Below are positions 1 through 64,000 of a DNA stretch of 64,000 nt, in pieces. Positions within the stretch are counted from its first letter, which is position 1; each line of letters opens with the position of its first letter. Location of the stretch: NCBI GenBank assembly GCA_945928575.1, contig CAMENP010000005.1, positions 62,001 to 126,000 of the forward strand. The letters are read 5' to 3'. The position numbers were made by a program, and so were the translations under genes. The notes under the pieces were generated by a model, which saw only the letters and a list, made by a program, of their open reading frames with translations, was not told the DNA's origin and made no database searches. The stretch is from an uncultured Butyrivibrio sp. GTDB lineage: Bacteria; Bacillota; Clostridia; Lachnospirales; Lachnospiraceae.

Positions 1-1088
1 GTACTCTCCTTACGCCAGAGATTATGCTTAAGGTGATGTCTTATACGTCCGGCTTCACACATTCCCGATGCCGATATGATAACTTTAGGCTTGCTGTCAA
101 AATTAATTGCCATGGAATCATTACTCGTAACCGAGAGCATAAGTCCCGGAAACTGCAATGGGTTGATACCCTGCGCAACAAGTTCCATCGCTTCTTCATC
201 AAAGCAGCATTCCTTATTACGGTTAAAAACCTGTGTGGCTTCGACCGCAAGCGGGCTGTCGACATATACCTGGAATCCGTCATGTCCGTGAATAAGATTC
301 TCTTCCTTAATACGTCTGAAATAATAAAGCATTTCCTGTGTTCTTCCGACTGCAAACGACGGAATGACCACATTACCGCCCCTGTCAAATGTTCTCTGTG
401 TAATATCGGCCAGTTCCTTTACATAGTCGACCGATGCATTATGATAGCGGTCACCGTATGTGGATTCCATAACAACATAATCAGCTTCCGTTATGTACTT
501 CGGATCCTTGATTATCGGCCTGTTTACATTACCGATATCGCCTGAAAATACTATTTTCCTGGTATACGGGCCTTCGGTTATCCACATCTCAATGCTCGCC
601 GAACCAAGAAGATGTCCCGCGTCCGAAAATCTCACATCTATGCCCGGCGCAAGCTCAATCTTATCATCGTAATTACAAGGTACAAGAAATTCGAGTACAC
701 CCTCTGCATCATTAAGGGTATACATAGGTTCAACCAGTTCCCTGCCGGCACGCTTGGCTTTACGATTCTTCCATTCTGCCTCGGTCTCCTGAATATGTGC
801 CGAATCCTTAAGCATAATACGGCATAAGTCAACCGTTGCCTCGGTTGCAAGAATAGAGCCTCTGAATCCTCTGGCATACAGAAGCGGAAGAAGTCCCGAA
901 TGATCTATATGTGCATGTGTCAAAAGCACATAATCAATATCCGGCACATTCATAGGAAGTTCCTGATTCTCATAATCGTCTGTTCCCTGCTCCATTCCGC
1001 AGTCAATAAGGATGTTCTTGTCGCAGGCCTGAATAACGTGGCAGCTGCCGGTAACTTCATGGTCAGCTCCGATAAAAGTAATTTCCAT
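1..1088 (-). CDS. MBL-fold beta-CASP metallo-hydrolase (RNA-specificity domain), C-terminus beyond window
   Basis: Not in the ORF track because it runs off the left edge; I translated it from the complement. It starts MEITFIGADHEVTGSCH at an ATG preceded by GGAGGGGCAC. The zinc-binding HAHIDHSG (HxHxDH) motif lies near residue 59. Later motifs are DAGHLLGSAS, SGDIGN and MESTYGDR, then SFAVGRTQE and the metal-ligand Ser/Gly-rich ASGMCEAGR segment, which is the usual order of metallo-beta-lactamase plus beta-CASP domains. Known relatives process or degrade RNA (KH-less CPSF73/YSH1-like enzymes), but the substrate here is not evident. About 362 codons are visible; family members are about 530 residues, so roughly the last third is missing. 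The divergent PAP2 gene begins 156 bp to the right. Confidence 0.9.
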   Translation of the reverse strand, partial: MEITFIGADHEVTGSCHVIQACDKNILIDCGMEQGTDDYENQELPMNVPDIDYVLLTHAHIDHSGLLPLLYARGFRGSILATEATVDLCRIMLKDSAHIQETEAEWKNRKAKRAGRELVEPMYTLNDAEGVLEFLVPCNYDDKIELAPGIDVRFSDAGHLLGSASIEMWITEGPYTRKIVFSGDIGNVNRPIIKDPKYITEADYVVMESTYGDRYHNASVDYVKELADITQRTFDRGGNVVIPSFAVGRTQEMLYYFRRIKEENLIHGHDGFQVYVDSPLAVEATQVFNRNKECCFDEEAMELVAQGINPLQFPGLMLSVTSNDSMAINFDSKPKVIISASGMCEAGRIRHHLKHNLWRKES

Positions 1089-1197
1089 GTGCCCCTCCAT
1101 ATAATATATTATAGTTCAGCTATTAACTGTTCAGGCTTTTATTTTACCATATTTTTACAAAAAAATAAATACTATATTTATAAGCCGGTGCTTCTTG

Positions 1198-1206
1198 TGT
1201 TATAAT
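1198..1206 (+). promoter_or_regulatory. Extended -10 promoter of the PAP2 gene
   Basis: The sequence TGTTATAAT (TGnTATAAT) ends 38 bp before the ATG. No good -35 hexamer lies 17 bp upstream, which fits an extended -10 promoter. This is a prediction from sequence only. Confidence 0.5.
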
Positions 1207-1244
1207 GTTTTTATCAATTAAATCACCTGACGAAAGGAGCATTT

Positions 1245-2141
1245 ATGGATTTTCTGTATACTCTCCAGAATCTGCGTAATCCGGTTCTGGATACCATAAT
1301 GTCAATAATCACTAATCTCGGCGGCGAATTGATCGTCATAGCCGCACTCTGCATCATATATTGGTGCGTTAACAAGGATTTTGCTTATAAGCTCTGCTTC
1401 ACTTATTTCATATCTGGACTTCTCGTACAAGGCGCCAAGATAGCCTGCCGTATCGAAAGACCGTGGGTAAGGGACTCAAGGCTTACATGCGTGGAATCCG
1501 CGCGTAAAGCAGCAACCGGATATTCATTTCCGAGCGGACATACCCAGGGTGTGACCGGATTGTTCAGTTCAATTGCCTTCCACATAAAGAAATGCTGGCT
1601 TTACATCGTAAGTTTCGTGATAATTGCTGCCGTGATGTTCTCGCGGATGTATCTCGGATGCCATACGCCTCAGGATGTCATAACCGCTTTTGCGATAACG
1701 ATAGTTACCTCGGCAGCCGTAAGCCTTCTCTACGACCGCATATCATCCAATGATAAAGCAAATGTAATAGTATTCATCCTTACCGAGATCGTATCCCTTG
1801 CTCTTATCATTTACAGCAGCTATGTAGTGTCATCCGGCAAATCCACAACAGAACTTGCCATGGACGGTTTCAAAGCAGCCGGTGCCGGTATCGGATTCGG
1901 AATAGGCTGGTTCCTTGAAAAAGAATTCATACATTATGATCCACATTCTGTCAGGACGATATGGGGACAGATTGTTAAAGTTATCGCCGGTCTGGCTACT
2001 TCGCTCGCATTCAAGCAGGGACTTAAGCTTATCGGACCGGATTCGGTTCCCGTCAATATAATCCGGTACATAATTGTTGTAATATGGGTAGTGGCTGTTT
2101 TTCCGCTTATTGTGTCCAAAATCACATCTAAAGACAAATAA
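1245..2141 (+). CDS. PAP2-family membrane phosphatase
   Basis: 298 aa. All three phosphatidic acid phosphatase type 2 signatures are visible: KIACRIERP (KxxxxxxRP) near residue 66, PSGH near 97, and SRMYLGCHTPQD (SRxxxxxHxxxD) near 134, giving the catalytic His pair. Several hydrophobic segments flank them, so this is a polytopic membrane enzyme that dephosphorylates a lipid phosphate such as phosphatidate or undecaprenyl pyrophosphate; which one cannot be told. The C-terminal half has extra hydrophobic helices (for example a Gly-rich one near 210), longer than minimal PAP2 enzymes. RBS AAAGGAG precedes the ATG. Its TAA abuts base-for-base the stop of the convergent yigZ gene, with no hairpin between them. 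Confidence 0.9.
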   Translation: MDFLYTLQNLRNPVLDTIMSIITNLGGELIVIAALCIIYWCVNKDFAYKLCFTYFISGLLVQGAKIACRIERPWVRDSRLTCVESARKAATGYSFPSGHTQGVTGLFSSIAFHIKKCWLYIVSFVIIAAVMFSRMYLGCHTPQDVITAFAITIVTSAAVSLLYDRISSNDKANVIVFILTEIVSLALIIYSSYVVSSGKSTTELAMDGFKAAGAGIGFGIGWFLEKEFIHYDPHSVRTIWGQIVKVIAGLATSLAFKQGLKLIGPDSVPVNIIRYIIVVIWVVAVFPLIVSKITSKDK

Positions 2142-2780
2142 TCATTCAATTACATACGGAATTTCAACCGGCAGGGTACCGTCTTCCTTAATCACGGCCC
2201 TGCCGCCTGTTATTTCCGTAATTCTGTCCACAAAAACCTTGCCGTATTCAGATTTAATGTGGACTTTCATCGCAACATCTGCCGAATATCCGACATCTTC
2301 AATAACGCCGTCAAATTCAGTCAGCGAACGTCTTATTTTACCCTCATCAGTATAATCGGTAGTGATCATATATCTGACACCAGGTACGAGCACCATAAGT
2401 TCCGACGATGTAAGCGCATCCTTTGCGGCCGCAGTATACGCCCTCACAAGGCCTCCCGTTCCCAGAAGTGTTCCCCCGAAATACCTCGTCACTATCACAA
2501 GACAGTTATGTATTCCGGCCCGCGTGATCACCTCAAGTATCGGTTTTCCGGCGGTCCCGGACGGTTCACCGTCATCACTGCAGCGTGTCGTTTCATTATT
2601 ATCACCTATGACAAATGCGTAACAGTTATGCCTTGCATCCCAGTATTTTTTACGAGCCGCATCTATATATCCCGCTGCCTGTTCATCACTTTCAATGCTG
2701 TATACCGCGGCAAGAAAACGGGATTTTTTCTCTTCATAATAGCCCTCTCCGCCATTTCTGACCGTAATTAATCCTGTCAT
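2142..2780 (-). CDS. yigZ: YigZ/IMPACT family protein
   Basis: 212 aa, the normal family length. The UPF0029/IMPACT N-terminal domain carries DARHNCYAF and RCSDDGEPSGTAGKP, the hallmark segment of YigZ/YvyE proteins. The C-terminal ferredoxin-like domain follows (from about residue 135). Eukaryotic IMPACT inhibits Gcn2 on ribosomes; the bacterial role is not settled. AGGAGG lies 7 bp before the ATG. It is transcribed toward PAP2, with adjacent stop codons. Confidence 0.92.
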   Translation of the reverse strand: MTGLITVRNGGEGYYEEKKSRFLAAVYSIESDEQAAGYIDAARKKYWDARHNCYAFVIGDNNETTRCSDDGEPSGTAGKPILEVITRAGIHNCLVIVTRYFGGTLLGTGGLVRAYTAAAKDALTSSELMVLVPGVRYMITTDYTDEGKIRRSLTEFDGVIEDVGYSADVAMKVHIKSEYGKVFVDRITEITGGRAVIKEDGTLPVEIPYVIE

Positions 2781-2883
2781 AAAAACCTCCTGTCAACTGC
2801 CCATAAGTATATCATATATCTTTATACAAATGTTAAGTTTTTGTTACATTTGGGCTTTTTTTCTTTATTTATTGGCAATAATT

Positions 2884-2892
2884 TGATATACT
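2884..2892 (+). promoter_or_regulatory. Extended -10 promoter of the class A PBP gene
   Basis: TGATATACT (TGnTATACT) lies 31 bp before the ATG. The -35 region is poor. Prediction only. Confidence 0.45.
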
Positions 2893-2923
2893 GAAATGAA
2901 CAATTGTTGAAAGGACGGAATAT

Positions 2924-5449
2924 ATGAATTTCAGTTGTGACAGCATAAAGCAAAAACAGAAAATGCTCTCGTCCCACCGCATAAAAATGGGCACGAAAGC
3001 ATTGGTATATACATTTAAATTTATCGTGATCCTGTTTGTATTCGGTGCTATTTCAGTTGGATGCATGGGAGCCGGAGCATTTACCGGTCTTATAGAAAGT
3101 GCCCCAGATATCACACTTAATGACGTTACGCCATCACAATACAAGACTACCGTATATGATTATAAGGGTAACCAGACAGAGACACTCGTTGCTTCCGGTG
3201 CCAACCGTATCTATGTGACGATAGATGAGATTCCCGAATGTCTGCAGAATGCATTTATCGCAATCGAGGACGAACGATTCTATGAGCATAACGGTATCGA
3301 CGCGAAGGGTATCATGCGTGCTATTTATCAGGGTGTTATAAGCGGTTTCAAGTCAACGCAGGGTGCCAGCACGATAACGCAGCAGCTTATCAAGAACAGC
3401 GTGTTTTCCGGCGGTAACGAGGACAGTCTTTCCGGCAAAATAAAGCGTAAGATCCAGGAACAGTATCTGGCACTCAAGCTTGAGGAAAACGTTGACAATA
3501 AGAAGCTCATCCTTGAGAATTACCTTAATACCATCAACCTCGGCAATAATAACCTCGGTGTACAGTCTGCCGCGCGTAATTATTTTAATAAGGATGTCTC
3601 AGAACTTACAATTTCAGAGAGTTCGGTAATTGCCGCCATCACGCAGAACCCATCCAAATATAATCCGATAAGGCATCCGGACAAGAACGCCGAGCGTCGT
3701 AATACAGTTCTTAAATATATGTACGAACAGAAACTGATTACCAAAGACGAATATGATGAGGCTCTTGCAGATGATGTATATGCCCGCATCCAGAATATCC
3801 ACAGTTCGGCTGCGGCAAGCAAGGCATATTCATATTATACCGATGCGCTTGTGCAGGATGTCATGGAAGATCTGATGGCACAGAAAGGATATACCTATAC
3901 GCAGGCTTATAACCTGGTATACCGTGGCGGACTTTCAATATATTCATGTGAAGATTCAGAACTCCAGGATTATGCCGAAAGCGTTATAAATGACCCGAAC
4001 ATCTGGAACCAGTATATGTCATACACGATAACATACCGTTTCCAGGTGCGTGATAAATTCGATAATCTCTCAAGTTATACGGAGTCAGGCATGTTAAAAT
4101 ACCTCCGTGAGAAATACGGTTCTGATTTTGAACTTATGTTTTCTTCAACGGAAGAGGCAGACAAATATGCCGAAGAATATAAGAATTACGTTCTTCTCGA
4201 AACAGAAGGCGATATTGTCAAGGGCAGCGAGACGATCACTTACACAATGCAGCCGCAGACTTCACTTACGGTTATAGAGAACGGCACCGGTGAAGTAAGA
4301 GTCATCATCGGCGGCCGCGGTGACAAGACGGAAAGCCTCACGCTTAACCGTGCCACAAACTCCGAGCGTCAGGCAGGTTCCACCATCAAGCCGCTTATCG
4401 TATACAGTCCGGCTCTTGATATATGCGGTTATTCACTCGCAACCGTAATAGACGATGTTCCTTATTATTACAGTACGGGACAGATCATCAAAAACAGTGA
4501 CGGTGAATATAAGGGTTATGTAACAGTCAGACAGGCGCTTGCCGAGTCACGAAACGTACCGGCGGTCAAGACCCTTAATGACATAGGAATATCAACCGGT
4601 ATCTCATATCTTAAGAATTACGGTATTACAACTCTTACGGATGCCGACAATTACCTTCCTATCGCACTCGGTACCTGCAGTGTTACCAACCTCGAAATGA
4701 CGGCAGCATATACCACGTTCGCCAACAAAGGTGTTTATGTAAAGCCTAAGCTTTATACCAAGGTGCTCGACCATGACGGTAATGTAATCCTTGATAACAC
4801 TGAAAACGAATCAACACAGGTTATAAAGGAATCGACCGCATGGCTTATGACCAGTGCCCTGCACACGGTTGTCACAAGCGGTACACTCCGTAACCTCGGT
4901 TTCCCTTCCGATATGTATGTAAGCGGTAAGTCCGGTACATCACAGAACGACTACGATAAGTGGGCTATCGGTTTTTCCGGCAATTATACAGTGGGCGTCT
5001 GGGCCGGTTACGACAGCAACAAGGCATTCCCTAAGGAAGCAGGCTTCCCATATATGAGAATATGGAAAGAAGTCCTCGTGGAGGCCAACAAAGATGTCGA
5101 CTGTTCGGAACCGCTTAAGCCAACCAACATCTCCGCTGTCAAAGTCTGCAAGGACTCAGGCCTTCTTGCAGTTGACGGTCTGTGTGATTCAGACCCGCGC
5201 GGAAACAGGGTTGAGACAGAATATTTTGAATCCGGTACGGAACCTACAACAGCTTGCAATGTCCATGTCAAAGTAGATCTCTGCTCCACATCGGGTGAAA
5301 TTGCAGGAAAGAGCTGTCCGAATTATTCATCTGTGATCCGTATCATTAAAGATTATTCGGGATTCAACAAAAACTCGTTCACGATCGGCGATGAGAAATA
5401 TGCCATTACCGAAGAGGATCTTAAGAAAAAATGCACATTGCATAATTAA
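2924..5449 (+). CDS. Class A penicillin-binding protein (transglycosylase/transpeptidase)
   Basis: 841 aa, bifunctional peptidoglycan synthase. It has a short basic N-terminus and one membrane anchor (about residues 28-50). The GT51 domain contains EDERFYEHNGID (catalytic Glu) and GASTITQQLIKN. The transpeptidase domain shows the three active-site motifs in order: STIK (nucleophile Ser, about 486), SRN (about 542) and KSGTS (about 667). The C-terminal 100 residues are Cys-containing (several paired Cys), unlike the Ser/Thr-rich tails of many PBP1a proteins. RBS AAAGGA 10 bp before ATG. It is a monocistronic plus-strand gene ending in a strong hairpin. Confidence 0.93.
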   Translation: MNFSCDSIKQKQKMLSSHRIKMGTKALVYTFKFIVILFVFGAISVGCMGAGAFTGLIESAPDITLNDVTPSQYKTTVYDYKGNQTETLVASGANRIYVTIDEIPECLQNAFIAIEDERFYEHNGIDAKGIMRAIYQGVISGFKSTQGASTITQQLIKNSVFSGGNEDSLSGKIKRKIQEQYLALKLEENVDNKKLILENYLNTINLGNNNLGVQSAARNYFNKDVSELTISESSVIAAITQNPSKYNPIRHPDKNAERRNTVLKYMYEQKLITKDEYDEALADDVYARIQNIHSSAAASKAYSYYTDALVQDVMEDLMAQKGYTYTQAYNLVYRGGLSIYSCEDSELQDYAESVINDPNIWNQYMSYTITYRFQVRDKFDNLSSYTESGMLKYLREKYGSDFELMFSSTEEADKYAEEYKNYVLLETEGDIVKGSETITYTMQPQTSLTVIENGTGEVRVIIGGRGDKTESLTLNRATNSERQAGSTIKPLIVYSPALDICGYSLATVIDDVPYYYSTGQIIKNSDGEYKGYVTVRQALAESRNVPAVKTLNDIGISTGISYLKNYGITTLTDADNYLPIALGTCSVTNLEMTAAYTTFANKGVYVKPKLYTKVLDHDGNVILDNTENESTQVIKESTAWLMTSALHTVVTSGTLRNLGFPSDMYVSGKSGTSQNDYDKWAIGFSGNYTVGVWAGYDSNKAFPKEAGFPYMRIWKEVLVEANKDVDCSEPLKPTNISAVKVCKDSGLLAVDGLCDSDPRGNRVETEYFESGTEPTTACNVHVKVDLCSTSGEIAGKSCPNYSSVIRIIKDYSGFNKNSFTIGDEKYAITEEDLKKKCTLHN

Positions 5450-5470
5450 AGAATAACAGACATAAATAAA

Positions 5471-5521
5471 TGAAACATTTCTTTACTGCCCTTATGGCTG
5501 ATTTTGTAAAGAAATGTTTCA
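5471..5521. terminator. Bidirectional terminator-type hairpin
   Basis: Two 16-bp arms, TGAAACATTTCTTTAC and its exact complement, enclose a 19-nt loop. The right arm runs into TTTTATATT. It sits between the convergent PBP gene and the 197-aa gene and can serve both. Confidence 0.7.
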
Positions 5522-5528
5522 TTTTATA

Positions 5529-6122
5529 TTATTTATCAAATTCAAATATAGTCTTATTATATGTCACGCTTACCGGATACCCGTCATCATCATATGTGAT
5601 ATCAAACATCAGTATATCCGAGCGGTAGCCTTCTGAATATATATGATCTTTCCACATATATAAACTGCAAGGATTGGTATGCCCATCATACAGTTTATCC
5701 GCATCAAGCATATCCGTGTAATCACATACAGGCCTGTTCTCCCCGGTCTTTGGAATATATGCATACAGTTTAAAAGTTTCCTCGGAAAGCTTTCTCCAAT
5801 AATATACCGCTTTTCCGTCTGTGATCATATCCCTGACATATGTGTTACTTCCTTCGGGGAGTGTCGCTCCTGATAATATCTGTTCAACATCTTGTTCCGT
5901 TTCATAATCTCCGGTATGTTTTTTAATCTTCTTTACGCCATCGGATTCATTATAAGAATAACTAAGCGAGCCAACCGTAAAATACATATTGTTTTCATCA
6001 TGACCCGTTATTACTACATCCGTATACTTATTTCTGTCCTTGAAACGGCTTACCAGACTGACAATCAGTATTGCCAATGCCACACCAGCAACTGCCGATA
6101 TGTATATAATTTTTCTCTTCAT
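5529..6122 (-). CDS. Membrane-anchored extracytoplasmic protein of unknown function
   Basis: 197 aa. Basic MKRK start, one hydrophobic segment (about 5-24), then a soluble acidic domain with YFTVGSLSYSYNES and KAVYYWRKLSEETFKLYAYIP, suggesting short beta-strand repeats. I do not recognise a family with certainty. AGGAGG lies before the ATG. It is 38 bp downstream of nothing in the same direction except the MFS gene (start 7327, stop 6161), so it may be cotranscribed with the transporter. Function open. Confidence 0.7.
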   Translation of the reverse strand: MKRKIIYISAVAGVALAILIVSLVSRFKDRNKYTDVVITGHDENNMYFTVGSLSYSYNESDGVKKIKKHTGDYETEQDVEQILSGATLPEGSNTYVRDMITDGKAVYYWRKLSEETFKLYAYIPKTGENRPVCDYTDMLDADKLYDGHTNPCSLYMWKDHIYSEGYRSDILMFDITYDDDGYPVSVTYNKTIFEFDK

Positions 6123-6160
6123 TTAACTACCTCCTACTTAAAGTAAAAAAACATACAACA

Positions 6161-7327
6161 TTATTCTCTCCTGCACACCCTGTTCATTATCTCATGCATC
6201 ACCGCCATCAGCACAAGGATTACAAGCAGATATACAGGAAGCAGTGCAACCGTGATATGGTTGGCTATAAGGCCGAACACAGGAGGCATAAGGCATGTTC
6301 CTACATATGCGCTGGCCATCTGTACGCCTATTATCGCCTGAGATTTCTCCGCACCGAAATGTGCAGGTGTGGAATGAATAATGCACGGATATACCGGCGC
6401 ACATCCGACGCCTATAATGATAAATCCGGCAAGTGCCGCAGTCTGTCCGAGCGGAAGCAGCATAATAAGCACTCCGGCGGCAATAATTACCTGTCCAAGC
6501 CGTATCATTGCCGTATCACTCAGTTTCATTGTCACAAAACCGCTGACAGCCCTTCCTATAGTAATTCCTATAAAGAAAAGACTCGCAAATCTCGCTGCTG
6601 TATCCGGTGCGACGCCTTTATACAGCGTGAGGTAACTGCTTGCCCATAATCCCGTTGTCTGTTCAATCGCACAATAGCAGAAGAAACATATCATTATCTC
6701 TTTCGCACCGCGTATATGTAATATCTCTTTCAGACTGAGAGCCTTGGAGTTATCCACACCATCAGCATTCCCCGATTCACTTCTCCCCTTCCACAGCGGA
6801 AGGCTTATGAAAATAACCGCCGTAAGCACCACCTGAAGGATTGCTATAACTCGGTATCCTGCATTCCAGGTACCGCCTCCGGTCATTACCATTCCCATAA
6901 TATAAGGTCCGACGGATGCACCCACGCCCCACATGCAATGCAGCCAGCTCATGTGACGGCTTTTATAATGCAATGCCACATAATTATTAAGCGATGCATC
7001 AACGCTTCCCGCTCCGAGTCCGTATGGCACCGCCCACAGACAGAGCATCCAGAAAGAACGGCTTATTGAAAAGCCGAACAGTGCCACCGCGGTTGTTGCG
7101 ACACTTATGGCTGTGACTTTTCCGGTTCCAAGCTTTCTTGTCAGTCTGTCGCTTTGCAGGCTCGATATTACCGTTCCCACCGCGATTATCATTGATATAA
7201 CACCCGCATATGAAATCGGCGCATTAAACTCCTTGTACATCGTCGGCCAGGCCGCTCCCAATAATGCGTCGGGCAGTCCCAGACTTATAAATGATATGTA
7301 TATGATTGCTAACAGTAAATTAAACAT
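6161..7327 (-). CDS. MFS transporter
   Basis: 388 aa with about 12 predicted hydrophobic helices. The helix 2-3 loop SDRLTRKLGTGKV matches the MFS motif A pattern, and a hydrophilic central loop (KGRSESGNADG, about 200) divides the two halves. The opening (LGLPDALLGAAWPTMYKEF) resembles sugar/fucose-permease-like MFS proteins of Firmicutes. The substrate cannot be inferred. The RBS is weak (GGATAAGAA). The 197-aa gene follows downstream. Confidence 0.88.
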   Translation of the reverse strand: MFNLLLAIIYISFISLGLPDALLGAAWPTMYKEFNAPISYAGVISMIIAVGTVISSLQSDRLTRKLGTGKVTAISVATTAVALFGFSISRSFWMLCLWAVPYGLGAGSVDASLNNYVALHYKSRHMSWLHCMWGVGASVGPYIMGMVMTGGGTWNAGYRVIAILQVVLTAVIFISLPLWKGRSESGNADGVDNSKALSLKEILHIRGAKEIMICFFCYCAIEQTTGLWASSYLTLYKGVAPDTAARFASLFFIGITIGRAVSGFVTMKLSDTAMIRLGQVIIAAGVLIMLLPLGQTAALAGFIIIGVGCAPVYPCIIHSTPAHFGAEKSQAIIGVQMASAYVGTCLMPPVFGLIANHITVALLPVYLLVILVLMAVMHEIMNRVCRRE

Positions 7328-7378
7328 TTCTTATCCATCCGTTCTCTCAATTGCCGCAAGATACCTTGACATTAGTCG

Positions 7379-7421
7379 TAAAAAGAGCATTTACCATGCC
7401 GAATGCACGATAAATGCTCTT
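7379..7421 (-). terminator. Terminator of the ilvE operon
   Basis: 11-bp perfect arms (AAGAGCATTTA / TAAATGCTCTT) with a 17-nt loop. An A-run on the plus strand gives the U-tract for minus-strand transcripts, just after the 71-aa gene. Confidence 0.7.
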
Positions 7422-7429
7422 AGTGTGTG

Positions 7430-7645
7430 CTATTTCAACTGGCGGAAAAGTTCAAGATCCTCTTCACACAATTTGACATTCGTACTGATGCGGCGGCCGT
7501 CCGGAGCAGTTATCGTAATATCGACTATCGTGCCGTCATTCATCATTCCGTTTCCCGCAGCCTGAATAAAAGCCGGAAACTTCGGATGTCTTGCGGTGAA
7601 TTTTTCCCATAAGCCCTTGAGCTTAAATAATGACGCCGGGTTCAT
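7430..7645 (-). CDS. Small conserved protein translationally coupled to ilvE
   Basis: 71 aa, with the ATG overlapping the ilvE stop as TAATG. Sequence MNPASLFKLKGLWEKF, then a short beta-rich domain (IVDITITAPDGRRI) and an acidic helix ending LELFRQLK. No signal or membrane segment. I recognise it only as a short conserved clostridial hypothetical protein. Its position as the last gene of the unit, directly before a terminator, supports it being real. Function unknown. Confidence 0.75.
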   Translation of the reverse strand: MNPASLFKLKGLWEKFTARHPKFPAFIQAAGNGMMNDGTIVDITITAPDGRRISTNVKLCEEDLELFRQLK

Positions 7646-8670
7646 TACTCTATTACCCTGATCCAGCCCTTAGGAGCCTCGATGCGTCCCATCTGGATTC
7701 CTGTGAGTGTATCGTAAAGTTTCTTGGTAACAGGTCCCATGCTCTCCATTCCGCTCGGAAGTGCGATTTCTTTACCATGGTCAACAATCTTGCCGATAGG
7801 TGAGATAACCGCTGCCGTTCCGCAAAGACCAGCCTCTGCGAAATCCTTAACCTCTGAGAAAAGAACCTCTCTCTCCTCAACCTTAAGTCCGAGATACTCG
7901 CTTGCAACATATACAAGTGAACGGCGTGTAATTGACGGAAGGATACTCGGTGACTTCGGAACTACAACCGTATTATCCTTGGTAACGAAGATGAAGTTAG
8001 CTCCTCCGGTCTCCTCTACCTTGGTTCTCGTAGCCGGGTCAAGATATAAGTTCTCGTCATAGCCTTCCTTATGTGCTGTAACGATTGCATGAAGACTCAT
8101 TGCATAATTAAGTCCTGCTTTGATATGACCGGTTCCGTGAGGTGCCGCACGGTCAAAATCAGAAACCTTGATTGTGATAGGCTTAGCGCCGCCCTTGAAG
8201 TAAGGTCCTACAGGTGTTGTGAATACTCTGAACTGGTATTCATCCGCCGGCTTAACTCCGATTACCGCGTTAGTTCCGAACATATACGGACGAATATATA
8301 ATGTAGCACCGGTTCCGTAAGGCGGAACATATGCATCGTTGGCTTTAACTGTTGCTTCTACTGCTTCAACAAATTTATCTTTAGGGTATATAGGCATCTC
8401 AAGGCGCGCTGCTGACTGCTCAAGTCTCTCACCGTTGAGATCCGGTCTGAAAATGACGATCTGTCCCTTCTCGGTCGTATAAGCCTTAAGTCCTTCAAAT
8501 ACTGTCTGGGCATACTGTAAAACTCCGGCACACTCGCTGATGGTAACTGTATCATCCTCGATAAGCGCTCCTTCATCCCATGCTCCATTCTTATAATTCG
8601 ATACAAATCTCTTATCGGTCTTAACATATCCAAAACCAAGATTTGACCAATCAATGTTCTTCTTTTCCAT
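7645..8670 (-). CDS. ilvE: Branched-chain amino acid aminotransferase (PLP)
   Basis: 341 aa from MEKKNIDWSNLGFGYV. The ORF track's start 12 codons upstream lacks an RBS, while GAAAGGAAAG precedes this ATG. It catalyses the last step of Val/Leu/Ile synthesis (2-oxo acid plus Glu). Class IV aminotransferase features: FEGLKAY, KAGLNYAMSL with the PLP Lys, EETGGANFIFV and GTAAVISPIG. Length and motifs match the BCAT group II enzymes of Firmicutes. It is followed by a coupled 71-aa gene. Confidence 0.94.
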   Translation of the reverse strand: MEKKNIDWSNLGFGYVKTDKRFVSNYKNGAWDEGALIEDDTVTISECAGVLQYAQTVFEGLKAYTTEKGQIVIFRPDLNGERLEQSAARLEMPIYPKDKFVEAVEATVKANDAYVPPYGTGATLYIRPYMFGTNAVIGVKPADEYQFRVFTTPVGPYFKGGAKPITIKVSDFDRAAPHGTGHIKAGLNYAMSLHAIVTAHKEGYDENLYLDPATRTKVEETGGANFIFVTKDNTVVVPKSPSILPSITRRSLVYVASEYLGLKVEEREVLFSEVKDFAEAGLCGTAAVISPIGKIVDHGKEIALPSGMESMGPVTKKLYDTLTGIQMGRIEAPKGWIRVIE

Positions 8671-8786
8671 GAGAATCTTTCCTTTCTTATCTTCAGCTGC
8701 TGCCAATTTCTAAGGCACTGAATTTCTTTAGTTTCTATCGTACTACAATTACCGCCCGATTTCCAGCATTTTTTTGAATATTTATG

Positions 8787-9143
8787 CTATTTTTTCATCT
8801 TTGGATTCACTATCAGCGACGCGATGTAACCGAATATCAATGCTCCGCTTATTCCTGCGGCTCCGGCCTTAAATCCGCCAAGAAAAATCCCCAGGAATCC
8901 CTGCATGTCAACAGCTTCTTTCACGCCCTTAAAAAGTACGTTTCCGAATCCAAGCAAAGGCACACTCGCTCCCGCACCGGCCCATTCCGAAAATGGTTCA
9001 TACAAACCTATTGCCGAGATAACGGCACCGGTACATACCAGCAACACCATTATCCTTCCGGGCATGAGTTTTGTTTTTTCCATTAACAGTTGCACCAGCG
9101 CACATATCGCGCCGCCTATCACAAATGCCAGAACATAGTCCAT
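8787..9143 (-). CDS. spoVAE: Stage V sporulation protein AE
   Basis: 118 aa, four hydrophobic segments. It matches the SpoVAE (AEb) membrane family: LEKTKL-type loop, AGASVPLLGFGN and an FLGGFKAGAAGISGAL segment. SpoVA proteins form the inner-membrane channel for dipicolinic acid import into the forespore and release on germination. The ATG overlaps the spoVAD stop as TAATG with a GGGGGAG RBS, so the two are translationally coupled. It shares the GAGLLVP/GFGN pattern with spoVAC elsewhere in this window. Confidence 0.92.
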   Translation of the reverse strand: MDYVLAFVIGGAICALVQLLMEKTKLMPGRIMVLLVCTGAVISAIGLYEPFSEWAGAGASVPLLGFGNVLFKGVKEAVDMQGFLGIFLGGFKAGAAGISGALIFGYIASLIVNPKMKK

Positions 9144-10171
9144 TACTTTTCTCCCCCTTTGTCAATTTTCTCGATAACTACCGCATGTGCAATGCCGGGC
9201 ACCGTCTTACCTTCATTGAAGCTTATTGTCGACAGCAACGCTCCGGTCGGTACGAAAAGGACCCTGCCGTATTCGCCTTCCTTAATGCGTCTTAATATCT
9301 GCGCCGAAAGTGTTGCTGCGCTGCACCCGCATCCGCTTCCTCCCGCATGCGTATCCTGTGTTTCGGCATCAAAAATTTCCATTCCGCAGTCATGGTGTAC
9401 ATTGCTTATATCAAATCCGCGCTTATTCAAAAGATCAATAAGTATAGTCTGCCCTACACTTCCAAGGTCGCCTGTATAAATTGCATCATAATCTTCCGGC
9501 CGCCGTTCAAAATCCATCAGATGATTATATATTACATCGCATGCTGCCGGGGCCATTGCAGCGCCCATATTGAACGAATCCTGTATTCCGTAATCCACAA
9601 TTTTGCCTGTCGTTATTCCGCTGACGCATATATCCGACTCCCCCGACGCCGACAAAATCACTCCTCCCGCTCCTGTCACCGTCCACGTTGCGCAAAGCGG
9701 TCTCTGATTACCATAGTCTAACGGAAAACGAAATTGTTTCTCGGCACTCCCGAAATGGCTCGATGTCATAGCAATAACATTGTCGGCATACCCGGCAGAT
9801 ACGGTCATCGCAGCCAGGGACAACGATTCCCCCATTGTAGAGCAGGCACCGTACAGTCCGAACAGCGGCACCTCAAATTCCGATATTCCAAACGATGTCG
9901 CAATCAGCTGGCCTAAGAGGTCCCCCGCAAAAAAATACCTTATCTCCTTTGCCTGAAGTCCGCTCTTAATAAGAAGTTCTTCCACCAGCTGACGCTGCAT
10001 TTCACTTTCAGCCTCTTCCCATGTATTTTTACCCGCCATCGGGTCATCGATGATCCGGTCAAAAAATTCCCCTAACGGTCCTTCACCCTCTTTCTTACCG
10101 ACGACGGATGCGGAAGCATTTATCAGCGGTTTGTTATCAAATTCTATACTGCATTTTCCGATTTTTCCCAT
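9143..10171 (-). CDS. spoVAD: Stage V sporulation protein AD
   Basis: 342 aa, close to the Bacillus length (338). Thiolase-like fold: LLGQLIATSFGI, LYGACSTMGESL, then VTGAGGVILS and the C-terminal DTHAGGSGCGCSA. SpoVAD binds dipicolinic acid and sits at the outer face of the inner spore membrane. The RBS AAAGGATG is embedded in the 3' arm of a terminator-like hairpin (see 10177-10219). Upstream is the lipid kinase gene rather than spoVAC, an unusual context. Confidence 0.94.
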   Translation of the reverse strand: MGKIGKCSIEFDNKPLINASASVVGKKEGEGPLGEFFDRIIDDPMAGKNTWEEAESEMQRQLVEELLIKSGLQAKEIRYFFAGDLLGQLIATSFGISEFEVPLFGLYGACSTMGESLSLAAMTVSAGYADNVIAMTSSHFGSAEKQFRFPLDYGNQRPLCATWTVTGAGGVILSASGESDICVSGITTGKIVDYGIQDSFNMGAAMAPAACDVIYNHLMDFERRPEDYDAIYTGDLGSVGQTILIDLLNKRGFDISNVHHDCGMEIFDAETQDTHAGGSGCGCSAATLSAQILRRIKEGEYGRVLFVPTGALLSTISFNEGKTVPGIAHAVVIEKIDKGGEK

Positions 10172-10219
10172 ATAAAAACATCCTTTACATAATTTTAGTC
10201 ATATTATGCAAAGGATGTT
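10172..10219 (-). terminator. Hairpin that ends the lipid operon and overlaps the spoVAD RBS
   Basis: Arms 10177-10192 and 10204-10219 are complementary over 16 bp with one G-U-type mismatch. On the minus strand the second arm contains AAAGGATG, the only good Shine-Dalgarno for spoVAD, followed by TTTTTAT and the ATG. It looks like an intrinsic terminator for the upstream kinase gene that could also mask the spoVAD RBS in read-through RNA. Confidence 0.6.
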
Positions 10220-10225
10220 ATTTTT

Positions 10226-11077
10226 TTATTCATATCTGACTGTGTATTCAGTCACATTCTTAACTGTCTCGCCGTCTATCTGCAGTGCACACGGTCTGTC
10301 AAAAACGACCTTGACTTCATGCCCGCTCCGTATGTCGACCATGTCTGTATATTTTGTATGTTCTCCGGAAAAAATCTTAGTGAAACGAATAAGTGTCTTA
10401 AGCCGTCCTGTTCCGTATATAACAACGCTGGTCACCGTATGCTGCGGATTATTGCGGTCCTGTTCGGGTGCAACTTTCATTCCGCCGCCATAATATCTGC
10501 CGAACATTGTAGGTGCAAGCCACACTTTATCATAATGTCTCGTCTCACCGTCGACAGTGACGTCTGCACCGCATGGTTTGAACCTGAAAAGGCATCCCTT
10601 AACGGCAATTGAAGAATAATTAATATTCTGCTTGCCTGCCGCGCGCTGCCTGTCGCCTTCCTCACAGCAGTATCCGTCTATTCCGAATCCTATTCCGTTA
10701 ATGAACTTATAAGTTACGCCGTTAACCGTAACCGTCGGGAGGCTTCTTATATAATCATTCAGCCTGATCCTGTATAACGAATTATCAGGATCGACATCAT
10801 GCTTAAAATCATTACCCGTTCCCGCGGAATAGAAAAAGATATCTCCGAGAATCTTAAGATTTCTGGAATCGTTAATGAAACGGTTAAGTGTTCCGTCACC
10901 TCCGACTATGTATACAATATCTTCCGGTTCTATTTTATCAATGACAGACACATAATCATCAATATCCGTCACCGCGTATATTTCCACATCCTGTCCGTCA
11001 AGTGTCTTCTTAATCAATTGAAGGTCTTCCGCAGCCTTACCGTTCCTGGCGCTGGGATTATAAAAAAGATAATTCAT
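10226..11077 (-). CDS. Diacylglycerol/lipid kinase family protein
   Basis: 283 aa. DAGK catalytic domain: FYNPSARNGKA at the start, nucleotide-binding IVGGDGTLNRF near 60 and SAGTGNDF near 84. C-terminal beta domain ends LQIDGETV. It phosphorylates a lipid such as diacylglycerol or a sphingoid-like base. The ATG overlaps the upstream PlsC stop by ATGA, and GGAGG precedes it, so the two lipid enzymes are coupled. It is the last gene before the 10.2-kb hairpin. Confidence 0.9.
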   Translation of the reverse strand: MNYLFYNPSARNGKAAEDLQLIKKTLDGQDVEIYAVTDIDDYVSVIDKIEPEDIVYIVGGDGTLNRFINDSRNLKILGDIFFYSAGTGNDFKHDVDPDNSLYRIRLNDYIRSLPTVTVNGVTYKFINGIGFGIDGYCCEEGDRQRAAGKQNINYSSIAVKGCLFRFKPCGADVTVDGETRHYDKVWLAPTMFGRYYGGGMKVAPEQDRNNPQHTVTSVVIYGTGRLKTLIRFTKIFSGEHTKYTDMVDIRSGHEVKVVFDRPCALQIDGETVKNVTEYTVRYE

Positions 11078-11907
11078 TTCTTACCTCCTGACTTCAAATG
11101 TTCTTCCATCATATTTCTGACAAGTTCCGATATCTCTCCTGTCTTCATATGCTCTATCTTATTATATGGTATAACATCTATAATATCCATTACTACCTTG
11201 GTTCTTCTGAACGGAAAATTCTTATGGATGTTGTCTGTTCCTCTTATCACAGATACTACAATCGGACACCGGGCCCATAATGCCGTCTTAAAACAGCCAC
11301 TGTGAAAATCGAGCAGGGCATCTCCCGTATTACGCGTTCCCTCAGGATAAACGCCTATGCAGGACTGTCCCGAGCTTATCATTCTGGCGGCTTTCATAAC
11401 CGATTCTGCGCCGCTGCGCATATTCTTACGCTCAAGCGGGATATATCTGCATCTGGTCATATATCTGTGTGCAAGCGGGATCTTAAAATTACCGCGTTTG
11501 GTAATAAATGCCATCGGCTGCAGCTTCATCTCTCCGCATTGTATAATCGGGTCATAGTTCGACCTGTGATTGGAAACAAAAAGGAATCTCTCATCACGGG
11601 GAATTTTATCCCTGCCATATACTACCACTCTTGCTCCGGAAAGGAATCCGGCAAACTCAAGCATAAGTCCGAATAATGTAGTGTAAAATCTGCTTGTTCT
11701 GTCATATTCTTTATTGATATTGACAGGTATCGAAATGATTGCACATATTATCCAGAAAAAGACACATAATGCTACCCAGCATATCAAAAACGAAACAATA
11801 AATACCAATACGCACTTATACGGTGCCGGATTATCAAAAACATGCATAAAAGCCGTGTAATAATATGACAGTGCTATGCTTATTACTGTTATTATAATAT
11901 CTATCAT
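11074..11907 (-). CDS. 1-acyl-glycerol-3-phosphate acyltransferase (PlsC-like)
   Basis: 277 aa. Two N-terminal hydrophobic segments (about 1-20 and 29-55), then the acyltransferase blocks: NHRSNYD (catalytic NHxxxxD, about 125), RCRYIPLERKN, and YPEGTRN (about 188, substrate binding). It would convert lysophosphatidate to phosphatidate at the membrane. With the coupled lipid kinase, phosphatidate metabolism is the likely theme. Members of this operon lie inside the split spoVA cluster. Confidence 0.9.
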   Translation of the reverse strand: MIDIIITVISIALSYYYTAFMHVFDNPAPYKCVLVFIVSFLICWVALCVFFWIICAIISIPVNINKEYDRTSRFYTTLFGLMLEFAGFLSGARVVVYGRDKIPRDERFLFVSNHRSNYDPIIQCGEMKLQPMAFITKRGNFKIPLAHRYMTRCRYIPLERKNMRSGAESVMKAARMISSGQSCIGVYPEGTRNTGDALLDFHSGCFKTALWARCPIVVSVIRGTDNIHKNFPFRRTKVVMDIIDVIPYNKIEHMKTGEISELVRNMMEEHLKSGGKK

Positions 11908-11974
11908 TTGAATTATTCCTTATTTTTCAATAGGTATTTATTGTAGCATTTTATCACAATAAATTCAATATTTT

Positions 11975-12862
11975 TCACTGAATAGTTTTCTCAGCATTAT
12001 ATTTATCAAACATCATAACAGGTCTGTATGAGAGCTTCGCCTGTCTTATTCCTTCAAGTCCAATATCATCTTCCCTGTTGACATATCTGAACCCGGAAAT
12101 CGAATTGGCTGCAAACTGTTGGTTAATCGCCTGATAAAGTCCCGGAATGTCCTCGTCCGCCTTCTCAAAGTGTGTCACAAAAGTATCTTCCGAAATCGCT
12201 TCTCCAAGTGTAAAAGCTGATACTTTGCCATCAATTCTTATCAGTCCGCCGATAAGATTGAACTTATCGAAATTATCAAAAACATTATCTATTATATCAA
12301 GTTCTTCCCTGTATTCTTCTATGTCTCCGCCTTTCCTGACTGCCCATTCTTCTTTCATCCGACGGCATTCCTCTATGTTATCTTTCGTGATTTCCTCATA
12401 TGAAAATGCATAAGTATTAAAAAATTTATTAAGATGATTCTTCTTGCCATGATATTTGGAACCGGAAAGTCTTATAAGATCATCGACCTCATATATATAA
12501 TCACTGTATTCCCTGTCATACCAGTACCTTAACTGTCCGACCATTTCCCTTTCAAGCCTTAATACCATATTCTCAGACATATTGGTAAGAACCATACGGC
12601 ATCCGTTATCAACGGCATCCTGCTCCAGTTTCATAACAAGTGCCGCCGGTTCCTCTATAAATTCTACAATTGAATAATATGCGGTCCGGTCATCAATAAG
12701 CCTGTATACCAACACATCATCAACAACAGCATACATAAGCTTATCCGTATCATTCCAGAAAAAAACATTTACCATCGCATATTCGCAATTACGAGTATGC
12801 GCAAGCCTTGTATGTTTTCTTAATTTTTCCATATCGTCAAATGTTATTTTGTTAAATTCCAT
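11975..12862 (-). CDS. DUF2156 (GNAT-fold) protein
   Basis: 295 aa, soluble. It matches the DUF2156 / phosphatidylglycerol lysyltransferase C-terminal domain type of clostridia: FDDMEKLRKHTRLAHTRNCEYAM at the N-terminus, DLIRLSGSKYHGKKNHLNKF at about 140, and VNREDDIGLEGIRQAK near the end. It lacks the membrane domain of MprF, so aminoacyl-lipid synthesis cannot be assumed. GAGGTAGATAAC RBS. It sits in an operon with a GNAT protein upstream and PlsC downstream. Confidence 0.85.
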   Translation of the reverse strand: MEFNKITFDDMEKLRKHTRLAHTRNCEYAMVNVFFWNDTDKLMYAVVDDVLVYRLIDDRTAYYSIVEFIEEPAALVMKLEQDAVDNGCRMVLTNMSENMVLRLEREMVGQLRYWYDREYSDYIYEVDDLIRLSGSKYHGKKNHLNKFFNTYAFSYEEITKDNIEECRRMKEEWAVRKGGDIEEYREELDIIDNVFDNFDKFNLIGGLIRIDGKVSAFTLGEAISEDTFVTHFEKADEDIPGLYQAINQQFAANSISGFRYVNREDDIGLEGIRQAKLSYRPVMMFDKYNAEKTIQ

Positions 12863-12886
12863 GTTATCTACCTCTATTCAAGTATA

Positions 12887-13417
12887 TTAGTACGGTATCA
12901 ATCCGCATACTGAGTACGGCGCTGCAGAATTCTTTACGCAGACAAGTGCATCGGGCAAATCGGGAATTATATCACCATCCGCCCTGAGTTCCGCGATAAC
13001 ATATTCTGTCACACTTTCATCAAATATATTCTCCGCGTCCCTGCTGATTTTTGCCGGAATGTGTTTATCAAACCCTAATTCCGCATAATATGATACAAGT
13101 TCTTCTTCGCCCGGTATAAGAAAAAAGTATCCGGCATCGGTATTATCAACAAAATATCTGATAAGCGCTGACATATATCCACGATTTCTGTAATGCACAT
13201 CCGTCGCCAATGCATACAGATAATAATTATTATCCGTTGTGGGAAGAGCGTACAGCACAGATACTATTATGCCTGATTCACGAACAACATATGTCTGTAC
13301 ATCGTTCCACACTTTGGACATAAATAATTCTATCATTTCCTTATCATCGTCAAAAGCCTCGCGCCATAAACTTTCAAGCCGTTCTACGTCATCTTTCCTT
13401 GCTTTATCTATTATCAT
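12887..13417 (-). CDS. GNAT-family N-acetyltransferase
   Basis: 176 aa. Acetyl-CoA binding segment ALATDVHYRNRGYMSALIRYF (R/Q-x-x-G-x-x type), followed by VSYYAELGF near residue 130, are typical of GNAT domains. The substrate is unknown. It is the first gene of the GNAT-DUF2156-PlsC-kinase unit and lies 24 bp upstream of DUF2156. A TTACAT-17-TATAAT promoter precedes it. Confidence 0.85.
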   Translation of the reverse strand: MIIDKARKDDVERLESLWREAFDDDKEMIELFMSKVWNDVQTYVVRESGIIVSVLYALPTTDNNYYLYALATDVHYRNRGYMSALIRYFVDNTDAGYFFLIPGEEELVSYYAELGFDKHIPAKISRDAENIFDESVTEYVIAELRADGDIIPDLPDALVCVKNSAAPYSVCGLIPY

Positions 13418-13450
13418 AGCCGCCTCTTGTATTTATTAATTCATGTTTTA

Positions 13451-13479
13451 ATTATACACGATGTCGATTCACTATGTAA
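13451..13479 (-). promoter_or_regulatory. SigmaA-type promoter of the GNAT-DUF2156-PlsC-kinase operon
   Basis: On the minus strand TTACAT, a 17-bp spacer, and TATAAT (13451-13456) lie 34 bp before the GNAT ATG. Sequence prediction. Confidence 0.5.
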
Positions 13480-13513
13480 TTATCACATATTCCGTTTTTA
13501 ATGTCAATGTGTC

Positions 13514-13552
13514 AAAAATCCCTGCCGATATATCTATCCGGCAGGGATTTTT
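13514..13552 (-). terminator. Terminator of the giant surface-protein gene
   Basis: Perfect 14-bp arms AAAAATCCCTGCCG / CGGCAGGGATTTTT with an 11-nt loop, 12 bp after the stop. It separates the surface-protein transcript from the GNAT operon. Confidence 0.8.
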
Positions 13553-13563
13553 ATTATTTGGTT

Positions 13564-16500
13564 TTATGCTCTTTTCTTTCTGCTTGCAAGTGTAATTGTA
13601 ACTCCAAGTCCTGCAAATGCCATAAGCATAGCATATAACATAAATGGTGCTGTTGCGTTATCACCTGTCTTTACATCATTGTCAACATATACTATTGCAT
13701 ATGTCGAGAACCTGTCTGTTCTGAATGTAATGGTTGAACTGTCTGTATCAAGATCCTCCAGCATATCACATACGCCATCATGGCTTCTCAATATGTAATA
13801 TTTCTCTTTACCAAGAAGATTATCAGGTATCTTAATCGTAATCTCAAGTTCATCACCAAGTACTTTTATTTTCTGCCATGGTGAATTGCCATTCTTAATC
13901 TGGAATGAAAGATCTATAAACTCTCCAATCTTACATATTCCATCTTTGTCCGCAAAGTTTCCGGTAAACTGCTCCATAAGAACTTTATCGGATTCTGTGA
14001 CCTTATCTGCCACGCGGACAAGTACAAGTCTTAAGAACATATCCTCACCGGCTTCAATGCGCTTGATGCCTTCTTCACCCACAACTGACTTAATTGCCTT
14101 GTATGCGCTTTCAAGCTTGACTCCGGCTATGATGTCTCCATCGGCGCTGTTATTCTTATCAAGCGATTCGATTATAAATGTTACGGTTCCGTCTCCGAGT
14201 TTACCGATAAACGATTTATCAACCGGTCTGTCGTTATCCTTGGAAATCGGTATTTTAATTACCGCTTCATCAACGGTTCCGCCTCCGGTGATACCGTCTT
14301 TGCCATCAACTTTTCCGCCAATTGCAATCACTCCGTCGCTCTTTATTGAGCCTTTGTTGTCAATATCTCCATCGCCCTTGATTGCACTATCCTTAGGAAT
14401 TTCAAGGCTTCCGCCCTTTTCAATCGTAACCTTGGTTCCTTTCGGAATTTCAATCGTTACATTATCCGGTACTTTAACCGGATGATTGATTGTAACATCT
14501 TCCCTGATCGTTATTGTTCCGCCGGCAGGTACATTCTTAACAGCTTCCTCAAATGAGCCTGTACACTTATTACCGTCTTTGTCAATCCACTCGGCTTCTG
14601 CTTCAAGCTTTCCGCCTTCTTTATTCTCTACAGGCGCCTTGATGCTTCCGTCGTTGTCTATTGTTCCTTCATTGTCAATCGGTTTCTTTCCTTCAACTTT
14701 ACCTTCCGGTTTATTGTTGAAATCTCCGGTGTTATTAAAGTTTCCGTCATTCTTAACGTCTCCACTGTTGTCAAAGGTTCCGTCATTCTTGATCGTACCC
14801 TTATTGTCCACGGTTCCGTCATTCTTGAATCCAGAACCCTCAGGTATATCAAGGCTTCCGCCTTCTTCTATCGTAAAATGGCTGCCTTCCGGTACCTCGA
14901 TTGTTACGCCCTCGGGTACGCTTACAGGTCCGTCCACATGCGGATCATCCTTTATTGTGATAGTTCCGCCTGCCGGCACATCTTTAAGAGCTTCTTTAAG
15001 AGAACCTGTGGTCTTATTACCGTCTTTGTCTGTCCACTCGGCTTCTGCCTCAAGCTTTCCGCCTTCTTTATTCTCTACAGGTGCCTTGATGCTTCCGTCG
15101 TTGTCTATTGTTCCTTCATTGTCAATCGGTTTCTTTCCTTCAACCTTACCATCAGGCTTATTGTTGAAGTCTCCGGTGTTATCGAATCCGCCGTCATTCT
15201 TAACATCTCCGCTATTATCAAATGTTCCGTCGTTATCAACCTGACCATTGTTATTTACGTTTCCGTCATTATCGAAAGTTCCGTCGTTCTTAATAGTACC
15301 TTTATTGTCCACGGTTCCGTCATTCTTAAATTCCGAACCTTCAGGTATATCAAGGCTTCCGCCTTCTTCTATAGTGAAATGGCCGCCTTCAGGTACCTCG
15401 ACAGTAACGTTGTCAGGTATCGTAACCGGTGCGTCTACATGCGGGTCGTCTTTTATTGTAATTGTTCCTTCAGGCGGAACATTTTTAACTGCGTTTGTGA
15501 ACGAACCGCTGTTTTTCCTGCCGTCCTTGTCTGTCCACTCAGCTTCTGCTTCAACCTTGCCGTCTCCGCTATTGTTAATTTCTGATTTAACAATTCCGTC
15601 ATTATCTATAGTTCCGCTGTTGCCTATAGGTGATTCGCCATAGATTCTGCCTTCGTCCTCATTATTGACTGTTCCGGTATTATTGAATCCGCCTTCATTG
15701 TCTACATCTCCGGCATTATTCATATTGCCACCGTTGTTGAACGAACCGTTATTTTCGAATTCGCTGTTGTTATTAAATTCACCTTCATTAGTGAATTCAC
15801 CATTATTATCTACAATACCGTCATTATTGAATACGGAATTTCCAGGTATATCAAGGCTTCCGCCTTCTTTGATCGTAAGCTTGCCTCCTTCGGGAACTTC
15901 AAGTTTGGTTCCGTCCGGCAGCTTGACAGGACTGTCAATCTCAGGATCGTTCTTAATTATAATTGTTCCGCCCTGAGGTACGTTTTCAATAGCTTTATCG
16001 AGTGAACCGCTGTATTTGTTGCCGTCGGCATCGCTCCATTCGGCATCTGCATTCAGCTGTCCTTCACTGCCGTTATTAACAGGCGCACTTATTACACCAT
16101 CATTATTCACCTCACCATTATTATTTATAGGTGAAGTTCCGCCGATGGTTCCGCTTCCGTTATTATCAATTCTGCCGTTATTTTCAAAATTACCGTTGTT
16201 ATCAACAGAACCGTTATTATCAACCGTTCCGCCTTCTTCTGTCTTAAAGCTTCCGCCTTCTTTGATGTCAAGAGCCGTGTTCTCCGGAATTGTAAGGTGT
16301 CCTCCCGGTGCAACATCAAGCTTGCCCGGTGATACTATGTTTATATCTGTTCCTTCAGGCAATATAACATCATCATCAATTAATACATCATTCTGTATGT
16401 CAAACGAAGGTCTGCTGTCAGGATTTTTACTTTTCTTATCATTGGCTGCATCAATGGCATCATCAAGACTTCCATATCTGTCATCACCGTTTTCATCAGT

Positions 16501-19500
16501 CCAGTGCGTTTCGAATGTAGACTTCTTCTGCCACTTTGCATAAAGTGTCACATCATCTGTAACAACATCAGAATCAAAATTCCACAATGTAGTAAGTGAT
16601 GCTTCTTTATACCATCCCATGAAATAATATATCTCATCTGTAGGTGCTTTAGGAGCATTGATTCTGTTGCCCGCAACTATTCCTGTGTAAGGCTCTGTTT
16701 CTGTTCCTATGCCGTCATTATAAAAATTAACTTTATATTTAAGAATTGAAAGTCTGGCTGTGTTGCTTTCCGCCGCATTATAATTAACGTCCTGTGCCGT
16801 ATATGCCTTGACATAATATGTACCGGCGTTAACAGGTGCAGCTCCTTCCGATGCTGCCCCGCTGTTAGCGTTCGTGGTAAGTTCCGTGCAGTTCTTGTCC
16901 ACATAGTATTTATATGTTACTGAGCCTGACGGTTTATCGGAAGAGCTTATGCCTTTAACATCCGCTGCATCTATTCCATGTGCATTTCCGTCATAGCTTA
17001 CAGACTTATCGCTCAATGTTATGCTTGCATCTGCGCGTCCAATCGTGACTGTTCTCATACTTGATACAGTCTGATATCCGTTCTTATAAATTGAATAATA
17101 GATATTATAAGTACCGGCATTCTTATATGTAAGAACAGTCGTCGAAAGATTTCCTTCACTGCTGCCGTACTTAACAGTATATCCGGCGGACGGATCTGTA
17201 ACCGTTACGTTCAATCCGTGATATGCTCCGTCATATGTTCCTGTATATCCGGAAACATTCCATGTCATATTTTTAAGCCATACAGCATACAGTGTCACAC
17301 TCTGATCTGCTTTATATGTTGCTCTCGGTTCATATGATACAGTGGTTCCCGTACTTTGTGTACTCCATCCCGCAAATGTGTATCCGGTTCTCGAAGGCGC
17401 TGATTTTGATATTACAAGATCCTGGCCTTTGATCTTATACTGTTCTGAAGGCATACCGGTCACACTGCTGTCTCCGGTGTTAGCATCATATGTTACTTTA
17501 TATCCCTGAACCACTTTAAATGTTCTGGAAACATCTGCCGATGTCTTAGTACCGTCAGCGCTTATCGCATGCATTGTAACCGTGTATGTGCCTTCGTTAA
17601 ACTTGCTGAGTGCAATTGTATGTGTGCTTGCCGGAGCAAAAGAATTACTGGTTCCTTTTCCTGCAGAATATACTATACTTCCGGACGAATTCTTAATTGT
17701 GTAATATACTGTAAATCCCGTAGTTCCGTCCGGCGAGTATGATTTATCGGTTATCGAAACATTATCCGAAATGCCTTTGATGTACTGTGATGATGAAAGT
17801 TCAAACGTTCCGTAAGGTGCTACCGTTGTTGAAGAGCTTCCCGATTTCTTGATCTGCTGTACAGCCACTGCCGAAGCTCCGTCTGCATCAGTTACCGTCA
17901 TTCTGATCATCCATGTATCAGTTCCTATATTTGAAGGAGCTGTTGTTGTCCACTCCGGACTGGATAAAGAAAGATTACGATATTCAATAACCGTCTCTTT
18001 AATACCGTCTGCAACGCTTCCCGATGCATTTGATACGTCAGTACAGAATTCCGGATCATATGACTTGTTATTTATGGTAATGGAGCCGTCATCCCCCGCC
18101 TTTGCCACAAACTGTGCCACCGGTGCCTCATGAATCCTGATTCTGGCCTTTGGTGTATCGGTCATGCCATTGTAATATATTTCATAGTATCCCGCTATTG
18201 CAAAAGAAGCAGTCGAGAGGTCCTGATAAGTACTTATATTATTATGAGCATCATCATATGATGTCTTACTGTATCCAACACTCCAGTTACCGTCATAAAG
18301 AGTCGCTCCGGTTGATTTAAATGAGAAGTTATCCGTTGTAAGGAACACATGTTCCGAACCCTGTGATACCGTAGCAAGCTTATTTGCAATAAGTGTTGCA
18401 ATAGCTTCGACCTGCAGGGCACGCGACTGTTTGCTGTATGTATTGCTTCCCGTAATCATGGAAGATGAATTAATGTTGACAAGTCCGCTTCCGTTACCGA
18501 CTCCGTCGACAAACACCTTGGACGCGTCAAAATTTCTGCTGCCGCACCATCCGATATATGTAATGTCGTCATCATTAAGTCTGTTAATAATCTCACCGGT
18601 AGTATACTCACTGCTGAAATCGCTTATCTCGTCCTCGTTAAGGTTAACAAGAAAACTCTGTTTGTCATCGCTCCAGTTGGTAGATCTTATAACCTCTGTA
18701 AGCGAACGCACATATTCCGAATCCATTTTCAGATTGGAAAGTGTAAGGCTTGTTATATCGGAACATCCGTGTGACTGATATGAAATAAGCGGTCCGAATC
18801 CTCCGCGGTATGTTATGTCATTATCATATCCTGCCGTCAGCGGGTACTGCTTATATGCCGTACCGGTGGCCGAATCATTCCATGTTACCATATTGCTGCT
18901 GCCGAGTGTTGCATTGTAAACGGAAGATGATGTTCCGGACGCAAGCCAGAGCTGTATATATGTAGGCATTATCTCGATTTTGACTTTACGATACATATTT
19001 TTCTGGGTAGAAGCATATGCCGTAGATGTTGCTATAAGCTTAATATTTCCGCCAAAAGTACTGCTTCCTGCTGTCGTAATCCTGCTCAGATCGGTAGTGT
19101 TCACACTATGATGGAATTGATATGCATTAACATTGCTAAGGGAAAAAATCTTAATCGTATTTCCCATTGCGCCGCTGTACTGGAAAAATACCAGGTACCC
19201 GTTAATAACCTGTGTATGGTTTTTGTATGAACCGGTCATGGATGTATTTACAAAAAAGCCAACGCCGTCAAGCGCATCATACGGTGCCTCCGAAAGTGTA
19301 AACTCTATTGTCTTCTTCGTAGACTGCGTATTAGGCAGATAATAAAAATCCTTATACGCATAAGAACCGTATCCGTTAAACGTCATGGAGTTGGATGACG
19401 GTGAATATATATGATTACCGCCGGCCGCATGATATTTACTTGATGAGCTGGTGTATTTTAAGTCACCTTCATTATTTGAACTTCCGGCATTTTTCTCATA

Positions 19501-19878
19501 ATATATATGTGAAGTGTCGCTTATATTATCGCTTTTGCTTGACGGAACATGATCGTATTTCCACCACGCAAAATCACTCGTTGAAGAAGATGCCGTACCG
19601 TCAACTTCCACGAAATCAACTCTGTCTTCACTTATACCGTGATTATTCTTAAGTGCTTCCTTTAATTCCTTTTCAAATTCAGAATAGTCAACCTTGGTAT
19701 TACCGACTGCAAGCGCTATCTCAGCTTTGGAATCGGAATCGATTTCAAGCGATACCTGCTGTGCCGTATCCGAGTCCGATGCCATTGCGCTTATGCTTCC
19801 GGCCGGAATAAGACTTACGGCCATCATTGCTGACAATGCCAGTGCTCCTATTCTGTTTAATCCCAGGTGCTTTCTCAT
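13564..19878 (-). CDS. Very large repetitive secreted surface protein
   Basis: About 2,104 aa from MRKHLGLNRIG, the ATG 11 nt after AAAGGAG; the ORF-track start overlaps that RBS. A signal peptide ends near SAMA-SD. An N-terminal domain (about 130-440, lectin-like in appearance) is followed by Ig/PKD-like stretches, then two InlB/Flg_new-type repeats (TGYTFAGW and YYFMGWYK cores, about 830 and 1090) around an MBG-like pair (YDGAYHG, YDGNAHG). From about 1130 to 1880 come five modules, each with an EWTDKDGNK-type start, a VPEGGxxTIEEGGSLDIP core and a run of NNGxxxNDG repeats, probably a beta-solenoid. The end is VKTGDNA, a hydrophobic helix and RKKRA: a wall-sorting-like tail without a canonical LPxTG. 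Likely adhesin or surface-layer component; the ligand is unknown. Confidence 0.88.
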   Translation of the reverse strand: MRKHLGLNRIGALALSAMMAVSLIPAGSISAMASDSDTAQQVSLEIDSDSKAEIALAVGNTKVDYSEFEKELKEALKNNHGISEDRVDFVEVDGTASSSTSDFAWWKYDHVPSSKSDNISDTSHIYYEKNAGSSNNEGDLKYTSSSSKYHAAGGNHIYSPSSNSMTFNGYGSYAYKDFYYLPNTQSTKKTIEFTLSEAPYDALDGVGFFVNTSMTGSYKNHTQVINGYLVFFQYSGAMGNTIKIFSLSNVNAYQFHHSVNTTDLSRITTAGSSTFGGNIKLIATSTAYASTQKNMYRKVKIEIMPTYIQLWLASGTSSSVYNATLGSSNMVTWNDSATGTAYKQYPLTAGYDNDITYRGGFGPLISYQSHGCSDITSLTLSNLKMDSEYVRSLTEVIRSTNWSDDKQSFLVNLNEDEISDFSSEYTTGEIINRLNDDDITYIGWCGSRNFDASKVFVDGVGNGSGLVNINSSSMITGSNTYSKQSRALQVEAIATLIANKLATVSQGSEHVFLTTDNFSFKSTGATLYDGNWSVGYSKTSYDDAHNNISTYQDLSTASFAIAGYYEIYYNGMTDTPKARIRIHEAPVAQFVAKAGDDGSITINNKSYDPEFCTDVSNASGSVADGIKETVIEYRNLSLSSPEWTTTAPSNIGTDTWMIRMTVTDADGASAVAVQQIKKSGSSSTTVAPYGTFELSSSQYIKGISDNVSITDKSYSPDGTTGFTVYYTIKNSSGSIVYSAGKGTSNSFAPASTHTIALSKFNEGTYTVTMHAISADGTKTSADVSRTFKVVQGYKVTYDANTGDSSVTGMPSEQYKIKGQDLVISKSAPSRTGYTFAGWSTQSTGTTVSYEPRATYKADQSVTLYAVWLKNMTWNVSGYTGTYDGAYHGLNVTVTDPSAGYTVKYGSSEGNLSTTVLTYKNAGTYNIYYSIYKNGYQTVSSMRTVTIGRADASITLSDKSVSYDGNAHGIDAADVKGISSSDKPSGSVTYKYYVDKNCTELTTNANSGAASEGAAPVNAGTYYVKAYTAQDVNYNAAESNTARLSILKYKVNFYNDGIGTETEPYTGIVAGNRINAPKAPTDEIYYFMGWYKEASLTTLWNFDSDVVTDDVTLYAKWQKKSTFETHWTDENGDDRYGSLDDAIDAANDKKSKNPDSRPSFDIQNDVLIDDDVILPEGTDINIVSPGKLDVAPGGHLTIPENTALDIKEGGSFKTEEGGTVDNNGSVDNNGNFENNGRIDNNGSGTIGGTSPINNNGEVNNDGVISAPVNNGSEGQLNADAEWSDADGNKYSGSLDKAIENVPQGGTIIIKNDPEIDSPVKLPDGTKLEVPEGGKLTIKEGGSLDIPGNSVFNNDGIVDNNGEFTNEGEFNNNSEFENNGSFNNGGNMNNAGDVDNEGGFNNTGTVNNEDEGRIYGESPIGNSGTIDNDGIVKSEINNSGDGKVEAEAEWTDKDGRKNSGSFTNAVKNVPPEGTITIKDDPHVDAPVTIPDNVTVEVPEGGHFTIEEGGSLDIPEGSEFKNDGTVDNKGTIKNDGTFDNDGNVNNNGQVDNDGTFDNSGDVKNDGGFDNTGDFNNKPDGKVEGKKPIDNEGTIDNDGSIKAPVENKEGGKLEAEAEWTDKDGNKTTGSLKEALKDVPAGGTITIKDDPHVDGPVSVPEGVTIEVPEGSHFTIEEGGSLDIPEGSGFKNDGTVDNKGTIKNDGTFDNSGDVKNDGNFNNTGDFNNKPEGKVEGKKPIDNEGTIDNDGSIKAPVENKEGGKLEAEAEWIDKDGNKCTGSFEEAVKNVPAGGTITIREDVTINHPVKVPDNVTIEIPKGTKVTIEKGGSLEIPKDSAIKGDGDIDNKGSIKSDGVIAIGGKVDGKDGITGGGTVDEAVIKIPISKDNDRPVDKSFIGKLGDGTVTFIIESLDKNNSADGDIIAGVKLESAYKAIKSVVGEEGIKRIEAGEDMFLRLVLVRVADKVTESDKVLMEQFTGNFADKDGICKIGEFIDLSFQIKNGNSPWQKIKVLGDELEITIKIPDNLLGKEKYYILRSHDGVCDMLEDLDTDSSTITFRTDRFSTYAIVYVDNDVKTGDNATAPFMLYAMLMAFAGLGVTITLASRKKRA
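14591..15545 (-). repeat. Long tandem repeats inside the surface-protein gene
   Basis: The segment starting TCGGCTTCTGC recurs at 14591 and 15038 (447 bp = 149 codons) with only scattered base differences over more than 300 bp. A diverged third copy starts near 15539 (501 bp further). Near-identity at the DNA level suggests recent duplication or gene conversion. Confidence 0.8.
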
Positions 19879-19927
19879 ATTTATCATTGCTCCTTTGAAC
19901 ATAGTTAATCTATATTATTGATATTCG

Positions 19928-19933
19928 ATTATA
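19928..19933 (-). promoter_or_regulatory. Possible extended -10 of the surface-protein gene
   Basis: TGATATAAT on the minus strand, about 50 bp before the chosen ATG, next to a TCACAC/GTGTGA inverted repeat (about 19936-19960). No clear -35. Weak prediction. Confidence 0.35.
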
Positions 19934-19963
19934 TCATCACACCTGGGACAAAAGTGTGACAAA

Positions 19964-20422
19964 TCACCACCATCCAAAACATTTTCCCAGCCAATATATA
20001 AATCCGAGCGCGGAACTTGACAGAATGCCGTACAGAATAACCGGTCCCGCTATCGTAAATATCTTGGCTCCGACGCCGAACACCTGTCCCTCTTTCTTAA
20101 ATTCGATTGCAGCCGCCGCAACAGAATTGGCAAATCCCGTAATCGGAACCAGAAGTCCCGCGCCGGCAAATTTGGTAATCTTAGGATAAAGCCCCGTTGC
20201 CGTAAGGAGAACGGAGATCAATATAAGGATCAGCGAACACCATGTTGATGCGCTCGTCTTGTCAAGATGGCAGTAGAATATCGCAACATTGTAAATAATC
20301 TGTCCAAGAATGCATACGCATCCTCCTGCCACAAATGCCTTTATCATCTGCATAACCACACTGTGGGTAGGTGTTACTTTTTCAACATACCTGTTATATT
20401 GTTTTTTGTCATTTTCATCCAT
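19964..20422 (-). CDS. spoVAC: Stage V sporulation protein AC
   Basis: 152 aa from MDENDKKQYNRYVEKVTP, preceded by GGGAGG; the ORF-track start 16 codons upstream has no RBS. Four hydrophobic segments; the family signatures TPTHSV, KFAGAGLLVPITGFANSVA and GPVILYGI match SpoVAC, the mechanosensitive-channel-like subunit of the spore DPA channel. In Bacillus it lies between spoVAB and spoVAD. Here it stands alone between spo0A and the surface-protein gene, 68 bp after spo0A. Confidence 0.93.
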   Translation of the reverse strand: MDENDKKQYNRYVEKVTPTHSVVMQMIKAFVAGGCVCILGQIIYNVAIFYCHLDKTSASTWCSLILILISVLLTATGLYPKITKFAGAGLLVPITGFANSVAAAAIEFKKEGQVFGVGAKIFTIAGPVILYGILSSSALGFIYWLGKCFGWW

Positions 20423-20441
20423 TAAAAAAGCCCTCCCGCTT

Positions 20442-20464
20442 ATAATATCTGTCAGAGATATTAT
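20442..20464. repeat. Inverted repeat between spo0A and spoVAC
   Basis: ATAATATCT / AGATATTAT with a 5-nt loop, directly upstream of the spoVAC RBS. No T-tract, so not a convincing terminator; it could be an mRNA hairpin or a protein site. Role unknown. Confidence 0.35.
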
Positions 20465-20489
20465 TTGCAAAGAGAGCTATAATATGCGG

Positions 20490-21257
20490 TTATTTAAGCG
20501 ATTTAAGCCTGATGTGTTCCGCACATCCGAGAATGAACTCACTGTTAGTAGGCTTATCCTTCTTATTCGGCAGAAAAGGAACAACTATATTATCATTACG
20601 TTCCCACGTCGCTGCTATTATATATCTTATGTTACGCTCCACATTGGTAGATGACGTACCGTATTCTTCGGCAACTGCCGGATATACGGTCTTCGTAATC
20701 GACAAGTCGCTGTCAGGTTCACCGACAGCCATCTCAATTGCGTCGCGCAGATATTTGTATCCGACCATCTTGATCGGCATACCGATCGATCTTAAAAGTT
20801 CAGATATCTCAAGATCCAGGCTTCTGGCTGTATCTTCCTGGCCTGCAGCAGCATTCTCCTGTCCGGCGCCCGATTTGATATGTCTTATTCTCTTAATAAG
20901 TGCCTCACCGTCAAACGGTTTCATCATAAAATAAGTCGCACCGTTATTAAGCGCTTCACTCACTATGTCCTCACGGCCCGCTGCGGACAAAACAATGTAT
21001 TCCGGATGGTAATCTTCCATATCCGCACTGTTCTTAATCCGCATCATAACGCCCATACCGTCAAGCTTAGGCATTACAAGATCAAGCAGAACCACATCCG
21101 GCCGTTCCGCTTTGATCAGTTCGACCGCGCTTTCTCCGTCGGATGCTTCTCCGACGATCGTTAAGTCTTCCTCATCAGCCAATGTATCATGTATCATCTC
21201 TCTTATGATATCATTGTCATCAACAATAGCTACTTTAATTAAATCTGCCAAACCCAT
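20490..21257 (-). CDS. spo0A: Sporulation master response regulator Spo0A
   Basis: 255 aa from MGLADLIKVAIVDDND. The receiver domain has the acidic pair DD, the phospho-acceptor Asp in LLDLVMPKLDG, and the Lys in MKPFDGE. A variable linker (Gly/Ala/Gln rich) leads to the Spo0A-specific C-terminal DNA-binding domain: VYPAVAEEYGTSSTNVERNIRYII (recognition helix region) and NSEFI. It controls entry into sporulation by binding 0A boxes. The start is uncertain: AAAGGAG lies only 2 nt before this ATG but 8 nt before an in-frame TTG two codons later, giving 253 aa. It is the third gene after a hybrid kinase and an Hpt gene; 27 bp separate it from hpt. Confidence 0.95.
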   Translation of the reverse strand: MGLADLIKVAIVDDNDIIREMIHDTLADEEDLTIVGEASDGESAVELIKAERPDVVLLDLVMPKLDGMGVMMRIKNSADMEDYHPEYIVLSAAGREDIVSEALNNGATYFMMKPFDGEALIKRIRHIKSGAGQENAAAGQEDTARSLDLEISELLRSIGMPIKMVGYKYLRDAIEMAVGEPDSDLSITKTVYPAVAEEYGTSSTNVERNIRYIIAATWERNDNIVVPFLPNKKDKPTNSEFILGCAEHIRLKSLK

Positions 21258-21283
21258 AGCTCCTTTCATCCTTACGTATTATG

Positions 21284-21649
21284 TCATTCCTCAGGGCAGA
21301 GGTAATTCTTTATTACGTTCATAATCGTGCGGTAATTGTCACCGACTTCTTCCACCGTCTGCTTAACTCCGGTCATGTCGCCGGCTCTTAACTTCTCACA
21401 TGCATCATAAATATTCGGAAACATTCTGCGGAATCCGAGATTCCCAACAACACCTTTAAGTGAATGGCAGTGTTCAAATGCTTCCGCACAATCGCCTTTA
21501 TCGAGCGCTTCGATCAACATCTCATAGTTATTATCCGCATAAAAAAGTCTGAGGTACTTGGCATATCTGTCTTCCTTACCGCAGAAACGGGCTATAGCAC
21601 TGTCAACATCAACATCGGCGTTCTTCAATTCATCCTTCCAGTTTGTCAT
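21284..21649 (-). CDS. Hpt-domain phosphotransfer protein
   Basis: 121 aa, single domain and all-helical. The phospho-accepting His62 is in CHSLKGVVGNLGF, the canonical HxLKG Hpt motif. It would carry phosphate from a receiver domain to a second receiver. It lies between the hybrid kinase (86 bp upstream) and spo0A (27 bp downstream), all on one strand. It is not homologous to Spo0B by sequence. AAGGTGG RBS. The 86-bp gap upstream could hold an internal promoter, but I cannot define one. Confidence 0.9.
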   Translation of the reverse strand: MTNWKDELKNADVDVDSAIARFCGKEDRYAKYLRLFYADNNYEMLIEALDKGDCAEAFEHCHSLKGVVGNLGFRRMFPNIYDACEKLRAGDMTGVKQTVEEVGDNYRTIMNVIKNYLCPEE

Positions 21650-21735
21650 ATATCCACCTTACGTTTCTAAATCTTTGTACGCATATAAGTATATAACAAA
21701 TTATAAGGACTTAACAACATTTCTCTATCGCTAAT

Positions 21736-24700
21736 CTACGACAAAAACTTATATAATATTGAATACAATGTATCTGCACTCATCGGCTTGGTTATATGGT
21801 CATTCATGCCGCTTTCATGCGTCGCTTCTATGTCTTCTTTAAAGGCATTGGCGGTCATTGCAACTATCGGTACGTTGAGTGCGTAATCGGTTTTAAGGTT
21901 TCTTATTGCCTTTGTCGCATCATAACCGTTCATAACAGGCATCCTGACATCCATAAGTATGAGATCGTACCTGGCCCCACCGGCTATCAGCTCATACGCC
22001 TCCCGGCCGTTGGATGCCGTATCGCATTGTGCATTTACATCCTCAAGATAGTCAACCGCTATATCGGCATTAATATCATTGTCATCAACAACAAGGATTT
22101 TACGTCCGGTAAAATCATACTGCACGACATCATCGCCGACGCTCTCGCCTGAACCCGATTTAAGAATCTTCTGCTCGATTTTCTTGATATCCGACAAAAA
22201 TACCGGTTCCATAACATAAGCTTTCATCCCGGCCTTGTATGAATTCTCATCGAAATATGATTCATCATAAGTTCCCGCCACAACTACCGGACGGCTGTCG
22301 TTGCACATGGATGCGCTTTTGATCCTGGAAATTATATCGTCATTTAAGTTATTGAAATGTATGATGTCAAAGTGTTCTTTTGCCTTATTGACATCAACAT
22401 CCAACGCCTTGTCTATATACTTGAAAGGGATTGATATCGTAAATTTGCTTCCAACGCCTTCCTTGCTGTCGATATCGATTCTGCCGCCGAGCATCTGAAC
22501 ATATTTGCCCGTAATGGACATTCCCAGACCCGTGCCTTCCGTCACAACTGTCATCTTGTTATGTTCACGTTCAAACGGCTGGAAAATCCTGTTGCAGAAT
22601 TCCTTGCTCATGCCGCACCCGTTATCTTCCACTTTAAAAATATATTCTGCAGTTCCGGCGGATATTTCCTGCTGTTCTATGGTGAGGCTTACCTTTCCGC
22701 CGTCCCTGGTGTATTTAATGGCATTCCCTATTACATTGGTAAGTATCTGGTCAAGTTTAAGTCTGTCGCCAACAAGTTCTTCATGCGTCACACCGATTGC
22801 TTTTGCCGAGAATTCCAGTTTCTTATCTCCTGCCTGCTGCTGCAATATTGCTATGATTCCGTGCACAAGCTGCGGAAGAGAAAAATTTTCTTCATTAACC
22901 GTTATTTTGCCACTTTCGATATATGACATATCAAGAACATCATTTATAAGGCTGAGAAGATATTTGGCCGCTGTATCTATTCTGGTAAGGCAGGCCCTTA
23001 CTCTTCCCGTGTCCCCGATGTGATTCAATGCAATATCTGTCATTCCCATGACAGCATTCATAGGCGTTCTCAGGTCATGGGAGATATTTGAAAGGAATTC
23101 TGACTTGGCCCTGCTGGCATTCTTTGCCTCGGCAAGTGCGTCTTTCAGTTCTTTTTTATGTTTGAGTTCAGCCGCCCTTTCATCATGGATATCCTTATAT
23201 GCCATTATAATCTGTTTAACATATCCGCCTTTAAAATGTATAGCCTGCACATCAACCCTTACCCACCTGTAACCGTTATCGAATCTGCGCATAAACTCAC
23301 AATGCATTGACTGTCCTTCTTCGCGCAGTGAACGCCTGATATTGTCTATGTCGACAAAACGCATAACACGCTCTTTGTCTTCATCAAGTACATACCCGCT
23401 TACATATTTGCGCATGACCGATTCATAACAATTATCCGTTACAAGAAGTTCATGGACTGCGCCATCCTCTCTCGCCGGTGAGATCGTGCCTTCGACAAGG
23501 TCACAATAATATATTCCGAAATAAGCATCTCCCAGTGCAAAAAGAATATTTCTCAACATTGCCGTCTGGTCATCCAACAGACTGATTCTCGCACGGTTGG
23601 CTGCACGCTCATCAATATTTCGTACCAGGAGGAGCTTACGTCCGCCCTCCGGCAGGTTAATATATGTCGAAAATCCATTCAGATAATGGACCATTCCGCG
23701 TCCGTCTTCAGCCCTGTATTCACGTTCGACAAAGCCTTTACGTCCCGGTACAGCCTCATCAAGAAGGGACTCAAAAATATAATAATCCTCTTCATAAACA
23801 AGTTTCTTCATCATATCAATAAAGTCACTGAAGCGACCTGTTCCGCACGGAAGCAGAGTATGATCATCACTGTACAGGCAATTATAATAGTCATTTTCTT
23901 CATCAATTATCATATTGAGAATGTAAATCTTGGATACGGCGGTTGAATTGATAATGGAGGCCGTATCCCGTTCAATCTGTTCATTGCACTCTTTAATAGC
24001 ATATATCACATAAGGTCTTTCGTCCGAATAATTCTTATCCGGCGTAACCACGAGCTTAAGCCACCTTCCGCCACGCTCCCTGTAATATGCTTCCATCGGT
24101 TCGCGGCTTGCCTTCAGGTGTTCCCTTATATTGGCGATGGTAGGTTCTTTTTCCCCCGCTTTGACATATCTAAGTTCAACACCGTTTCTGATATAATTTT
24201 TCTCAAGTTCCTCAAAGTCCGCAAAATCATCCACAAACTGCGTTCTGTCAAAGTTCATAAGTATTACTTCATATGAACATGTAACGATATTAACTCTGTA
24301 GATAACCTGATAAGACTCCGCAAGCGATGTAATGATATCATTGCTTCTGCCGAGTTTCTGTTCTTCCTCAAGTTCATGTTCATATTTAACTATTCCCAGT
24401 AAAAAAGTGCGTTCTTTGACAGCCGGATTCCTTACCTCAACAACTCTTGCCGACATATATCTGTCATCAACCGTCTTATATGATATTTCGGCTGTAGAGT
24501 TATTGTCCATAGTCCGCTTAAGTCCCGAAAGTGACATATACTTTCTGACCCTGATCCTGTCAACATCGCATACGAAAGTATCACAATATGCTTTAAGCCC
24601 ATCTTCATACCCCTTATCCGATTCAGCCATTGAATCATATCGGGCCGGCATATACATAACGGAAAACGTATCGCTTTCAGCGCCGATCACAAACAATGCA

Positions 24701-24810
24701 TTATATCTGCCGCACAGTGCTTCTATGATAGCATTCTTTTGTTCATCGCCCATATCATATATACGTTTTCTGTTAACTTTCCTGTCTTCGGTATCAAATA
24801 TTCTGTCCAC
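21736..24810 (-). CDS. Cytoplasmic hybrid sensor histidine kinase with PAS-like sensors and two receiver domains
   Basis: 1,024 aa, GTG start 11 nt after AGGAGG. No membrane segments. The N-terminal about 550 residues look like three to four PAS-type modules (for example RWVRVDVQAIHFKGGYVKQI at the end of the last). HisKA follows with the H-box SNISHDLRTPMNA (His about 577). The HATPase has the N-box NVIGNAIKYT, EDNGCGMS and GTGLGMSIT. A degenerate receiver (about 820-895) lacks a clear phospho-Asp; a second, complete receiver (about 905-1020) has VVDDND, the Asp in LILMDVRMPVMNG (about 953) and Lys-Pro near its end. It is encoded upstream of hpt and spo0A, so the natural chain is His-Asp-His-Asp to Spo0A. 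The input signal is unknown but intracellular. Confidence 0.92.
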   Translation of the reverse strand: MDRIFDTEDRKVNRKRIYDMGDEQKNAIIEALCGRYNALFVIGAESDTFSVMYMPARYDSMAESDKGYEDGLKAYCDTFVCDVDRIRVRKYMSLSGLKRTMDNNSTAEISYKTVDDRYMSARVVEVRNPAVKERTFLLGIVKYEHELEEEQKLGRSNDIITSLAESYQVIYRVNIVTCSYEVILMNFDRTQFVDDFADFEELEKNYIRNGVELRYVKAGEKEPTIANIREHLKASREPMEAYYRERGGRWLKLVVTPDKNYSDERPYVIYAIKECNEQIERDTASIINSTAVSKIYILNMIIDEENDYYNCLYSDDHTLLPCGTGRFSDFIDMMKKLVYEEDYYIFESLLDEAVPGRKGFVEREYRAEDGRGMVHYLNGFSTYINLPEGGRKLLLVRNIDERAANRARISLLDDQTAMLRNILFALGDAYFGIYYCDLVEGTISPAREDGAVHELLVTDNCYESVMRKYVSGYVLDEDKERVMRFVDIDNIRRSLREEGQSMHCEFMRRFDNGYRWVRVDVQAIHFKGGYVKQIIMAYKDIHDERAAELKHKKELKDALAEAKNASRAKSEFLSNISHDLRTPMNAVMGMTDIALNHIGDTGRVRACLTRIDTAAKYLLSLINDVLDMSYIESGKITVNEENFSLPQLVHGIIAILQQQAGDKKLEFSAKAIGVTHEELVGDRLKLDQILTNVIGNAIKYTRDGGKVSLTIEQQEISAGTAEYIFKVEDNGCGMSKEFCNRIFQPFEREHNKMTVVTEGTGLGMSITGKYVQMLGGRIDIDSKEGVGSKFTISIPFKYIDKALDVDVNKAKEHFDIIHFNNLNDDIISRIKSASMCNDSRPVVVAGTYDESYFDENSYKAGMKAYVMEPVFLSDIKKIEQKILKSGSGESVGDDVVQYDFTGRKILVVDDNDINADIAVDYLEDVNAQCDTASNGREAYELIAGGARYDLILMDVRMPVMNGYDATKAIRNLKTDYALNVPIVAMTANAFKEDIEATHESGMNDHITKPMSADTLYSILYKFLS

Positions 24811-24850
24811 TTTTAACAGAACCTCCTCGTTCGCACCCTGTATACGGATA

Positions 24851-24903
24851 ATTATATCCTATTAATTCAGTATAATCAATCACTTTTATCTTATTTTGTC
24901 GAA
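24851..24903 (-). promoter_or_regulatory. Promoter of the kinase-hpt-spo0A unit with an upstream 0A-box match
   Basis: Minus strand: TTGATT (24874-24879), 17-bp spacer, TATAAT (24851-24856), about 40 bp before the GTG. Upstream, TTTGTCGAA (24895-24903, plus strand) matches the Spo0A box consensus TTTGTCRAA exactly. About one such exact match is expected by chance in 64 kb on both strands, and another lies inside the kinase coding region (23725-23733), so the box is suggestive only. Confidence 0.5.
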
Positions 24904-24913
24904 AAAGCGCATA

Positions 24914-25330
24914 TCATTTACAAAAGCAGAAATAAAAGAAACTGCCCAAGCTTTTACCGACAGCAAGTACTATCACCAATATGCATAATCCGGTCGTAAG
25001 TCTGGCCCTTCTGATAAATATCGGGACACCTTTGACCGTCTCCGCAAGCGACATAAGAAAGCAGCCCGTAAATATTCCGGCAAACAAGCCGAATACAGCC
25101 AGCACACCGCCCCATATCCCGAGCTGAGGTCCGAATACGAACAATATGTTGCCAAGAATAGCCCCCGTCATAATAAGGCTTTCGTATAATCTTATCCGGT
25201 CCGCGGTATTGGTATATTGCGCAAACCTTGTCACAACGCCTACAGAAGTAACCACAGCAAAATATCCGCCGGCGGTTACCGCACCGGCGCCAAGGCCGAA
25301 TATTGCAATTATTAAAATGTCATTTAACAT
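24914..25330 (-). CDS. spoVAB: Stage V sporulation protein AB
   Basis: 138 aa from MLNDILIIAIFGLGAG, whose ATG overlaps the spoVAA end by 11 bp; GGGAGG lies 12 nt upstream. Four to five hydrophobic segments with AGAVTAGGYFAVVTSVGV and GCFLMSLAETVKGVPIFIRR, as in SpoVAB. It is needed for dipicolinic acid uptake in the Bacillus spoVA operon, with an undefined biochemical role. The next gene downstream is the hybrid kinase instead of spoVAC. Confidence 0.88.
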   Translation of the reverse strand: MLNDILIIAIFGLGAGAVTAGGYFAVVTSVGVVTRFAQYTNTADRIRLYESLIMTGAILGNILFVFGPQLGIWGGVLAVFGLFAGIFTGCFLMSLAETVKGVPIFIRRARLTTGLCILVIVLAVGKSLGSFFYFCFCK

Positions 25331-25943
25331 CCTGTTCTTTTGCCTCCCTGGCGCTTTCATCAATAATCGCCGTATTCACGTCATCTTCGTACAAGCGCAT
25401 CTCAACTTCAAGAGGCGTCGGATCTTTCTCATATCTTCTTCGTCCTATATGATTGTAGAAAATAATTATACCGGCTCCGAGTCCTATACAATATGACGCC
25501 TGCAGGATCCACAACCATTTTGTATCTCCTGTAACAAATGTGCACACGGATTCCATGACCGAATTTACATCCACGTCATTTCCATATGCGATTATCGCAA
25601 AAGCCCCGCCGCAAAACACGATAAGTCCTATAAATACAATTTTAATATACTCAAAAAATCGGTTGCGGTTTTGTGGTTTTTTATATGATATAACAAAATC
25701 CGGTTCCCCGACACTGTTTATTTCCACGCCCGCGACTTCTTTCTTAATAAGCTCAATTATCTTCATTATCGAGAATACATACCGCCTGCTTTTGACATCC
25801 GGTGCATTTATAAGTGTGATTGCTTTTACTCTTGCCGTTATGTGTGCATCTTCACACCACACCGAGGCACAGTCTCCTATGGATATGCGTCTTGTATCTA
25901 CCTGCGAATTTTTCGGAAAGCTTATATAAACCGTCTCATTCAT
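25320..25943 (-). CDS. spoVAA: Stage V sporulation protein AA
   Basis: 207 aa, essentially the Bacillus length (206). A soluble N-terminal domain (VYISFPKNSQV...), two hydrophobic helices (about 103-120 and 145-162), and the conserved C-terminal segment DPTPLEVEMRLYEDDVN typical of SpoVAA. It lies 54 bp after sigF, as in Bacillus, where sigmaG drives spoVA. I could not identify a convincing sigmaG promoter in the gap. Confidence 0.92.
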   Translation of the reverse strand: MNETVYISFPKNSQVDTRRISIGDCASVWCEDAHITARVKAITLINAPDVKSRRYVFSIMKIIELIKKEVAGVEINSVGEPDFVISYKKPQNRNRFFEYIKIVFIGLIVFCGGAFAIIAYGNDVDVNSVMESVCTFVTGDTKWLWILQASYCIGLGAGIIIFYNHIGRRRYEKDPTPLEVEMRLYEDDVNTAIIDESAREAKEQDVK

Positions 25944-25997
25944 ATATTACCTCGCATAATTTTGTTATTATATTTTCTGCAAAGGTCTTTCTTTTAT

Positions 25998-26723
25998 TCA
26001 CAAATCGATATTTTTCCGCATGCGCATAAGAATTTTCTTTTCAAGGCGCGATACCTGCACCTGTGAAATTCCGAGTTTATCCGCCACCTGAGTCTGGGTG
26101 CAATCATCATAATATCTCATTCTGATAAGACACTTCTCCGTCTCATCAAGGGAATCTATCATCTGTTCAAGCATCATATGGTTTAACAGTTTCTCACTTG
26201 CCGGGGCCTCAGATACCGCAGCAAGTTTATCCACTATATATACCTGTGCGCCATCACTTTGATATGCGGTCTTATATATTGATTCCACCTCTTTGCCCGC
26301 AGTAGTCGCAACCGCTATATCTTCGATTGGAATTCCGGTAAATTCGGAAATTTCCCCGGCCGTGGGCTCACGCCCGTTTGTCTTGGCAAGCTGTTCCGAG
26401 GCTTTTCTTATTTTCCAGCCGTTTTCCTTGATCGAGCGGGATACCTTAATCATTCCGTCATCACGGATGAAACGTTTAATCTCCCCGCTTATCATCGGCA
26501 CGGCATACGTACTGAACATAACCGGCTGTTCAAGATCGAACTTGTCAATCGCTTTGATAAGTCCTATTGTACCTATCTGCGTAATGTCCTCCATGTCGTA
26601 TCCGCGGCCTGCAAAGCGTTTGGCAATGCTGTAGACAAGTCCCATATTTTCCATCACAAGCACATCCCTGGCTTCTTTGTTGCCCTGATGTGCGAGTTCT
26701 ATAAGCTCTTTGGTATGATTCAT
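25998..26723 (-). CDS. sigF: Forespore RNA polymerase sigma factor F
   Basis: 241 aa from MNHTKELIELAH, with GGAGG 7 nt before this ATG; the GTG two codons earlier overlaps the RBS spacing. Sigma-70 regions: 2 (GYDMEDITQIGTIGLIKAIDKFD), 3 (REPTAGEISEFTGI) and 4 (TQTQVADKLGISQVQVSRLEK). Third gene of the spoIIAA-spoIIAB-sigF operon and the target of the anti-sigma factor SpoIIAB. It is distinguished from sigG by context and by the absence of a second sporulation sigma alongside. Confidence 0.95.
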   Translation of the reverse strand: MNHTKELIELAHQGNKEARDVLVMENMGLVYSIAKRFAGRGYDMEDITQIGTIGLIKAIDKFDLEQPVMFSTYAVPMISGEIKRFIRDDGMIKVSRSIKENGWKIRKASEQLAKTNGREPTAGEISEFTGIPIEDIAVATTAGKEVESIYKTAYQSDGAQVYIVDKLAAVSEAPASEKLLNHMMLEQMIDSLDETEKCLIRMRYYDDCTQTQVADKLGISQVQVSRLEKKILMRMRKNIDL

Positions 26724-26737
26724 AATCACACCTCCGC

Positions 26738-27163
26738 TTATTCTGTTTCCTGTCCTATCCTTTTAAACATCGTTACTCTGGTTCCGCGTCCGGGCTCGGA
26801 CCACACATCCAGCCCGTCCATAAACACTTCCATGAAAGTAAATCCCATTCCCGAACGTTCGTCATCCGCGCCCGTCGTAAACATCGGTTCCATGGCTTTT
26901 TCAACATTATCTATGCCGCGTCCGTTGTCTTCGATAATTACTTTGAGTGTCTTTTCTTCGATTTCGGCAGTTAAAGTTATCAGTCCGCCTTTCTTATTGT
27001 ATCCATGTATCACCGAATTGGTCACCGCCTCTGAAACAGCGGTCTTTATGTCATTGATTTCCTCAAGTGTCGGGTCAAGTCTTGTTGCAAAAGCGGCCAC
27101 GCACACCCTGGCAAATCCTTCGTTTTCGGAAACGGCATCGAATTCAATTTTAATTCTGTCCAT
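26738..27163 (-). CDS. spoIIAB: Anti-sigma F factor (serine kinase)
   Basis: 141 aa, GHKL ATPase fold: SEAVTNSVIHGY (N-box), IEDNGRGI (G1) and RSGMGFTFMEVF (G2). It binds SigF and phosphorylates SpoIIAA on Ser. Starts 2 bp after spoIIAA and ends 14 bp before sigF. Length and motifs are standard. Confidence 0.95.
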   Translation of the reverse strand: MDRIKIEFDAVSENEGFARVCVAAFATRLDPTLEEINDIKTAVSEAVTNSVIHGYNKKGGLITLTAEIEEKTLKVIIEDNGRGIDNVEKAMEPMFTTGADDERSGMGFTFMEVFMDGLDVWSEPGRGTRVTMFKRIGQETE

Positions 27164-27165
27164 TG

Positions 27166-27504
27166 TTAATCCTCCTCATTTACTATCATGTCTATTTTGC
27201 TGTTTCTCTCGGTTATGCTGTTGAGCCCGAACAGTCCGAAAATCCTCTGCATCCTGCAGTTAAGATTGCTCACGAAAATTTCTCCTCCCATCGGGCGGAT
27301 TTTCTTGTATCTTCCCATTATCAGCCCGATTCCGGAGCTGTCCATAAAACTGACATTTTTGAAGTCAAAGGCAATATTCTTAATGCCCTTGTTATCGATA
27401 TTCATGTCAATTTCGCTTCTGATTGCCTCTGTGACATGATGGTCCAGATCGCACGATAGCTTTACAATAATAAGATTTTTTCTGGCAATACATATTCTGT
27501 CCAT
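27166..27504 (-). CDS. spoIIAA: Anti-anti-sigma F factor (STAS)
   Basis: 112 aa STAS domain. The phospho-serine site is in FMDSSGIGLIMGRY. Dephosphorylated SpoIIAA frees SigF from SpoIIAB. First gene of the operon, RBS AAGGGAG; the 50-bp leader contains an 18-bp near-palindrome and a TATAAT. Confidence 0.95.
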   Translation of the reverse strand: MDRICIARKNLIIVKLSCDLDHHVTEAIRSEIDMNIDNKGIKNIAFDFKNVSFMDSSGIGLIMGRYKKIRPMGGEIFVSNLNCRMQRIFGLFGLNSITERNSKIDMIVNEED

Positions 27505-27529
27505 TACAATTCTCCCTTCATTATATTAT

Positions 27530-27547
27530 ATTGCATCATGGTGCAAT
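27530..27547. promoter_or_regulatory. Near-palindrome in the spoIIA leader
   Basis: 18-bp dyad ATTGCATCATGGTGCAAT with one mismatched pair, 26 bp upstream of spoIIAA and next to AT-rich TATAAT sequence. Possible operator; no 0A box or sigmaH promoter could be recognised nearby. Confidence 0.3.
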
Positions 27548-27554
27548 ATCCCTC

Positions 27555-27596
27555 AAAAAAAGGCGGAGCAGTTAATATATAATTAATTGCTCCGCC
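27555..27596 (-). terminator. Terminator of the folC-TPR operon
   Basis: 15-bp stem (GGCGGAGCAGTTAAT / ATTAATTGCTCCGCC, one G-U) and a 5-nt loop, with seven A on the plus strand forming the U-tract of the minus transcript. 18 bp after the TPR gene stop. Confidence 0.8.
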
Positions 27597-27614
27597 GCTT
27601 ATTACAAGTGTGGT

Positions 27615-29000
27615 TTATTCTTCTGTACGTGAATTAACATATTCGTTAAGCTGTGTGGCAAATGTTGTATCACCGAACTTTGTGTTGACCACATCCACAT
27701 ATTTCTGTGCATTTTCAAGGTCATTAAGTCCATAATACGACATTGCAAGATAATACGGTGTCTCTACCGACTTATCGTCAAGTTCATATGCCTTCTCAAG
27801 GTATTTGGCCGCATCCACATAATTCTTCTGGTTATAAGCATTAAGCCCTGCCATATAAAATGTTCTTGCGCCTCCGTTACACTTATCTTCAAGCGTTGAA
27901 TATAAATCTTTCGCTGTCTGTGTCGGAAGCTGTGTTACATCTATATCAGCTAGCGCAAGTGCAGCCTTATCAACATCATTGGCAAGGTATTCGCTCACCG
28001 CTTCGACAAGTTTGGCATATAATGCAGTTTCTCCTGAATCGCCCTTATATTGCTCGAGTTCCTTATTGGCCGCATCCAGCTGCGAGTTCAGTTCTTCATT
28101 CTGCTTCTCCAATGTGGTTATCTCAACCGAATATCCGGAAAGCTGTTCGCTGTATTTCTTAATAGTGTCATTATTCTCATGCTGCGAACTCTGAAGTTTG
28201 GCAGGAACGATAAGGAACCATATAAGTGCCGCTCCTATGACTACACCGAGAAGGATGTATACAACCGTAAACACGCCGCTCGACGGCTCTTTGTATGAAT
28301 TACGCGGCAATATGACGTCATTGCCCGAAAGCGGTTTTCTCTTGGAATTCTTATAATATTCTTCATTATCATCAGCCGGCTGTGTCTGTGATGCGCCGTT
28401 GATTTCATCAATATATTTAAGAGCAAGCGTATTATTGCGGTCTGTCTTAAGAACTCTGTGAAGTACTTTAAGTGCTCTCTCGTCATCATTACGCTTCATA
28501 TATATAAGTGCCAGAAGAAGATTGGCTCTTATAAATTTCGGATATGTGGCAGTAACTTTTTTAAGCTGTATGAGTGCAACATCATCGCCGCCTTCTTTGG
28601 CCTTGGCAAGTGCGATATTATATCTCTTGGCTGCCTGGTTTATAAGTTCAAGCTTATTTGGATTGGCTTTAACCTTGCGGATATATACCTCCGCAACGTT
28701 ACGATCCTGTTTGAGATTAAGGCTTATGACCCACTCTGACAAAGCCATTGCAAGTTCGCCCATTTCGTAATAGACAAGTCCCAGCAGGTTGCGCGCCTTA
28801 ATATTTTTCTTATTAAGGCTGAGGCTGGTCTTGAGCGCTGTCACCGCACCGGTCAGATCTCTGACCTTAGCTTTCTCAAGTCCCTGATTATAATATGAAT
28901 TAGATGCTTTGACTACTATCTTGTACACGGAAACATCCGCTCCGCACTTAAGGCAGTAATCCTCATCCGACAATACACTGTTACATTTATAACATCTCAT
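27615..29000 (-). CDS. Membrane TPR protein with N-terminal zinc ribbon
   Basis: 461 aa. CYKCNSVLSDEDYCLKCG (residues 3-20) is a CxxC...CxxC zinc ribbon. TPR-like repeats follow (about 30-200: LGLVYYEMGELAMAL, NLLLALIYMKRNDDERAL). One transmembrane helix (about 245-267, VVYILLGVVIGAALIWFLI), then a Glu/Asn coiled coil (about 285-325) and further TPRs on the other side (TPYYLAMSYYGLNDLENAQKY). Probably a membrane scaffold with both cytoplasmic and external repeat arrays. Partner unknown. GGAGTTACACG RBS; 14 bp after the 47-aa gene. Confidence 0.85.
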   Translation of the reverse strand: MRCYKCNSVLSDEDYCLKCGADVSVYKIVVKASNSYYNQGLEKAKVRDLTGAVTALKTSLSLNKKNIKARNLLGLVYYEMGELAMALSEWVISLNLKQDRNVAEVYIRKVKANPNKLELINQAAKRYNIALAKAKEGGDDVALIQLKKVTATYPKFIRANLLLALIYMKRNDDERALKVLHRVLKTDRNNTLALKYIDEINGASQTQPADDNEEYYKNSKRKPLSGNDVILPRNSYKEPSSGVFTVVYILLGVVIGAALIWFLIVPAKLQSSQHENNDTIKKYSEQLSGYSVEITTLEKQNEELNSQLDAANKELEQYKGDSGETALYAKLVEAVSEYLANDVDKAALALADIDVTQLPTQTAKDLYSTLEDKCNGGARTFYMAGLNAYNQKNYVDAAKYLEKAYELDDKSVETPYYLAMSYYGLNDLENAQKYVDVVNTKFGDTTFATQLNEYVNSRTEE

Positions 29001-29014
29001 CGTGTAACTCCAAT

Positions 29015-29158
29015 CTATTGCTTATCCGTGATTTCTCTGATTATCTTATCAATGACGGCCGTAACGTCCGTGGTGTCATTGTTGTAAATGGCGTCTTCCG
29101 CTTCATCCACCTCAAGACTTGGCTGGAACTTCTTAATCTCTTCGTCAAAATCTATCAT
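29015..29158 (-). CDS. 47-aa acidic protein between folC and the TPR gene
   Basis: Too short for the ORF track. The ATG overlaps the folC stop as ATGA, with an RBS GGAGGAATAATAT inside folC. Protein MIDFDEEIKKFQPSLEVDEA, then a helix VTAVIDKIIREITDKQ, stop TAG at 29015. Strongly acidic, no Cys or membrane helix. The coupling, RBS and tight fit between two genes support translation. Function unknown. Confidence 0.7.
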   Translation of the reverse strand: MIDFDEEIKKFQPSLEVDEAEDAIYNNDTTDVTAVIDKIIREITDKQ

Positions 29159-30423
29159 ATATTATTCCTCCTTATATATCGGATAATTTCTCCTGCAAAA
29201 TACAGCGAACCCGCCGCAAACACATCTCTTCCGGCTTTGATTTCCTCAAAAGCAAGCTCACATCCGTCAGCTATGTTCCCTGCTTTGCAGACAGACATTC
29301 CGCCCTGTCTGAAACATTCACATATTGTGTGTACGTCAAGGCCTCTCTTATCTTCAAGCTGCAACGCAATGCATTTGTCAAAAAGACCGCTTTTGCATAT
29401 GCTGTCAATCATGCCTTCATAATGCTTGTCCTTCACTGCCGAGAAGAAAATAACATTTCCGCCTTCCGGCTTAAGCATTCTCACGGAATCAAGGAACTGC
29501 TTTATTCCGTCGTCATTATGCGCTCCGTCAATGATAAATCCGTCAGCTACGCGCTGCATACGGCCCATCCAGAAAGCCTTTAAAAGGCCCTTTCTTATCA
29601 CATCCGTATCAGTTATCCCCAATACTCCTGCCGCAGTAACCGCAAGCGAAGCATTATCCGGCTGATAATGTGCCGGTGAATTCACCTCAAAGCGCTCATT
29701 ACAATAATACATATTATTCAATGAAAAATCAATCTTTTTATCGTCAGCATATATTATGTTTATGTTCTTTTTATTTATCTCATATGATATCGCGCCACGT
29801 CTGCGTATCGTGTCAGTTATAACCTCTGCCACATCTTCCCGGTCCCTCATCCATACAACAGGCACATCAGGCTTAATAATCCCGGCTTTCTCTGCGGCAA
29901 TTTCCGCATGAGTATTACCCAGATATTCCATATGGTCAAGTCCGATAGATGTAATCACACACACAGCAGGCTTCTTGATTATGTTAGTCGCATCGAGTCT
30001 TCCGCCAAGTCCCGTCTCAAGTATTATATAATCGGGTGACCTGTCCGCAAAATACTTCATAGCCATCCCAAACAGAAATTCAAAGAAAGACGGGTGTTCA
30101 TTCATCTTTTCAGCCGCCACCTTGGTTATCACAAAAATTTTTTCAAATTCTTCGTCAGAAATCATTGTATCATTATATACAATACGTTCATTTATATCCA
30201 CCAGATGCGGTGAAGTAAACAACCCGACGTTATAACCCGCTTCCCTCAATATGCTGTTAAGATATTCGCACACCGAACCCTTGCCGTTGGTTCCGGCCAC
30301 ATGTATTATCTTTGAATCAGGACATAACGCACCAAGTTCTTTAATGAAGTTCTCCGTATTGGCAAGTGATGTTTTCCGTGAAAACTTCGGTATATCATAT
30401 ATGTATTGGATTTCTCTGTTCAT
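29155..30423 (-). CDS. folC: Bifunctional folylpolyglutamate/dihydrofolate synthase
   Basis: 422 aa from MNREIQYIYDIPKFS; GGGAGACTAAG precedes this ATG and the ORF-track extension of 53 codons runs through the intergenic region. Mur-ligase fold: ATP-binding HVAGTNGKGSVCEYL (P-loop), TSPHLVDINERI, LETGLGGRLDATN, ITSIGLDHMEYLG, and VADGFIIDGAHNDDG. Adds glutamate to dihydropteroate and folates. Opens an operon with the 47-aa and TPR genes. Confidence 0.94.
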   Translation of the reverse strand: MNREIQYIYDIPKFSRKTSLANTENFIKELGALCPDSKIIHVAGTNGKGSVCEYLNSILREAGYNVGLFTSPHLVDINERIVYNDTMISDEEFEKIFVITKVAAEKMNEHPSFFEFLFGMAMKYFADRSPDYIILETGLGGRLDATNIIKKPAVCVITSIGLDHMEYLGNTHAEIAAEKAGIIKPDVPVVWMRDREDVAEVITDTIRRRGAISYEINKKNINIIYADDKKIDFSLNNMYYCNERFEVNSPAHYQPDNASLAVTAAGVLGITDTDVIRKGLLKAFWMGRMQRVADGFIIDGAHNDDGIKQFLDSVRMLKPEGGNVIFFSAVKDKHYEGMIDSICKSGLFDKCIALQLEDKRGLDVHTICECFRQGGMSVCKAGNIADGCELAFEEIKAGRDVFAAGSLYFAGEIIRYIRRNNI

Positions 30424-30474
30424 CTTAGTCTCCCGTGTATAGATTCTATATAAAAAAATATTACATATCAAGCA

Positions 30475-30529
30475 ATAAAAAACGCAAAAGAAGACATCTT
30501 TCGCCCTATAACGCGTATACGATGTCTTC
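30475..30529 (-). terminator. Likely terminator of the DnaJ operon
   Basis: 9-bp arms GAAGACATC / GATGTCTTC (30490-30498, 30521-30529) with a 22-nt loop, followed on the minus strand by TTTTGCGTTTTTTATT. The loop is long, so moderate support. Confidence 0.5.
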
Positions 30530-30535
30530 CTGTCA

Positions 30536-31222
30536 TTACATACAGCCTCTTCCGCAGCAGCATCCGCTGCAAAGCATTTCAAGGCACAATAATCTCATGC
30601 AGCATGAACCTGTGCTTCCGTTGCCCGTATCATAAGCGTTTCCCATGTTCTGATACCATGTTCCGCCATTCTCAAGCTGGGAAAGAAGATTAATATATTC
30701 CTGATTGCCCGGTTCAAGATTAACCGCCTGTCTGGCATCTTCTCTCGCATTAATGATATTGCCCATTCCGTAATTAGCATACGCATGTACATAATACCAT
30801 CTTGCATTATGCTCTGACAACGGCATTCCGTCAAGCACATTCATAGCTTCAGCATATCTTCCGTTATTGATATAATTAATCGCGGCATTTATTCTCGGTC
30901 CGTCATTGGAGTACGTTCCGCCGTAGCCCTGGCCGAATCCACCAAATCCGCCGTAGCCATATCCGCCGTATGCGCCTCCTCCGGCGCCCGGTCCCGAACC
31001 GGCTCTGTTATTGCCGTATGAGCCTTCACCATGTTCGCGCTCGTACATAATCTGATTATATGCTTCCTGTATTTCTTTGAATTTCTCTTCCGCCTGAGCC
31101 TTATTGGGATTATTGACATTGGCATCCGGATGATATATTCTGCTGAGCTTTCTGTATGCTTTCTTAATCTCATCCGCGCTTGCATCCCTTGATATGCCAA
31201 GCACTGAATACGGGTCTGTCAT
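30536..31222 (-). CDS. DnaJ-domain protein with Gly-rich linker and Cys-rich tail
   Basis: 228 aa from [15 protein letters not shown] (GAGGAAATAGC RBS). J-domain (1-70) with the HPD motif in RIYHPDAN. A Gly/Tyr-rich linker ([19 protein letters not shown], about 88-115), then TPR-like helices ([31 protein letters not shown]). The last 25 residues contain clustered Cys ([22 protein letters not shown]), which may bind metal or be lipid/membrane associated. Not full-length DnaJ: no central zinc-finger domain. One base separates it from DUF5685. Confidence 0.88.
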
Positions 31223-31223
31223 G

Positions 31224-32069
31224 CTATTTCCTCTCCTCGGAACCGGCCTCATGCCTGCGGCTGCAGACCTTATTGAATCCTGACCAGATTCCGGAATAAA
31301 TTATATTTCTAATTATATCAGCATTGTCAAGCACCGGCAGCGTCTCGAACGCTTTCGCCGCCTCCGATGCATATGCTATCTCAATCTGTCTGACATCATC
31401 TTCAAAACCCGGATTGCAAGACATCGAAATGAACGGATTATAGTTATCTTTACGGATATCGCGTTCCAGATCATCAAACGCATCCATAATATATATATAT
31501 TTGCCCAGATAAAAACCCATGCGCTTAAGGCCTGCGCTCCATTCATCCTGTCTGTAATCAAATATCTCGGCAAGCATTCTTCCCGTAGGTCCCGCCGCAA
31601 TATCCGGGGACTCCGTCTTCAGATCCTCACATTCCTTCTGTTCTGCGATATATGTCTGTACAGCCTGTGCCTGCCTGGGATATAGCTTCTTTGCTTTATT
31701 AAATGCCGATTTAATAAGCGCCGATAAAGCATTGGACCGCAGCTTTCTCTCGTCTTCCCAGTCATCCTTCAGCTTATAATATGTCAACATAATATTAACC
31801 GCTGCGGCATAATCGGTATATTCGTTATATAATGCCTCATGCTTCTTAACCGGATGCGGGATGCACCTGTGCATGGCCGGAGCTGTATTATCTTCATAAA
31901 GCGCGGAAAGAACTATCGCCATAAATGTCATATCATATGTGAGTGTCATCCTGCCGGACAGGCCGTAATGCTCTCCGAGGCTGTGGCACACGCCGCAGTA
32001 GAAAGCCCTGTAGCGGCGGTAATCCTTAATCTTAAGTTCGTCCTTGTTGACTGTAATATATCCGAACAT
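31224..32069 (-). CDS. DUF5685 family protein
   Basis: 281 aa, helical. N-terminal segment [21 protein letters not shown] with a CxxC, then [18 protein letters not shown], and a central [18 protein letters not shown] that resembles the Asp-rich helix of isoprenoid-synthase-like folds. I recognise it as DUF5685, often next to a DnaJ gene; the function is unknown. RBS GGAGGCTTGA. Confidence 0.85.
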
Positions 32070-32082
32070 TCAAGCCTCCGTA

Positions 32083-32526
32083 TCAGGTCTTCTTAATAAA
32101 TTCAATCCTGCAGTTCGGACACTTGATACATATTCTGCCCTTATGCTTAGGAACCCTTATCTTCTGTGAGCAGTTCGGGCATTTGAATATGCGGTGTGTC
32201 TTACGGTCGGCGGCCTGCTTCTCCTTATTGGTCATCGGACGGCCGGAATATGTGTTATTACCGCCATATGTTCCGTGGCTGCCTCTTCCGTTGCGGTATC
32301 GTATTGAGCAATATTTCTGATTTTCCGCACTTCTTGCCGCATAATTGCGTGAAAAAATCCTGAAATAAGAATATCCCAGTACAAGCAGCGCAGGAATAAA
32401 TACCACTTTCACAAATATTGATACGATCAGCAGAATAACCGTAATTATATTAAGGAAACGGCCGAACTCGTCCATTCCGTATCTTCCTGACATAAAATTA
32501 GAAAATTTATCTCTGAATCGTGACAT
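32083..32526 (-). CDS. Small membrane protein with C-terminal zinc ribbon
   Basis: 147 aa from [17 protein letters not shown], with AAAGGGA in the upstream extension. Two hydrophobic segments (about 25-60), then a basic linker and [26 protein letters not shown]: a CxxC-CxxC zinc ribbon at the C-terminus. First gene of the zinc-ribbon-DUF5685-DnaJ operon. Function unknown; a link to protein quality control is only suggested by the J-protein. Confidence 0.8.
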
Positions 32527-32667
32527 AAATCTGTTCCCTTTCATCTTGATTTATATACATCTTACTCTTTTTTATCCGATTATTCCATTAAAAAAGAATA
32601 ATAAATTATTAAATTTATATAAAATACACATACAATAAGTAATACATTTCTGCTTAAAAAAACACGA

Positions 32668-32697
32668 TTGTACAAGGGTTCGTGACAATGATACAAT
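32668..32697 (+). promoter_or_regulatory. Putative promoter of the GH43-GH27 operon
   Basis: TTGTAC, 18-bp spacer, TACAAT, 29 bp before the GH43 ATG. The hexamers are part of an imperfect ATTGTA/TACAAT dyad, which might be an operator. Low to moderate support. Confidence 0.4.
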
Positions 32698-32726
32698 TAA
32701 TCCAGATTTATTTACGGAGGTTTATT

Positions 32727-34235
32727 ATGAGATATACTAATCCAGTGTTAAAGGGATTTTATCCCGACCCAAGTGTATGTGCCGCAAACGGCAGATACTA
32801 CCTTGTATGCAGCTCGTTCCAGTTTTTCCCGGGAGTACCGCTTTTTGAAAGCGAAGACCTTGTCAACTGGAATCAGATAGGCCATGTCCTTACCAGACCG
32901 TCACAGGTTATGCTTAACAAAATCAACAGTTCCGGCGGCGTATTTGCCCCTACGATAAGATTTAACGACGGCCGTTTCTACATGGTTACCACCAATGATA
33001 CGACTCACAAACATTTTTATGTGTATACCGACGACATCCACGGAGAGTGGTCAGAGCCGATAACTGTCGACCAGAACGGAATCGACCCATCCCTTTACTT
33101 TGAAGACGGCCATGCTTACTTTATAAGCAATGGTTCCGATGATAACGGAGTTCCCGGTGTTGTCCAGTGTGAAATCGATATTGCGACCGGCCGCAAACTT
33201 ACCCCCAGCCGTACCATATGGCAGGGTTCCGGCGGACGTTATCTTGAAAGCCCGCATTTATATAAAATTAACGGGAGCTATTATCTTATGGCTGCCGAGG
33301 GAGGCACGGAATACGGTCATATGATCACTTATGCCCGTTCTGACAGCCCTTGGGGACCTTTTACCAATTATCCGTATAATCCGGTTCTTACAAACCGCAA
33401 CAAAGCGCCTTTCCTGATTCAGGGAATCGGTCACGGAGATCTGATTCAGGATGCACACGGCGACTGGCATATTCTGTCACTCGGTTTCAGGCAGATACAT
33501 ATGTGGCAGCCTTATCATCACCTTGGACGTGAAGTTTTCCTCACACCGGTCACATTCGATGCAAATGGCTGGTTCAGTGCGGGAACTGCCGGCACCACAG
33601 ACTATTCTTACGAGATTAACGGCGATTTTGTACAGAATCCGGTTAAAAAATACACTTTCGAATCAACAGAATGGGATAAAGACTGGTGTTATTTAAGACA
33701 TCCTGTCACTTCAAATTACGAACTTTCCAAGCATTCGGCCGTCTTATACGGTACGGATATCACTCTGGACGAATGCGACACTCCTACTTTCATCGGAATA
33801 AGGCAGCGCGATTTCGATATGGACTGCGAATGTGATATAAGATGCGAGCGCGGCGAGGCAGGTATCACATTATATATGGATGAATTTGAGCACTATGATA
33901 TTGCTTTGCGCAAGGGCGCTTCCGGACACGAGGCCGTACTTAAACTGAATATCGGTAACATCAAGCATGTTCAGTCAATCGTTCCCGTAAGCAGCGACAA
34001 CATAAGACTTATAATACGTTCTGACAGCATGCAGTATCATTTCTATGTATGGGATAACGGCAGGGAAGTTTTTCTCGGCGATGCTTATACCAAGTTCTTA
34101 TCAAGTGAGGTTGCCGGCGGATTTACGGGTGTCGTAATCGGATTATATGCGGTCGGAAGCCATAACCGTGCTGAATTTACCAATCTTGAATGTTCTTACG
34201 ATGATTGGGATTTTGCGAAAGGAATGAATACATAA
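32727..34235 (+). CDS. Glycoside hydrolase family 43 (beta-xylosidase/arabinofuranosidase type)
   Basis: 502 aa from MRYTNPVLKGFYPDPSV; GGAGG lies 6 nt before this ATG. Five-bladed propeller catalytic residues: Asp in FYPDPS (general base), Asp in GIDPSLYFEDG (pKa modulator) and Glu in YLESPHLYK (acid). A C-terminal beta-sandwich (about 325-495, LYGTDITLDECDTPTFIGIRQ) matches the GH43 C-terminal accessory domain. No signal peptide, so it acts on imported oligosaccharides. Substrate (xylo- or arabino-oligosaccharide) is inferred from the family. The stop overlaps the GH27 start. Confidence 0.9.
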   Translation: MRYTNPVLKGFYPDPSVCAANGRYYLVCSSFQFFPGVPLFESEDLVNWNQIGHVLTRPSQVMLNKINSSGGVFAPTIRFNDGRFYMVTTNDTTHKHFYVYTDDIHGEWSEPITVDQNGIDPSLYFEDGHAYFISNGSDDNGVPGVVQCEIDIATGRKLTPSRTIWQGSGGRYLESPHLYKINGSYYLMAAEGGTEYGHMITYARSDSPWGPFTNYPYNPVLTNRNKAPFLIQGIGHGDLIQDAHGDWHILSLGFRQIHMWQPYHHLGREVFLTPVTFDANGWFSAGTAGTTDYSYEINGDFVQNPVKKYTFESTEWDKDWCYLRHPVTSNYELSKHSAVLYGTDITLDECDTPTFIGIRQRDFDMDCECDIRCERGEAGITLYMDEFEHYDIALRKGASGHEAVLKLNIGNIKHVQSIVPVSSDNIRLIIRSDSMQYHFYVWDNGREVFLGDAYTKFLSSEVAGGFTGVVIGLYAVGSHNRAEFTNLECSYDDWDFAKGMNT

Positions 34236-35500
34236 TGAATGCTATCAAAGCCCCTATGGGGTGGAACAGTTGGGACTGTTACGGCGCTTCGGTCACAGAG
34301 GACATTGTCCGTGCCAATGCTGATTTTATGGCTGCCAATCTTCTTATATACGGTTGGGAATATATCGTAGTTGATATCCAGTGGTACGAGCCGACCGCTG
34401 TTACACATGAATACCACCCGTTCACCGAATTGTGTATGGACGAATATTCAAGACTTATTCCGGATGAGAAACGTTTTCCGTCTTCTAAGGGCGGTCTGGG
34501 ATTTGCTCCGCTTGCCGAATATGTGCATTCACTCGGTCTTAAATTCGGAATACATATAATGCGCGGTATTCCGAGACAGGCTGTGCATAATAACACCTCG
34601 ATCAAAAACAGTACTCATACGGCAAGGGAAATTGCTAAGACGGCGAGCATCTGTGCATGGAATACGGATATGTACGGAGTTGACCCGGCTAAGGAAGGCG
34701 CAGAGGAATATTACGAGAGTCTTTTTGAATTATATGCCTCATGGGGTGTCGATTTCATAAAATGCGATGACATCTGCCGTGAGCTTCCTCATGAAGAGGA
34801 AGAACTAAAGCTCATAAGCAAGTGCTTATACAGCTGCGGACGGGATATGATATTCAGTCTGTCTCCCGGTCCCGCTCTTATCGATAAAGCGGAAGTTTAC
34901 AAACAGACTTCCAACATGTGGCGCATAACCGATGATTTCTGGGATAAATGGGAGCTCTTATACAATATGTTTGAGCGTGCCGAGAAATGGTGTATACATA
35001 CAGGTGCCGGTCACTGGCCGGATGCAGACATGCTTCCTATCGGTCCTTTACGTCAGGATTATGATATTAATGACCATACCAATTTCACGCAGGATGAGCA
35101 GATTACCATGCTGACATTATGGAGTATTTTCCGCTCACCACTGATGATTGGCGGAGAGATGACACGTTTTGATGATTTCACCATGAAGTTAATTACCTGT
35201 GACGGAATCCTTAAAATGCATTCCGATGCGCGTAATTCGCATCCTGTATGGCGCAGGATTTACAATGGGTGTGAATACATATTGTGGACAGCCACTTCTG
35301 CATGCGGCGGTAATTATATCGCCATATTCAACACCGGTGCTTCTGACGGCAGTATAGAAATTAATCTAAGGGATATCGAACTTTATGACCCTGTAACTGA
35401 TGTCACGGAATTATGGAGCGGCACAGGATACGGCTGTTGCGATAATGTTATCAATGTATCGTTAAACAGCCACGGTGCTAAAGCTTTTCTTGTAAGATAA
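34235..35500 (+). CDS. Glycoside hydrolase family 27 (alpha-galactosidase-like)
   Basis: 421 aa, ATG overlapping the GH43 stop as TAATG. GH27 signatures: APMGWNSWDCYGA at the start, LKFGIHIMRGIPRQAV, and VDFIKCDDIC with the nucleophile Asp; a C-terminal beta domain follows (YDPVTDVTELWSG). No signal peptide. GH27 includes alpha-galactosidase, alpha-N-acetylgalactosaminidase and beta-L-arabinopyranosidase; pairing with GH43 makes a pentose-rich or arabinogalactan-type oligosaccharide plausible, but this is inference. No transporter or regulator is adjacent. Confidence 0.9.
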   Translation: MNAIKAPMGWNSWDCYGASVTEDIVRANADFMAANLLIYGWEYIVVDIQWYEPTAVTHEYHPFTELCMDEYSRLIPDEKRFPSSKGGLGFAPLAEYVHSLGLKFGIHIMRGIPRQAVHNNTSIKNSTHTAREIAKTASICAWNTDMYGVDPAKEGAEEYYESLFELYASWGVDFIKCDDICRELPHEEEELKLISKCLYSCGRDMIFSLSPGPALIDKAEVYKQTSNMWRITDDFWDKWELLYNMFERAEKWCIHTGAGHWPDADMLPIGPLRQDYDINDHTNFTQDEQITMLTLWSIFRSPLMIGGEMTRFDDFTMKLITCDGILKMHSDARNSHPVWRRIYNGCEYILWTATSACGGNYIAIFNTGASDGSIEINLRDIELYDPVTDVTELWSGTGYGCCDNVINVSLNSHGAKAFLVR

Positions 35501-35849
35501 GATATATATGTGTGCATGTTAAATAGCTTCAGGCTTTGTGTGACGGATTTAAGGCTTTTGAGGTGTATTGATCGATACTATCCCAGGCTTGAAATTTAAC
35601 AATTCACACTTTTTTGCGGTTTTCATGGCATTTGGTATCAATTTGGCAGGCTTAATATTGTAATATATTAAATTTCATATATATTTCAATATATCTATTA
35701 TCATATATTGTCATGTCAGAGTATCGCATACAACAAGTAATTGACACCAAATTGCTGATTTTGGCCAAAAAAGTATGAAAATATCGTATTGTATACTGAA
35801 GTATTTTGCATCCGGCGGCGCATATCACCGCGCCGCCATCAAAAAATAA
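35501..35849. other. Intergenic stretch with inverted repeats, no gene seen
   Basis: About 350 bp, AT-rich in the middle. It holds GTTAAAT (about 35519) facing ATTTAAC (about 35594). CATTTGGTATCAAT (35629-35642) is inverted relative to ATTGACACCAAATTG (35740-35754) with one mismatch. A perfect GGCGGCGC/GCGCCGCC hairpin (35814-35837) lacks a T-tract. No ORF with an RBS. Could be a degraded element, a regulatory leader or an uncharacterised small RNA; nothing decides. Confidence 0.4.
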
Positions 35850-35903
35850 GGCGTGTGAAAAAACGAAATTAGGTAATCCTTAGCTCTTCGTTTTTCACAC
35901 GCC
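35850..35903. terminator. Bidirectional terminator after the metal ATPase
   Basis: Arms GGCGTGTGAAAAAACGAA and TTCGTTTTTCACACGCC (one bulged base) with a 19-nt loop. T-rich sequence lies on both sides. Eight bp after the ATPase stop. Confidence 0.75.
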
Positions 35904-35910
35904 CTGATTT

Positions 35911-37791
35911 TTATTTCTGTTTCTTAAGTCTTAATGCTCTCGTTGCATTGACTACCGCAATGACCATAACACCTACATCGGCAAATATGGCAACCCACAT
36001 ATTGGCTATACCAAGTGCGCCGAGGACAAGGCACACGAGCTTCACAGCAAGCGCAAAAACTATGTTTTCTTTAACAATCCTTAATGTCTTGATCGCTATT
36101 CTCATAGCAAGCGAAATCTTGGCAGGATCATCATCCATAAGGACAACGTCTGCGGCTTCAATTGCTGCATCCGATCCGAGTGCTCCCATTGCAATACCTA
36201 TATCGGCTCTTGAAAGTACAGGTGCATCGTTAATGCCGTCTCCTGCGAAAGCAACTCTTTCTTTCGGATTCTTGTTTGCAATAAGTTTCTCAACTTCAGC
36301 AACTTTATCCGCAGGGAGAAGTTCGCTCTTTACAATATCAATGCCTATTTCCGCTGCAACTCTGTCAGCCGCAGCCTTTGAATCTCCTGTAAGCATTACT
36401 GTCTTTATATTCTGGCTCTTAAGACCTTCTATCGCCTGTTTCGTTGTCGGTTTGATCACATCCGAGATCACGATACATCCGGCATATTTATCATCCACGG
36501 CCACATAAACTACAGTACCGTCATTGTGTTCGTTGATGACCTCAACGCCTATCTTGTTCATTAACTTAAGATTACCGGCATATACTTTATGTCTGTCAAC
36601 CATTGCACTGACACCGTGACCGGCTATCTCTGTAATTTCACTTACTTTGTCGGAATCAATCTTTGCTCCGTACGCTTTCTTAAGGCTTAAACTTATCGGA
36701 TGACTTGACGCATTTTCCGCATACGCCGCATACTCGAGAAGTTCGTGATTGCCGAATCCGTTTTCCGCAAAAACTCCGTTTACTTCAAATACACCCTTGG
36801 TAAGTGTACCGGTTTTATCGAATACCACATATCCGGTTGAAGCAAGCGCCTCAAGATAATTGGAACCTTTAACAAGTATTCCGTTGGTTGATGCACATCC
36901 GATTCCACCGAAGAAACTGAGCGGAATAGAGATAACAAGTGCACAAGGACAGCTTATTACCAGGAATGTAAGTGCTCTGATAATCCACTTCTGCCATTCA
37001 GGCGAAATTCCGATAATAAGGGATACAAGCGGCGGAAGTATTGCCAGCGCAAGCGCACTGTAGCATACTATCGGTGTATAATATTTAGCAAATCTCGTTA
37101 TGAAATTCTCAGAACGGGATTTCTTCATGCTCGAATTCTCGACCATGTCAAGAATCTTTGAAACGGTTGACTCACCGAACTCCTTGGTTGTTCTTACTTT
37201 GATCGCTCCTGTAAGATTAATGCATCCGCTTATGATCTCATCACCGCATGCAATCTCACGAGGTACGCTCTCGCCGGTAAGTGCGCTTGTATTAAGTGTT
37301 GAATTTCCCTCGATAACCACGCCGTCAATCGGAACCTTCTCGCCCGGATTGACTATGATTTCCGTTCCAATTTCAACATCATCAGGATCTACTTTCTCAA
37401 GATTTCCGTCAACCATGACATTGGCATAATCAGGTCTGATATCCATAAGCGCCGCGATATTCTTTCTGCTCTTTCCGACGGCACATGACTGGAAAAGTTC
37501 TCCTACCTGGTAAAAAAGCATAACCGCAACGCCTTCGCGGAAATCTTTCAGACCTATGGCGCCTACCGTTGCGACTGCCATAAGGAAGTTTTCATCAAAA
37601 ACCTGACCTTTCAAAATTCCCTTTACGGCTTTTTTCAAAATATCATATCCAATAACAAAATATGGAACCAGATATAATATTCCTTCAAGCCACCATGGCA
37701 TATCGACAAATTCGGATACTATCCATATCGCCGCAAGCAGAATAGCCGATATTATTATTCTGTATAATACTTTCTTCTGTTTAGCTGTCAT
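35911..37791 (-). CDS. zntA: Zn/Cd/Pb-type P1B ATPase
   Basis: 626 aa from MTAKQKKVLYR (AGAGG 8 nt upstream; an ATG three codons earlier is too close to that RBS). Actuator LTGESVP, transmembrane metal site SCPCALVIS (CPC), phosphorylation DKTGTLTKG, SSHPIS (HP locus), and GDGINDAP. The CPC with the NATRALRLKK tail, and an SmtB/CzrA-type repressor in the operon, point to Zn/Cd/Pb efflux. It lacks an N-terminal metal-binding HMA domain; one is encoded separately just upstream. Confidence 0.9.
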   Translation of the reverse strand: MTAKQKKVLYRIIISAILLAAIWIVSEFVDMPWWLEGILYLVPYFVIGYDILKKAVKGILKGQVFDENFLMAVATVGAIGLKDFREGVAVMLFYQVGELFQSCAVGKSRKNIAALMDIRPDYANVMVDGNLEKVDPDDVEIGTEIIVNPGEKVPIDGVVIEGNSTLNTSALTGESVPREIACGDEIISGCINLTGAIKVRTTKEFGESTVSKILDMVENSSMKKSRSENFITRFAKYYTPIVCYSALALAILPPLVSLIIGISPEWQKWIIRALTFLVISCPCALVISIPLSFFGGIGCASTNGILVKGSNYLEALASTGYVVFDKTGTLTKGVFEVNGVFAENGFGNHELLEYAAYAENASSHPISLSLKKAYGAKIDSDKVSEITEIAGHGVSAMVDRHKVYAGNLKLMNKIGVEVINEHNDGTVVYVAVDDKYAGCIVISDVIKPTTKQAIEGLKSQNIKTVMLTGDSKAAADRVAAEIGIDIVKSELLPADKVAEVEKLIANKNPKERVAFAGDGINDAPVLSRADIGIAMGALGSDAAIEAADVVLMDDDPAKISLAMRIAIKTLRIVKENIVFALAVKLVCLVLGALGIANMWVAIFADVGVMVIAVVNATRALRLKKQK

Positions 37792-37818
37792 ATCATACAC
37801 CTCTTTTTCTATAAAGGA

Positions 37819-38037
37819 TTAAAGGAAGATTTCGCAGTCATCTTCAACTTTCTTACAATTCTTGTAAGCTTCTTTCATTACGGCATCCACATCAGCGCCG
37901 TCTTCAAACTCAACTTTAAGTTTCAGTGTCATAAAACTCAATGTTGCATCCTTAACTCCTGCCGTAGCCTTAACTGCTTCTTCCATCTTAGCTGCACAAT
38001 TAGCGCAATCAACTTCTACTCCGTATGTCTTCTTCAT
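37819..38037 (-). CDS. Stand-alone HMA metal-binding protein
   Basis: 72 aa ferredoxin-fold HMA domain with DCANCAAKMEEAV (CxxC at residues 11-14) and an acidic C-terminal segment EDDCEIFL containing an extra Cys. Probably delivers or senses metal for the adjacent ATPase, whose own N-terminal HMA is missing. It sits 18-27 bp upstream of the ATPase. Confidence 0.9.
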   Translation of the reverse strand: MKKTYGVEVDCANCAAKMEEAVKATAGVKDATLSFMTLKLKVEFEDGADVDAVMKEAYKNCKKVEDDCEIFL

Positions 38038-38064
38038 AATATTAAATCTCCTTTTAATAAATTA

Positions 38065-38415
38065 TTATTCTTCAACATGTTCCATTCCCATGTTAAGTAT
38101 ATTTCTTACATGTTCATCATCAAGGGCGTATATTACGCTCTTTCCTTCTCTTCTGTATCTTACCAGCTTCGCATCCTTAAGTATCTTAAGCTGATGGCTT
38201 ACCGCCGACTGTCCCATTCCGAGAATCTGTGCAAGATCCCCGACGCAAAGTTCACTTTCCACAAGCGCGTACAGGATTCTTATTCTCGTAGAATCTCCGA
38301 ATACTTTAAAAAGTTCTGCAAGGTCATACAGCATCTCCTCCGCAGGCTGGTTATCCGTCACGCGTCTGGCAATATCTTCAGCCGCAGCCTGCTCTTCCTT
38401 CAATTCTGCCTGCAT
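38065..38415 (-). CDS. SmtB/CzrA-type ArsR-family metal repressor
   Basis: 116 aa from MQAELKEEQ (AAAGGAGG before ATG). Winged helix: LCVGDLAQILGMGQSAVSHQLKILKDAKLV. The C-terminal helix DEHVRNILNMGMEHVEE fits the alpha-5 zinc site DxHx10HxxE exactly. The alpha-3 box has ELCVGDL with only one Cys, lacking the second Cys of cadmium sensors such as CadC, so zinc/cobalt sensing is favoured. First gene of the repressor-HMA-ATPase operon. Confidence 0.92.
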   Translation of the reverse strand: MQAELKEEQAAAEDIARRVTDNQPAEEMLYDLAELFKVFGDSTRIRILYALVESELCVGDLAQILGMGQSAVSHQLKILKDAKLVRYRREGKSVIYALDDEHVRNILNMGMEHVEE

Positions 38416-38455
38416 ATGTCCTCCTTTCCGATACATTTGTTGATGTCACTTTCAT

Positions 38456-38513
38456 ATCAACATATGTTCATCTGTTCATATGTTCATTATACATCATTAT
38501 TATATGCTGTCAA
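38456..38513 (-). promoter_or_regulatory. Promoter and metal-repressor operator of the Zn/Cd efflux operon
   Basis: Minus strand: TTGACA (38508-38513), 16-bp spacer, TATAAT (38486-38491). Immediately downstream are three direct copies of TGTTCAT at an 8-bp period (38465, 38473, 38481). A dyad ATCAACATATGTTCAT (38456-38471) closely fits the known SmtB/CzrA-type TGAACA-TGTTCA operator. The arrangement would block the start site. Confidence 0.75.
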
Positions 38514-38527
38514 TACTTTTATTAAAA

Positions 38528-38572
38528 AAAATAAAATATCCCCATTACCGTTTATACGGCAATGAGGATATT
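38528..38572 (-). terminator. Terminator of the LysR gene
   Basis: 17-bp stem (AATATCCCCATTACCGT with its partner, two wobble pairs) and a TTAT loop, followed on the minus strand by a T-rich tract. Lies between lysR and the arsR promoter. Confidence 0.7.
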
Positions 38573-38632
38573 CACATTATAATCCAATAAATTAATTTCA
38601 CACTTCTTCGGCTGTTTTTTACAGTTTTAAGC

Positions 38633-39538
38633 TTATCCCACCGGTATGTATTTTTTGATTGATTCCATGTAATAGCAGGCATACCGGCTTAATATCGCTT
38701 CTTTGCGCCTTATAAGACCTATTCTCATATAATCATCCGTCTCAAGCGGCTTTGCAATTATATCCGGGCTGTTCAACTTATCATCTATTACACCCGAGCT
38801 TACCGTAAAACCGTTAAGTCCTATTACAAGACTGAACAATGTAGCCCTGTCTCTTACCTGTATTATTTTCGGAAAATCAAGCACACTTAAAAACTCTTCC
38901 GAAAAATAAAATGAATTTCTGTCACCCTGCTCGTACACCAGATACGGGTATGGCTGCAATTCTTCTATTGTAACGGATTTGTGGGATGCCAACGGGTGGT
39001 TCCGGCATATAAACACATGCGGTCCGGCGACAAAAAGTTCTTCAAAAATCAGATCGTTTTTTCTGATAAGTTTGGTAATGACTTCCTCGTTATGCTCAGA
39101 CAGATACAGTATCCCAAGCTCACTCCTGCCCTGCGCAACATCGTCAATTATCTCCCCGGTCTGTGTCTCCCTAAGTATAAAGCTGTACTTGTCCGCATCA
39201 AACTCATTGACCGTGTCAACGAATGCGTTCACGGCAAATGAATAATGCTGGCATGATACAGAGAATTTGGGCTCTCTCTTATTATTGACGCCAAAATGTT
39301 CTTTCATAATATCCGCCTGTTCAATAAGCATTCTGGCATATGATAAAAGTTCCTCCCCATCACGGGTTACGGTAACTCCTTTTTTCGTTCTCACAAAAAT
39401 CTTTATGCCCATTTCTTTCTCAAGATTACTAATTGAAGCACTGAGACTGGGCTGGGATATAAAAAGTTCACCCGCTGCCTCAGTCATATTCCCACACTCG
39501 GCTGTCTTTACAAGATATGTAAGCTGCTGCAGTGTCAT
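38633..39538 (-). CDS. LysR-family transcriptional regulator
   Basis: 301 aa. N-terminal winged helix: LTYLVKTAECGNMTEAAGELFISQPSLSASISNLEKEMG; C-terminal substrate-binding domain from about residue 90 (SELGILYLSE, HPLASHKSVTIEELQPYPYLVYEQGD). GGAGGACAT before ATG. No divergent partner gene is adjacent: the neighbour upstream is the DUF4234 gene on the same strand, so the target and effector cannot be inferred. Confidence 0.9.
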   Translation of the reverse strand: MTLQQLTYLVKTAECGNMTEAAGELFISQPSLSASISNLEKEMGIKIFVRTKKGVTVTRDGEELLSYARMLIEQADIMKEHFGVNNKREPKFSVSCQHYSFAVNAFVDTVNEFDADKYSFILRETQTGEIIDDVAQGRSELGILYLSEHNEEVITKLIRKNDLIFEELFVAGPHVFICRNHPLASHKSVTIEELQPYPYLVYEQGDRNSFYFSEEFLSVLDFPKIIQVRDRATLFSLVIGLNGFTVSSGVIDDKLNSPDIIAKPLETDDYMRIGLIRRKEAILSRYACYYMESIKKYIPVG

Positions 39539-39550
39539 ATGTCCTCCTAT

Positions 39551-39580
39551 TTAAAAAGGGACTGTAAATTACAGTCCCTT
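39551..39580 (-). terminator. Terminator of the gltX-DUF4234 unit
   Basis: 11-bp perfect arms AAGGGACTGTA / TACAGTCCCTT, 3-nt loop, U-tract TTTTTAA on the minus strand. Confidence 0.8.
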
Positions 39581-39598
39581 AGTCACTGTTCCTATGTA

Positions 39599-40297
39599 TT
39601 AAAGCATTCTTGCCAGCTTATTCAGGTCATTCTGTATCATGGCATATGATACTATTGAAAGTCCAAGAAGGTTAAGAATCAGATAAAGCACACTGTTGTC
39701 TGCAATCTGTATGCCTCTTCTTGCAGCTTCTTCGGAAATCTTTTTGCCTCTTGTGTATACCCAGTACACATTGTAATACGGTACAAGCATAAGGAGAAGG
39801 TACTCTCCGACCATATCGCTTGTGTCATTGGCAAGCATTCTGATTTTCTTGACCATACTGTACATCCAGAACCACATGTAGATTGAACATGTAACAATTG
39901 CAAGGATTATGCAGACAGCAATGTTTTTCTCCTCGCGGAATTCATTAGGCATCGGTCCGTTGTATCCCTGGTTATAATTCTGATTGTAATTGTTGTACTG
40001 ATTATAACCCTGATTATAATTCTGGTTCGGCTGGCCATATCCCTGATTGTAATTCTGGCCCTGCTGACCGTATCCCTGATTATAGTTCTGGTTCGGCTGA
40101 CCATATCCCTGATTGTAATTCTGGTTCGGCTGGCCGTATCCCTGATTATAGTTCTGGTTCGGCTGACCATTATAACCCTGATTATAGTTCTGGTTCGGCT
40201 GACCATTATAACCCTGGTTATAATTCTGGTTCGGCTGGCCGTATCCCTGATTATAATTCTGGTTAGACTGCTCGTTGTTGTTATTCTGATTGTCCAT
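39599..40297 (-). CDS. DUF4234 membrane protein with Q/N/Y/G-rich repeat N-terminus
   Basis: 232 aa from MDNQNNNNEQS (AAGGAGG 5 nt upstream). Residues about 8-118 are tandem NQNYNQGYGQP units (11 aa, sometimes 12 with an extra Asn), a low-complexity prion-like composition. The C-terminal half is a DUF4234 domain with three hydrophobic helices (AVCIILAIVTCSIYMWFWMY; LLLMLVPYYNVYWVYTRGK; LYLILNLLGLSIVSYAMI). Function unknown. It lies 24 bp after gltX and before a terminator. Confidence 0.85.
   Translation of the reverse strand: MDNQNNNNEQSNQNYNQGYGQPNQNYNQGYNGQPNQNYNQGYNGQPNQNYNQGYGQPNQNYNQGYGQPNQNYNQGYGQQGQNYNQGYGQPNQNYNQGYNQYNNYNQNYNQGYNGPMPNEFREEKNIAVCIILAIVTCSIYMWFWMYSMVKKIRMLANDTSDMVGEYLLLMLVPYYNVYWVYTRGKKISEEAARRGIQIADNSVLYLILNLLGLSIVSYAMIQNDLNKLARML
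39960..40270 (-). repeat. 33/36-bp coding tandem repeats
   Basis: About nine near-identical units encode NQNYNQGYGQP or NQNYNQGYNGQP in the DUF4234 gene. Unit lengths of 33 and 36 bp are in frame, so copy number can change without frameshift. Confidence 0.8.
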
Positions 40298-40321
40298 ATT
40301 ATCCTCCTTTTTCCACATCCG

Positions 40322-41986
40322 TTAATCCAGTGTCTTTATAGCTGCATTTATGTGGGCGCGCATATCGTCCTCACCTATAATATGGATTATCGTCCATAAA
40401 TCAGGTGTATTGGCTTTTCCGGTAACCGCTATTCTTACCATCTCTGCCACATCCGATATACTTCCCTTGTAATTATCAGGTTCAGCCTTGTATGCCTTCA
40501 TATCGGCAGCAAAACCGAATTTACCTGCAATCACCTTAAGGTTATCAAACCAAGCCTGATTATCGGCTTCATGTGAATATGTCGCAAGATATTCATTAAG
40601 AACATCCTTTGTAAGTTGTGCATCAAGCTTGAATCCATCCTTTTCATCAGACTCGGAAGTTCCGAAGAAGTAACCGATGAGCTCCATAATCTGTCTTGCA
40701 TATATGAAATCTTTTCTGCGGCGCTTCATTCCGATTCCCATATAAAGTCTGAGCACGGCAAGCATCTTTTCCTTATCGGCAAACCATATCGCAGCTTTCT
40801 CAGATTCATTCTCCACAGCCCATTCATGAAGGAAGTCATACATCTCGTCTTCCGAAAGGCGTGCAAGCTCATTCTTACATATATTATGAAGCTTATCCTT
40901 ATCGAAAAGCGCTCCCGACTGGCTCATCTTCTCGATTGTAAACGGAAATTCATTAATGTCTTTATCCGGGAATTTCTCATACCACTCCTCAAAGTTCGAG
41001 TTAAGAAGTGTAAGAAGATACACCTTCATTGCTCTCGGATGGTATCCGTCCTTACGATAATAATCAAGTGAGAGTTCCGGATCTTTTCTCTTGGAAAGCT
41101 TACGCTTACCGCCGGTCTCTTCATCAAACTTCATAAGATGCGCCGTATGTCCGTATGCCGGCATCTTAAATCCGAGCACATGAAAAAGTTCGTAATGTGT
41201 CGGAACCGACGCAAGCCACTCACCGCCTCTGATAACGGTGGTCGTCCTCATAAGATGGTCATCTATCGCATGTGCAAAATGATATGTCGGAACCCCGTCT
41301 CTCTTAAGGAGTACGATATCGTGGATGTTCTCCGGAAGCTTGATCTCTCCCATGATACTGTCCACGAAAGTTATTTCCTTATCCGGACTTCCCTGTGAGC
41401 GGAGTCTCAATACATAAGTCTCTCCAGCATCTATTCTTCTCTTGATCTCTTCGTAGCTTAAGTCACGGCAATGTGCATATTTGCCGTAATATCCGGTAAG
41501 TACCTTATCAGCTTCCTGTTCAAGTCTTACTTTCTCAAGTTCTTCTTCTGTACAAAAGCACGGATATGCAAGTCCTCTCTCAACAAGGCTCTTGGCATAT
41601 GCATGATAAATCTCAACACGCTGACGCTGAAAATAAGGGCCGTATGCGTTCTGCGGCGCATCATCCGGGAAACCTGCTCCCTCGTCAAATTCTATGTCAA
41701 AATATCTCAAAACATTAATAATAGTCTCAACCGCGCCATCTACCTTACGCTTCTCATCCGTATCTTCTATTCTTAAATAGAATACGCCTCCGTTGCGGTG
41801 TGCTATTCTCTCATCGGCAAGTGCGCTGTAAAGATTACCGAGATGTATGAATCCTGTCGGGCTCGGTGCCATACGTGTCACCTGCGCTTTGGCAGGAAGT
41901 TTTCTATACGGAAACTTTTCTTCATAATATTCCGGTGTCTTATCAACATCCGGGAAAAGTAATTGTGCTAATTGTGCGTTATCCAT
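40322..41986 (-). CDS. gltX: Glutamyl-tRNA synthetase
   Basis: 554 aa from MDNAQLAQLLFPDV (GGAGGATGAA precedes). Class I synthetase: HIGH-type PSPTGFIHLGN near residue 45, KMSKS-type GKRKLSKRKD near 300, and GGEWLASVPTHYELF. Longer than the typical 480-500 aa GluRS, with a 35-residue N-terminal extension and a longer helical C-terminus, a form I associate with clostridial genomes. Whether it is the only GluRS cannot be seen here. Confidence 0.92.
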   Translation of the reverse strand: MDNAQLAQLLFPDVDKTPEYYEEKFPYRKLPAKAQVTRMAPSPTGFIHLGNLYSALADERIAHRNGGVFYLRIEDTDEKRKVDGAVETIINVLRYFDIEFDEGAGFPDDAPQNAYGPYFQRQRVEIYHAYAKSLVERGLAYPCFCTEEELEKVRLEQEADKVLTGYYGKYAHCRDLSYEEIKRRIDAGETYVLRLRSQGSPDKEITFVDSIMGEIKLPENIHDIVLLKRDGVPTYHFAHAIDDHLMRTTTVIRGGEWLASVPTHYELFHVLGFKMPAYGHTAHLMKFDEETGGKRKLSKRKDPELSLDYYRKDGYHPRAMKVYLLTLLNSNFEEWYEKFPDKDINEFPFTIEKMSQSGALFDKDKLHNICKNELARLSEDEMYDFLHEWAVENESEKAAIWFADKEKMLAVLRLYMGIGMKRRRKDFIYARQIMELIGYFFGTSESDEKDGFKLDAQLTKDVLNEYLATYSHEADNQAWFDNLKVIAGKFGFAADMKAYKAEPDNYKGSISDVAEMVRIAVTGKANTPDLWTIIHIIGEDDMRAHINAAIKTLD

Positions 41987-42053
41987 TTCATCCTCCATAA
42001 TAACTGTAACTTATTTGATTATTGCATTACTGCCACCAAACGTCAATATCTTT

Positions 42054-44669
42054 TTACAAATTAAGCCATTCGCCGAGATAAGTTCTGTTACTTTCACGAC
42101 TGCCATCGCTGTAACTGCGAAGGTGCTCATCGCACACTCTTTTGACCTCTTTTTCAAATTCCCTTGATGAAATCAGCCGGCAGCCCTCACCACGGATTAT
42201 GATCTGCTCAAGGCCGTCCGAGGTCGCAACGGTTATGTCGTATCTGGCTCCGTTTTCATGTGCGAATTCCTCTATATACCGGTCCGCAGTCTGTGCCTCT
42301 TTGGTATACACCACATGGATGTTATTAATGTCAAGATGTTCCGTGACATGGCCTTTGATCCTGTAAGCATCAAATACTACAATCACATCAGCACTTATAG
42401 CGGCCTTATAATTACACATGATATCTATCAATCTGTCCCTCGCACTGTCGATATTCTGCGCGGCAAGCTCATTTAATTCTTTCCAGGCAAAAATAACATT
42501 ATACCCGTCAACCAGAAGATATGGCTTACGCACCGCACTGCCCTTATATGTGCGCGTAACGGGCTGCGATACATGTGTGCGCTTTTTGTAAAGGCCATTG
42601 TGTGAAGATGATTTCGGCGCACTGTTTGAGCCGCCGCTCTTAGCTATGATATCATCTATCTCCTCGGTTCCGATCGATAAATCTATCTGCCCTCTGATAT
42701 CGGATTTATAAGTATCAGGAATTACAATATCATAATCCGTTTCTTCCTCCTGCACATGCATGTGCGCATCCGCTTCATACCACGGAACCACATATCCCGC
42801 TCCGTGCGCGCAGAAAACAGAATCCGCCGTATTGACGGTATCACTCTCAGGGTCATATCCCGAAGCTTCTATTACCTCGGCCTCGTTGTGGCAGTAATCG
42901 TATCCGTCAAGCGAAAATTCTATCTTACCCTTGCCATGCGTATACGACATGAGCTCCGATCCGTATTCCATCAGTCCCGATACCGGCGCGCGTCCGCACA
43001 ACACTGTTGTACTGCCGTCATTTTCCACCGGCTCCGCCATGCCGCTCATCTGCATTATGTCGGTCATTGCCCGTCCCACACACTCATTCGGCAGTTCCAT
43101 CCTGAATCTGTAATAAGGTTCAAGAAGCCTGCTCTTCGCTTTCATAAGTCCCTGCCTTACGGCCCGGTACACCGCCTGTCGGAAATCTCCGCCCTCGGTA
43201 TGCTTAATATGCGCCCTTCCCGAAACCAAAGTTATTTTAATATCGGTTATGACGGCTCTTGTGAGAACGCCCTTGTGCCTGCGTTCCGCAAGATGCGTAA
43301 GAATAAGCCGCTGCCAGTTGCGTGCAAGCACTTCCTCACTGCACTCCGTATCAAACACCATACCGCTTCCGCGTTCGCCCGGCTCAAGTCTTAAATGAAC
43401 CTCGGCATAATGCCTTAACGGTTCAAAATGACCGCTGCCCATTACCGTATCGTCAATCGTTTCCTTATATACTATGCGGCCCCTGCCGAGCGACACATCA
43501 AGTCCGGTACGCTCCTTGACCATATTGATGAGTATTTCCGCCTGCACAGGCCCCATGACTTTTACATTGATTTCCCTGCTGTCGTTGTTAAAGCCGACTT
43601 CAAGTTCGGGATTGGCCTGGCCTATTCTGGCAATTTCCGGATAGACCACCCTTGCGTCCACTCCCTCCGGCAAAATCAGCTTATATGTTATTACCGGGAC
43701 AAGATTTGCTTTAAAAACTGTCCGCTCCTGTCCGAACACATCGCCCGTATCGGACTCTGACGGTCCGCATAACGCACACACCATTCCGGGTTCTGCCTCC
43801 GCAACACAGCTGTACCGTCCGCCGTTGTAGACACGTATTTCATTAACCTTGGCTTCCCAGCTTGTGCCGTCCGCATGCTTCCCGCGTATCACATCCCTGA
43901 CTTTTAACAGGCCTCCGGTTATCTTGATGTAAGTCAGTCTCTCGCCGCGCTGTCCGTATGCTATCTTATATACTACACCCGAAAATTCATCCCGGTATTC
44001 CGGGCGGATGATAAGTTCTGACATACCACGCATAAAATTATCAATACCGTCAAGTTTCAATGCCGAGCCCATAAAACAAGGGAAAACCTTACGCCCGCTT
44101 ACGGCTTTGGCAATGCTCTCCGGTGCAATGTTTTCATGAGCCATAAATTCATCAAAAAGGCCGTCATCACATAATGAAACATCCTCATAAGGTATGCCGT
44201 CCGTAAAATCAATTATCCGATCGGACAGTTCGGTTGTCATCCCGGCAAGCAGCCCTTTGCGGTCAACATCATCCCTGTCCGTCTTGTTGACAAAAATAAA
44301 CGTCGGTATCCTGTAATTCTCAAGAAGTCTCCATAACGTCGCGGTATGGCTCTGCACTCCGCGGGAGCCGTCAATCACTAACACAGCGTAGTCAAGGATC
44401 ATAAGACTTCTCTCCATCTCGGCCCCGAAATCCACATGACCCGGCGTATCTATCAGTGTATATTCAACATCACCGTAATGTACAACCGCCTGTTTGGAAA
44501 AAACAGTAATCCCTCTGGCTCTTTCAATATCATAATTGTCCAAAAAAGCATCCTTGTTATCAACCCGGCCCGGCTTGTCTATTGCGCCGCTCTTATAAAG
44601 CATTGCTTCGGTAAGAGTGGTTTTTCCCGCATCAACATGCGCAAGAATGCCCATAACAATTTTCTTCAT
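42054..44669 (-). CDS. TetM-like ribosomal-protection GTPase fused to a YacP/Rae1-type NYN domain
   Basis: 871 aa. Residues 1-650 are an EF-G/TetM-type GTPase: AHVDAGKTTL (P-loop), RGITVF (switch I), DTPGHVDF, NKTDRDD, and the RPP-like C-terminal domains (GRGRIVYKETID, RLILTHLAERRHKGVL). After a disordered acidic and Ser-rich linker (about 650-712), residues 715-865 form a NYN/YacP domain: KPYLLVDGYNVIFAW, IVVFDAYRIKG, TADRYIEEFAHENG and VATSDGLEQ, carrying the conserved acidic residues. B. subtilis YacP (Rae1) is a ribosome-associated endonuclease cutting mRNA in the A site. One ORF with no frameshift; 3 bp after the FGGY kinase. Confidence 0.88.
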   Translation of the reverse strand: MKKIVMGILAHVDAGKTTLTEAMLYKSGAIDKPGRVDNKDAFLDNYDIERARGITVFSKQAVVHYGDVEYTLIDTPGHVDFGAEMERSLMILDYAVLVIDGSRGVQSHTATLWRLLENYRIPTFIFVNKTDRDDVDRKGLLAGMTTELSDRIIDFTDGIPYEDVSLCDDGLFDEFMAHENIAPESIAKAVSGRKVFPCFMGSALKLDGIDNFMRGMSELIIRPEYRDEFSGVVYKIAYGQRGERLTYIKITGGLLKVRDVIRGKHADGTSWEAKVNEIRVYNGGRYSCVAEAEPGMVCALCGPSESDTGDVFGQERTVFKANLVPVITYKLILPEGVDARVVYPEIARIGQANPELEVGFNNDSREINVKVMGPVQAEILINMVKERTGLDVSLGRGRIVYKETIDDTVMGSGHFEPLRHYAEVHLRLEPGERGSGMVFDTECSEEVLARNWQRLILTHLAERRHKGVLTRAVITDIKITLVSGRAHIKHTEGGDFRQAVYRAVRQGLMKAKSRLLEPYYRFRMELPNECVGRAMTDIMQMSGMAEPVENDGSTTVLCGRAPVSGLMEYGSELMSYTHGKGKIEFSLDGYDYCHNEAEVIEASGYDPESDTVNTADSVFCAHGAGYVVPWYEADAHMHVQEEETDYDIVIPDTYKSDIRGQIDLSIGTEEIDDIIAKSGGSNSAPKSSSHNGLYKKRTHVSQPVTRTYKGSAVRKPYLLVDGYNVIFAWKELNELAAQNIDSARDRLIDIMCNYKAAISADVIVVFDAYRIKGHVTEHLDINNIHVVYTKEAQTADRYIEEFAHENGARYDITVATSDGLEQIIIRGEGCRLISSREFEKEVKRVCDEHLRSYSDGSRESNRTYLGEWLNL

Positions 44670-44672
44670 ATA

Positions 44673-46262
44673 TTAACAACCTTCCGTTGCCGCTTTCTCA
44701 ACCTTCATTGTCTTCTTATAGCGGTCCATATAAATCTCAAAATCTCTCACATCCTCTGCCACCGGATTTATGACCGTAGATTTGACATCGGCAAATATCC
44801 TGTTATCCAGAAAATTACCGAGAGAGCCGTATTCTTTTTTATGTATCATATACAATCCAAGCAGTGCCATTCCCCATGCTCCGCCCTCACCGGCATTCTC
44901 CATAACGGTAACAGGCGTGTCCATGGCCGCAGCCATAATTCTCTGTCCGGCAACCGGTGTCTTGAAAAATCCTCCATGACCTGTGATCCTGTCAAGTCCC
45001 ACCTTCTCATCCTTAAAAAGAATATCAAGGCCTATTTTCAGGGATGCTATGGAGCTGTATATATTGGCCTTCATAAAATTGGCGACGTTAAGTATTGAAT
45101 CTGGCTGTCTTACAACGAGAGGTCTTCCCTCGTCAAAGCCCGTAATATGCTCGCCGGAAAAATAATTATATGTGACTATTCCGCCGCAGTCGGCATTGCC
45201 TTCAAGCGCTTTGGTAAAAAGTGTCTCGTACACCTTGCCGGTATCCGTCTTAAATCCCATACATTCCGCAAAATCCATAAAGAGTCCGGCCCATGCGTTA
45301 ATATCCGATGTGCAGTTATTGCAATGCACCATCGCAACCGGACTTCCGTCAGGCGTCGTAACCATATCAAGCTCTTCGTGGAGTTTATTAAGCTTCCTGT
45401 CGAGAACGACCATTGCAAATACGGATGTTCCGGCCGATACATTTCCGGTTCTTACGCTGACCGCATCGGTGGCTGTCATTCCGGTTCCGGCATCTCCTTC
45501 CGGAGGACATAAATGTACTCCGGCTCTAAGCTTTCCGGATGCGTCCAGAAGTGCCGCGCCCTCATCCGTCAGGCATCCCGCATCTTCTCCCGCAGTAAGA
45601 ACGTGCGGCAGGATATCACGCAGTTTCCAGTCATAATGCCTGTCCGCAATAAGCTCATCAAACTGTTCCATATGTTTTCTTTCATAATCACAAGCCGATG
45701 AATCAATCGGAAACATTCCCGATGCCTCTCCGACTCCCATGACTTTATTGCCGGTAAGCCTGTAATGTATATAACCTGCAAGCGTTGTAAGGTATTTTAT
45801 ACCTGCAACATGTTCTTCGCCGTTAAGGATAGCCTGATACAGATGTGCGATGCTCCATCTCTGCGGGATATGGAAACCGAAAAGTGATGTAAGCTCCGCG
45901 GAAGCCTCGCCCGTTATCGTGTTGCGCCATGTCCTGAACGGAACCAGTAATCTGTCATTCTCATCAAGTGCAATATATCCGTGCATCATTCCACTGAAGC
46001 CCAAAGCCGCCAGTGAGGTTATGTAAACGTTATATTTATCATATACGTCTTCCGCCAATGAGGCATAGCAATCCCTTAATCCGCCTATTATGTCTTCCTC
46101 GCTGTATGTCCATATGCCCGAAACAAGCTTATTCTCCCAGTCATGGCTGCCGATTGCGATAACTTTTCCCTCATCGTCCGTAAGCACGGCTTTAATTCTT
46201 GTAGAGCCGAATTCCATTCCGAGAACCGCTCTTCCCTGTTCAATAAATTCCGATATATTCAT
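44673..46262 (-). CDS. FGGY-family carbohydrate kinase
   Basis: 529 aa. ASKHA fold: GMEFGSTRIKAVLTDDEG (phosphate 1), ALGFSGMMHGYIALD (near 88), EGDAGTGMTATDAVSVRTGNVSAGTSVFA (phosphate 2 region) and ITGHGGFFKTPVAGQRIMA with GEGGAWGMALLG (adenosine). Closest by layout to xylulokinase/ribulokinase types, but the GEASGMFPID loop differs from standard xylulokinase, so the substrate is open. First gene of a unit with the GTPase-NYN protein; the pairing is not obviously functional. Confidence 0.88.
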   Translation of the reverse strand: MNISEFIEQGRAVLGMEFGSTRIKAVLTDDEGKVIAIGSHDWENKLVSGIWTYSEEDIIGGLRDCYASLAEDVYDKYNVYITSLAALGFSGMMHGYIALDENDRLLVPFRTWRNTITGEASAELTSLFGFHIPQRWSIAHLYQAILNGEEHVAGIKYLTTLAGYIHYRLTGNKVMGVGEASGMFPIDSSACDYERKHMEQFDELIADRHYDWKLRDILPHVLTAGEDAGCLTDEGAALLDASGKLRAGVHLCPPEGDAGTGMTATDAVSVRTGNVSAGTSVFAMVVLDRKLNKLHEELDMVTTPDGSPVAMVHCNNCTSDINAWAGLFMDFAECMGFKTDTGKVYETLFTKALEGNADCGGIVTYNYFSGEHITGFDEGRPLVVRQPDSILNVANFMKANIYSSIASLKIGLDILFKDEKVGLDRITGHGGFFKTPVAGQRIMAAAMDTPVTVMENAGEGGAWGMALLGLYMIHKKEYGSLGNFLDNRIFADVKSTVINPVAEDVRDFEIYMDRYKKTMKVEKAATEGC

Positions 46263-46318
46263 GTAAAAATTACTTCCTTTTTTTTGAAATAATTATACAA
46301 TATCGCTCACAAATAGTA

Positions 46319-46343
46319 AAGAAAAAGCGGCATCCGCCGCTTT
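46319..46343 (-). terminator. Terminator of the 259-aa gene
   Basis: 8-bp perfect arms AAAGCGGC / GCCGCTTT with a 4-nt loop, overlapping the stop codon, followed on the minus strand by TTTTTCTTT. Confidence 0.65.
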
Positions 46344-47121
46344 ATCTGTGTGTGTTACGCCTTATATGCGTCATATAATTTTGAATGGTGTCAACAAGAT
46401 TCTGCGCCTCCACGGTATCATATGAGGCACTTTCATCCGTCTTATCCTCCGTTACTGTCTCCGTGGTATCAGGACTGTCGGAATCTTTCGTTACCTCGTC
46501 CGTATCTTTGGATGTATCCTCATCCTGTTCTACATCTTCGCCGTCTTTAACCTCCGTATTAGGGCTGTCCGCTTTCTTTTCTTCCTTATATTCCTCTTCC
46601 GTAGGAAGCTTTGCATAAGCACCCGACTGAACAAATTCATTGTGGGCTTTATTTATGTATGATGTCTTGGCAAGCAGCTTTTCCGCTATTTCATATTTCT
46701 TACCGTCCGGAATTGCCGGATTGTTCACAACACGCTTAAGCTCACACAGATAAGAGGACATCTTATTAAATCTCGCACGATCGGCCTGTTCCTTGGTCTT
46801 GCAATGCTTAAGTTCTTCCTTATATGAATCCTTCTCCTGAAGCATCTCCTTGTAACTTCTGTAAAGATCCGGGTTCTTCTGGGCGATATACTGTTCCTCC
46901 TCCGGGGTCAGCGCCTCTCCGGCCTTCATCTTGGATGTAATTTCATTGAGCTTCTGATTCTCACGCATCTTCGCGGCATCCTCTTTATATTGATTAAGAA
47001 TCCGTTCCTCAGGTGTCATTTCCTTCATGAATATCTTGCCGGTCTGTTTTTTCTGCTGCCACTCCGAGTCCATTTTCTTAAGTCTCATGGCATTGCTTAT
47101 GGTTCCTGTTATAAGTAACAT
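46342..47121 (-). CDS. Charged coiled-coil protein of unknown function
   Basis: 259 aa, AAGGAGGTTTATT RBS. Helical, Lys/Glu-rich (MTPEERILNQYKEDAAKMREN, GEALTPEEEQYIAQKNPDLYRSYKEMLQEKD). It ends in a low-complexity acidic Thr/Asp stretch (DVEQDEDTSKDTDEVTKDSD) and a short helix. The N-terminal LLITGTISNAM is only mildly hydrophobic. I do not recognise the family. It lies between flavodoxin and the FGGY kinase with its own terminator. Confidence 0.7.
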   Translation of the reverse strand: MLLITGTISNAMRLKKMDSEWQQKKQTGKIFMKEMTPEERILNQYKEDAAKMRENQKLNEITSKMKAGEALTPEEEQYIAQKNPDLYRSYKEMLQEKDSYKEELKHCKTKEQADRARFNKMSSYLCELKRVVNNPAIPDGKKYEIAEKLLAKTSYINKAHNEFVQSGAYAKLPTEEEYKEEKKADSPNTEVKDGEDVEQDEDTSKDTDEVTKDSDSPDTTETVTEDKTDESASYDTVEAQNLVDTIQNYMTHIRRNTHR

Positions 47122-47261
47122 AATAAACCTCCTTGTTACACCGCAATCCGGAATCCGTTCCGGAAGGTTTGGCAGAATATACTAATTAGCATATCGGCAT
47201 AACAGGAAGGTTTATTAATGTAAGTGATTTTATATTTGGCAATTAAAATGAAAATTCCAAA

Positions 47262-47696
47262 CTAAGCTAATGATGCAAGTTTGGCTCCGAGTGCTTCGCA
47301 CTGTGCTGTGGCATCAGCATCAGGTGCACCCATACATATTACTCCTTCGCCATCAACTACTGTGGCTCCGGCAGATGTCATTCTGTCAACCCAGTCACGC
47401 ATCCACTGTCCGTCTCCCCAGCCGTATGAGCCGAAAAGTCCGATAGTCTTGCCTGAAACTGACATCTCAAGGTCGCTGACAAACGGCTCCATCTCGCCTT
47501 CTTCGAGAACTTCTGCACCCATAGCCGGACATCCGAGTGCGAATACTTTGGCACTCTTAAGCTCATCAATTGATGCATCGCTCACAAATACAACGTCAGC
47601 CTCTTTGCCTGCTTTTCTGATTCCGTCGGCAACTGCATTAGCCATTGCCTCGGTATTTCCGGATTGTGACCAGAATACTACCTGAATATTACTCAT
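47262..47696 (-). CDS. Flavodoxin
   Basis: 144 aa from MSNIQVVFWSQSGNTEAMAN; TTGGAGG precedes the ATG. FMN phosphate loop SQSGNTEAMAN (T/S-x-T-G-x-T type), isoalloxazine loops GCPAMGAE and SYGWGDGQWMRDW. Short electron-transfer protein that often replaces ferredoxin under low iron. It overlaps the DUF3793 gene end by 8 bp and is downstream of a candidate iron/manganese-type operator, consistent with metal-regulated expression. Confidence 0.92.
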   Translation of the reverse strand: MSNIQVVFWSQSGNTEAMANAVADGIRKAGKEADVVFVSDASIDELKSAKVFALGCPAMGAEVLEEGEMEPFVSDLEMSVSGKTIGLFGSYGWGDGQWMRDWVDRMTSAGATVVDGEGVICMGAPDADATAQCEALGAKLASLA

Positions 47697-48264
47697 GAAA
47701 ATCCTCCAATCCTTTTGCAACCAGCATTATCATGGTTTCTCTGGCCCGCTCGTACAGACCGAACAGCTTCAGCTTGGCAGGAAGGTTGGCATATACCTTC
47801 CAATATCCGGTATAGATTGCATTCTCGCCGGCATTCTCTATGAATCCGGCAACATCTTCCGGCGGATAGCCAAGAAACAATCCAAGTTCGTGAGGAAAAC
47901 CTTTGTTCTCAGAAGCGTATTGTCTGTATTTGGTCCTGAACAGACGGAGAGAGTCCATCAGGCCATTGCAGCCATAACCCATTTGTCCCAGAAGTCCAGA
48001 CACATTCTCATCTCTCAGGTAATTCTCCAATCCATCTCTGTCATAAAGCAGAAACGTTGTCTTCTCAGCTGTCCGCAACAGGAAATAATATGACAGCTTA
48101 TACTTCTTGAACGCATATAATGCATCCCGAACAGAACTGTTATCAATTATGAAAAGATTGGATATCTTAATCCCTGCAATCAGAGGTGCACATTGAAGTG
48201 CCATCTGGGTATTTACATTATTCAGATCCATACCGCAAACCGTCTTTAAAACTTCTTGTGTCAT
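47689..48264 (-). CDS. DUF3793 family protein
   Basis: 191 aa, soluble and helical. Signatures IAGIKISNLFIID, ENYLRDENVSGLLGQMGYG and FPHELGLFLGYPPEDVAGFIENAG match DUF3793. Function unknown; in clostridia this family commonly accompanies flavodoxin and metal-responsive genes, as here. GGGAGGCATT RBS. A 34-bp dyad lies 18 bp upstream of the ATG. Confidence 0.85.
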   Translation of the reverse strand: MTQEVLKTVCGMDLNNVNTQMALQCAPLIAGIKISNLFIIDNSSVRDALYAFKKYKLSYYFLLRTAEKTTFLLYDRDGLENYLRDENVSGLLGQMGYGCNGLMDSLRLFRTKYRQYASENKGFPHELGLFLGYPPEDVAGFIENAGENAIYTGYWKVYANLPAKLKLFGLYERARETMIMLVAKGLEDFHE

Positions 48265-48281
48265 AATGCCTCCCGGTTGAG

Positions 48282-48315
48282 TTAGTTATCTCTAACTTGA
48301 GTTAAGTATAACTAA
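48282..48315 (-). promoter_or_regulatory. Palindromic operator of the DUF3793-flavodoxin operon
   Basis: Dyad TTAGTTAT ... ATAACTAA (34 bp) with an inner TAACT/AGTTA pair, 18 bp before the ATG. It shares the TTAG-TA/TA-CTAA half sites with the palindromes at the feo genes, so it probably belongs to the DtxR-type regulator encoded at 57508. Confidence 0.55.
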
Positions 48316-48373
48316 TTATTTGTTTTCTGTCAACACATTTTTATGATAAACAATTCTCAATAAAATATGTATC

Positions 48374-48408
48374 AAAAAAAGACTGCCGTGCATATGCACG
48401 ACAGTCTT
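48374..48408 (-). terminator. Terminator of the DUF6110-ATPase unit
   Basis: 15-bp arms AAGACTGCCGTGCAT / ATGCACGACAGTCTT (one mismatch), continuous palindrome, followed on the minus strand by seven T. 14 bp after the ATPase stop. Confidence 0.8.
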
Positions 48409-48421
48409 ATACAAATTAGTG

Positions 48422-50494
48422 TTAAATTATATCTTTCATACTCTGCAGGCCGATCAACAAAGTTGACGTATTATGCAAAAGCGCCGATGTTGTAGGGGCT
48501 ATTATGCCGAACACTCCAAGAACTATAAGGCCTGAATTAAATCCTACTATAGTTCTGTAATTGTGATGTATCCTCTTCATAAGACCGTTGCTTAATTTCT
48601 TAAAGGTAACCATACCCATAAGGTTATCAGCGCCTATGGTGACATCGGCAATTTCCCTTGCAATCTGCGCACCGTCATTTATGGCAACACCTATATCCGC
48701 TGCCGAAAGAGCCGGTGTATCGTTAATGCCGTCTCCGACCATGACAACTTTATGTCCAAGTGCCTTCTCACGTTCAACAAATCCTGCCTTATCTTCCGGC
48801 AGCACTTCCGAATAATACTCGTCCACTCCGACACGTTCGGCAATAGCCCTTGCTGTACGTTCACTGTCTCCGGTCATCATGACAACCTTGCGGATGCCTG
48901 CCTCTTTAAGCTGCCTTATAACATCGGCGGCTTCATCACGCACCGGATCCTCTATGCATATAACCGCCGCAAGCCTGTTCTCTATTGCAAGATAAAGCTG
49001 TGAACACTCTTCCGGAAGTGACTTGAATCGTTCTTCCATACCGTCGGGAATAACACACTGTTCATCCTCAAATACGAAATGATAACTTCCGATTATCGCC
49101 TTGCGGCCTTCGATTGTGGTGGAAATACCGTGTGCAACGATATATTCGACCTTGGAATGCATCTCTTCATGTTCAAGCCTGCGTTCTTTGGCAGCATCCA
49201 CAACCGCCTTTGCCATAGAGTGTGGGAAATGTTCCTCCATACATGCTGCTATTCTCAACAATTCATCCGAGCTGCGTCCGTCAAATGATACAACATCCAC
49301 AACAGTAGGTGTTGCTTTGGTAAGGGTTCCTGTCTTATCAAATACGATAGTATCTGCTTCCGCCATGGCTTCCATGAACTTGCCGCCCTTGACCGTTACA
49401 TTGTATTCATTGGCCTCTCTTATAGCCGACAGGACCGAAACAGGCATTGAAAGTTTCAATGCGCATGAGAAATCGACCATAAGCACAGAAAGCGCTTTGG
49501 TAACGTTCCTCGTAAAAAGGTATACCAATGCCGTTCCGGCAAGTGTGTACGGAACTAACTTATCCGCCAGATGTTCGGCTTTACTCTCAAGACCGGACTT
49601 AAGTTTCTCAGATTTCTCGATCATCGCCACTATCTGCTGGTACTTGTTATTTCCGTTGACCGATTTGGCCCTGAGTGTTATCTCACCTTCCTCAAGAACA
49701 GTTCCGGCATATACATATCCGCCCTCTGCCTTTCTGACAGGATTGGATTCTCCGGTAAGTGTGGCCTGGTTAACCATGCCTTCACCACTTACGACGTCGC
49801 CGTCAAACGGTATAACATTACCCATGTGAACTACTATGAGGTCATTCTGTTCAACTTTGGATGCCGGGATAAGCACTTCGGTTCCATCCTTAAGGAGCCA
49901 GACCTTATCAATGTTAAGCGACATACTTCTGGCAAGGTCGTCAACCGACTTCTTATGCGTCCATTCCTCAAGCAGTTCTCCGATTCCAAGCAGGAACATA
50001 ACAGAACCCGCCGTAGCAAAATCGCCGCGGAATACCGATACGCCGATTGCAGTTCCGTCAAGGACCGGAACCTCTATTCTGCCCTTGCACAATGTCTTAA
50101 TGCCGTTCCATATGTACTTGACCGACTTGACCGCCGTGATAACATTCCTTATCGGGACGGGCATGAAACACCTGGAAAAAATTCTCCACAAAATCCTGTC
50201 GGCCAGTTTTTCCTGATACATGGCATTCAGCGCACGGCCCGAATTTTCAAGGTAATTCTCCGGCACTTCAACCGAAGCATATTGAAAAGCCTTTATCGCT
50301 TTGATGATATCGCTTTTCGGAGCCGTGTAACATATAACGGCATCAGCGGTACGGTCATAGACCTTGGCGCTTGTCACACCGGCAACATTCTCAAGATAGT
50401 ATGCCAGCGTATCTGCCTGACGATATGTCATGCTCTCCTGCATCAGATGCACTCTCAGCCTTCCCTTTATATCATGTCTGATAATAAATTTCAT
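48422..50494 (-). CDS. P1B-type metal ATPase with an atypical transmembrane site
   Basis: 690 aa. An N-terminal HMA_2-like domain (RHDIKGRLRVHL, no CxxC), actuator TLTGESNPVRK, phosphorylation site FDKTGTLTKA, PHSMAKAVVDAA (HP locus), GDGINDTPALS. The usual metal motif CPC/SPC in the sixth helix is replaced by VDFSCALKLSMP (SCA, one Cys). C-terminal LHNTSTLLIGLQSMK is typical for the subgroup. The transported metal is therefore unclear; the surrounding iron genes suggest Fe or Mn export, but that is guesswork. 6 bp after the DUF6110 gene. Confidence 0.85.
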   Translation of the reverse strand: MKFIIRHDIKGRLRVHLMQESMTYRQADTLAYYLENVAGVTSAKVYDRTADAVICYTAPKSDIIKAIKAFQYASVEVPENYLENSGRALNAMYQEKLADRILWRIFSRCFMPVPIRNVITAVKSVKYIWNGIKTLCKGRIEVPVLDGTAIGVSVFRGDFATAGSVMFLLGIGELLEEWTHKKSVDDLARSMSLNIDKVWLLKDGTEVLIPASKVEQNDLIVVHMGNVIPFDGDVVSGEGMVNQATLTGESNPVRKAEGGYVYAGTVLEEGEITLRAKSVNGNNKYQQIVAMIEKSEKLKSGLESKAEHLADKLVPYTLAGTALVYLFTRNVTKALSVLMVDFSCALKLSMPVSVLSAIREANEYNVTVKGGKFMEAMAEADTIVFDKTGTLTKATPTVVDVVSFDGRSSDELLRIAACMEEHFPHSMAKAVVDAAKERRLEHEEMHSKVEYIVAHGISTTIEGRKAIIGSYHFVFEDEQCVIPDGMEERFKSLPEECSQLYLAIENRLAAVICIEDPVRDEAADVIRQLKEAGIRKVVMMTGDSERTARAIAERVGVDEYYSEVLPEDKAGFVEREKALGHKVVMVGDGINDTPALSAADIGVAINDGAQIAREIADVTIGADNLMGMVTFKKLSNGLMKRIHHNYRTIVGFNSGLIVLGVFGIIAPTTSALLHNTSTLLIGLQSMKDII

Positions 50495-50500
50495 AGGGTA

Positions 50501-50785
50501 TTACGCCTCTGTTTCTTCTGCATTTTCCTTTACATCATCATCGATAACCGCATCGCACTCGTCATACTTCTCGTTGATCTGCTTAGCCTCAGCATATATA
50601 TCATCAGCATTCTCCTTAACGGTTGATGCAGTCTTCATAACCGACTTCTTGGCACGGAGAAAAGCTGCTGTACAATGTGTGTACGCTTTCTTAGCTGTTT
50701 TGCTTGATAAAAGCTTGATTCCCGCTGTTCCGAAGAGCACTCCTCCCGCAAAAAGTCCTACTTTTTTCATGTTAATTTTAGCCAT
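50501..50785 (-). CDS. DUF6110 family small protein
   Basis: 94 aa. N-terminal amphiphilic/hydrophobic helix KVGLFAGGVLFGTAGIKLLSS with a Gly-zipper look, then a helical basic stretch (AKKAYTHCTAAFLRAKKSVMK) and an acidic tail (DDDVKENAEETEA). Matches DUF6110, which accompanies HMA_2-type P-ATPases; probably a partner of the following ATPase. AAGGAGG RBS. Confidence 0.8.
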   Translation of the reverse strand: MAKINMKKVGLFAGGVLFGTAGIKLLSSKTAKKAYTHCTAAFLRAKKSVMKTASTVKENADDIYAEAKQINEKYDECDAVIDDDVKENAEETEA

Positions 50786-50851
50786 AATTAAATTCCTCCT
50801 TGTTTGGTTTAACTGGTATTATAATATTAATATTCTTATGTGTGAAGAAGG

Positions 50852-50886
50852 AAAAACGTTATTGAAAAATATTATCAATAACGTTT
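50852..50886 (-). terminator. Terminator of the ABC permease gene
   Basis: 12-bp perfect arms AAACGTTATTGA / TCAATAACGTTT and a 9-nt loop, with a T-run on the minus strand. Confidence 0.75.
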
Positions 50887-50896
50887 CTTCCATAAT

Positions 50897-53143
50897 TTAT
50901 TCTACATTCTTAAGCGCCTGATCCATCGGAATCTTCTTAATCTTTCTGAACTGGAGAAGTGCCACAACAACATATGTCGCCATAATGATCAGGAACATCT
51001 TCCAGTATATGTTCTTATCATACCACAGTATGAGCCAGCCGCTCATCGATGACATCATCGGCCTGTATATAACCTTTATGATGAAAGTCGATGCCGCAAT
51101 GCTTATGACGGTAGATATGGCTACGACCCATGTCGTTGCAAGCAGATAAAGTCTTGCTATTTCGCCATTTTCATACCCGAGTATCTTAACCATGGATATC
51201 GAATTGGCATTTTTCTCAAGCACAAGCTTCGTGAGAAGATATATAAGAAGTGCCGCCATTATTACCGCAAATATATAGAAAAGATAGAACATATTGCCCA
51301 TCGATACTTCAAGCTGTCTGGTAACTTTTGTCAGATCTTCTTCTGTAATACATGAAGCGATATATTTATCATCGATGTCTTTTATCCCGGCATTGCTGAA
51401 ATATCCGGTATAATAATCTGCGTTCTTGTCAAATGCTTCATTAAACCGGCTCTGCTCCATAAATACCACTACCGATGACGGATATTTCACTATCTTATCA
51501 ACCGTAAATTCATATTCATTGTCTGCATATTCTTCGCTCAGTTTAATCTTGTCACCCACTTCAAGCCGGTATTTGTCAGCCATGCAGTCGGAGATTGCAA
51601 CTCCGTCTTTGACCGCACCTTCTTTGAAATAAATGCTGTCCTCAGATATACCGTACACCGTAAGTTCATCTCCGTCATACTTATATGAGCCGGCACTGTA
51701 CTTCTCCGCATCTGCCGTATCGGTATCAACCGGAGCCTTTAGAATATACTGGTAATTCGATATCATATTTGACAGCGTTTCTTTCTTCTGATGTTCGAGA
51801 AGCGGAAGCATCATCATACCGAACAGAAGCAATACACATGTAAAAAGCATTCCGACAAACAGAACTATAAAGTTCGGTATATTCTGAAATACCACCCTGA
51901 TTCTGAATCTTGTAAAAAACTTAAAATGCGGAAGCTTTACAGCTTTCTTTCTCTTATGCCTGCTGATATCATGTCTGATAAATCTGAGAGGCGATATCTT
52001 AAATTTGCTGTTAAGAGATATCACATTGATAATAAGCATGATAACAAGCGGAACAACCGTTGTAAGTATAAAAGCCTGTGCATTCCATATGGTTACATAT
52101 GTAGGAAGGCTGTAACTGCCGTAATACATATCCGCCGCAACGTTTTTGAATATTGTATAACCAAGTATATTACCGACGACTGCTGCCACCAACGATACAA
52201 TCATCGGAGGGGCCAGATAATGTCTTACAAGTTCACCCTTAGTATACCCGGAAGCTCTCAATGTTCCGATGACCGATGCCTCTCTGTCTATCGTGTGATT
52301 GATCGTAACCGCAAATACAAATGCCATTATTGCAATTATAATATATAACAAGGCAATCATAAGCGAACGGTCGCCTCCGATATCATCTCCGGTGAAATTA
52401 ATCGCCTGGTTCTGATATCTTGGAATATAATTCGTAAGCGGAGCCTTTGATGCAAGGGCCTTCATGAAGTCATCGGACATATTTTTCTCTTCTTTATCAT
52501 CCGACGGTTCCTTGTCATATTTCCATCCGTAACAGAACGTCTCATGGTCATCTCCGAATTTATCGAAACGTGAATCCGTGACTATGGCAACCGAGAATTT
52601 TACGGCATCGAACATGATCTCGTTATTGTCCGAAAAAAGCGCACTGTAATCGGAAAGTGCAACCAGCCCGCTGACTTTCAGTTTAACATCGCCGACCGTA
52701 ATCTCATCTCCGGTACTTATGCCGTTGTTATCGGCAAACATTCGGTCCAGTGCTATCTCATCATCATTCTGCGGCATCTTACCGTCCATAACGCAGATAA
52801 GGTCAATGTCGTTTCTGTCCCTGAATATCCTGATAGTCGCTTCGTTATCGTCTTTACCAACGGTTGCAGGCTCTTCATTGTAGAAAAGTTCATATAATTT
52901 CACGCCCTCTTTCTCGATGTCGGATATAAGTGTGTCATCCGCTTTCGCTGCGAGCGAAAAATTACCGTCTTCTATGTTGTACTTTTCAAAACTGTTATCG
53001 TATGCCGTTTTCATACTTGATGCTGCGACCAGAAATCCCGATATAAATCCGATCGACAAAAGCATAAAAAGGAATACCGCAAGATATTTACCGATTTCCC
53101 CGAAGATTTCTCTCTTAATTCTTTTTCTTAAAGGATTCTTCAT
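50897..53143 (-). CDS. FtsX/MacB-type ABC transporter permease
   Basis: 748 aa. An N-terminal TM helix (about 18-40), a large extracytoplasmic domain (40-270), three TM helices of the first FtsX domain (about 270-385, with DREASVIGTLRASGYTKGELVRHY), and a second half with TM near 430 and an extracytoplasmic domain (to about 620). The C-terminal FtsX domain (about 625-735, SISMVKILGYENGEIARLY) closes it. Typical of MacB-like export or cell-envelope ABC systems. The substrate is unknown. Works with the ATPase 12 bp upstream. Confidence 0.9.
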   Translation of the reverse strand: MKNPLRKRIKREIFGEIGKYLAVFLFMLLSIGFISGFLVAASSMKTAYDNSFEKYNIEDGNFSLAAKADDTLISDIEKEGVKLYELFYNEEPATVGKDDNEATIRIFRDRNDIDLICVMDGKMPQNDDEIALDRMFADNNGISTGDEITVGDVKLKVSGLVALSDYSALFSDNNEIMFDAVKFSVAIVTDSRFDKFGDDHETFCYGWKYDKEPSDDKEEKNMSDDFMKALASKAPLTNYIPRYQNQAINFTGDDIGGDRSLMIALLYIIIAIMAFVFAVTINHTIDREASVIGTLRASGYTKGELVRHYLAPPMIVSLVAAVVGNILGYTIFKNVAADMYYGSYSLPTYVTIWNAQAFILTTVVPLVIMLIINVISLNSKFKISPLRFIRHDISRHKRKKAVKLPHFKFFTRFRIRVVFQNIPNFIVLFVGMLFTCVLLLFGMMMLPLLEHQKKETLSNMISNYQYILKAPVDTDTADAEKYSAGSYKYDGDELTVYGISEDSIYFKEGAVKDGVAISDCMADKYRLEVGDKIKLSEEYADNEYEFTVDKIVKYPSSVVVFMEQSRFNEAFDKNADYYTGYFSNAGIKDIDDKYIASCITEEDLTKVTRQLEVSMGNMFYLFYIFAVIMAALLIYLLTKLVLEKNANSISMVKILGYENGEIARLYLLATTWVVAISTVISIAASTFIIKVIYRPMMSSMSGWLILWYDKNIYWKMFLIIMATYVVVALLQFRKIKKIPMDQALKNVE

Positions 53144-53155
53144 ATTGCACCGCCT

Positions 53156-53854
53156 TTACCAGTCAAGATCCTGCGCCGGAATCTTGGTCTCGTTGCGGTA
53201 ATCTTTACGGATAGCTCCGTCGCGGAGTTTGATCACACGGTCAGCCATATTCTTAATAGCATCGTTATGCGTTACCATGATAACGGTGTTGCCGTACTTA
53301 TGGTTGACATCCTCAATGAGTTTAAGAATCTCTTTTGATGTATTGTAATCAAGTGCTCCCGTAGGCTCATCACAAAGAAGTATGTCCGGATTCTTTACTA
53401 TCGCACGACCGATTGAGGTTCTCTGCTGCTGTCCTCCGGAAAGCTGTCCCGGAAGTTTATGCCTGTGCTCATATAATCCGAGAGTATGTAATAAATCATC
53501 TATATCAAGCGGTCTGTCGCTAAGATAAGCGCCGACCTCAATGTTTTCCTTCACATTAAGATTAGGTATCAGATTATACATCTGAAAAACATATCCGAGG
53601 TGCTTCCTTCTGTATGCCGTGAGCACCTTCTCATTCATATTTGCCGTTTTTTCTCCATCAATTGCCACATATCCGCCATCAGCGTTGTCAATACCACCTA
53701 TAATATTAAGTAAAGTTGATTTACCTGAACCGGAAGGTCCGAGAAGCACGCATATCTCTCCTTTTTCGACTTCAAAGTTAATTCCTCTCAGAACGTCAAC
53801 TTTATTTTCTCCCTCACCATAGCTCTTTCTCAAATCTCTTATTTCCAAAAACAT
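53156..53854 (-). CDS. ABC transporter ATP-binding protein (LolD/MacB class)
   Basis: 232 aa from MFLEIRDLRKSYGEG; AGAGGAAT precedes. Walker A GPSGSGKST, LSGGQQQR signature, Walker B ILLCDEPTGALD, and the H-loop MVTHND. The MacB/LolD-class pairing with the FtsX permease is clear. The first gene of this operon is the truncated Fur-like protein; the ATG lies 25 bp after its stop. Confidence 0.93.
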   Translation of the reverse strand: MFLEIRDLRKSYGEGENKVDVLRGINFEVEKGEICVLLGPSGSGKSTLLNIIGGIDNADGGYVAIDGEKTANMNEKVLTAYRRKHLGYVFQMYNLIPNLNVKENIEVGAYLSDRPLDIDDLLHTLGLYEHRHKLPGQLSGGQQQRTSIGRAIVKNPDILLCDEPTGALDYNTSKEILKLIEDVNHKYGNTVIMVTHNDAIKNMADRVIKLRDGAIRKDYRNETKIPAQDLDW

Positions 53855-53879
53855 CTTTTTTATTCCTCTCTTGAATCCA

Positions 53880-54128
53880 TTAAGAAACCGCAACTTTATA
53901 CATGTTTTTTCTGCTTATCACGCCGATTTCTTCTAGCGTGTTGATCATACGGTATACAGTGGCCGTGCCTATCTTGCTGTCCTGTTCTACTGCTCTGTAG
54001 TAAATCTCTTTGCAGCAGGAAAAATCACCTTCAAGAATTATGTCGAGAATCAACATTCTCTGCTTGGTAATCCTGCATCCGTGTTCTTTAAGCTTCTTAA
54101 CAATTAAATCTTTTTCCAACTGTTCCAT
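53880..54128 (-). CDS. Fur-family protein reduced to the DNA-binding domain
   Basis: 82 aa: LKEHGCRITKQRMLILDIIL, then TATVYRMINTLEEIGVISRKNMYKVA, the Fur winged helix. It stops exactly where the metal-binding dimerisation domain would begin; typical Fur is about 140-150 aa. No downstream remnant of the domain is visible before the ABC gene. GGAAAGGAG RBS supports expression. It may act as a metal-blind competitor or have a partner. A Cys pair (SCCKEI) lies in the middle. Confidence 0.8.
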   Translation of the reverse strand: MEQLEKDLIVKKLKEHGCRITKQRMLILDIILEGDFSCCKEIYYRAVEQDSKIGTATVYRMINTLEEIGVISRKNMYKVAVS

Positions 54129-54156
54129 AATGCTTATCTCCTTTCCGTTGTTTTAT

Positions 54157-54189
54157 TTAAAAAAGGGAACCGCAAACCGGTTCCCTTTT
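54157..54189 (-). terminator. Terminator of feoB
   Basis: 12-bp perfect arms AAAAGGGAACCG / CGGTTCCCTTTT with a 5-nt loop, 10 bp after the feoB stop. It separates feoB from the Fur-ABC operon. Confidence 0.8.
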
Positions 54190-54198
54190 CTTTATCAA

Positions 54199-56727
54199 TT
54201 AAGCCTCGGCTTTCTTTGATGTCTTTACTTTAACATTTAACTTGTCGCTTTCCTTATATGGTCTGAAAAGCATGTAGATAAGGAATGCAAGTACGAGAAC
54301 TGCAACTATTACACCGAATACATTTCCGTTACCCTTGAAGAGGTTACCGAACTGATTGATCATAAGTGCAATTACATAAGCAAATCCGCACTGATATCCG
54401 ATTGCGAACCATGTCCACTTAGGGCTGTTCATCTCTCTCTTAATAGCACCGATTGCTGCGAAGCAAGGAGCACAGAGAAGGTTGAATACGAGGAATGACA
54501 TACCTGCAACTGTTGAAAATGCGCTTGCAAGTGAAGCATATACCGAAACATCTCCTGTTCCGTAGAGAATACCCATTGTTGCTACGATGTTTTCCTTAGA
54601 TACAAGTCCTGTAACAGATGCGACTGTTGCCTGCCAGTTACCCCATCCGAGAGGTTTGAATATCCAGCAGATTCCCTTACCTATATGAGCAAGTATACTG
54701 TATTCCATCTGCTCTTCGGCAAGCATTCCGAATGAGCCGTCAACCCATCCGAAGAATGATGTAAACCATACGAGGATTGTTGAAAGAAGAATGATTGTTC
54801 CGGCTTTCTTGATGAATGACCATCCACGCTCCCACATTGAACGGAGAAGGTTACCGACTGTCGGCCAATGGTAAGCAGGAAGCTCCATTACGAAAGGAGC
54901 AGGCTCGCCTGAGAACATCTTTGTCTTCTTGAGCATAATACCTGAAATAATAATTGCTGCCATACCCATGAAGTAAGCACCTGTTGCCACAAGCGGTGAA
55001 CCGCCGAAGATTGCACCTGCGATCATAGCGATGAACGGCTGCTTAGCACCACATGGAATAAATGTTGTTGTCATAATTGTCATACGACGGTCACGCTCAT
55101 TCTCGATCGTTCTTGAAGCCATGATACCGGGGATACCACAACCTGTACCGATAAGGATAGGAATGAATGATTTACCTGAAAGTCCGAATCTTCTGAAGAT
55201 ACGGTCAAGTACGAATGCGATACGTGCCATATATCCGCATGCCTCAAGGAATGCAAGCAATAAGAAGAGTACGAGCATCTGAGGTACGAAACCAAGTACT
55301 GCACCGACACCGGCTACAATACCGTCAAGGATAAGTCCACGGAGCCAGTCAACACAGTTAGCTGCATCAAGAAGCTTCTCAACAAGTACCGGAATACCCG
55401 GAACCCATACACCGTATTCAGCGGTATCAGGAGCGCCGTAATTTTCCTTGGCATAATCGGAATCAGGATCTGTGCTTAAGTAAGCTGCAACCGCTGTTTC
55501 AAGGTCGCTCTTGCCGACTTCCGGAGTATCTGTAATCTCAAGTGTCTCTTCATCCTGAACTTCGTATGTTACTTTTGCGTCATCAGGAGTTGCTGCAACG
55601 AGCTGTTCAAGTGCTGCCTTAGCGCCTTCTTCTGTATAATCATCGGATTCGGCATCAAGTGCTGCCGCTATGTCATCATTGCCGTATTCTGAAGTAAACG
55701 CATCGATGATCAGATCTGAATCGCCGTATGCTTCTGCTGCTGCTTCATAACTCTTGCTTCCGATTCCGAACAAATGCCATCCGTCACCGAAAAGTCCATC
55801 GTTAGCCCAGTCGGTTGCCGCCGAACCAACGGTTACCATTGATATATAATATACTAAGAACATTATAACAATGAAGATTGGGAGCGCTGCAAAACGGTTT
55901 GTAACAACCTTATCAATCTTATCTGAGACTGAAAGTTTCTTGGCGCCTTTCTTTCTTGTACAGCACTCATCAATGATTGATGAGATGTATGTATATCTTT
56001 CGTTGGTGATAATACTTTCGGTATCATCATCGAACTCATCTTCAAGTGCCTTGATCTCTGATGTAACATCAGGCACGCTGTTTAACTGTTCTTTGATCTT
56101 GTCATCTTTCTCAAGAACTTTTATTGCGAAGAATCTCTTCTGATCTTCGCTTACATCGGAACCGAGCTTATCCTCCACTGAGCTGATGGCCGATTCAACG
56201 CTTGGTGCAAACTCATGTACAATGCTTACAGACTGCTTAGCTTCTGCAAGTTCCACTGCCTTATCCGCAGCCTTCTTGATTCCTGTTCCTTTAAGAGCGG
56301 AAATCGATACTACCGGGCATCCGAGTTTCTCACTGAGTTTGTCAAGATTAATTTTCTCGCCGGTCTTCTCAAGAAGATCAGCCATATTTACCGCTACAAC
56401 AACCGGGATTCCAAGTTCAAGAATCTGTGTTGTAAGATAAAGGTTTCTCTCAAGGTTGGTTCCGTCTACGATATTAAGGATCGCATCCGGTCTTTCTGTT
56501 ATAAGATATGTTCTTGCTACAACTTCTTCGAGAGTATACGGTGAAAGTGAGTAAATACCCGGAAGGTCCATGATTGTTACGCTCTTGTTACCCTTGAGCT
56601 TACCTTCTTTTTTCTCTACCGTAACGCCCGGCCAGTTACCTACGAACTGATTTGAGCCTGTCAATGCATTAAAAAGTGTTGTTTTACCACAGTTAGGGTT
56701 ACCTGCTAATGCAATTTTAATAGCCAT
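54199..56727 (-). CDS. feoB: Ferrous iron transport protein B
   Basis: 842 aa. An N-terminal G domain with GNPNCGKTTLFN (G1), DLPGIYSL (G3) and VAVNMADLL (G4, NxxD), a GDI helical domain (160-270), then the membrane part with nucleoside-transporter-like Gate motifs (GTGCGIPGIMASR, MAAIIISG, FKPLGWGNWQATVASVTGLVSKENIVAT). Imports Fe2+ across the inner membrane. Unusual: an acidic extra-membrane insertion at about 320-435 (Asp/Glu/Ala rich, SDDYTEEGAKAALEQLVAAT) not in standard FeoB (about 650-770 aa). Downstream of two feoA genes but with a palindrome and gap of its own. Confidence 0.95.
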   Translation of the reverse strand: MAIKIALAGNPNCGKTTLFNALTGSNQFVGNWPGVTVEKKEGKLKGNKSVTIMDLPGIYSLSPYTLEEVVARTYLITERPDAILNIVDGTNLERNLYLTTQILELGIPVVVAVNMADLLEKTGEKINLDKLSEKLGCPVVSISALKGTGIKKAADKAVELAEAKQSVSIVHEFAPSVESAISSVEDKLGSDVSEDQKRFFAIKVLEKDDKIKEQLNSVPDVTSEIKALEDEFDDDTESIITNERYTYISSIIDECCTRKKGAKKLSVSDKIDKVVTNRFAALPIFIVIMFLVYYISMVTVGSAATDWANDGLFGDGWHLFGIGSKSYEAAAEAYGDSDLIIDAFTSEYGNDDIAAALDAESDDYTEEGAKAALEQLVAATPDDAKVTYEVQDEETLEITDTPEVGKSDLETAVAAYLSTDPDSDYAKENYGAPDTAEYGVWVPGIPVLVEKLLDAANCVDWLRGLILDGIVAGVGAVLGFVPQMLVLFLLLAFLEACGYMARIAFVLDRIFRRFGLSGKSFIPILIGTGCGIPGIMASRTIENERDRRMTIMTTTFIPCGAKQPFIAMIAGAIFGGSPLVATGAYFMGMAAIIISGIMLKKTKMFSGEPAPFVMELPAYHWPTVGNLLRSMWERGWSFIKKAGTIILLSTILVWFTSFFGWVDGSFGMLAEEQMEYSILAHIGKGICWIFKPLGWGNWQATVASVTGLVSKENIVATMGILYGTGDVSVYASLASAFSTVAGMSFLVFNLLCAPCFAAIGAIKREMNSPKWTWFAIGYQCGFAYVIALMINQFGNLFKGNGNVFGVIVAVLVLAFLIYMLFRPYKESDKLNVKVKTSKKAEA

Positions 56728-56746
56728 TTTTCCTATTCCTTTCCTT

Positions 56747-56802
56747 GTTATATATAACTATCTCTTATTTGTTATCACTATTTTAAGTTAGTATATACTA
56801 AC
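56747..56802 (-). promoter_or_regulatory. Palindromic sites between feoA and feoB
   Basis: GTTAGTATATACTAAC (56787-56802) is a perfect 16-bp palindrome and GTTATATATAAC (56747-56758) a perfect 12-bp one. They lie in the 90-bp gap, suggesting separate control of feoB by the nearby DtxR-type regulator. Confidence 0.6.
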
Positions 56803-56818
56803 CTTAGTGCAAAAAAAA

Positions 56819-57040
56819 TTATTCTACACTAATCATTTCAGCATCAGCTTTTCTGAGTGAAAGTTCATATCCTCTTACCGTTACCTCTACCGGATCTCCA
56901 AGAGGGGCCACTTTTCTCACATAGATTTCGACGCCTTTGGTTATACCCATATCCATGATACGTCTCTTTACCGGACCTTCACCTGTAAGTTTAACAACCT
57001 TAACGGTCTCGCCACAGGCTGTCTCTCTTAATGTCTTCAT
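56819..57040 (-). CDS. feoA: FeoA domain protein (second copy)
   Basis: 73 aa SH3-like FeoA fold: VVKLTGEGPVKRRIMDMGITKGVEIYVRKVAPLGDPVEVTVRGYELSLRKADAEMI, the standard FeoA pattern (GDP.E..VRGY.L.LR..EA). Small cytoplasmic partner of FeoB. AAAGGAG RBS. Distinct from the first copy 41 bp upstream. Confidence 0.93.
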   Translation of the reverse strand: MKTLRETACGETVKVVKLTGEGPVKRRIMDMGITKGVEIYVRKVAPLGDPVEVTVRGYELSLRKADAEMISVE

Positions 57041-57081
57041 TTCCTGCTCCTTTCTGATATCTGATAAATAATGACATCACT

Positions 57082-57294
57082 TTAGATCATAATTCTGTTC
57101 GCCATATCGCGTCCTATCGCAACACGGGACTCTTTAACATTGACAATAAGATTGCCTCCGATTGAAGAGACAACTGTCACTGCAGCACCCGGAACAAAAC
57201 CGAGATTTTCCAAGAATCTTCTTGTATCTTCTTTACCGCCGACCTTGATTATCGTATTAACTTCACCCTCGCCAGCCATCGTTAAAGGCATCAT
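57082..57294 (-). CDS. feoA: FeoA domain protein (first copy)
   Basis: 70 aa, FeoA/SH3 fold: GEGEVNTIIKVGGKEDTRRFLENLGFVPGAAVTVVSSIGGNLIVNVKESRVAIGRDMAN. It diverges from the second copy, with GGNLIVNVKESRVA replacing GDPVEVTVRGYELS. First gene of the operon after the strong promoter/operator at 57331-57366. The start is either of two tandem ATGs. Confidence 0.92.
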   Translation of the reverse strand: MMPLTMAGEGEVNTIIKVGGKEDTRRFLENLGFVPGAAVTVVSSIGGNLIVNVKESRVAIGRDMANRIMI

Positions 57295-57330
57295 CTTATC
57301 CTCCTTGTGTGTTTAAAATTGTATTTCTAC

Positions 57331-57366
57331 GTTGGTTAGTATATGCTAACCAACGTTAGTTGTCAA
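57331..57366 (-). promoter_or_regulatory. feoA promoter overlapped by a DtxR-type operator
   Basis: Minus strand: TTGACA (57361-57366), 17-bp spacer, TATACT (57338-57343). The 24-bp near-perfect palindrome GTTGGTTAG ... CTAACCAAC (57331-57354) covers the -10 hexamer. Its half sites resemble the TTAG/CTAA sites at feoB and at DUF3793. Confidence 0.75.
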
Positions 57367-57408
57367 TAACTTTTTTCATTTTTTTAAATTTTTTTCTCAA
57401 TAAGGCGT

Positions 57409-57437
57409 TTGAAAAAATATACAGATTATGATATAAT
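57409..57437 (+). promoter_or_regulatory. Promoter of the DtxR-type regulator
   Basis: TTGAAA, 17-bp spacer, TATAAT, 71 bp upstream of the ATG. Divergent from the feo promoter 43 bp away. Confidence 0.65.
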
Positions 57438-57507
57438 GAGCATAATAATTGAAAGCCGGGCTATATGTGAGGAATACCGGTGTAATATAAGAGAAAGGTT
57501 CTTTATT

Positions 57508-57876
57508 ATGGTACTTAATGAATCAACTGAAAATTATCTCGAAGCTATTCTGATGCTGAGTTCGAAACTTCCCGTAGTACGTTCGGTGGATATTGCGAAC
57601 GAGCTCGGTTTTAAGAAGCCAAGTATCAGCATTGCGATGAAGAATCTCAAAGAGAAAGAATATATAACCGTGACAGATGCCGGATATATCTATCTGACAG
57701 AGAGCGGTAAGAAAATAGCCGAAAGCACTTTAGAACGTCACGAATTTTTCTCCAAATGGCTAGTAAGCCTCGGAGTTGATAAGACAACGGCATCCGATGA
57801 TGCATGTAAGATTGAGCACGTATTAAGTCAGCAGAGTTTCGATGCCATACGTAATTTCGTTACCAATGCGAAATAA
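57508..57876 (+). CDS. DtxR/MntR-family metal-dependent regulator
   Basis: 122 aa from MVLNESTENYLEAIL (AAAGG upstream; the ORF-track N-terminal 33 codons cover the promoter). HTH SVDIANELGFKKPSISIAMKNLKEK, then the metal-site helix region ERHEFFSKWLVSLGVDKTTASDDACKIEHVLSQQSF (His/Glu/Asp ligands). No SH3-like third domain, so MntR-like in size. Encoded divergently from feoA next to its operator; iron or manganese could be the sensed metal. Confidence 0.92.
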   Translation: MVLNESTENYLEAILMLSSKLPVVRSVDIANELGFKKPSISIAMKNLKEKEYITVTDAGYIYLTESGKKIAESTLERHEFFSKWLVSLGVDKTTASDDACKIEHVLSQQSFDAIRNFVTNAK

Positions 57877-57901
57877 TATCTTATTATAATTTATAATACA
57901 G

Positions 57902-57955
57902 AACTCCCATATGGATTATATTCAGGCTCTGCCTTAATAATTCCATATGGGAGTT
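57902..57955. terminator. Bidirectional terminator
   Basis: 14-bp perfect arms AACTCCCATATGGA / TCCATATGGGAGTT with a 26-nt loop, between the convergent regulator and the 217-aa gene; T-rich after the right arm. Confidence 0.7.
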
Positions 57956-57968
57956 AATTTTTATATTT

Positions 57969-58622
57969 TTAATGTTTCAATGCCCCGTTGCCAAAATATC
58001 TGACAGACGTTGACACCGGATTGTTGCTGCCATAACGTGAGCTCGTATAATCCTTTGCCGAACAGAATGCATTAGTCAGGGTTTTTTTATCTATCATCCA
58101 GTTATTGAAAAATTCTTTTTCGAATGCCCTGGCCTCTTCCACCCCGATCTGGCTCTCATATCCTATCACAGCACGATAACCGCAATTCATCAAGGTTGTA
58201 CACAAATTCTCACCCGATACTTTGTCGGTTTTGGCGCCGTAACATACGCTCAGAAATGCAAGATTCCCGCTCATGCCTTTAATAACATCATCCGGTCTGT
58301 AATACACATAATTCTTATCTAATGTGATAATACTTCCGTCGGTTAAACCCTTTGCGCTTATATATGTGCAATCCGAATTAGATAATATCGAATTAATTCC
58401 ATATACAGACTTCGGTCTTTCAAATATCAATGCATTTTTCCCACTGTTCTCCATAATGTTCTTAAGACTGACCGCATAATTCTTTTCGCCATCAAAATTA
58501 TCACTGCTGTACACTATGGATTCTGCATTTCCCAATGTTGCAGATACTTTAGTTGACTGTAATATAATCAGCCATGTAATTACTAACAGATTTAATATTA
58601 TCACCAATACCTTTTTCTTCAT
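57969..58622 (-). CDS. Secreted caspase-like protein lacking the catalytic His
   Basis: 217 aa. Signal peptide (about 1-28, cleavage near KVSA-TL). The mature protein resembles a small caspase/gingipain-type (CHAT/C25/C14) fold: TYISAKGLTDGSI (87-98), where the family normally has His-Gly, and LAFLSVCYGAKT with Cys127 at the active-Cys position, then GYRAVIGYES. Lys91 occupies the dyad His place, so peptidase activity is doubtful or the site is different. The fold assignment is my inference. Last gene of the ECF-serpin operon, 20 bp after the serpin. Confidence 0.65.
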   Translation of the reverse strand: MKKKVLVIILNLLVITWLIILQSTKVSATLGNAESIVYSSDNFDGEKNYAVSLKNIMENSGKNALIFERPKSVYGINSILSNSDCTYISAKGLTDGSIITLDKNYVYYRPDDVIKGMSGNLAFLSVCYGAKTDKVSGENLCTTLMNCGYRAVIGYESQIGVEEARAFEKEFFNNWMIDKKTLTNAFCSAKDYTSSRYGSNNPVSTSVRYFGNGALKH

Positions 58623-58641
58623 ATCTTATGTACCTCCTTAT

Positions 58642-59916
58642 CTATAAGCTTGTAACCACTCCAAGATATACCGGTATATTGGTTGTATTGTCGATTACCG
58701 CATATACAAACGGTTTATCAAATCTTAATTCATCCGGCAGACATCTGTGCGGTTCTTCGTACTCTGTTGTTTCTTCATTTACGGCTTTGTCACTTACGGA
58801 CATCTGAACTTTCTGAATGATCTTATCAGTTGAAACCCCGTCTCCGGTGGACAACATATTACTCAGGTCTGCTTTACCTGATGTAAACATATCGCTGATG
58901 CCCATATTCTGTAAGGCGGATGTCAGGTCGGTCTCACAGCTGATATCAAATTCAGGTATAAAAGCTGTCACCTTACCGCTTCCCGCTCTGTTAAGATAAT
59001 CCCTGAACGTCTTGCCGTCAAGGCGGTTAACAAATGTCCATATATCTTCTGATTTAGCCGGAAGAAGTGCTACAAAACTGTATCCTGACGTATAATGTTT
59101 AACAAGCCCGAATGCTTCTCCGGTATTAGGATCATCATTTTCGTATATTCCCAATGCCTCCTCGGAGCGCATAAGCTTAGTCGTCTGGACATTGCCGTCA
59201 ATATCCGTAAATTCACCCTGTGGAGCAATATAATCTTTCTCATATTCCATAGTCCACGTTCCGTCAAATGTAGCAGCATTGACCAGATACATGCTGTTAT
59301 CTTTACCGACTTCATCCACTATATGGTCTATGGTTTTATCCGTCGATTTGCTTGCCCACTTATTGATGTCCTCTGCAGTTGTTTTGTCAAATGCCGTCGA
59401 GAATACCTGTGCGCCATACTTTTCCGATGCCGTGGCAAGGAACTTGTCATTCACATCCTTGGCAGCACTTTCCTTAAGCCATACAGAGTTAGCTATTACC
59501 GCCTTCGTGCTGTCTTTGTCCGTTTCCGAACGATTAATAAAATAATTGCATAAGTCATCAAACTTATTCATATCGTCCGTTCCGAGTGCTTTCTGAATCT
59601 GGCTTAGTGTATCTCCCGATGTACCGCCGGCAGTCATGCTGAGTGCAGTCATGACCGAGACCGGTGAAATAACCGTTGTCTTGTGCTCCGAAGTGCTTTG
59701 CTTAAGCAGTTCAAAAGCAAAATCCTGTGCACTTTCTATACTTGCCTTATAATCATCGATATTACTACCCACATCACTTCCGCTGATTTTTGTCTTACTG
59801 TCTGTAAGTTCCTTGGATGTTAACTTATATCCCGTCTTGCCGCATCCTATTAACGATGCAGTAAGCATGATCACTCCTACTACAAGCGCTGTTCTTTTAA
59901 CAAGTCTTTTACTCAT
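58642..59916 (-). CDS. Serpin-family lipoprotein
   Basis: 424 aa. Lipobox SLIGCG (Cys about 26) after a Lys/Arg-rich signal, so a membrane lipoprotein facing outside. The serpin fold shows TVISPVSVMTALSMTAGGTSGDTLSQIQKALG (helices B-D), NAATFDGTWTMEYEKD, and C-terminal DKPFVYAVIDN ... PVYLGVV. The reactive-centre segment VNEETTEYEEPHRCLPDELRF (about 379-399) is about ten residues shorter than in inhibitory serpins and lacks the Ala-rich hinge. Encoded between a PepSY protein and a caspase-like protein. Confidence 0.85.
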   Translation of the reverse strand: MSKRLVKRTALVVGVIMLTASLIGCGKTGYKLTSKELTDSKTKISGSDVGSNIDDYKASIESAQDFAFELLKQSTSEHKTTVISPVSVMTALSMTAGGTSGDTLSQIQKALGTDDMNKFDDLCNYFINRSETDKDSTKAVIANSVWLKESAAKDVNDKFLATASEKYGAQVFSTAFDKTTAEDINKWASKSTDKTIDHIVDEVGKDNSMYLVNAATFDGTWTMEYEKDYIAPQGEFTDIDGNVQTTKLMRSEEALGIYENDDPNTGEAFGLVKHYTSGYSFVALLPAKSEDIWTFVNRLDGKTFRDYLNRAGSGKVTAFIPEFDISCETDLTSALQNMGISDMFTSGKADLSNMLSTGDGVSTDKIIQKVQMSVSDKAVNEETTEYEEPHRCLPDELRFDKPFVYAVIDNTTNIPVYLGVVTSL

Positions 59917-59950
59917 ATAAAACCCTCCCTTAAATCCTGATAATAAATCA

Positions 59951-60736
59951 TTACCTTAACTCAGAGATGTTTCCTTCCTCGCCCGTTGTCTTATCGATTT
60001 CAATCACATATCCGCCGACCATACCGTTATCATCCGATACATACATTATGTACCAGTAATTATGGCCGCCGTGCGTATTGGTATCCACCGTTACCTTGTT
60101 AAAGGCGTCAGAAGATGTATTATATCTTTCCTTAAGTATATTTCCCGCAAGCTCCAGTGCTTTTTCTTCGGATATCACACCAGCTATCTGTTCATCGCTC
60201 AATACTGCGTCGAACCAGAAACTTCCCGAGACTAATGTGCCGTTTTTAAGATATGACATCGCTGCGATTGTTCCCACTTCTTTGCCGTCAGACATCTGGC
60301 GCATATATACACGCTTCGTGTCTTCCGAATCATCTTCTATGCTCCATTCGAATCTGTCGGGTTCATAGTCCTTATACCATTTCATGACATATTCCTTAGC
60401 CGAATTGATGATTTCCTCATCTGAGACAGCTTTCTGAACCGATACCATGGCATCACCGGTATCGTCCGCAATTAACAGTTCAAGATATCCATTGTCATTA
60501 TTGATATAATACATGTTATTGTCTTTATCCGTATATATCGTATCTTTGTCTAACGGCATCTTTTCCTGATCATCGGCCTTATCAAGTGTCTCACCTGCAG
60601 CTTCAATCTGTTGTGGACTGTCTGCATTTCTTCCTTTGTCATTTCCTTTGGTGTTGGTTAACGTGAACACCGACACGACTGCCACAGCCGCGGCCAATGC
60701 TGCTGTACCGGCAATGATTGTAATACGTTTTCTCAT
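59951..60736 (-). CDS. Membrane-anchored PepSY-domain protein
   Basis: 261 aa from MRKRITIIAGTAALAA (AAGGAGG 10 nt upstream; the ORF-track start 11 codons earlier overlaps the RBS). One N-terminal membrane helix, a Glu/Asp/Lys-rich linker, then two alpha/beta PepSY-like units (SDEEIINSAKEYVMKWYKD; ISEEKALELAGNILKERY), ending VIEIDKTTGEEGNISEL. PepSY domains often inhibit extracellular proteases. Follows the anti-sigma gene by 29 bp. Confidence 0.85.
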   Translation of the reverse strand: MRKRITIIAGTAALAAAVAVVSVFTLTNTKGNDKGRNADSPQQIEAAGETLDKADDQEKMPLDKDTIYTDKDNNMYYINNDNGYLELLIADDTGDAMVSVQKAVSDEEIINSAKEYVMKWYKDYEPDRFEWSIEDDSEDTKRVYMRQMSDGKEVGTIAAMSYLKNGTLVSGSFWFDAVLSDEQIAGVISEEKALELAGNILKERYNTSSDAFNKVTVDTNTHGGHNYWYIMYVSDDNGMVGGYVIEIDKTTGEEGNISELR

Positions 60737-60765
60737 AGGAATATACCTCCTTAATACATTAAGTT

Positions 60766-61278
60766 TCACCTGTCAAATCTGACAATTACCGTGCTTTTAA
60801 GCCAGTCCGCATCCATTCTTATATATACCGCATCTTCTTTACCCGATATATATATCTGGCCTGTAGCATCAAATGCAGAAACAAAGTCACATTCACTTAC
60901 CGGAACCTTACCTGATATATGATTAATTTCATTATAATATATATATCCATCCGGAATCCGGTTATATATTGCTGCACCTTTATGCCACTCATAAAGCTTT
61001 CCTCTGACTTTGACAGTCGGGTAAATTTCACCCGCACCGTAAGGCACCGGATCATCATCCGCTTTATGTTCGTAATATGCCACTTTCTCTGTAACCTGTG
61101 AACCTGATTTATTATCTGTGTTGATTGATGCTGAATAAACAATTGCGATAAAGCATATGCCTGCTGCTGCCGCATACCACTTTACACGCCCCTGCTTCTT
61201 ATGAAGAGTAATTTCCGAACGTTCCAGCAGATCATCGCTAATCTTGCCAAAACTGACGTACAAATCATTTCTGTTCAT
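60766..61278 (-). CDS. Putative anti-sigma factor (single-pass membrane protein)
   Basis: 170 aa. A short cytoplasmic N-terminus (about 1-30) is followed by one TM helix (WYAAAAGICFIAIVYSASI, about 34-52) and an external beta-rich domain. The start overlaps the ECF sigma gene by 14 bp with AAAGGAGGG 8 nt before the ATG. I call it anti-sigma from position and topology; no zinc-binding HxxxCxxC motif is present. Confidence 0.75.
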   Translation of the reverse strand: MNRNDLYVSFGKISDDLLERSEITLHKKQGRVKWYAAAAGICFIAIVYSASINTDNKSGSQVTEKVAYYEHKADDDPVPYGAGEIYPTVKVRGKLYEWHKGAAIYNRIPDGYIYYNEINHISGKVPVSECDFVSAFDATGQIYISGKEDAVYIRMDADWLKSTVIVRFDR

Positions 61279-61834
61279 CAATAAATCCCTCCTTTATAAG
61301 TCTTTTCTTAAGTTTCCTACGGGTTCTGCTCAGGATTACCGTGACATTACTCTCACTGATGCCATAGCGTTCCGATATTACCTGTACCGGCTCTGTGAAG
61401 AAATATCTGCGTAAGAATACGTTCGCATCACGCTTTGACAGTTCTCTTACAAACCTCTCAACAAATTCTCCGAGTTCTTTCGTTATGTATTCATTCTCCA
61501 CATCCGTTCCACCGGCTATGCACTCAGCCAATTCGTCAAGAACCATATTAATTTCACCGCATCCCCGTCTGGACACATTATGCATTCTGACCATATTGAA
61601 TGCCAGGTTTCTGGTTATTTTCGCCAGAAACATTTTAAGTTTACCCGGTCTGTGTGGCGGAATCGAATTCCATGCTTTATTCCAGGTATCATTGACACAT
61701 TCCTCGGAATCTTCATTATTATCCAGGATATTATAAGCAACAGTATAACAGTAAGTCCCGTATTTACTTTCAGATTCCTTTATTGCGGATTCGTCTCTCT
61801 TCCAATAAAGCTCTACAATTTGATTATCTTCCAT
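61265..61834 (-). CDS. ECF RNA polymerase sigma factor
   Basis: 189 aa. Region 2: DSEECVNDTWNKAWNSIPPHRPGKLKMFLAKI and TRNLAFNMVR; region 4: SKRDANVFLRRYFFTEPVQVISERYGISESNVTVILSRTRRKL. ATG preceded by GGAAG. Drives the anti-sigma-PepSY-serpin-caspase-like genes downstream and probably its own promoter. No sensor kinase nearby. Confidence 0.9.
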   Translation of the reverse strand: MEDNQIVELYWKRDESAIKESESKYGTYCYTVAYNILDNNEDSEECVNDTWNKAWNSIPPHRPGKLKMFLAKITRNLAFNMVRMHNVSRRGCGEINMVLDELAECIAGGTDVENEYITKELGEFVERFVRELSKRDANVFLRRYFFTEPVQVISERYGISESNVTVILSRTRRKLKKRLIKEGFIDEQK

Positions 61835-61881
61835 CACAAAACTTCCTCATTGGTATCTGAAAAATACTCTTCATATAATAA

Positions 61882-61908
61882 GACACTTTTTTTTCAAAAA
61901 CCCTACAC
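61882..61908 (-). promoter_or_regulatory. Candidate autoregulated ECF promoter
   Basis: Minus strand GTGTAGGG (61901-61908), 14-nt gap, GTGTC (61882-61886): an ECF-like -35/-10 arrangement (GGG-type -35, TGTC-type -10), about 48 bp before the sigma gene. Inference from pattern only. Confidence 0.45.
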
Positions 61909-61943
61909 TTTTTTTCAAATTTTTTTAAATTTTTTTGTTTTTT
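61887..61943. promoter_or_regulatory. Phased A-tracts upstream of the ECF operon
   Basis: Runs of 6-8 T on the plus strand begin at 61887, 61909, 61920, 61930 and 61938. Three intervals are 8-11 bp and one is 22 (two helical turns), so the DNA is probably curved and could serve as an UP-element. Confidence 0.55.
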
Positions 61944-61959
61944 CTGCTTTTATTATAAA

Positions 61960-61988
61960 ATAAAGCATTGCAATTTGCAATGCTTTAT
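61960..61988 (-). terminator. Terminator of pflA
   Basis: 14-bp perfect arms ATAAAGCATTGCAA / TTGCAATGCTTTAT around a single base, followed on the minus strand by TTTTATAATAAAAG. Just after the pflA stop. Confidence 0.7.
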
Positions 61989-61991
61989 CAT

Positions 61992-62735
61992 TTACCTGTA
62001 TGATTCTGTATTTAATATCTCATTGGCATTCGCGATTCGTTCGGGCGTCGGTGGTTCAACTCCTTCAAGCGGATACGGTATACCCATGATTTCCCATTTG
62101 TGTACGCCGAATACATGATATGGGAGAACTTCCACTTTCTTCACTGTATGAAGTGACGCAATAAACTCCGCCAGCCGTTTAAGAAGTCCGTCATCATCGC
62201 TTGCACCCACGCCTCCACTTACCAGAACGTGCCTTATCCACATATCTTTGCCCGTGTCGCTTAAATACCTGGCACAGTCCAGTATATTGACATTGGTATG
62301 CCCTGTCAGCGCTTTGTGCTTCTCATCATCGATATTTTTGATATCAAGCATGACAAGGTCGGTGTACTTCATAAGTTCAACGAATTTGTCAAAAAAAGGA
62401 TTTTCCCTCGTAAACGGCTGTCCAGCTGTATCAAGGCATGTATTTATGCCCATTTCCTTTGCTTTTCTAAACAATTCCGTTAGAAAATCTATCTGTAAAA
62501 GCGGTTCCCCGCCGCTGACGGTAATTCCGCCGGCATCGCCCCAGTAAGTTTTGTACCGAAGTGCTTTTTTTAACAATTCATCGGCAGTATATTCGGTTCC
62601 TCTGCCGGGTTCCCATGTGTCGGGATTATGGCAGAACTGGCATCTCATATTACATCCTGTCAGGAAAACCACAAATCTTATTCCCGGTCCGTCAACCGAA
62701 CCGAATGTTTCTATTGAATGTACATAACCTGTCAT
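61992..62735 (-). CDS. pflA: Pyruvate formate-lyase activating enzyme (radical SAM)
   Basis: 247 aa. CNMRCQFC gives the [4Fe-4S] cluster Cys triad (Cx3Cx2C, about 30-37); GDAGGITVSGGEPLLQ binds SAM; DTAGQPF and MLDIKNIDDEKHKALTG follow. Abstracts H from the Gly of PflB to form the glycyl radical. GAGGT before ATG. A hairpin separates it from the upstream pflB. Confidence 0.95.
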   Translation of the reverse strand: MTGYVHSIETFGSVDGPGIRFVVFLTGCNMRCQFCHNPDTWEPGRGTEYTADELLKKALRYKTYWGDAGGITVSGGEPLLQIDFLTELFRKAKEMGINTCLDTAGQPFTRENPFFDKFVELMKYTDLVMLDIKNIDDEKHKALTGHTNVNILDCARYLSDTGKDMWIRHVLVSGGVGASDDDGLLKRLAEFIASLHTVKKVEVLPYHVFGVHKWEIMGIPYPLEGVEPPTPERIANANEILNTESYR

Positions 62736-62756
62736 AAATCTTACCTCTTTCTATGC

Positions 62757-62785
62757 AAAAAGGGCGGTGCATAAGCCCGCCCTTT
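62757..62785 (-). terminator. Hairpin between pflB and pflA
   Basis: 9-bp perfect arms AAAGGGCGG / CCGCCCTTT with a 9-nt loop and a T-run on the minus strand, 16 bp after the pflB stop. Probably attenuates read-through into pflA so that pflB is expressed more. Confidence 0.7.
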
Positions 62786-62800
62786 CATTAAGACTGAATC

Positions 62801-64000
62801 TTAAAGTCTTCCGTGGCATGTTCTTGCAATAACATCAAGCTGCTGCTCTCTTGTGAGGTCAATGAACTTAACCGCATATCCGGATACACGGATCGTGAAG
62901 TTAGCATATTCCTCTTTCTCAGGATGTTCCATGGCGTCAATAAGTTTCTCGGTACCGAATACATTGACATTGAGGTGATGTGCACCCTGCTCAAAATATC
63001 CGTCCATTACGCGGACAAGGTTGTCAACTCTCTCTCCGTTGTCATGTCCGAGTGCATCCGGATGAATTGTCTGGGTATTGGAAATACCGTCAAGTGCATA
63101 TTCATACGGAAGCTTAGCAACTGAGTTGAGTGAAGCAAGAAGTCCGTTCTGCTCTGCGCCGTAGCTTGGGTTAGCTCCCGGTGAGAACGGTTCGCCTGCT
63201 TTACGTCCGTCAGGAAGAGCGCCTGTAGCCTTACCGTATACTACGTTGGATGTGATCGTAAGAATTGAAGTCGTAGGCTCTGAATCACGGTATGTCTCGA
63301 ATTTCTCAAGCTTGCCCATGAATGTCTTAAGAAGCCATACTGCAATCTCATCAGCTCTCTCATCATCATTACCGTATTTAGGGAATTCACCCTCTACCTT
63401 ATAATCAACTACAAGACCGTTCTCGTTGCGGACTGTTTTAACCTTAGCATATTTGATAGCACTGAGTGAGTCAACCACATGTGAGAAACCTGCGATACCT
63501 GTTGCAAATGTTCGTCTTACATTAGTATCGATAAGTGCCATCACGGCTGCTTCATAGTAATATTTATCGTGCATATAATGGATAAGGTTGAGTGTATTTA
63601 CATACAATCCTGCAAGCCAGTCCATCATCTTGTCGTATTTGTCCATTACTTCATCATAATCAAGGTATTCGGAAGTAATCGGCTGATATGCAGGTCCTAC
63701 CTGATCGCCGGACTTCATATCAACACCGCCGTTGATTGCGTAGTTAAGGCACTTGGCGAGGTTAGCTCTTGCGCCGAAGAACTGCATTTCCTTACCTGTC
63801 TGTGTAGCGGATACACAGCAGCAGATTGAATAATCATCGCCCCATACAGGTCTCATTACATCATCATTCTCATACTGAATCGAGCTTGTTGTGATTGAGA
63901 TGTATGCTGCGTACTTTCTGAAGTTGTCAGGAAGTCTCTTTGAGTAGAGAACCGTAAGGTTCGGCTCCGGTGAAGGTCCCATATTCTCAAGTGTATGAAG
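62801..64000 (-). CDS. pflB: Formate C-acetyltransferase (pyruvate formate-lyase), C-terminal part
   Basis: Continues beyond the right edge: the frame is open to position 64000 ([17 protein letters not shown]), so the ORF-track Met is internal. About 399 codons are visible of about 750. Active-site CCV in [14 protein letters not shown], glycyl radical loop RVSGYAVKF 20 residues from the end. Splits pyruvate plus CoA into acetyl-CoA and formate in anaerobic metabolism. Confidence 0.96.

Follow-up and report, generated by a model that had tools for sequence, protein, structure and literature searches.

An ECF sigma factor operon with a serpin and a caspase-fold protein in Butyrivibrio: a candidate circuit for answering extracellular proteolysis

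What is a serpin doing behind an ECF sigma factor, and does the operon that holds them both deal with proteases outside the cell? The question is raised by a 64,000-nt stretch of DNA from an uncultured Butyrivibrio sp. (the window), in which the initial annotation saw five co-oriented genes and proposed a protease-control module, putatively induced by envelope stress. The sequence confirms the five genes, which occupy 57969-61837 on the minus strand in the order ECF sigma factor, anti-sigma factor, PepSY-type protein, serpin lipoprotein and caspase-fold protein. The sigma and anti-sigma genes overlap (61265-61837 and 60766-61281); the PepSY-type and serpin genes are separated by 34 nt and the serpin and caspase-fold genes by 19 nt. 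An inverted repeat read from the sequence, AACTCCCATATGG / CCATATGGGAGTT at 57902..57955, lies between the end of the operon and a convergent MntR-like gene and is likely a terminator common to both. Weak Pfam matches (Tra_M, Pox_M2 and similar) were dismissed as noise.

The sigma factor (190 aa, GTG start, 61265..61837) consists of Sigma70 regions 2 and 4 only, with Sigma70_r2 and r4_2 both above the Pfam cut-offs, and scores 62.9 bits on TIGR02937, for which the cut-off is 42.9. The protein encoded next to it (171 aa, 60766..61281) has no Pfam match at E<=1, and the profiles recognise no anti-sigma domain in it. It is assigned as a one-pass membrane anti-sigma factor by its overlap with the sigma gene, by alignment, and by a lone hydrophobic segment at residues 35-53 which leaves a predicted cytoplasmic N-terminal part of 30-odd residues. 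This N-terminus, MNRNDLYVSFGKISDDLLERSE, is similar in alignment to the cytoplasmic motif of anti-sigma factors that are fused to serpins in related bacteria.

A predicted autoregulatory promoter of the ECF type, GTGTAGGGTTTTTGAAAAAAAAGTGTCTTAT, is located at 61878..61908 on the minus strand, with the start of the sigma gene about 40 nt downstream. A genome pattern search with this 31-nt motif gave three zero-mismatch sites in the 2.5 Mb genome and none in the control: this operon, a second, broken serpin gene (C12), and a gene whose secreted product is a C39-like cysteine peptidase that has an I69-like N-part (C2). A match with two mismatches (C1) was discarded since it lies inside a coding region. 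For a related shorter pattern, 61878..61908 is the sole zero-mismatch site within the window. Rfam gave no element for the window, nor for the promoters of C2 and C12. The three sites are nearly identical across the entire motif and the spacer, and they may therefore be recent copies rather than sites kept independently; the same promoter layout is also found upstream of other serpin-linked ECF sigma genes. The gene order together with the predicted promoter agrees with the initial annotation of the operon as a single ECF-controlled unit, and its protease-control theme is strengthened by the motif common to the second serpin and the peptidase and by the recurrence of the ECF-serpin linkage in Lachnospiraceae.

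This recurrence was measured in a sample of serpins. Twelve of 42 Lachnospiraceae serpins are encoded directly behind an ECF sigma factor, where the measured sigma density gives a chance expectation of about 0.3% for each, whereas the figure for other Clostridia is 0 of 30 (p 7e-4); about 70% of the Lachnospiraceae serpins have no ECF sigma alongside. Within the genus of the window, sigma, anti-sigma and serpin are consecutive in three other genomes. In eight proteins the anti-sigma factor has the serpin itself as its extracellular part, joined through the transmembrane segment (L073, L093, two in L099, L102, L106, L108 and L119); seven of these are in six Lachnospiraceae loci and one is in another family. 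The strongly supported branches of the serpin tree alone force at least four changes of the fused state. In one genus (g207, that of L108) the genus's own motif has one match per genome in five genomes, always at the serpin; in G207 the sigma and anti-sigma genes are absent from the locus, and the motif is followed by the serpin ATG 23 nt on. Among the papers searched, judged by title and abstract, none is concerned with a link between serpins and anti-sigma or sigma factors.

The explanation we lean towards, with no great assurance, is that the operon is a member of a recurring, RsiV-like Lachnospiraceae circuit of ECF sigma, anti-sigma and serpin which senses and answers extracellular proteolysis, and that in the window its parts have drifted to a non-inhibitory state. 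The ECF sigma would be held by the one-pass anti-sigma and tied to a serpin displayed at the cell surface, as a lipoprotein in the window, while in the relatives the serpin forms the anti-sigma's own extracellular domain. An extracellular protease would attack the displayed serpin or anti-sigma, the anti-sigma would be lost and the sigma freed to transcribe the operon that encodes it along with a regulon of very few members, namely serpins and, here, the secreted C39-like cysteine peptidase. By this RsiV-like logic, with a freed sigma and a regulon of serpins and a peptidase, the cell would thus answer proteolysis with protease-trapping and protease-related proteins. We infer that a protease is the signal and that the anti-sigma is proteolysed. 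In this gut or rumen bacterium of Butyrivibrio type the serpin is predicted to be under a membrane-signalled sigma factor, and relatives fuse it directly to the signalling anti-sigma; this suggests that serpins serve such bacteria as protease sensors and not only as protease blockers.

The same sigma factor could instead answer general envelope or cell-wall stress, with the serpin, PepSY-type and caspase-fold genes as effectors or passengers and with proteases playing no part in the signal. The third genes do vary among ECF operons of Lachnospiraceae, for example at L134 in the same genome, and the window serpin has a defective hinge (see below). General stress would, however, hardly lead one to expect that serpin and anti-sigma are associated and fused repeatedly across the serpin tree, nor that the motif matches are restricted to serpins and one peptidase, and we consider it unlikely.

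The serpin lipoprotein (424 aa, 58642..59916, lipobox ..LIGC28) matches PF00079 over the full domain, with 227.8 bits for residues 62-423 and profile positions 2-369 of 370. It is encoded separately from the anti-sigma. Alignment with the paralogue and relatives places the reactive-centre loop region at 58720..58794. In the hinge (P17-P9), DKAVNEETT replaces the consensus ExGTEAAAA (PMC8233489), so that 0 of 8 consensus residues are present, against scores of 4-8 in nearly all relatives; the predicted P1 is Arg or Cys. The loop is not truncated, being as long as the loop of the paralogue and similar in length to that of alpha-1-antitrypsin, and only the letters differ. A scan of genome contigs with the window serpin gave no relatives. 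A simple protease-inhibitor role for this copy is not supported, given the loss of the inhibitory hinge, and the trapping part of the proposed circuit does not apply to this copy, since its serpin is hinge-defective, a separate lipoprotein and unfused.

Compared with the paralogue, the serpin body has a dN of 0.14-0.37 and a dS of about 2.5, which is near saturation, while only 3 of 25 loop residues are kept. As an average over both copies, the body thus looks strongly constrained by purifying selection after the duplication, the loop alone having been replaced. These values bear on the idea that the tail of the operon is decaying and that the serpin and caspase-fold genes are degenerate remnants, mere open frames. 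Such decay would account for the loss of both the serpin hinge and the catalytic His of the caspase-fold protein, for the broken second serpin and for the frameshifts or truncations of several caspase-fold relatives. Both genes are, however, intact with good ribosome sites, and the purifying selection on the serpin body, an average over both copies, also argues against decay, which we find unlikely.

The last gene (57969..58622) encodes a secreted protein of 217 aa. Sequence-only searches for a caspase relation in Pfam, NCBIfam and PDB sequences gave nothing useful, and the fold came from an AlphaFold model of moderate confidence (pTM 0.68). The best Foldseek matches of the model are gingipain R (E 2.5e-6), separase and Craspase (CHAT), and the paralogue L029 passes the CHAT cut-off; the caspase-like fold suspected earlier is thus borne out by the predicted structure. 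In the alignment the catalytic His is kept in L027, L028, L029, L031 and L032, the relatives keeping HG and C, whereas the window copy has Lys91 (58350-58352) at this position and keeps Cys127 (58242-58244), and so lacks the complete His-Gly and Cys set of a clan CD peptidase. When genome contigs were scanned with the alignment of the caspase-fold proteins, the only matches were four Butyrivibrio MAG loci. The family is essentially restricted to the genus, which limits the comparison to it; several of its members are frameshifted or truncated.

Between anti-sigma and serpin lies the gene for the membrane-anchored PepSY/YpeB-like protein. The listed reading frame extends to a GTG at 60769; the ATG at 60736, behind GGAGG, is the more likely start, giving 59951..60736. 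Sequence profiles stay below cut-off, DUF4901 just under it, and the AlphaFold model has a predicted PepSY fold matching the C-terminal domain of YpeB (E 9e-6). Its homologues adjoin the caspase-fold gene in six other loci, and in L033 a CHAT-like part and DUF4901 are found in a single chain with one in-frame TGA.

These neighbourhoods bear on the earlier proposal that the last protein is a target, decoy or partner of the serpin; on this reading the pseudo-protease would occupy or protect the serpin. The genes are adjacent, 19 nt apart, with both products secreted, and the Arg at the predicted P1 would suit a protein whose best fold match is gingipain-like (Arg-specific). At the other caspase-fold loci found, however, the neighbour is a PepSY gene with no serpin nearby, and the other serpins of the genus are without a caspase-fold neighbour. 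By gene neighbourhood the caspase-fold protein has its conserved partner in the PepSY protein and not in the serpin, and a dedicated binding pair of serpin and caspase-fold protein seems very improbable to us. The caspase-fold and PepSY proteins might be a separate module that has merely landed in the sigma operon and in which PepSY would chaperone or inhibit a clan CD protein at the surface. The pair kept in six other loci and the single chain of L033 speak for this, while the two genes flank the serpin in one operon with one predicted promoter; being inside it they would now be co-regulated with the serpin. We hold such an origin to be a real possibility, if not one to count on, and it is compatible with the proteolysis circuit.

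Since the serpin hinge and the catalytic His are lost, the window copy of that circuit probably works by binding at the surface, as decoy, sensor or scaffold, alongside the PepSY/caspase-fold pair joined to the operon. A more speculative extension, which we put forward tentatively, is that serpins are the conformational protease sensors of Lachnospiraceae ECF signalling. A cut in the reactive loop, either in an anti-sigma-serpin or in a serpin lipoprotein guarding the anti-sigma, would trigger the stressed-to-relaxed transition and release sigma; inhibitor and sensor would be one molecule, and the window version would be derived, with trapping abandoned. The functions of bacterial serpins were termed enigmatic in a recent survey (PMC8233489). 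The recurrent serpin-anti-sigma fusion offers a concrete, testable one, by which gut and rumen Clostridia would sense proteases outside the cell, and single-promoter reporters become available for identifying the inducing protease.

The closest known system is Sigma-V/RsiV of Bacillus subtilis and C. difficile, with an ECF sigma, a one-pass anti-sigma and an autoregulated operon, where one anti-sigma is sensor and inhibitor at once and detects and inhibits the attacking enzyme with its extracellular part (PMC5014341). RsiV binds lysozyme, whereas the fused or co-encoded module here is a serpin, which would act on proteases, and in the window it is a separate lipoprotein. In Bifidobacterium breve a protease-inducible serpin operon is likewise induced via an envelope sensor encoded alongside; this sensor is a two-component system and not an ECF sigma, and no serpin-sensor fusion is described there (PMC8012564). 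The siropins of Eubacterium (PMC5127057) and other serpins of gut Firmicutes are also secreted serpins of gut Clostridia, for which the papers retrieved gave no linkage to a sigma factor; the window serpin differs in having no inhibitory hinge. With the clan CD peptidases CHAT, gingipain and separase the last protein has in common the predicted caspase-hemoglobinase fold and the Cys after strand 4, and it differs by the Lys at the His position and by being small, secreted, single-domain and tied to PepSY. YpeB and other PepSY proteins, finally, are likewise anchored in the membrane, have the PepSY fold and go with a secreted hydrolase-like protein, which for YpeB is the cortex hydrolase SleB and here would be the caspase-fold protein.

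All five genes of the operon are present in the window sequence in the same orientation, and the tight spacing described in the initial annotation was confirmed: the sigma and anti-sigma genes overlap, the serpin gene follows the PepSY gene after 34 nt and the last gene, coding for the caspase-fold protein, follows the serpin gene after 19 nt, each of these two having a good ribosome site in front. An inverted repeat lies between the 3' end of the operon and a convergent MntR-like gene. The sigma factor and the serpin score above the Pfam cut-offs; the genome is in 43 contigs (2.5 Mb). Next to the operon, at window 54199-57876, lies FeoB together with two FeoA genes and an MntR/DtxR-like regulator in divergent orientation.

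The link between ECF sigma factors and serpins recurs in Lachnospiraceae. The genomes were sampled, not exhaustively, and 123 of 392 Lachnospirales genomes contain serpins. The Lachnospiraceae set comprises 40 serpin loci with 42 serpins, 12 of which have an ECF sigma gene immediately upstream (loci L073, L074, L093, L099 with two, L102, L103, L104, L106, L107, L108 and L111); in L106 the sigma gene overlaps the serpin start. The measured density of sigma70-family genes, about 6 per Mb, gives a chance expectation of about 0.3% per serpin. The binomial tail for 12/42 is 5e-21 before collapsing to genera and about 1e-4 after it, at a generous 3% expectation. The same pipeline, with shorter flanks, found ECF sigma-linked serpins in 0 of 30 loci from other Clostridia (p 7e-4). 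In L122 (3430-5191, G747:C22) the order is reversed: the serpin gene comes first, and an ECF sigma gene that overlaps it comes second.

In L073, L093, L099 (two), L102, L106 and L108 the serpin is itself the extracellular part of the anti-sigma factor, and the same fusion is found outside Lachnospiraceae in L119, from another family. The fused proteins consist of a cytoplasmic motif of 30-40 residues like MNKHDLLDAVGDIDSKFVKEA, one hydrophobic segment and the serpin domain; the N-terminus of the window anti-sigma factor carries a similar motif. The ECF-linked states are scattered over a tree of 70 serpins, and its starred branches force at least four changes for the fused state. Some loci are more elaborate: L073 (3197-5356, G096:C6) codes for 719 aa with anti-sigma N-terminus, TM segment, serpin and BspA-type LRR_5 repeats, L099 (1580-6180, G977:C7) has two sigma plus anti-sigma-serpin pairs in tandem, one serpin with a degenerate hinge like that of the window and the other with a good one, and in L119 (3159-6270, G717:C3) a sigma gene is followed by a fusion and then by a second serpin lipoprotein.

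Predicted promoter motifs were searched for in two genera. For g207, a Lachnospiraceae genus, the motif TGTAACC-N16-CGYTATWTAGNGTGAAG was derived from sigma-bearing loci with the genome G207 left out, and it has exactly one match in each of five whole genomes of the genus, always at the serpin. In G207 the serpin stands directly behind this ECF-type promoter (L095, 3780-3842, G207:C21), its ATG 23 nt downstream of the motif, and the sigma and anti-sigma genes are absent from the locus; the closest sigma factor elsewhere in the genome is just 39% identical to the serpin-linked one, against 67-100% in the other genomes. In the window genome a genome-wide search with the predicted promoter upstream of the sigma gene, GTGTAGGGTTTTTGAAAAAAAAGTGTCTTAT, gave three sites with zero mismatches and a fourth with two; the reversed pattern gave 0 sites. 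The 2-mismatch site was discarded as a promoter since it lies inside a coding region. The zero-mismatch sites, which may be recent copies, precede the window operon, a broken second serpin and, by about 250 nt, the gene of a 404-aa secreted protein. The C-terminal half of the latter is a C39-like peptidase (29.8 bits, cut-off 24), and its N-part weakly resembles an I69 protease inhibitor, with a score below the cut-off. An Rfam search of the leader between motif and gene (L173, 2216-2498, G000:C2) gave no match.

Four of five genomes of the window's genus have a serpin; in G299, G300 and G301 it is directly behind a different ECF sigma gene and a short membrane anti-sigma gene. Inhibitory serpins have the hinge consensus ExGTEAAAA (PMC8233489). 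The window hinge, DKAVNEETT, keeps 0 of 8 consensus residues, against 4 to 8 in nearly all relatives, and a simple protease-inhibitor role is not supported for this copy, which is unlikely to trap proteases and may act by binding or guarding. In the same genome the broken paralogue (contig 12), although split over two frames, has the good hinge EKGTKAASS. Between the two copies the serpin body is conserved: outside the loop their C-terminal parts are 59% identical, and in the body dN is about 0.32 and dS about 2.4, which is near saturation; in the loop 3 of 25 residues are kept. The paralogue adjoins an AgrB-like protein, a response regulator, a sensor kinase and a subtilase (L003, 7762-12141, G000:C12).

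Searches of Pfam, NCBIfam and PDB sequences did not place the last protein. Its clear relatives were found only in the genus, at most seven pieces per genome, those identified by name being in Butyrivibrio sp. MAGs. The models were built on five-sequence alignments; the AlphaFold model has a mean pLDDT of 69 and a pTM of 0.68. The caspase-like fold postulated at the outset passed this structure prediction, and as a predicted fold it stands because the strand order is as expected, the model is most similar among solved structures to gingipain R (E 2.5e-6), separase and the CHAT protein of Craspase, and a relative scores 25.1 bits with the Pfam CHAT profile, above the cut-off of 24. In the alignment several relatives retain His-Gly and Cys at the expected positions (CCHG / SSHG ... 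LGACRSA / ISVCYSA); the window copy reads ISAKG ... LSVCYGA, retaining the Cys but with Lys91 in place of the His. Catalytic activity of the window protein is unlikely.

The caspase-fold protein had also been proposed as a possible partner of the serpin. In six other loci a homologue of the window PepSY gene follows directly after the caspase-fold gene, with no serpin nearby, and judged from gene order the partner would be the PepSY protein, whose model matches the YpeB C-terminal domain. In a seventh locus (L033, 7506-8846, G299:C6) a single reading frame, interrupted by one TGA, holds both a CHAT-like and a DUF4901 segment: a broken single-chain form of the pair. Since the caspase-fold gene adjoins the PepSY homologue elsewhere without a serpin, the window operon appears to be a sigma/serpin unit merged with a caspase-fold/PepSY pair.

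Serpin expression in Bifidobacterium breve is protease-induced via a two-component system (PMC8012564). RsiV offers the closest understood parallel: this anti-sigma factor binds lysozyme as its signal, inhibits it and is then cleaved, setting sigma-V free (PMC5014341). For the serpin loci the sequences show architecture, promoter sharing and recurrence, whereas induction, cleavage and binding are proposed steps. The likeness lies in the serpin as outer domain of the anti-sigma factor: a protease would be sensed by this domain and the sigma factor released as with RsiV. By analogy the arrangement would fit the RsiV scheme, whereas RsiV senses lysozyme and the serpin-fused anti-sigma factors are proposed to sense proteases.
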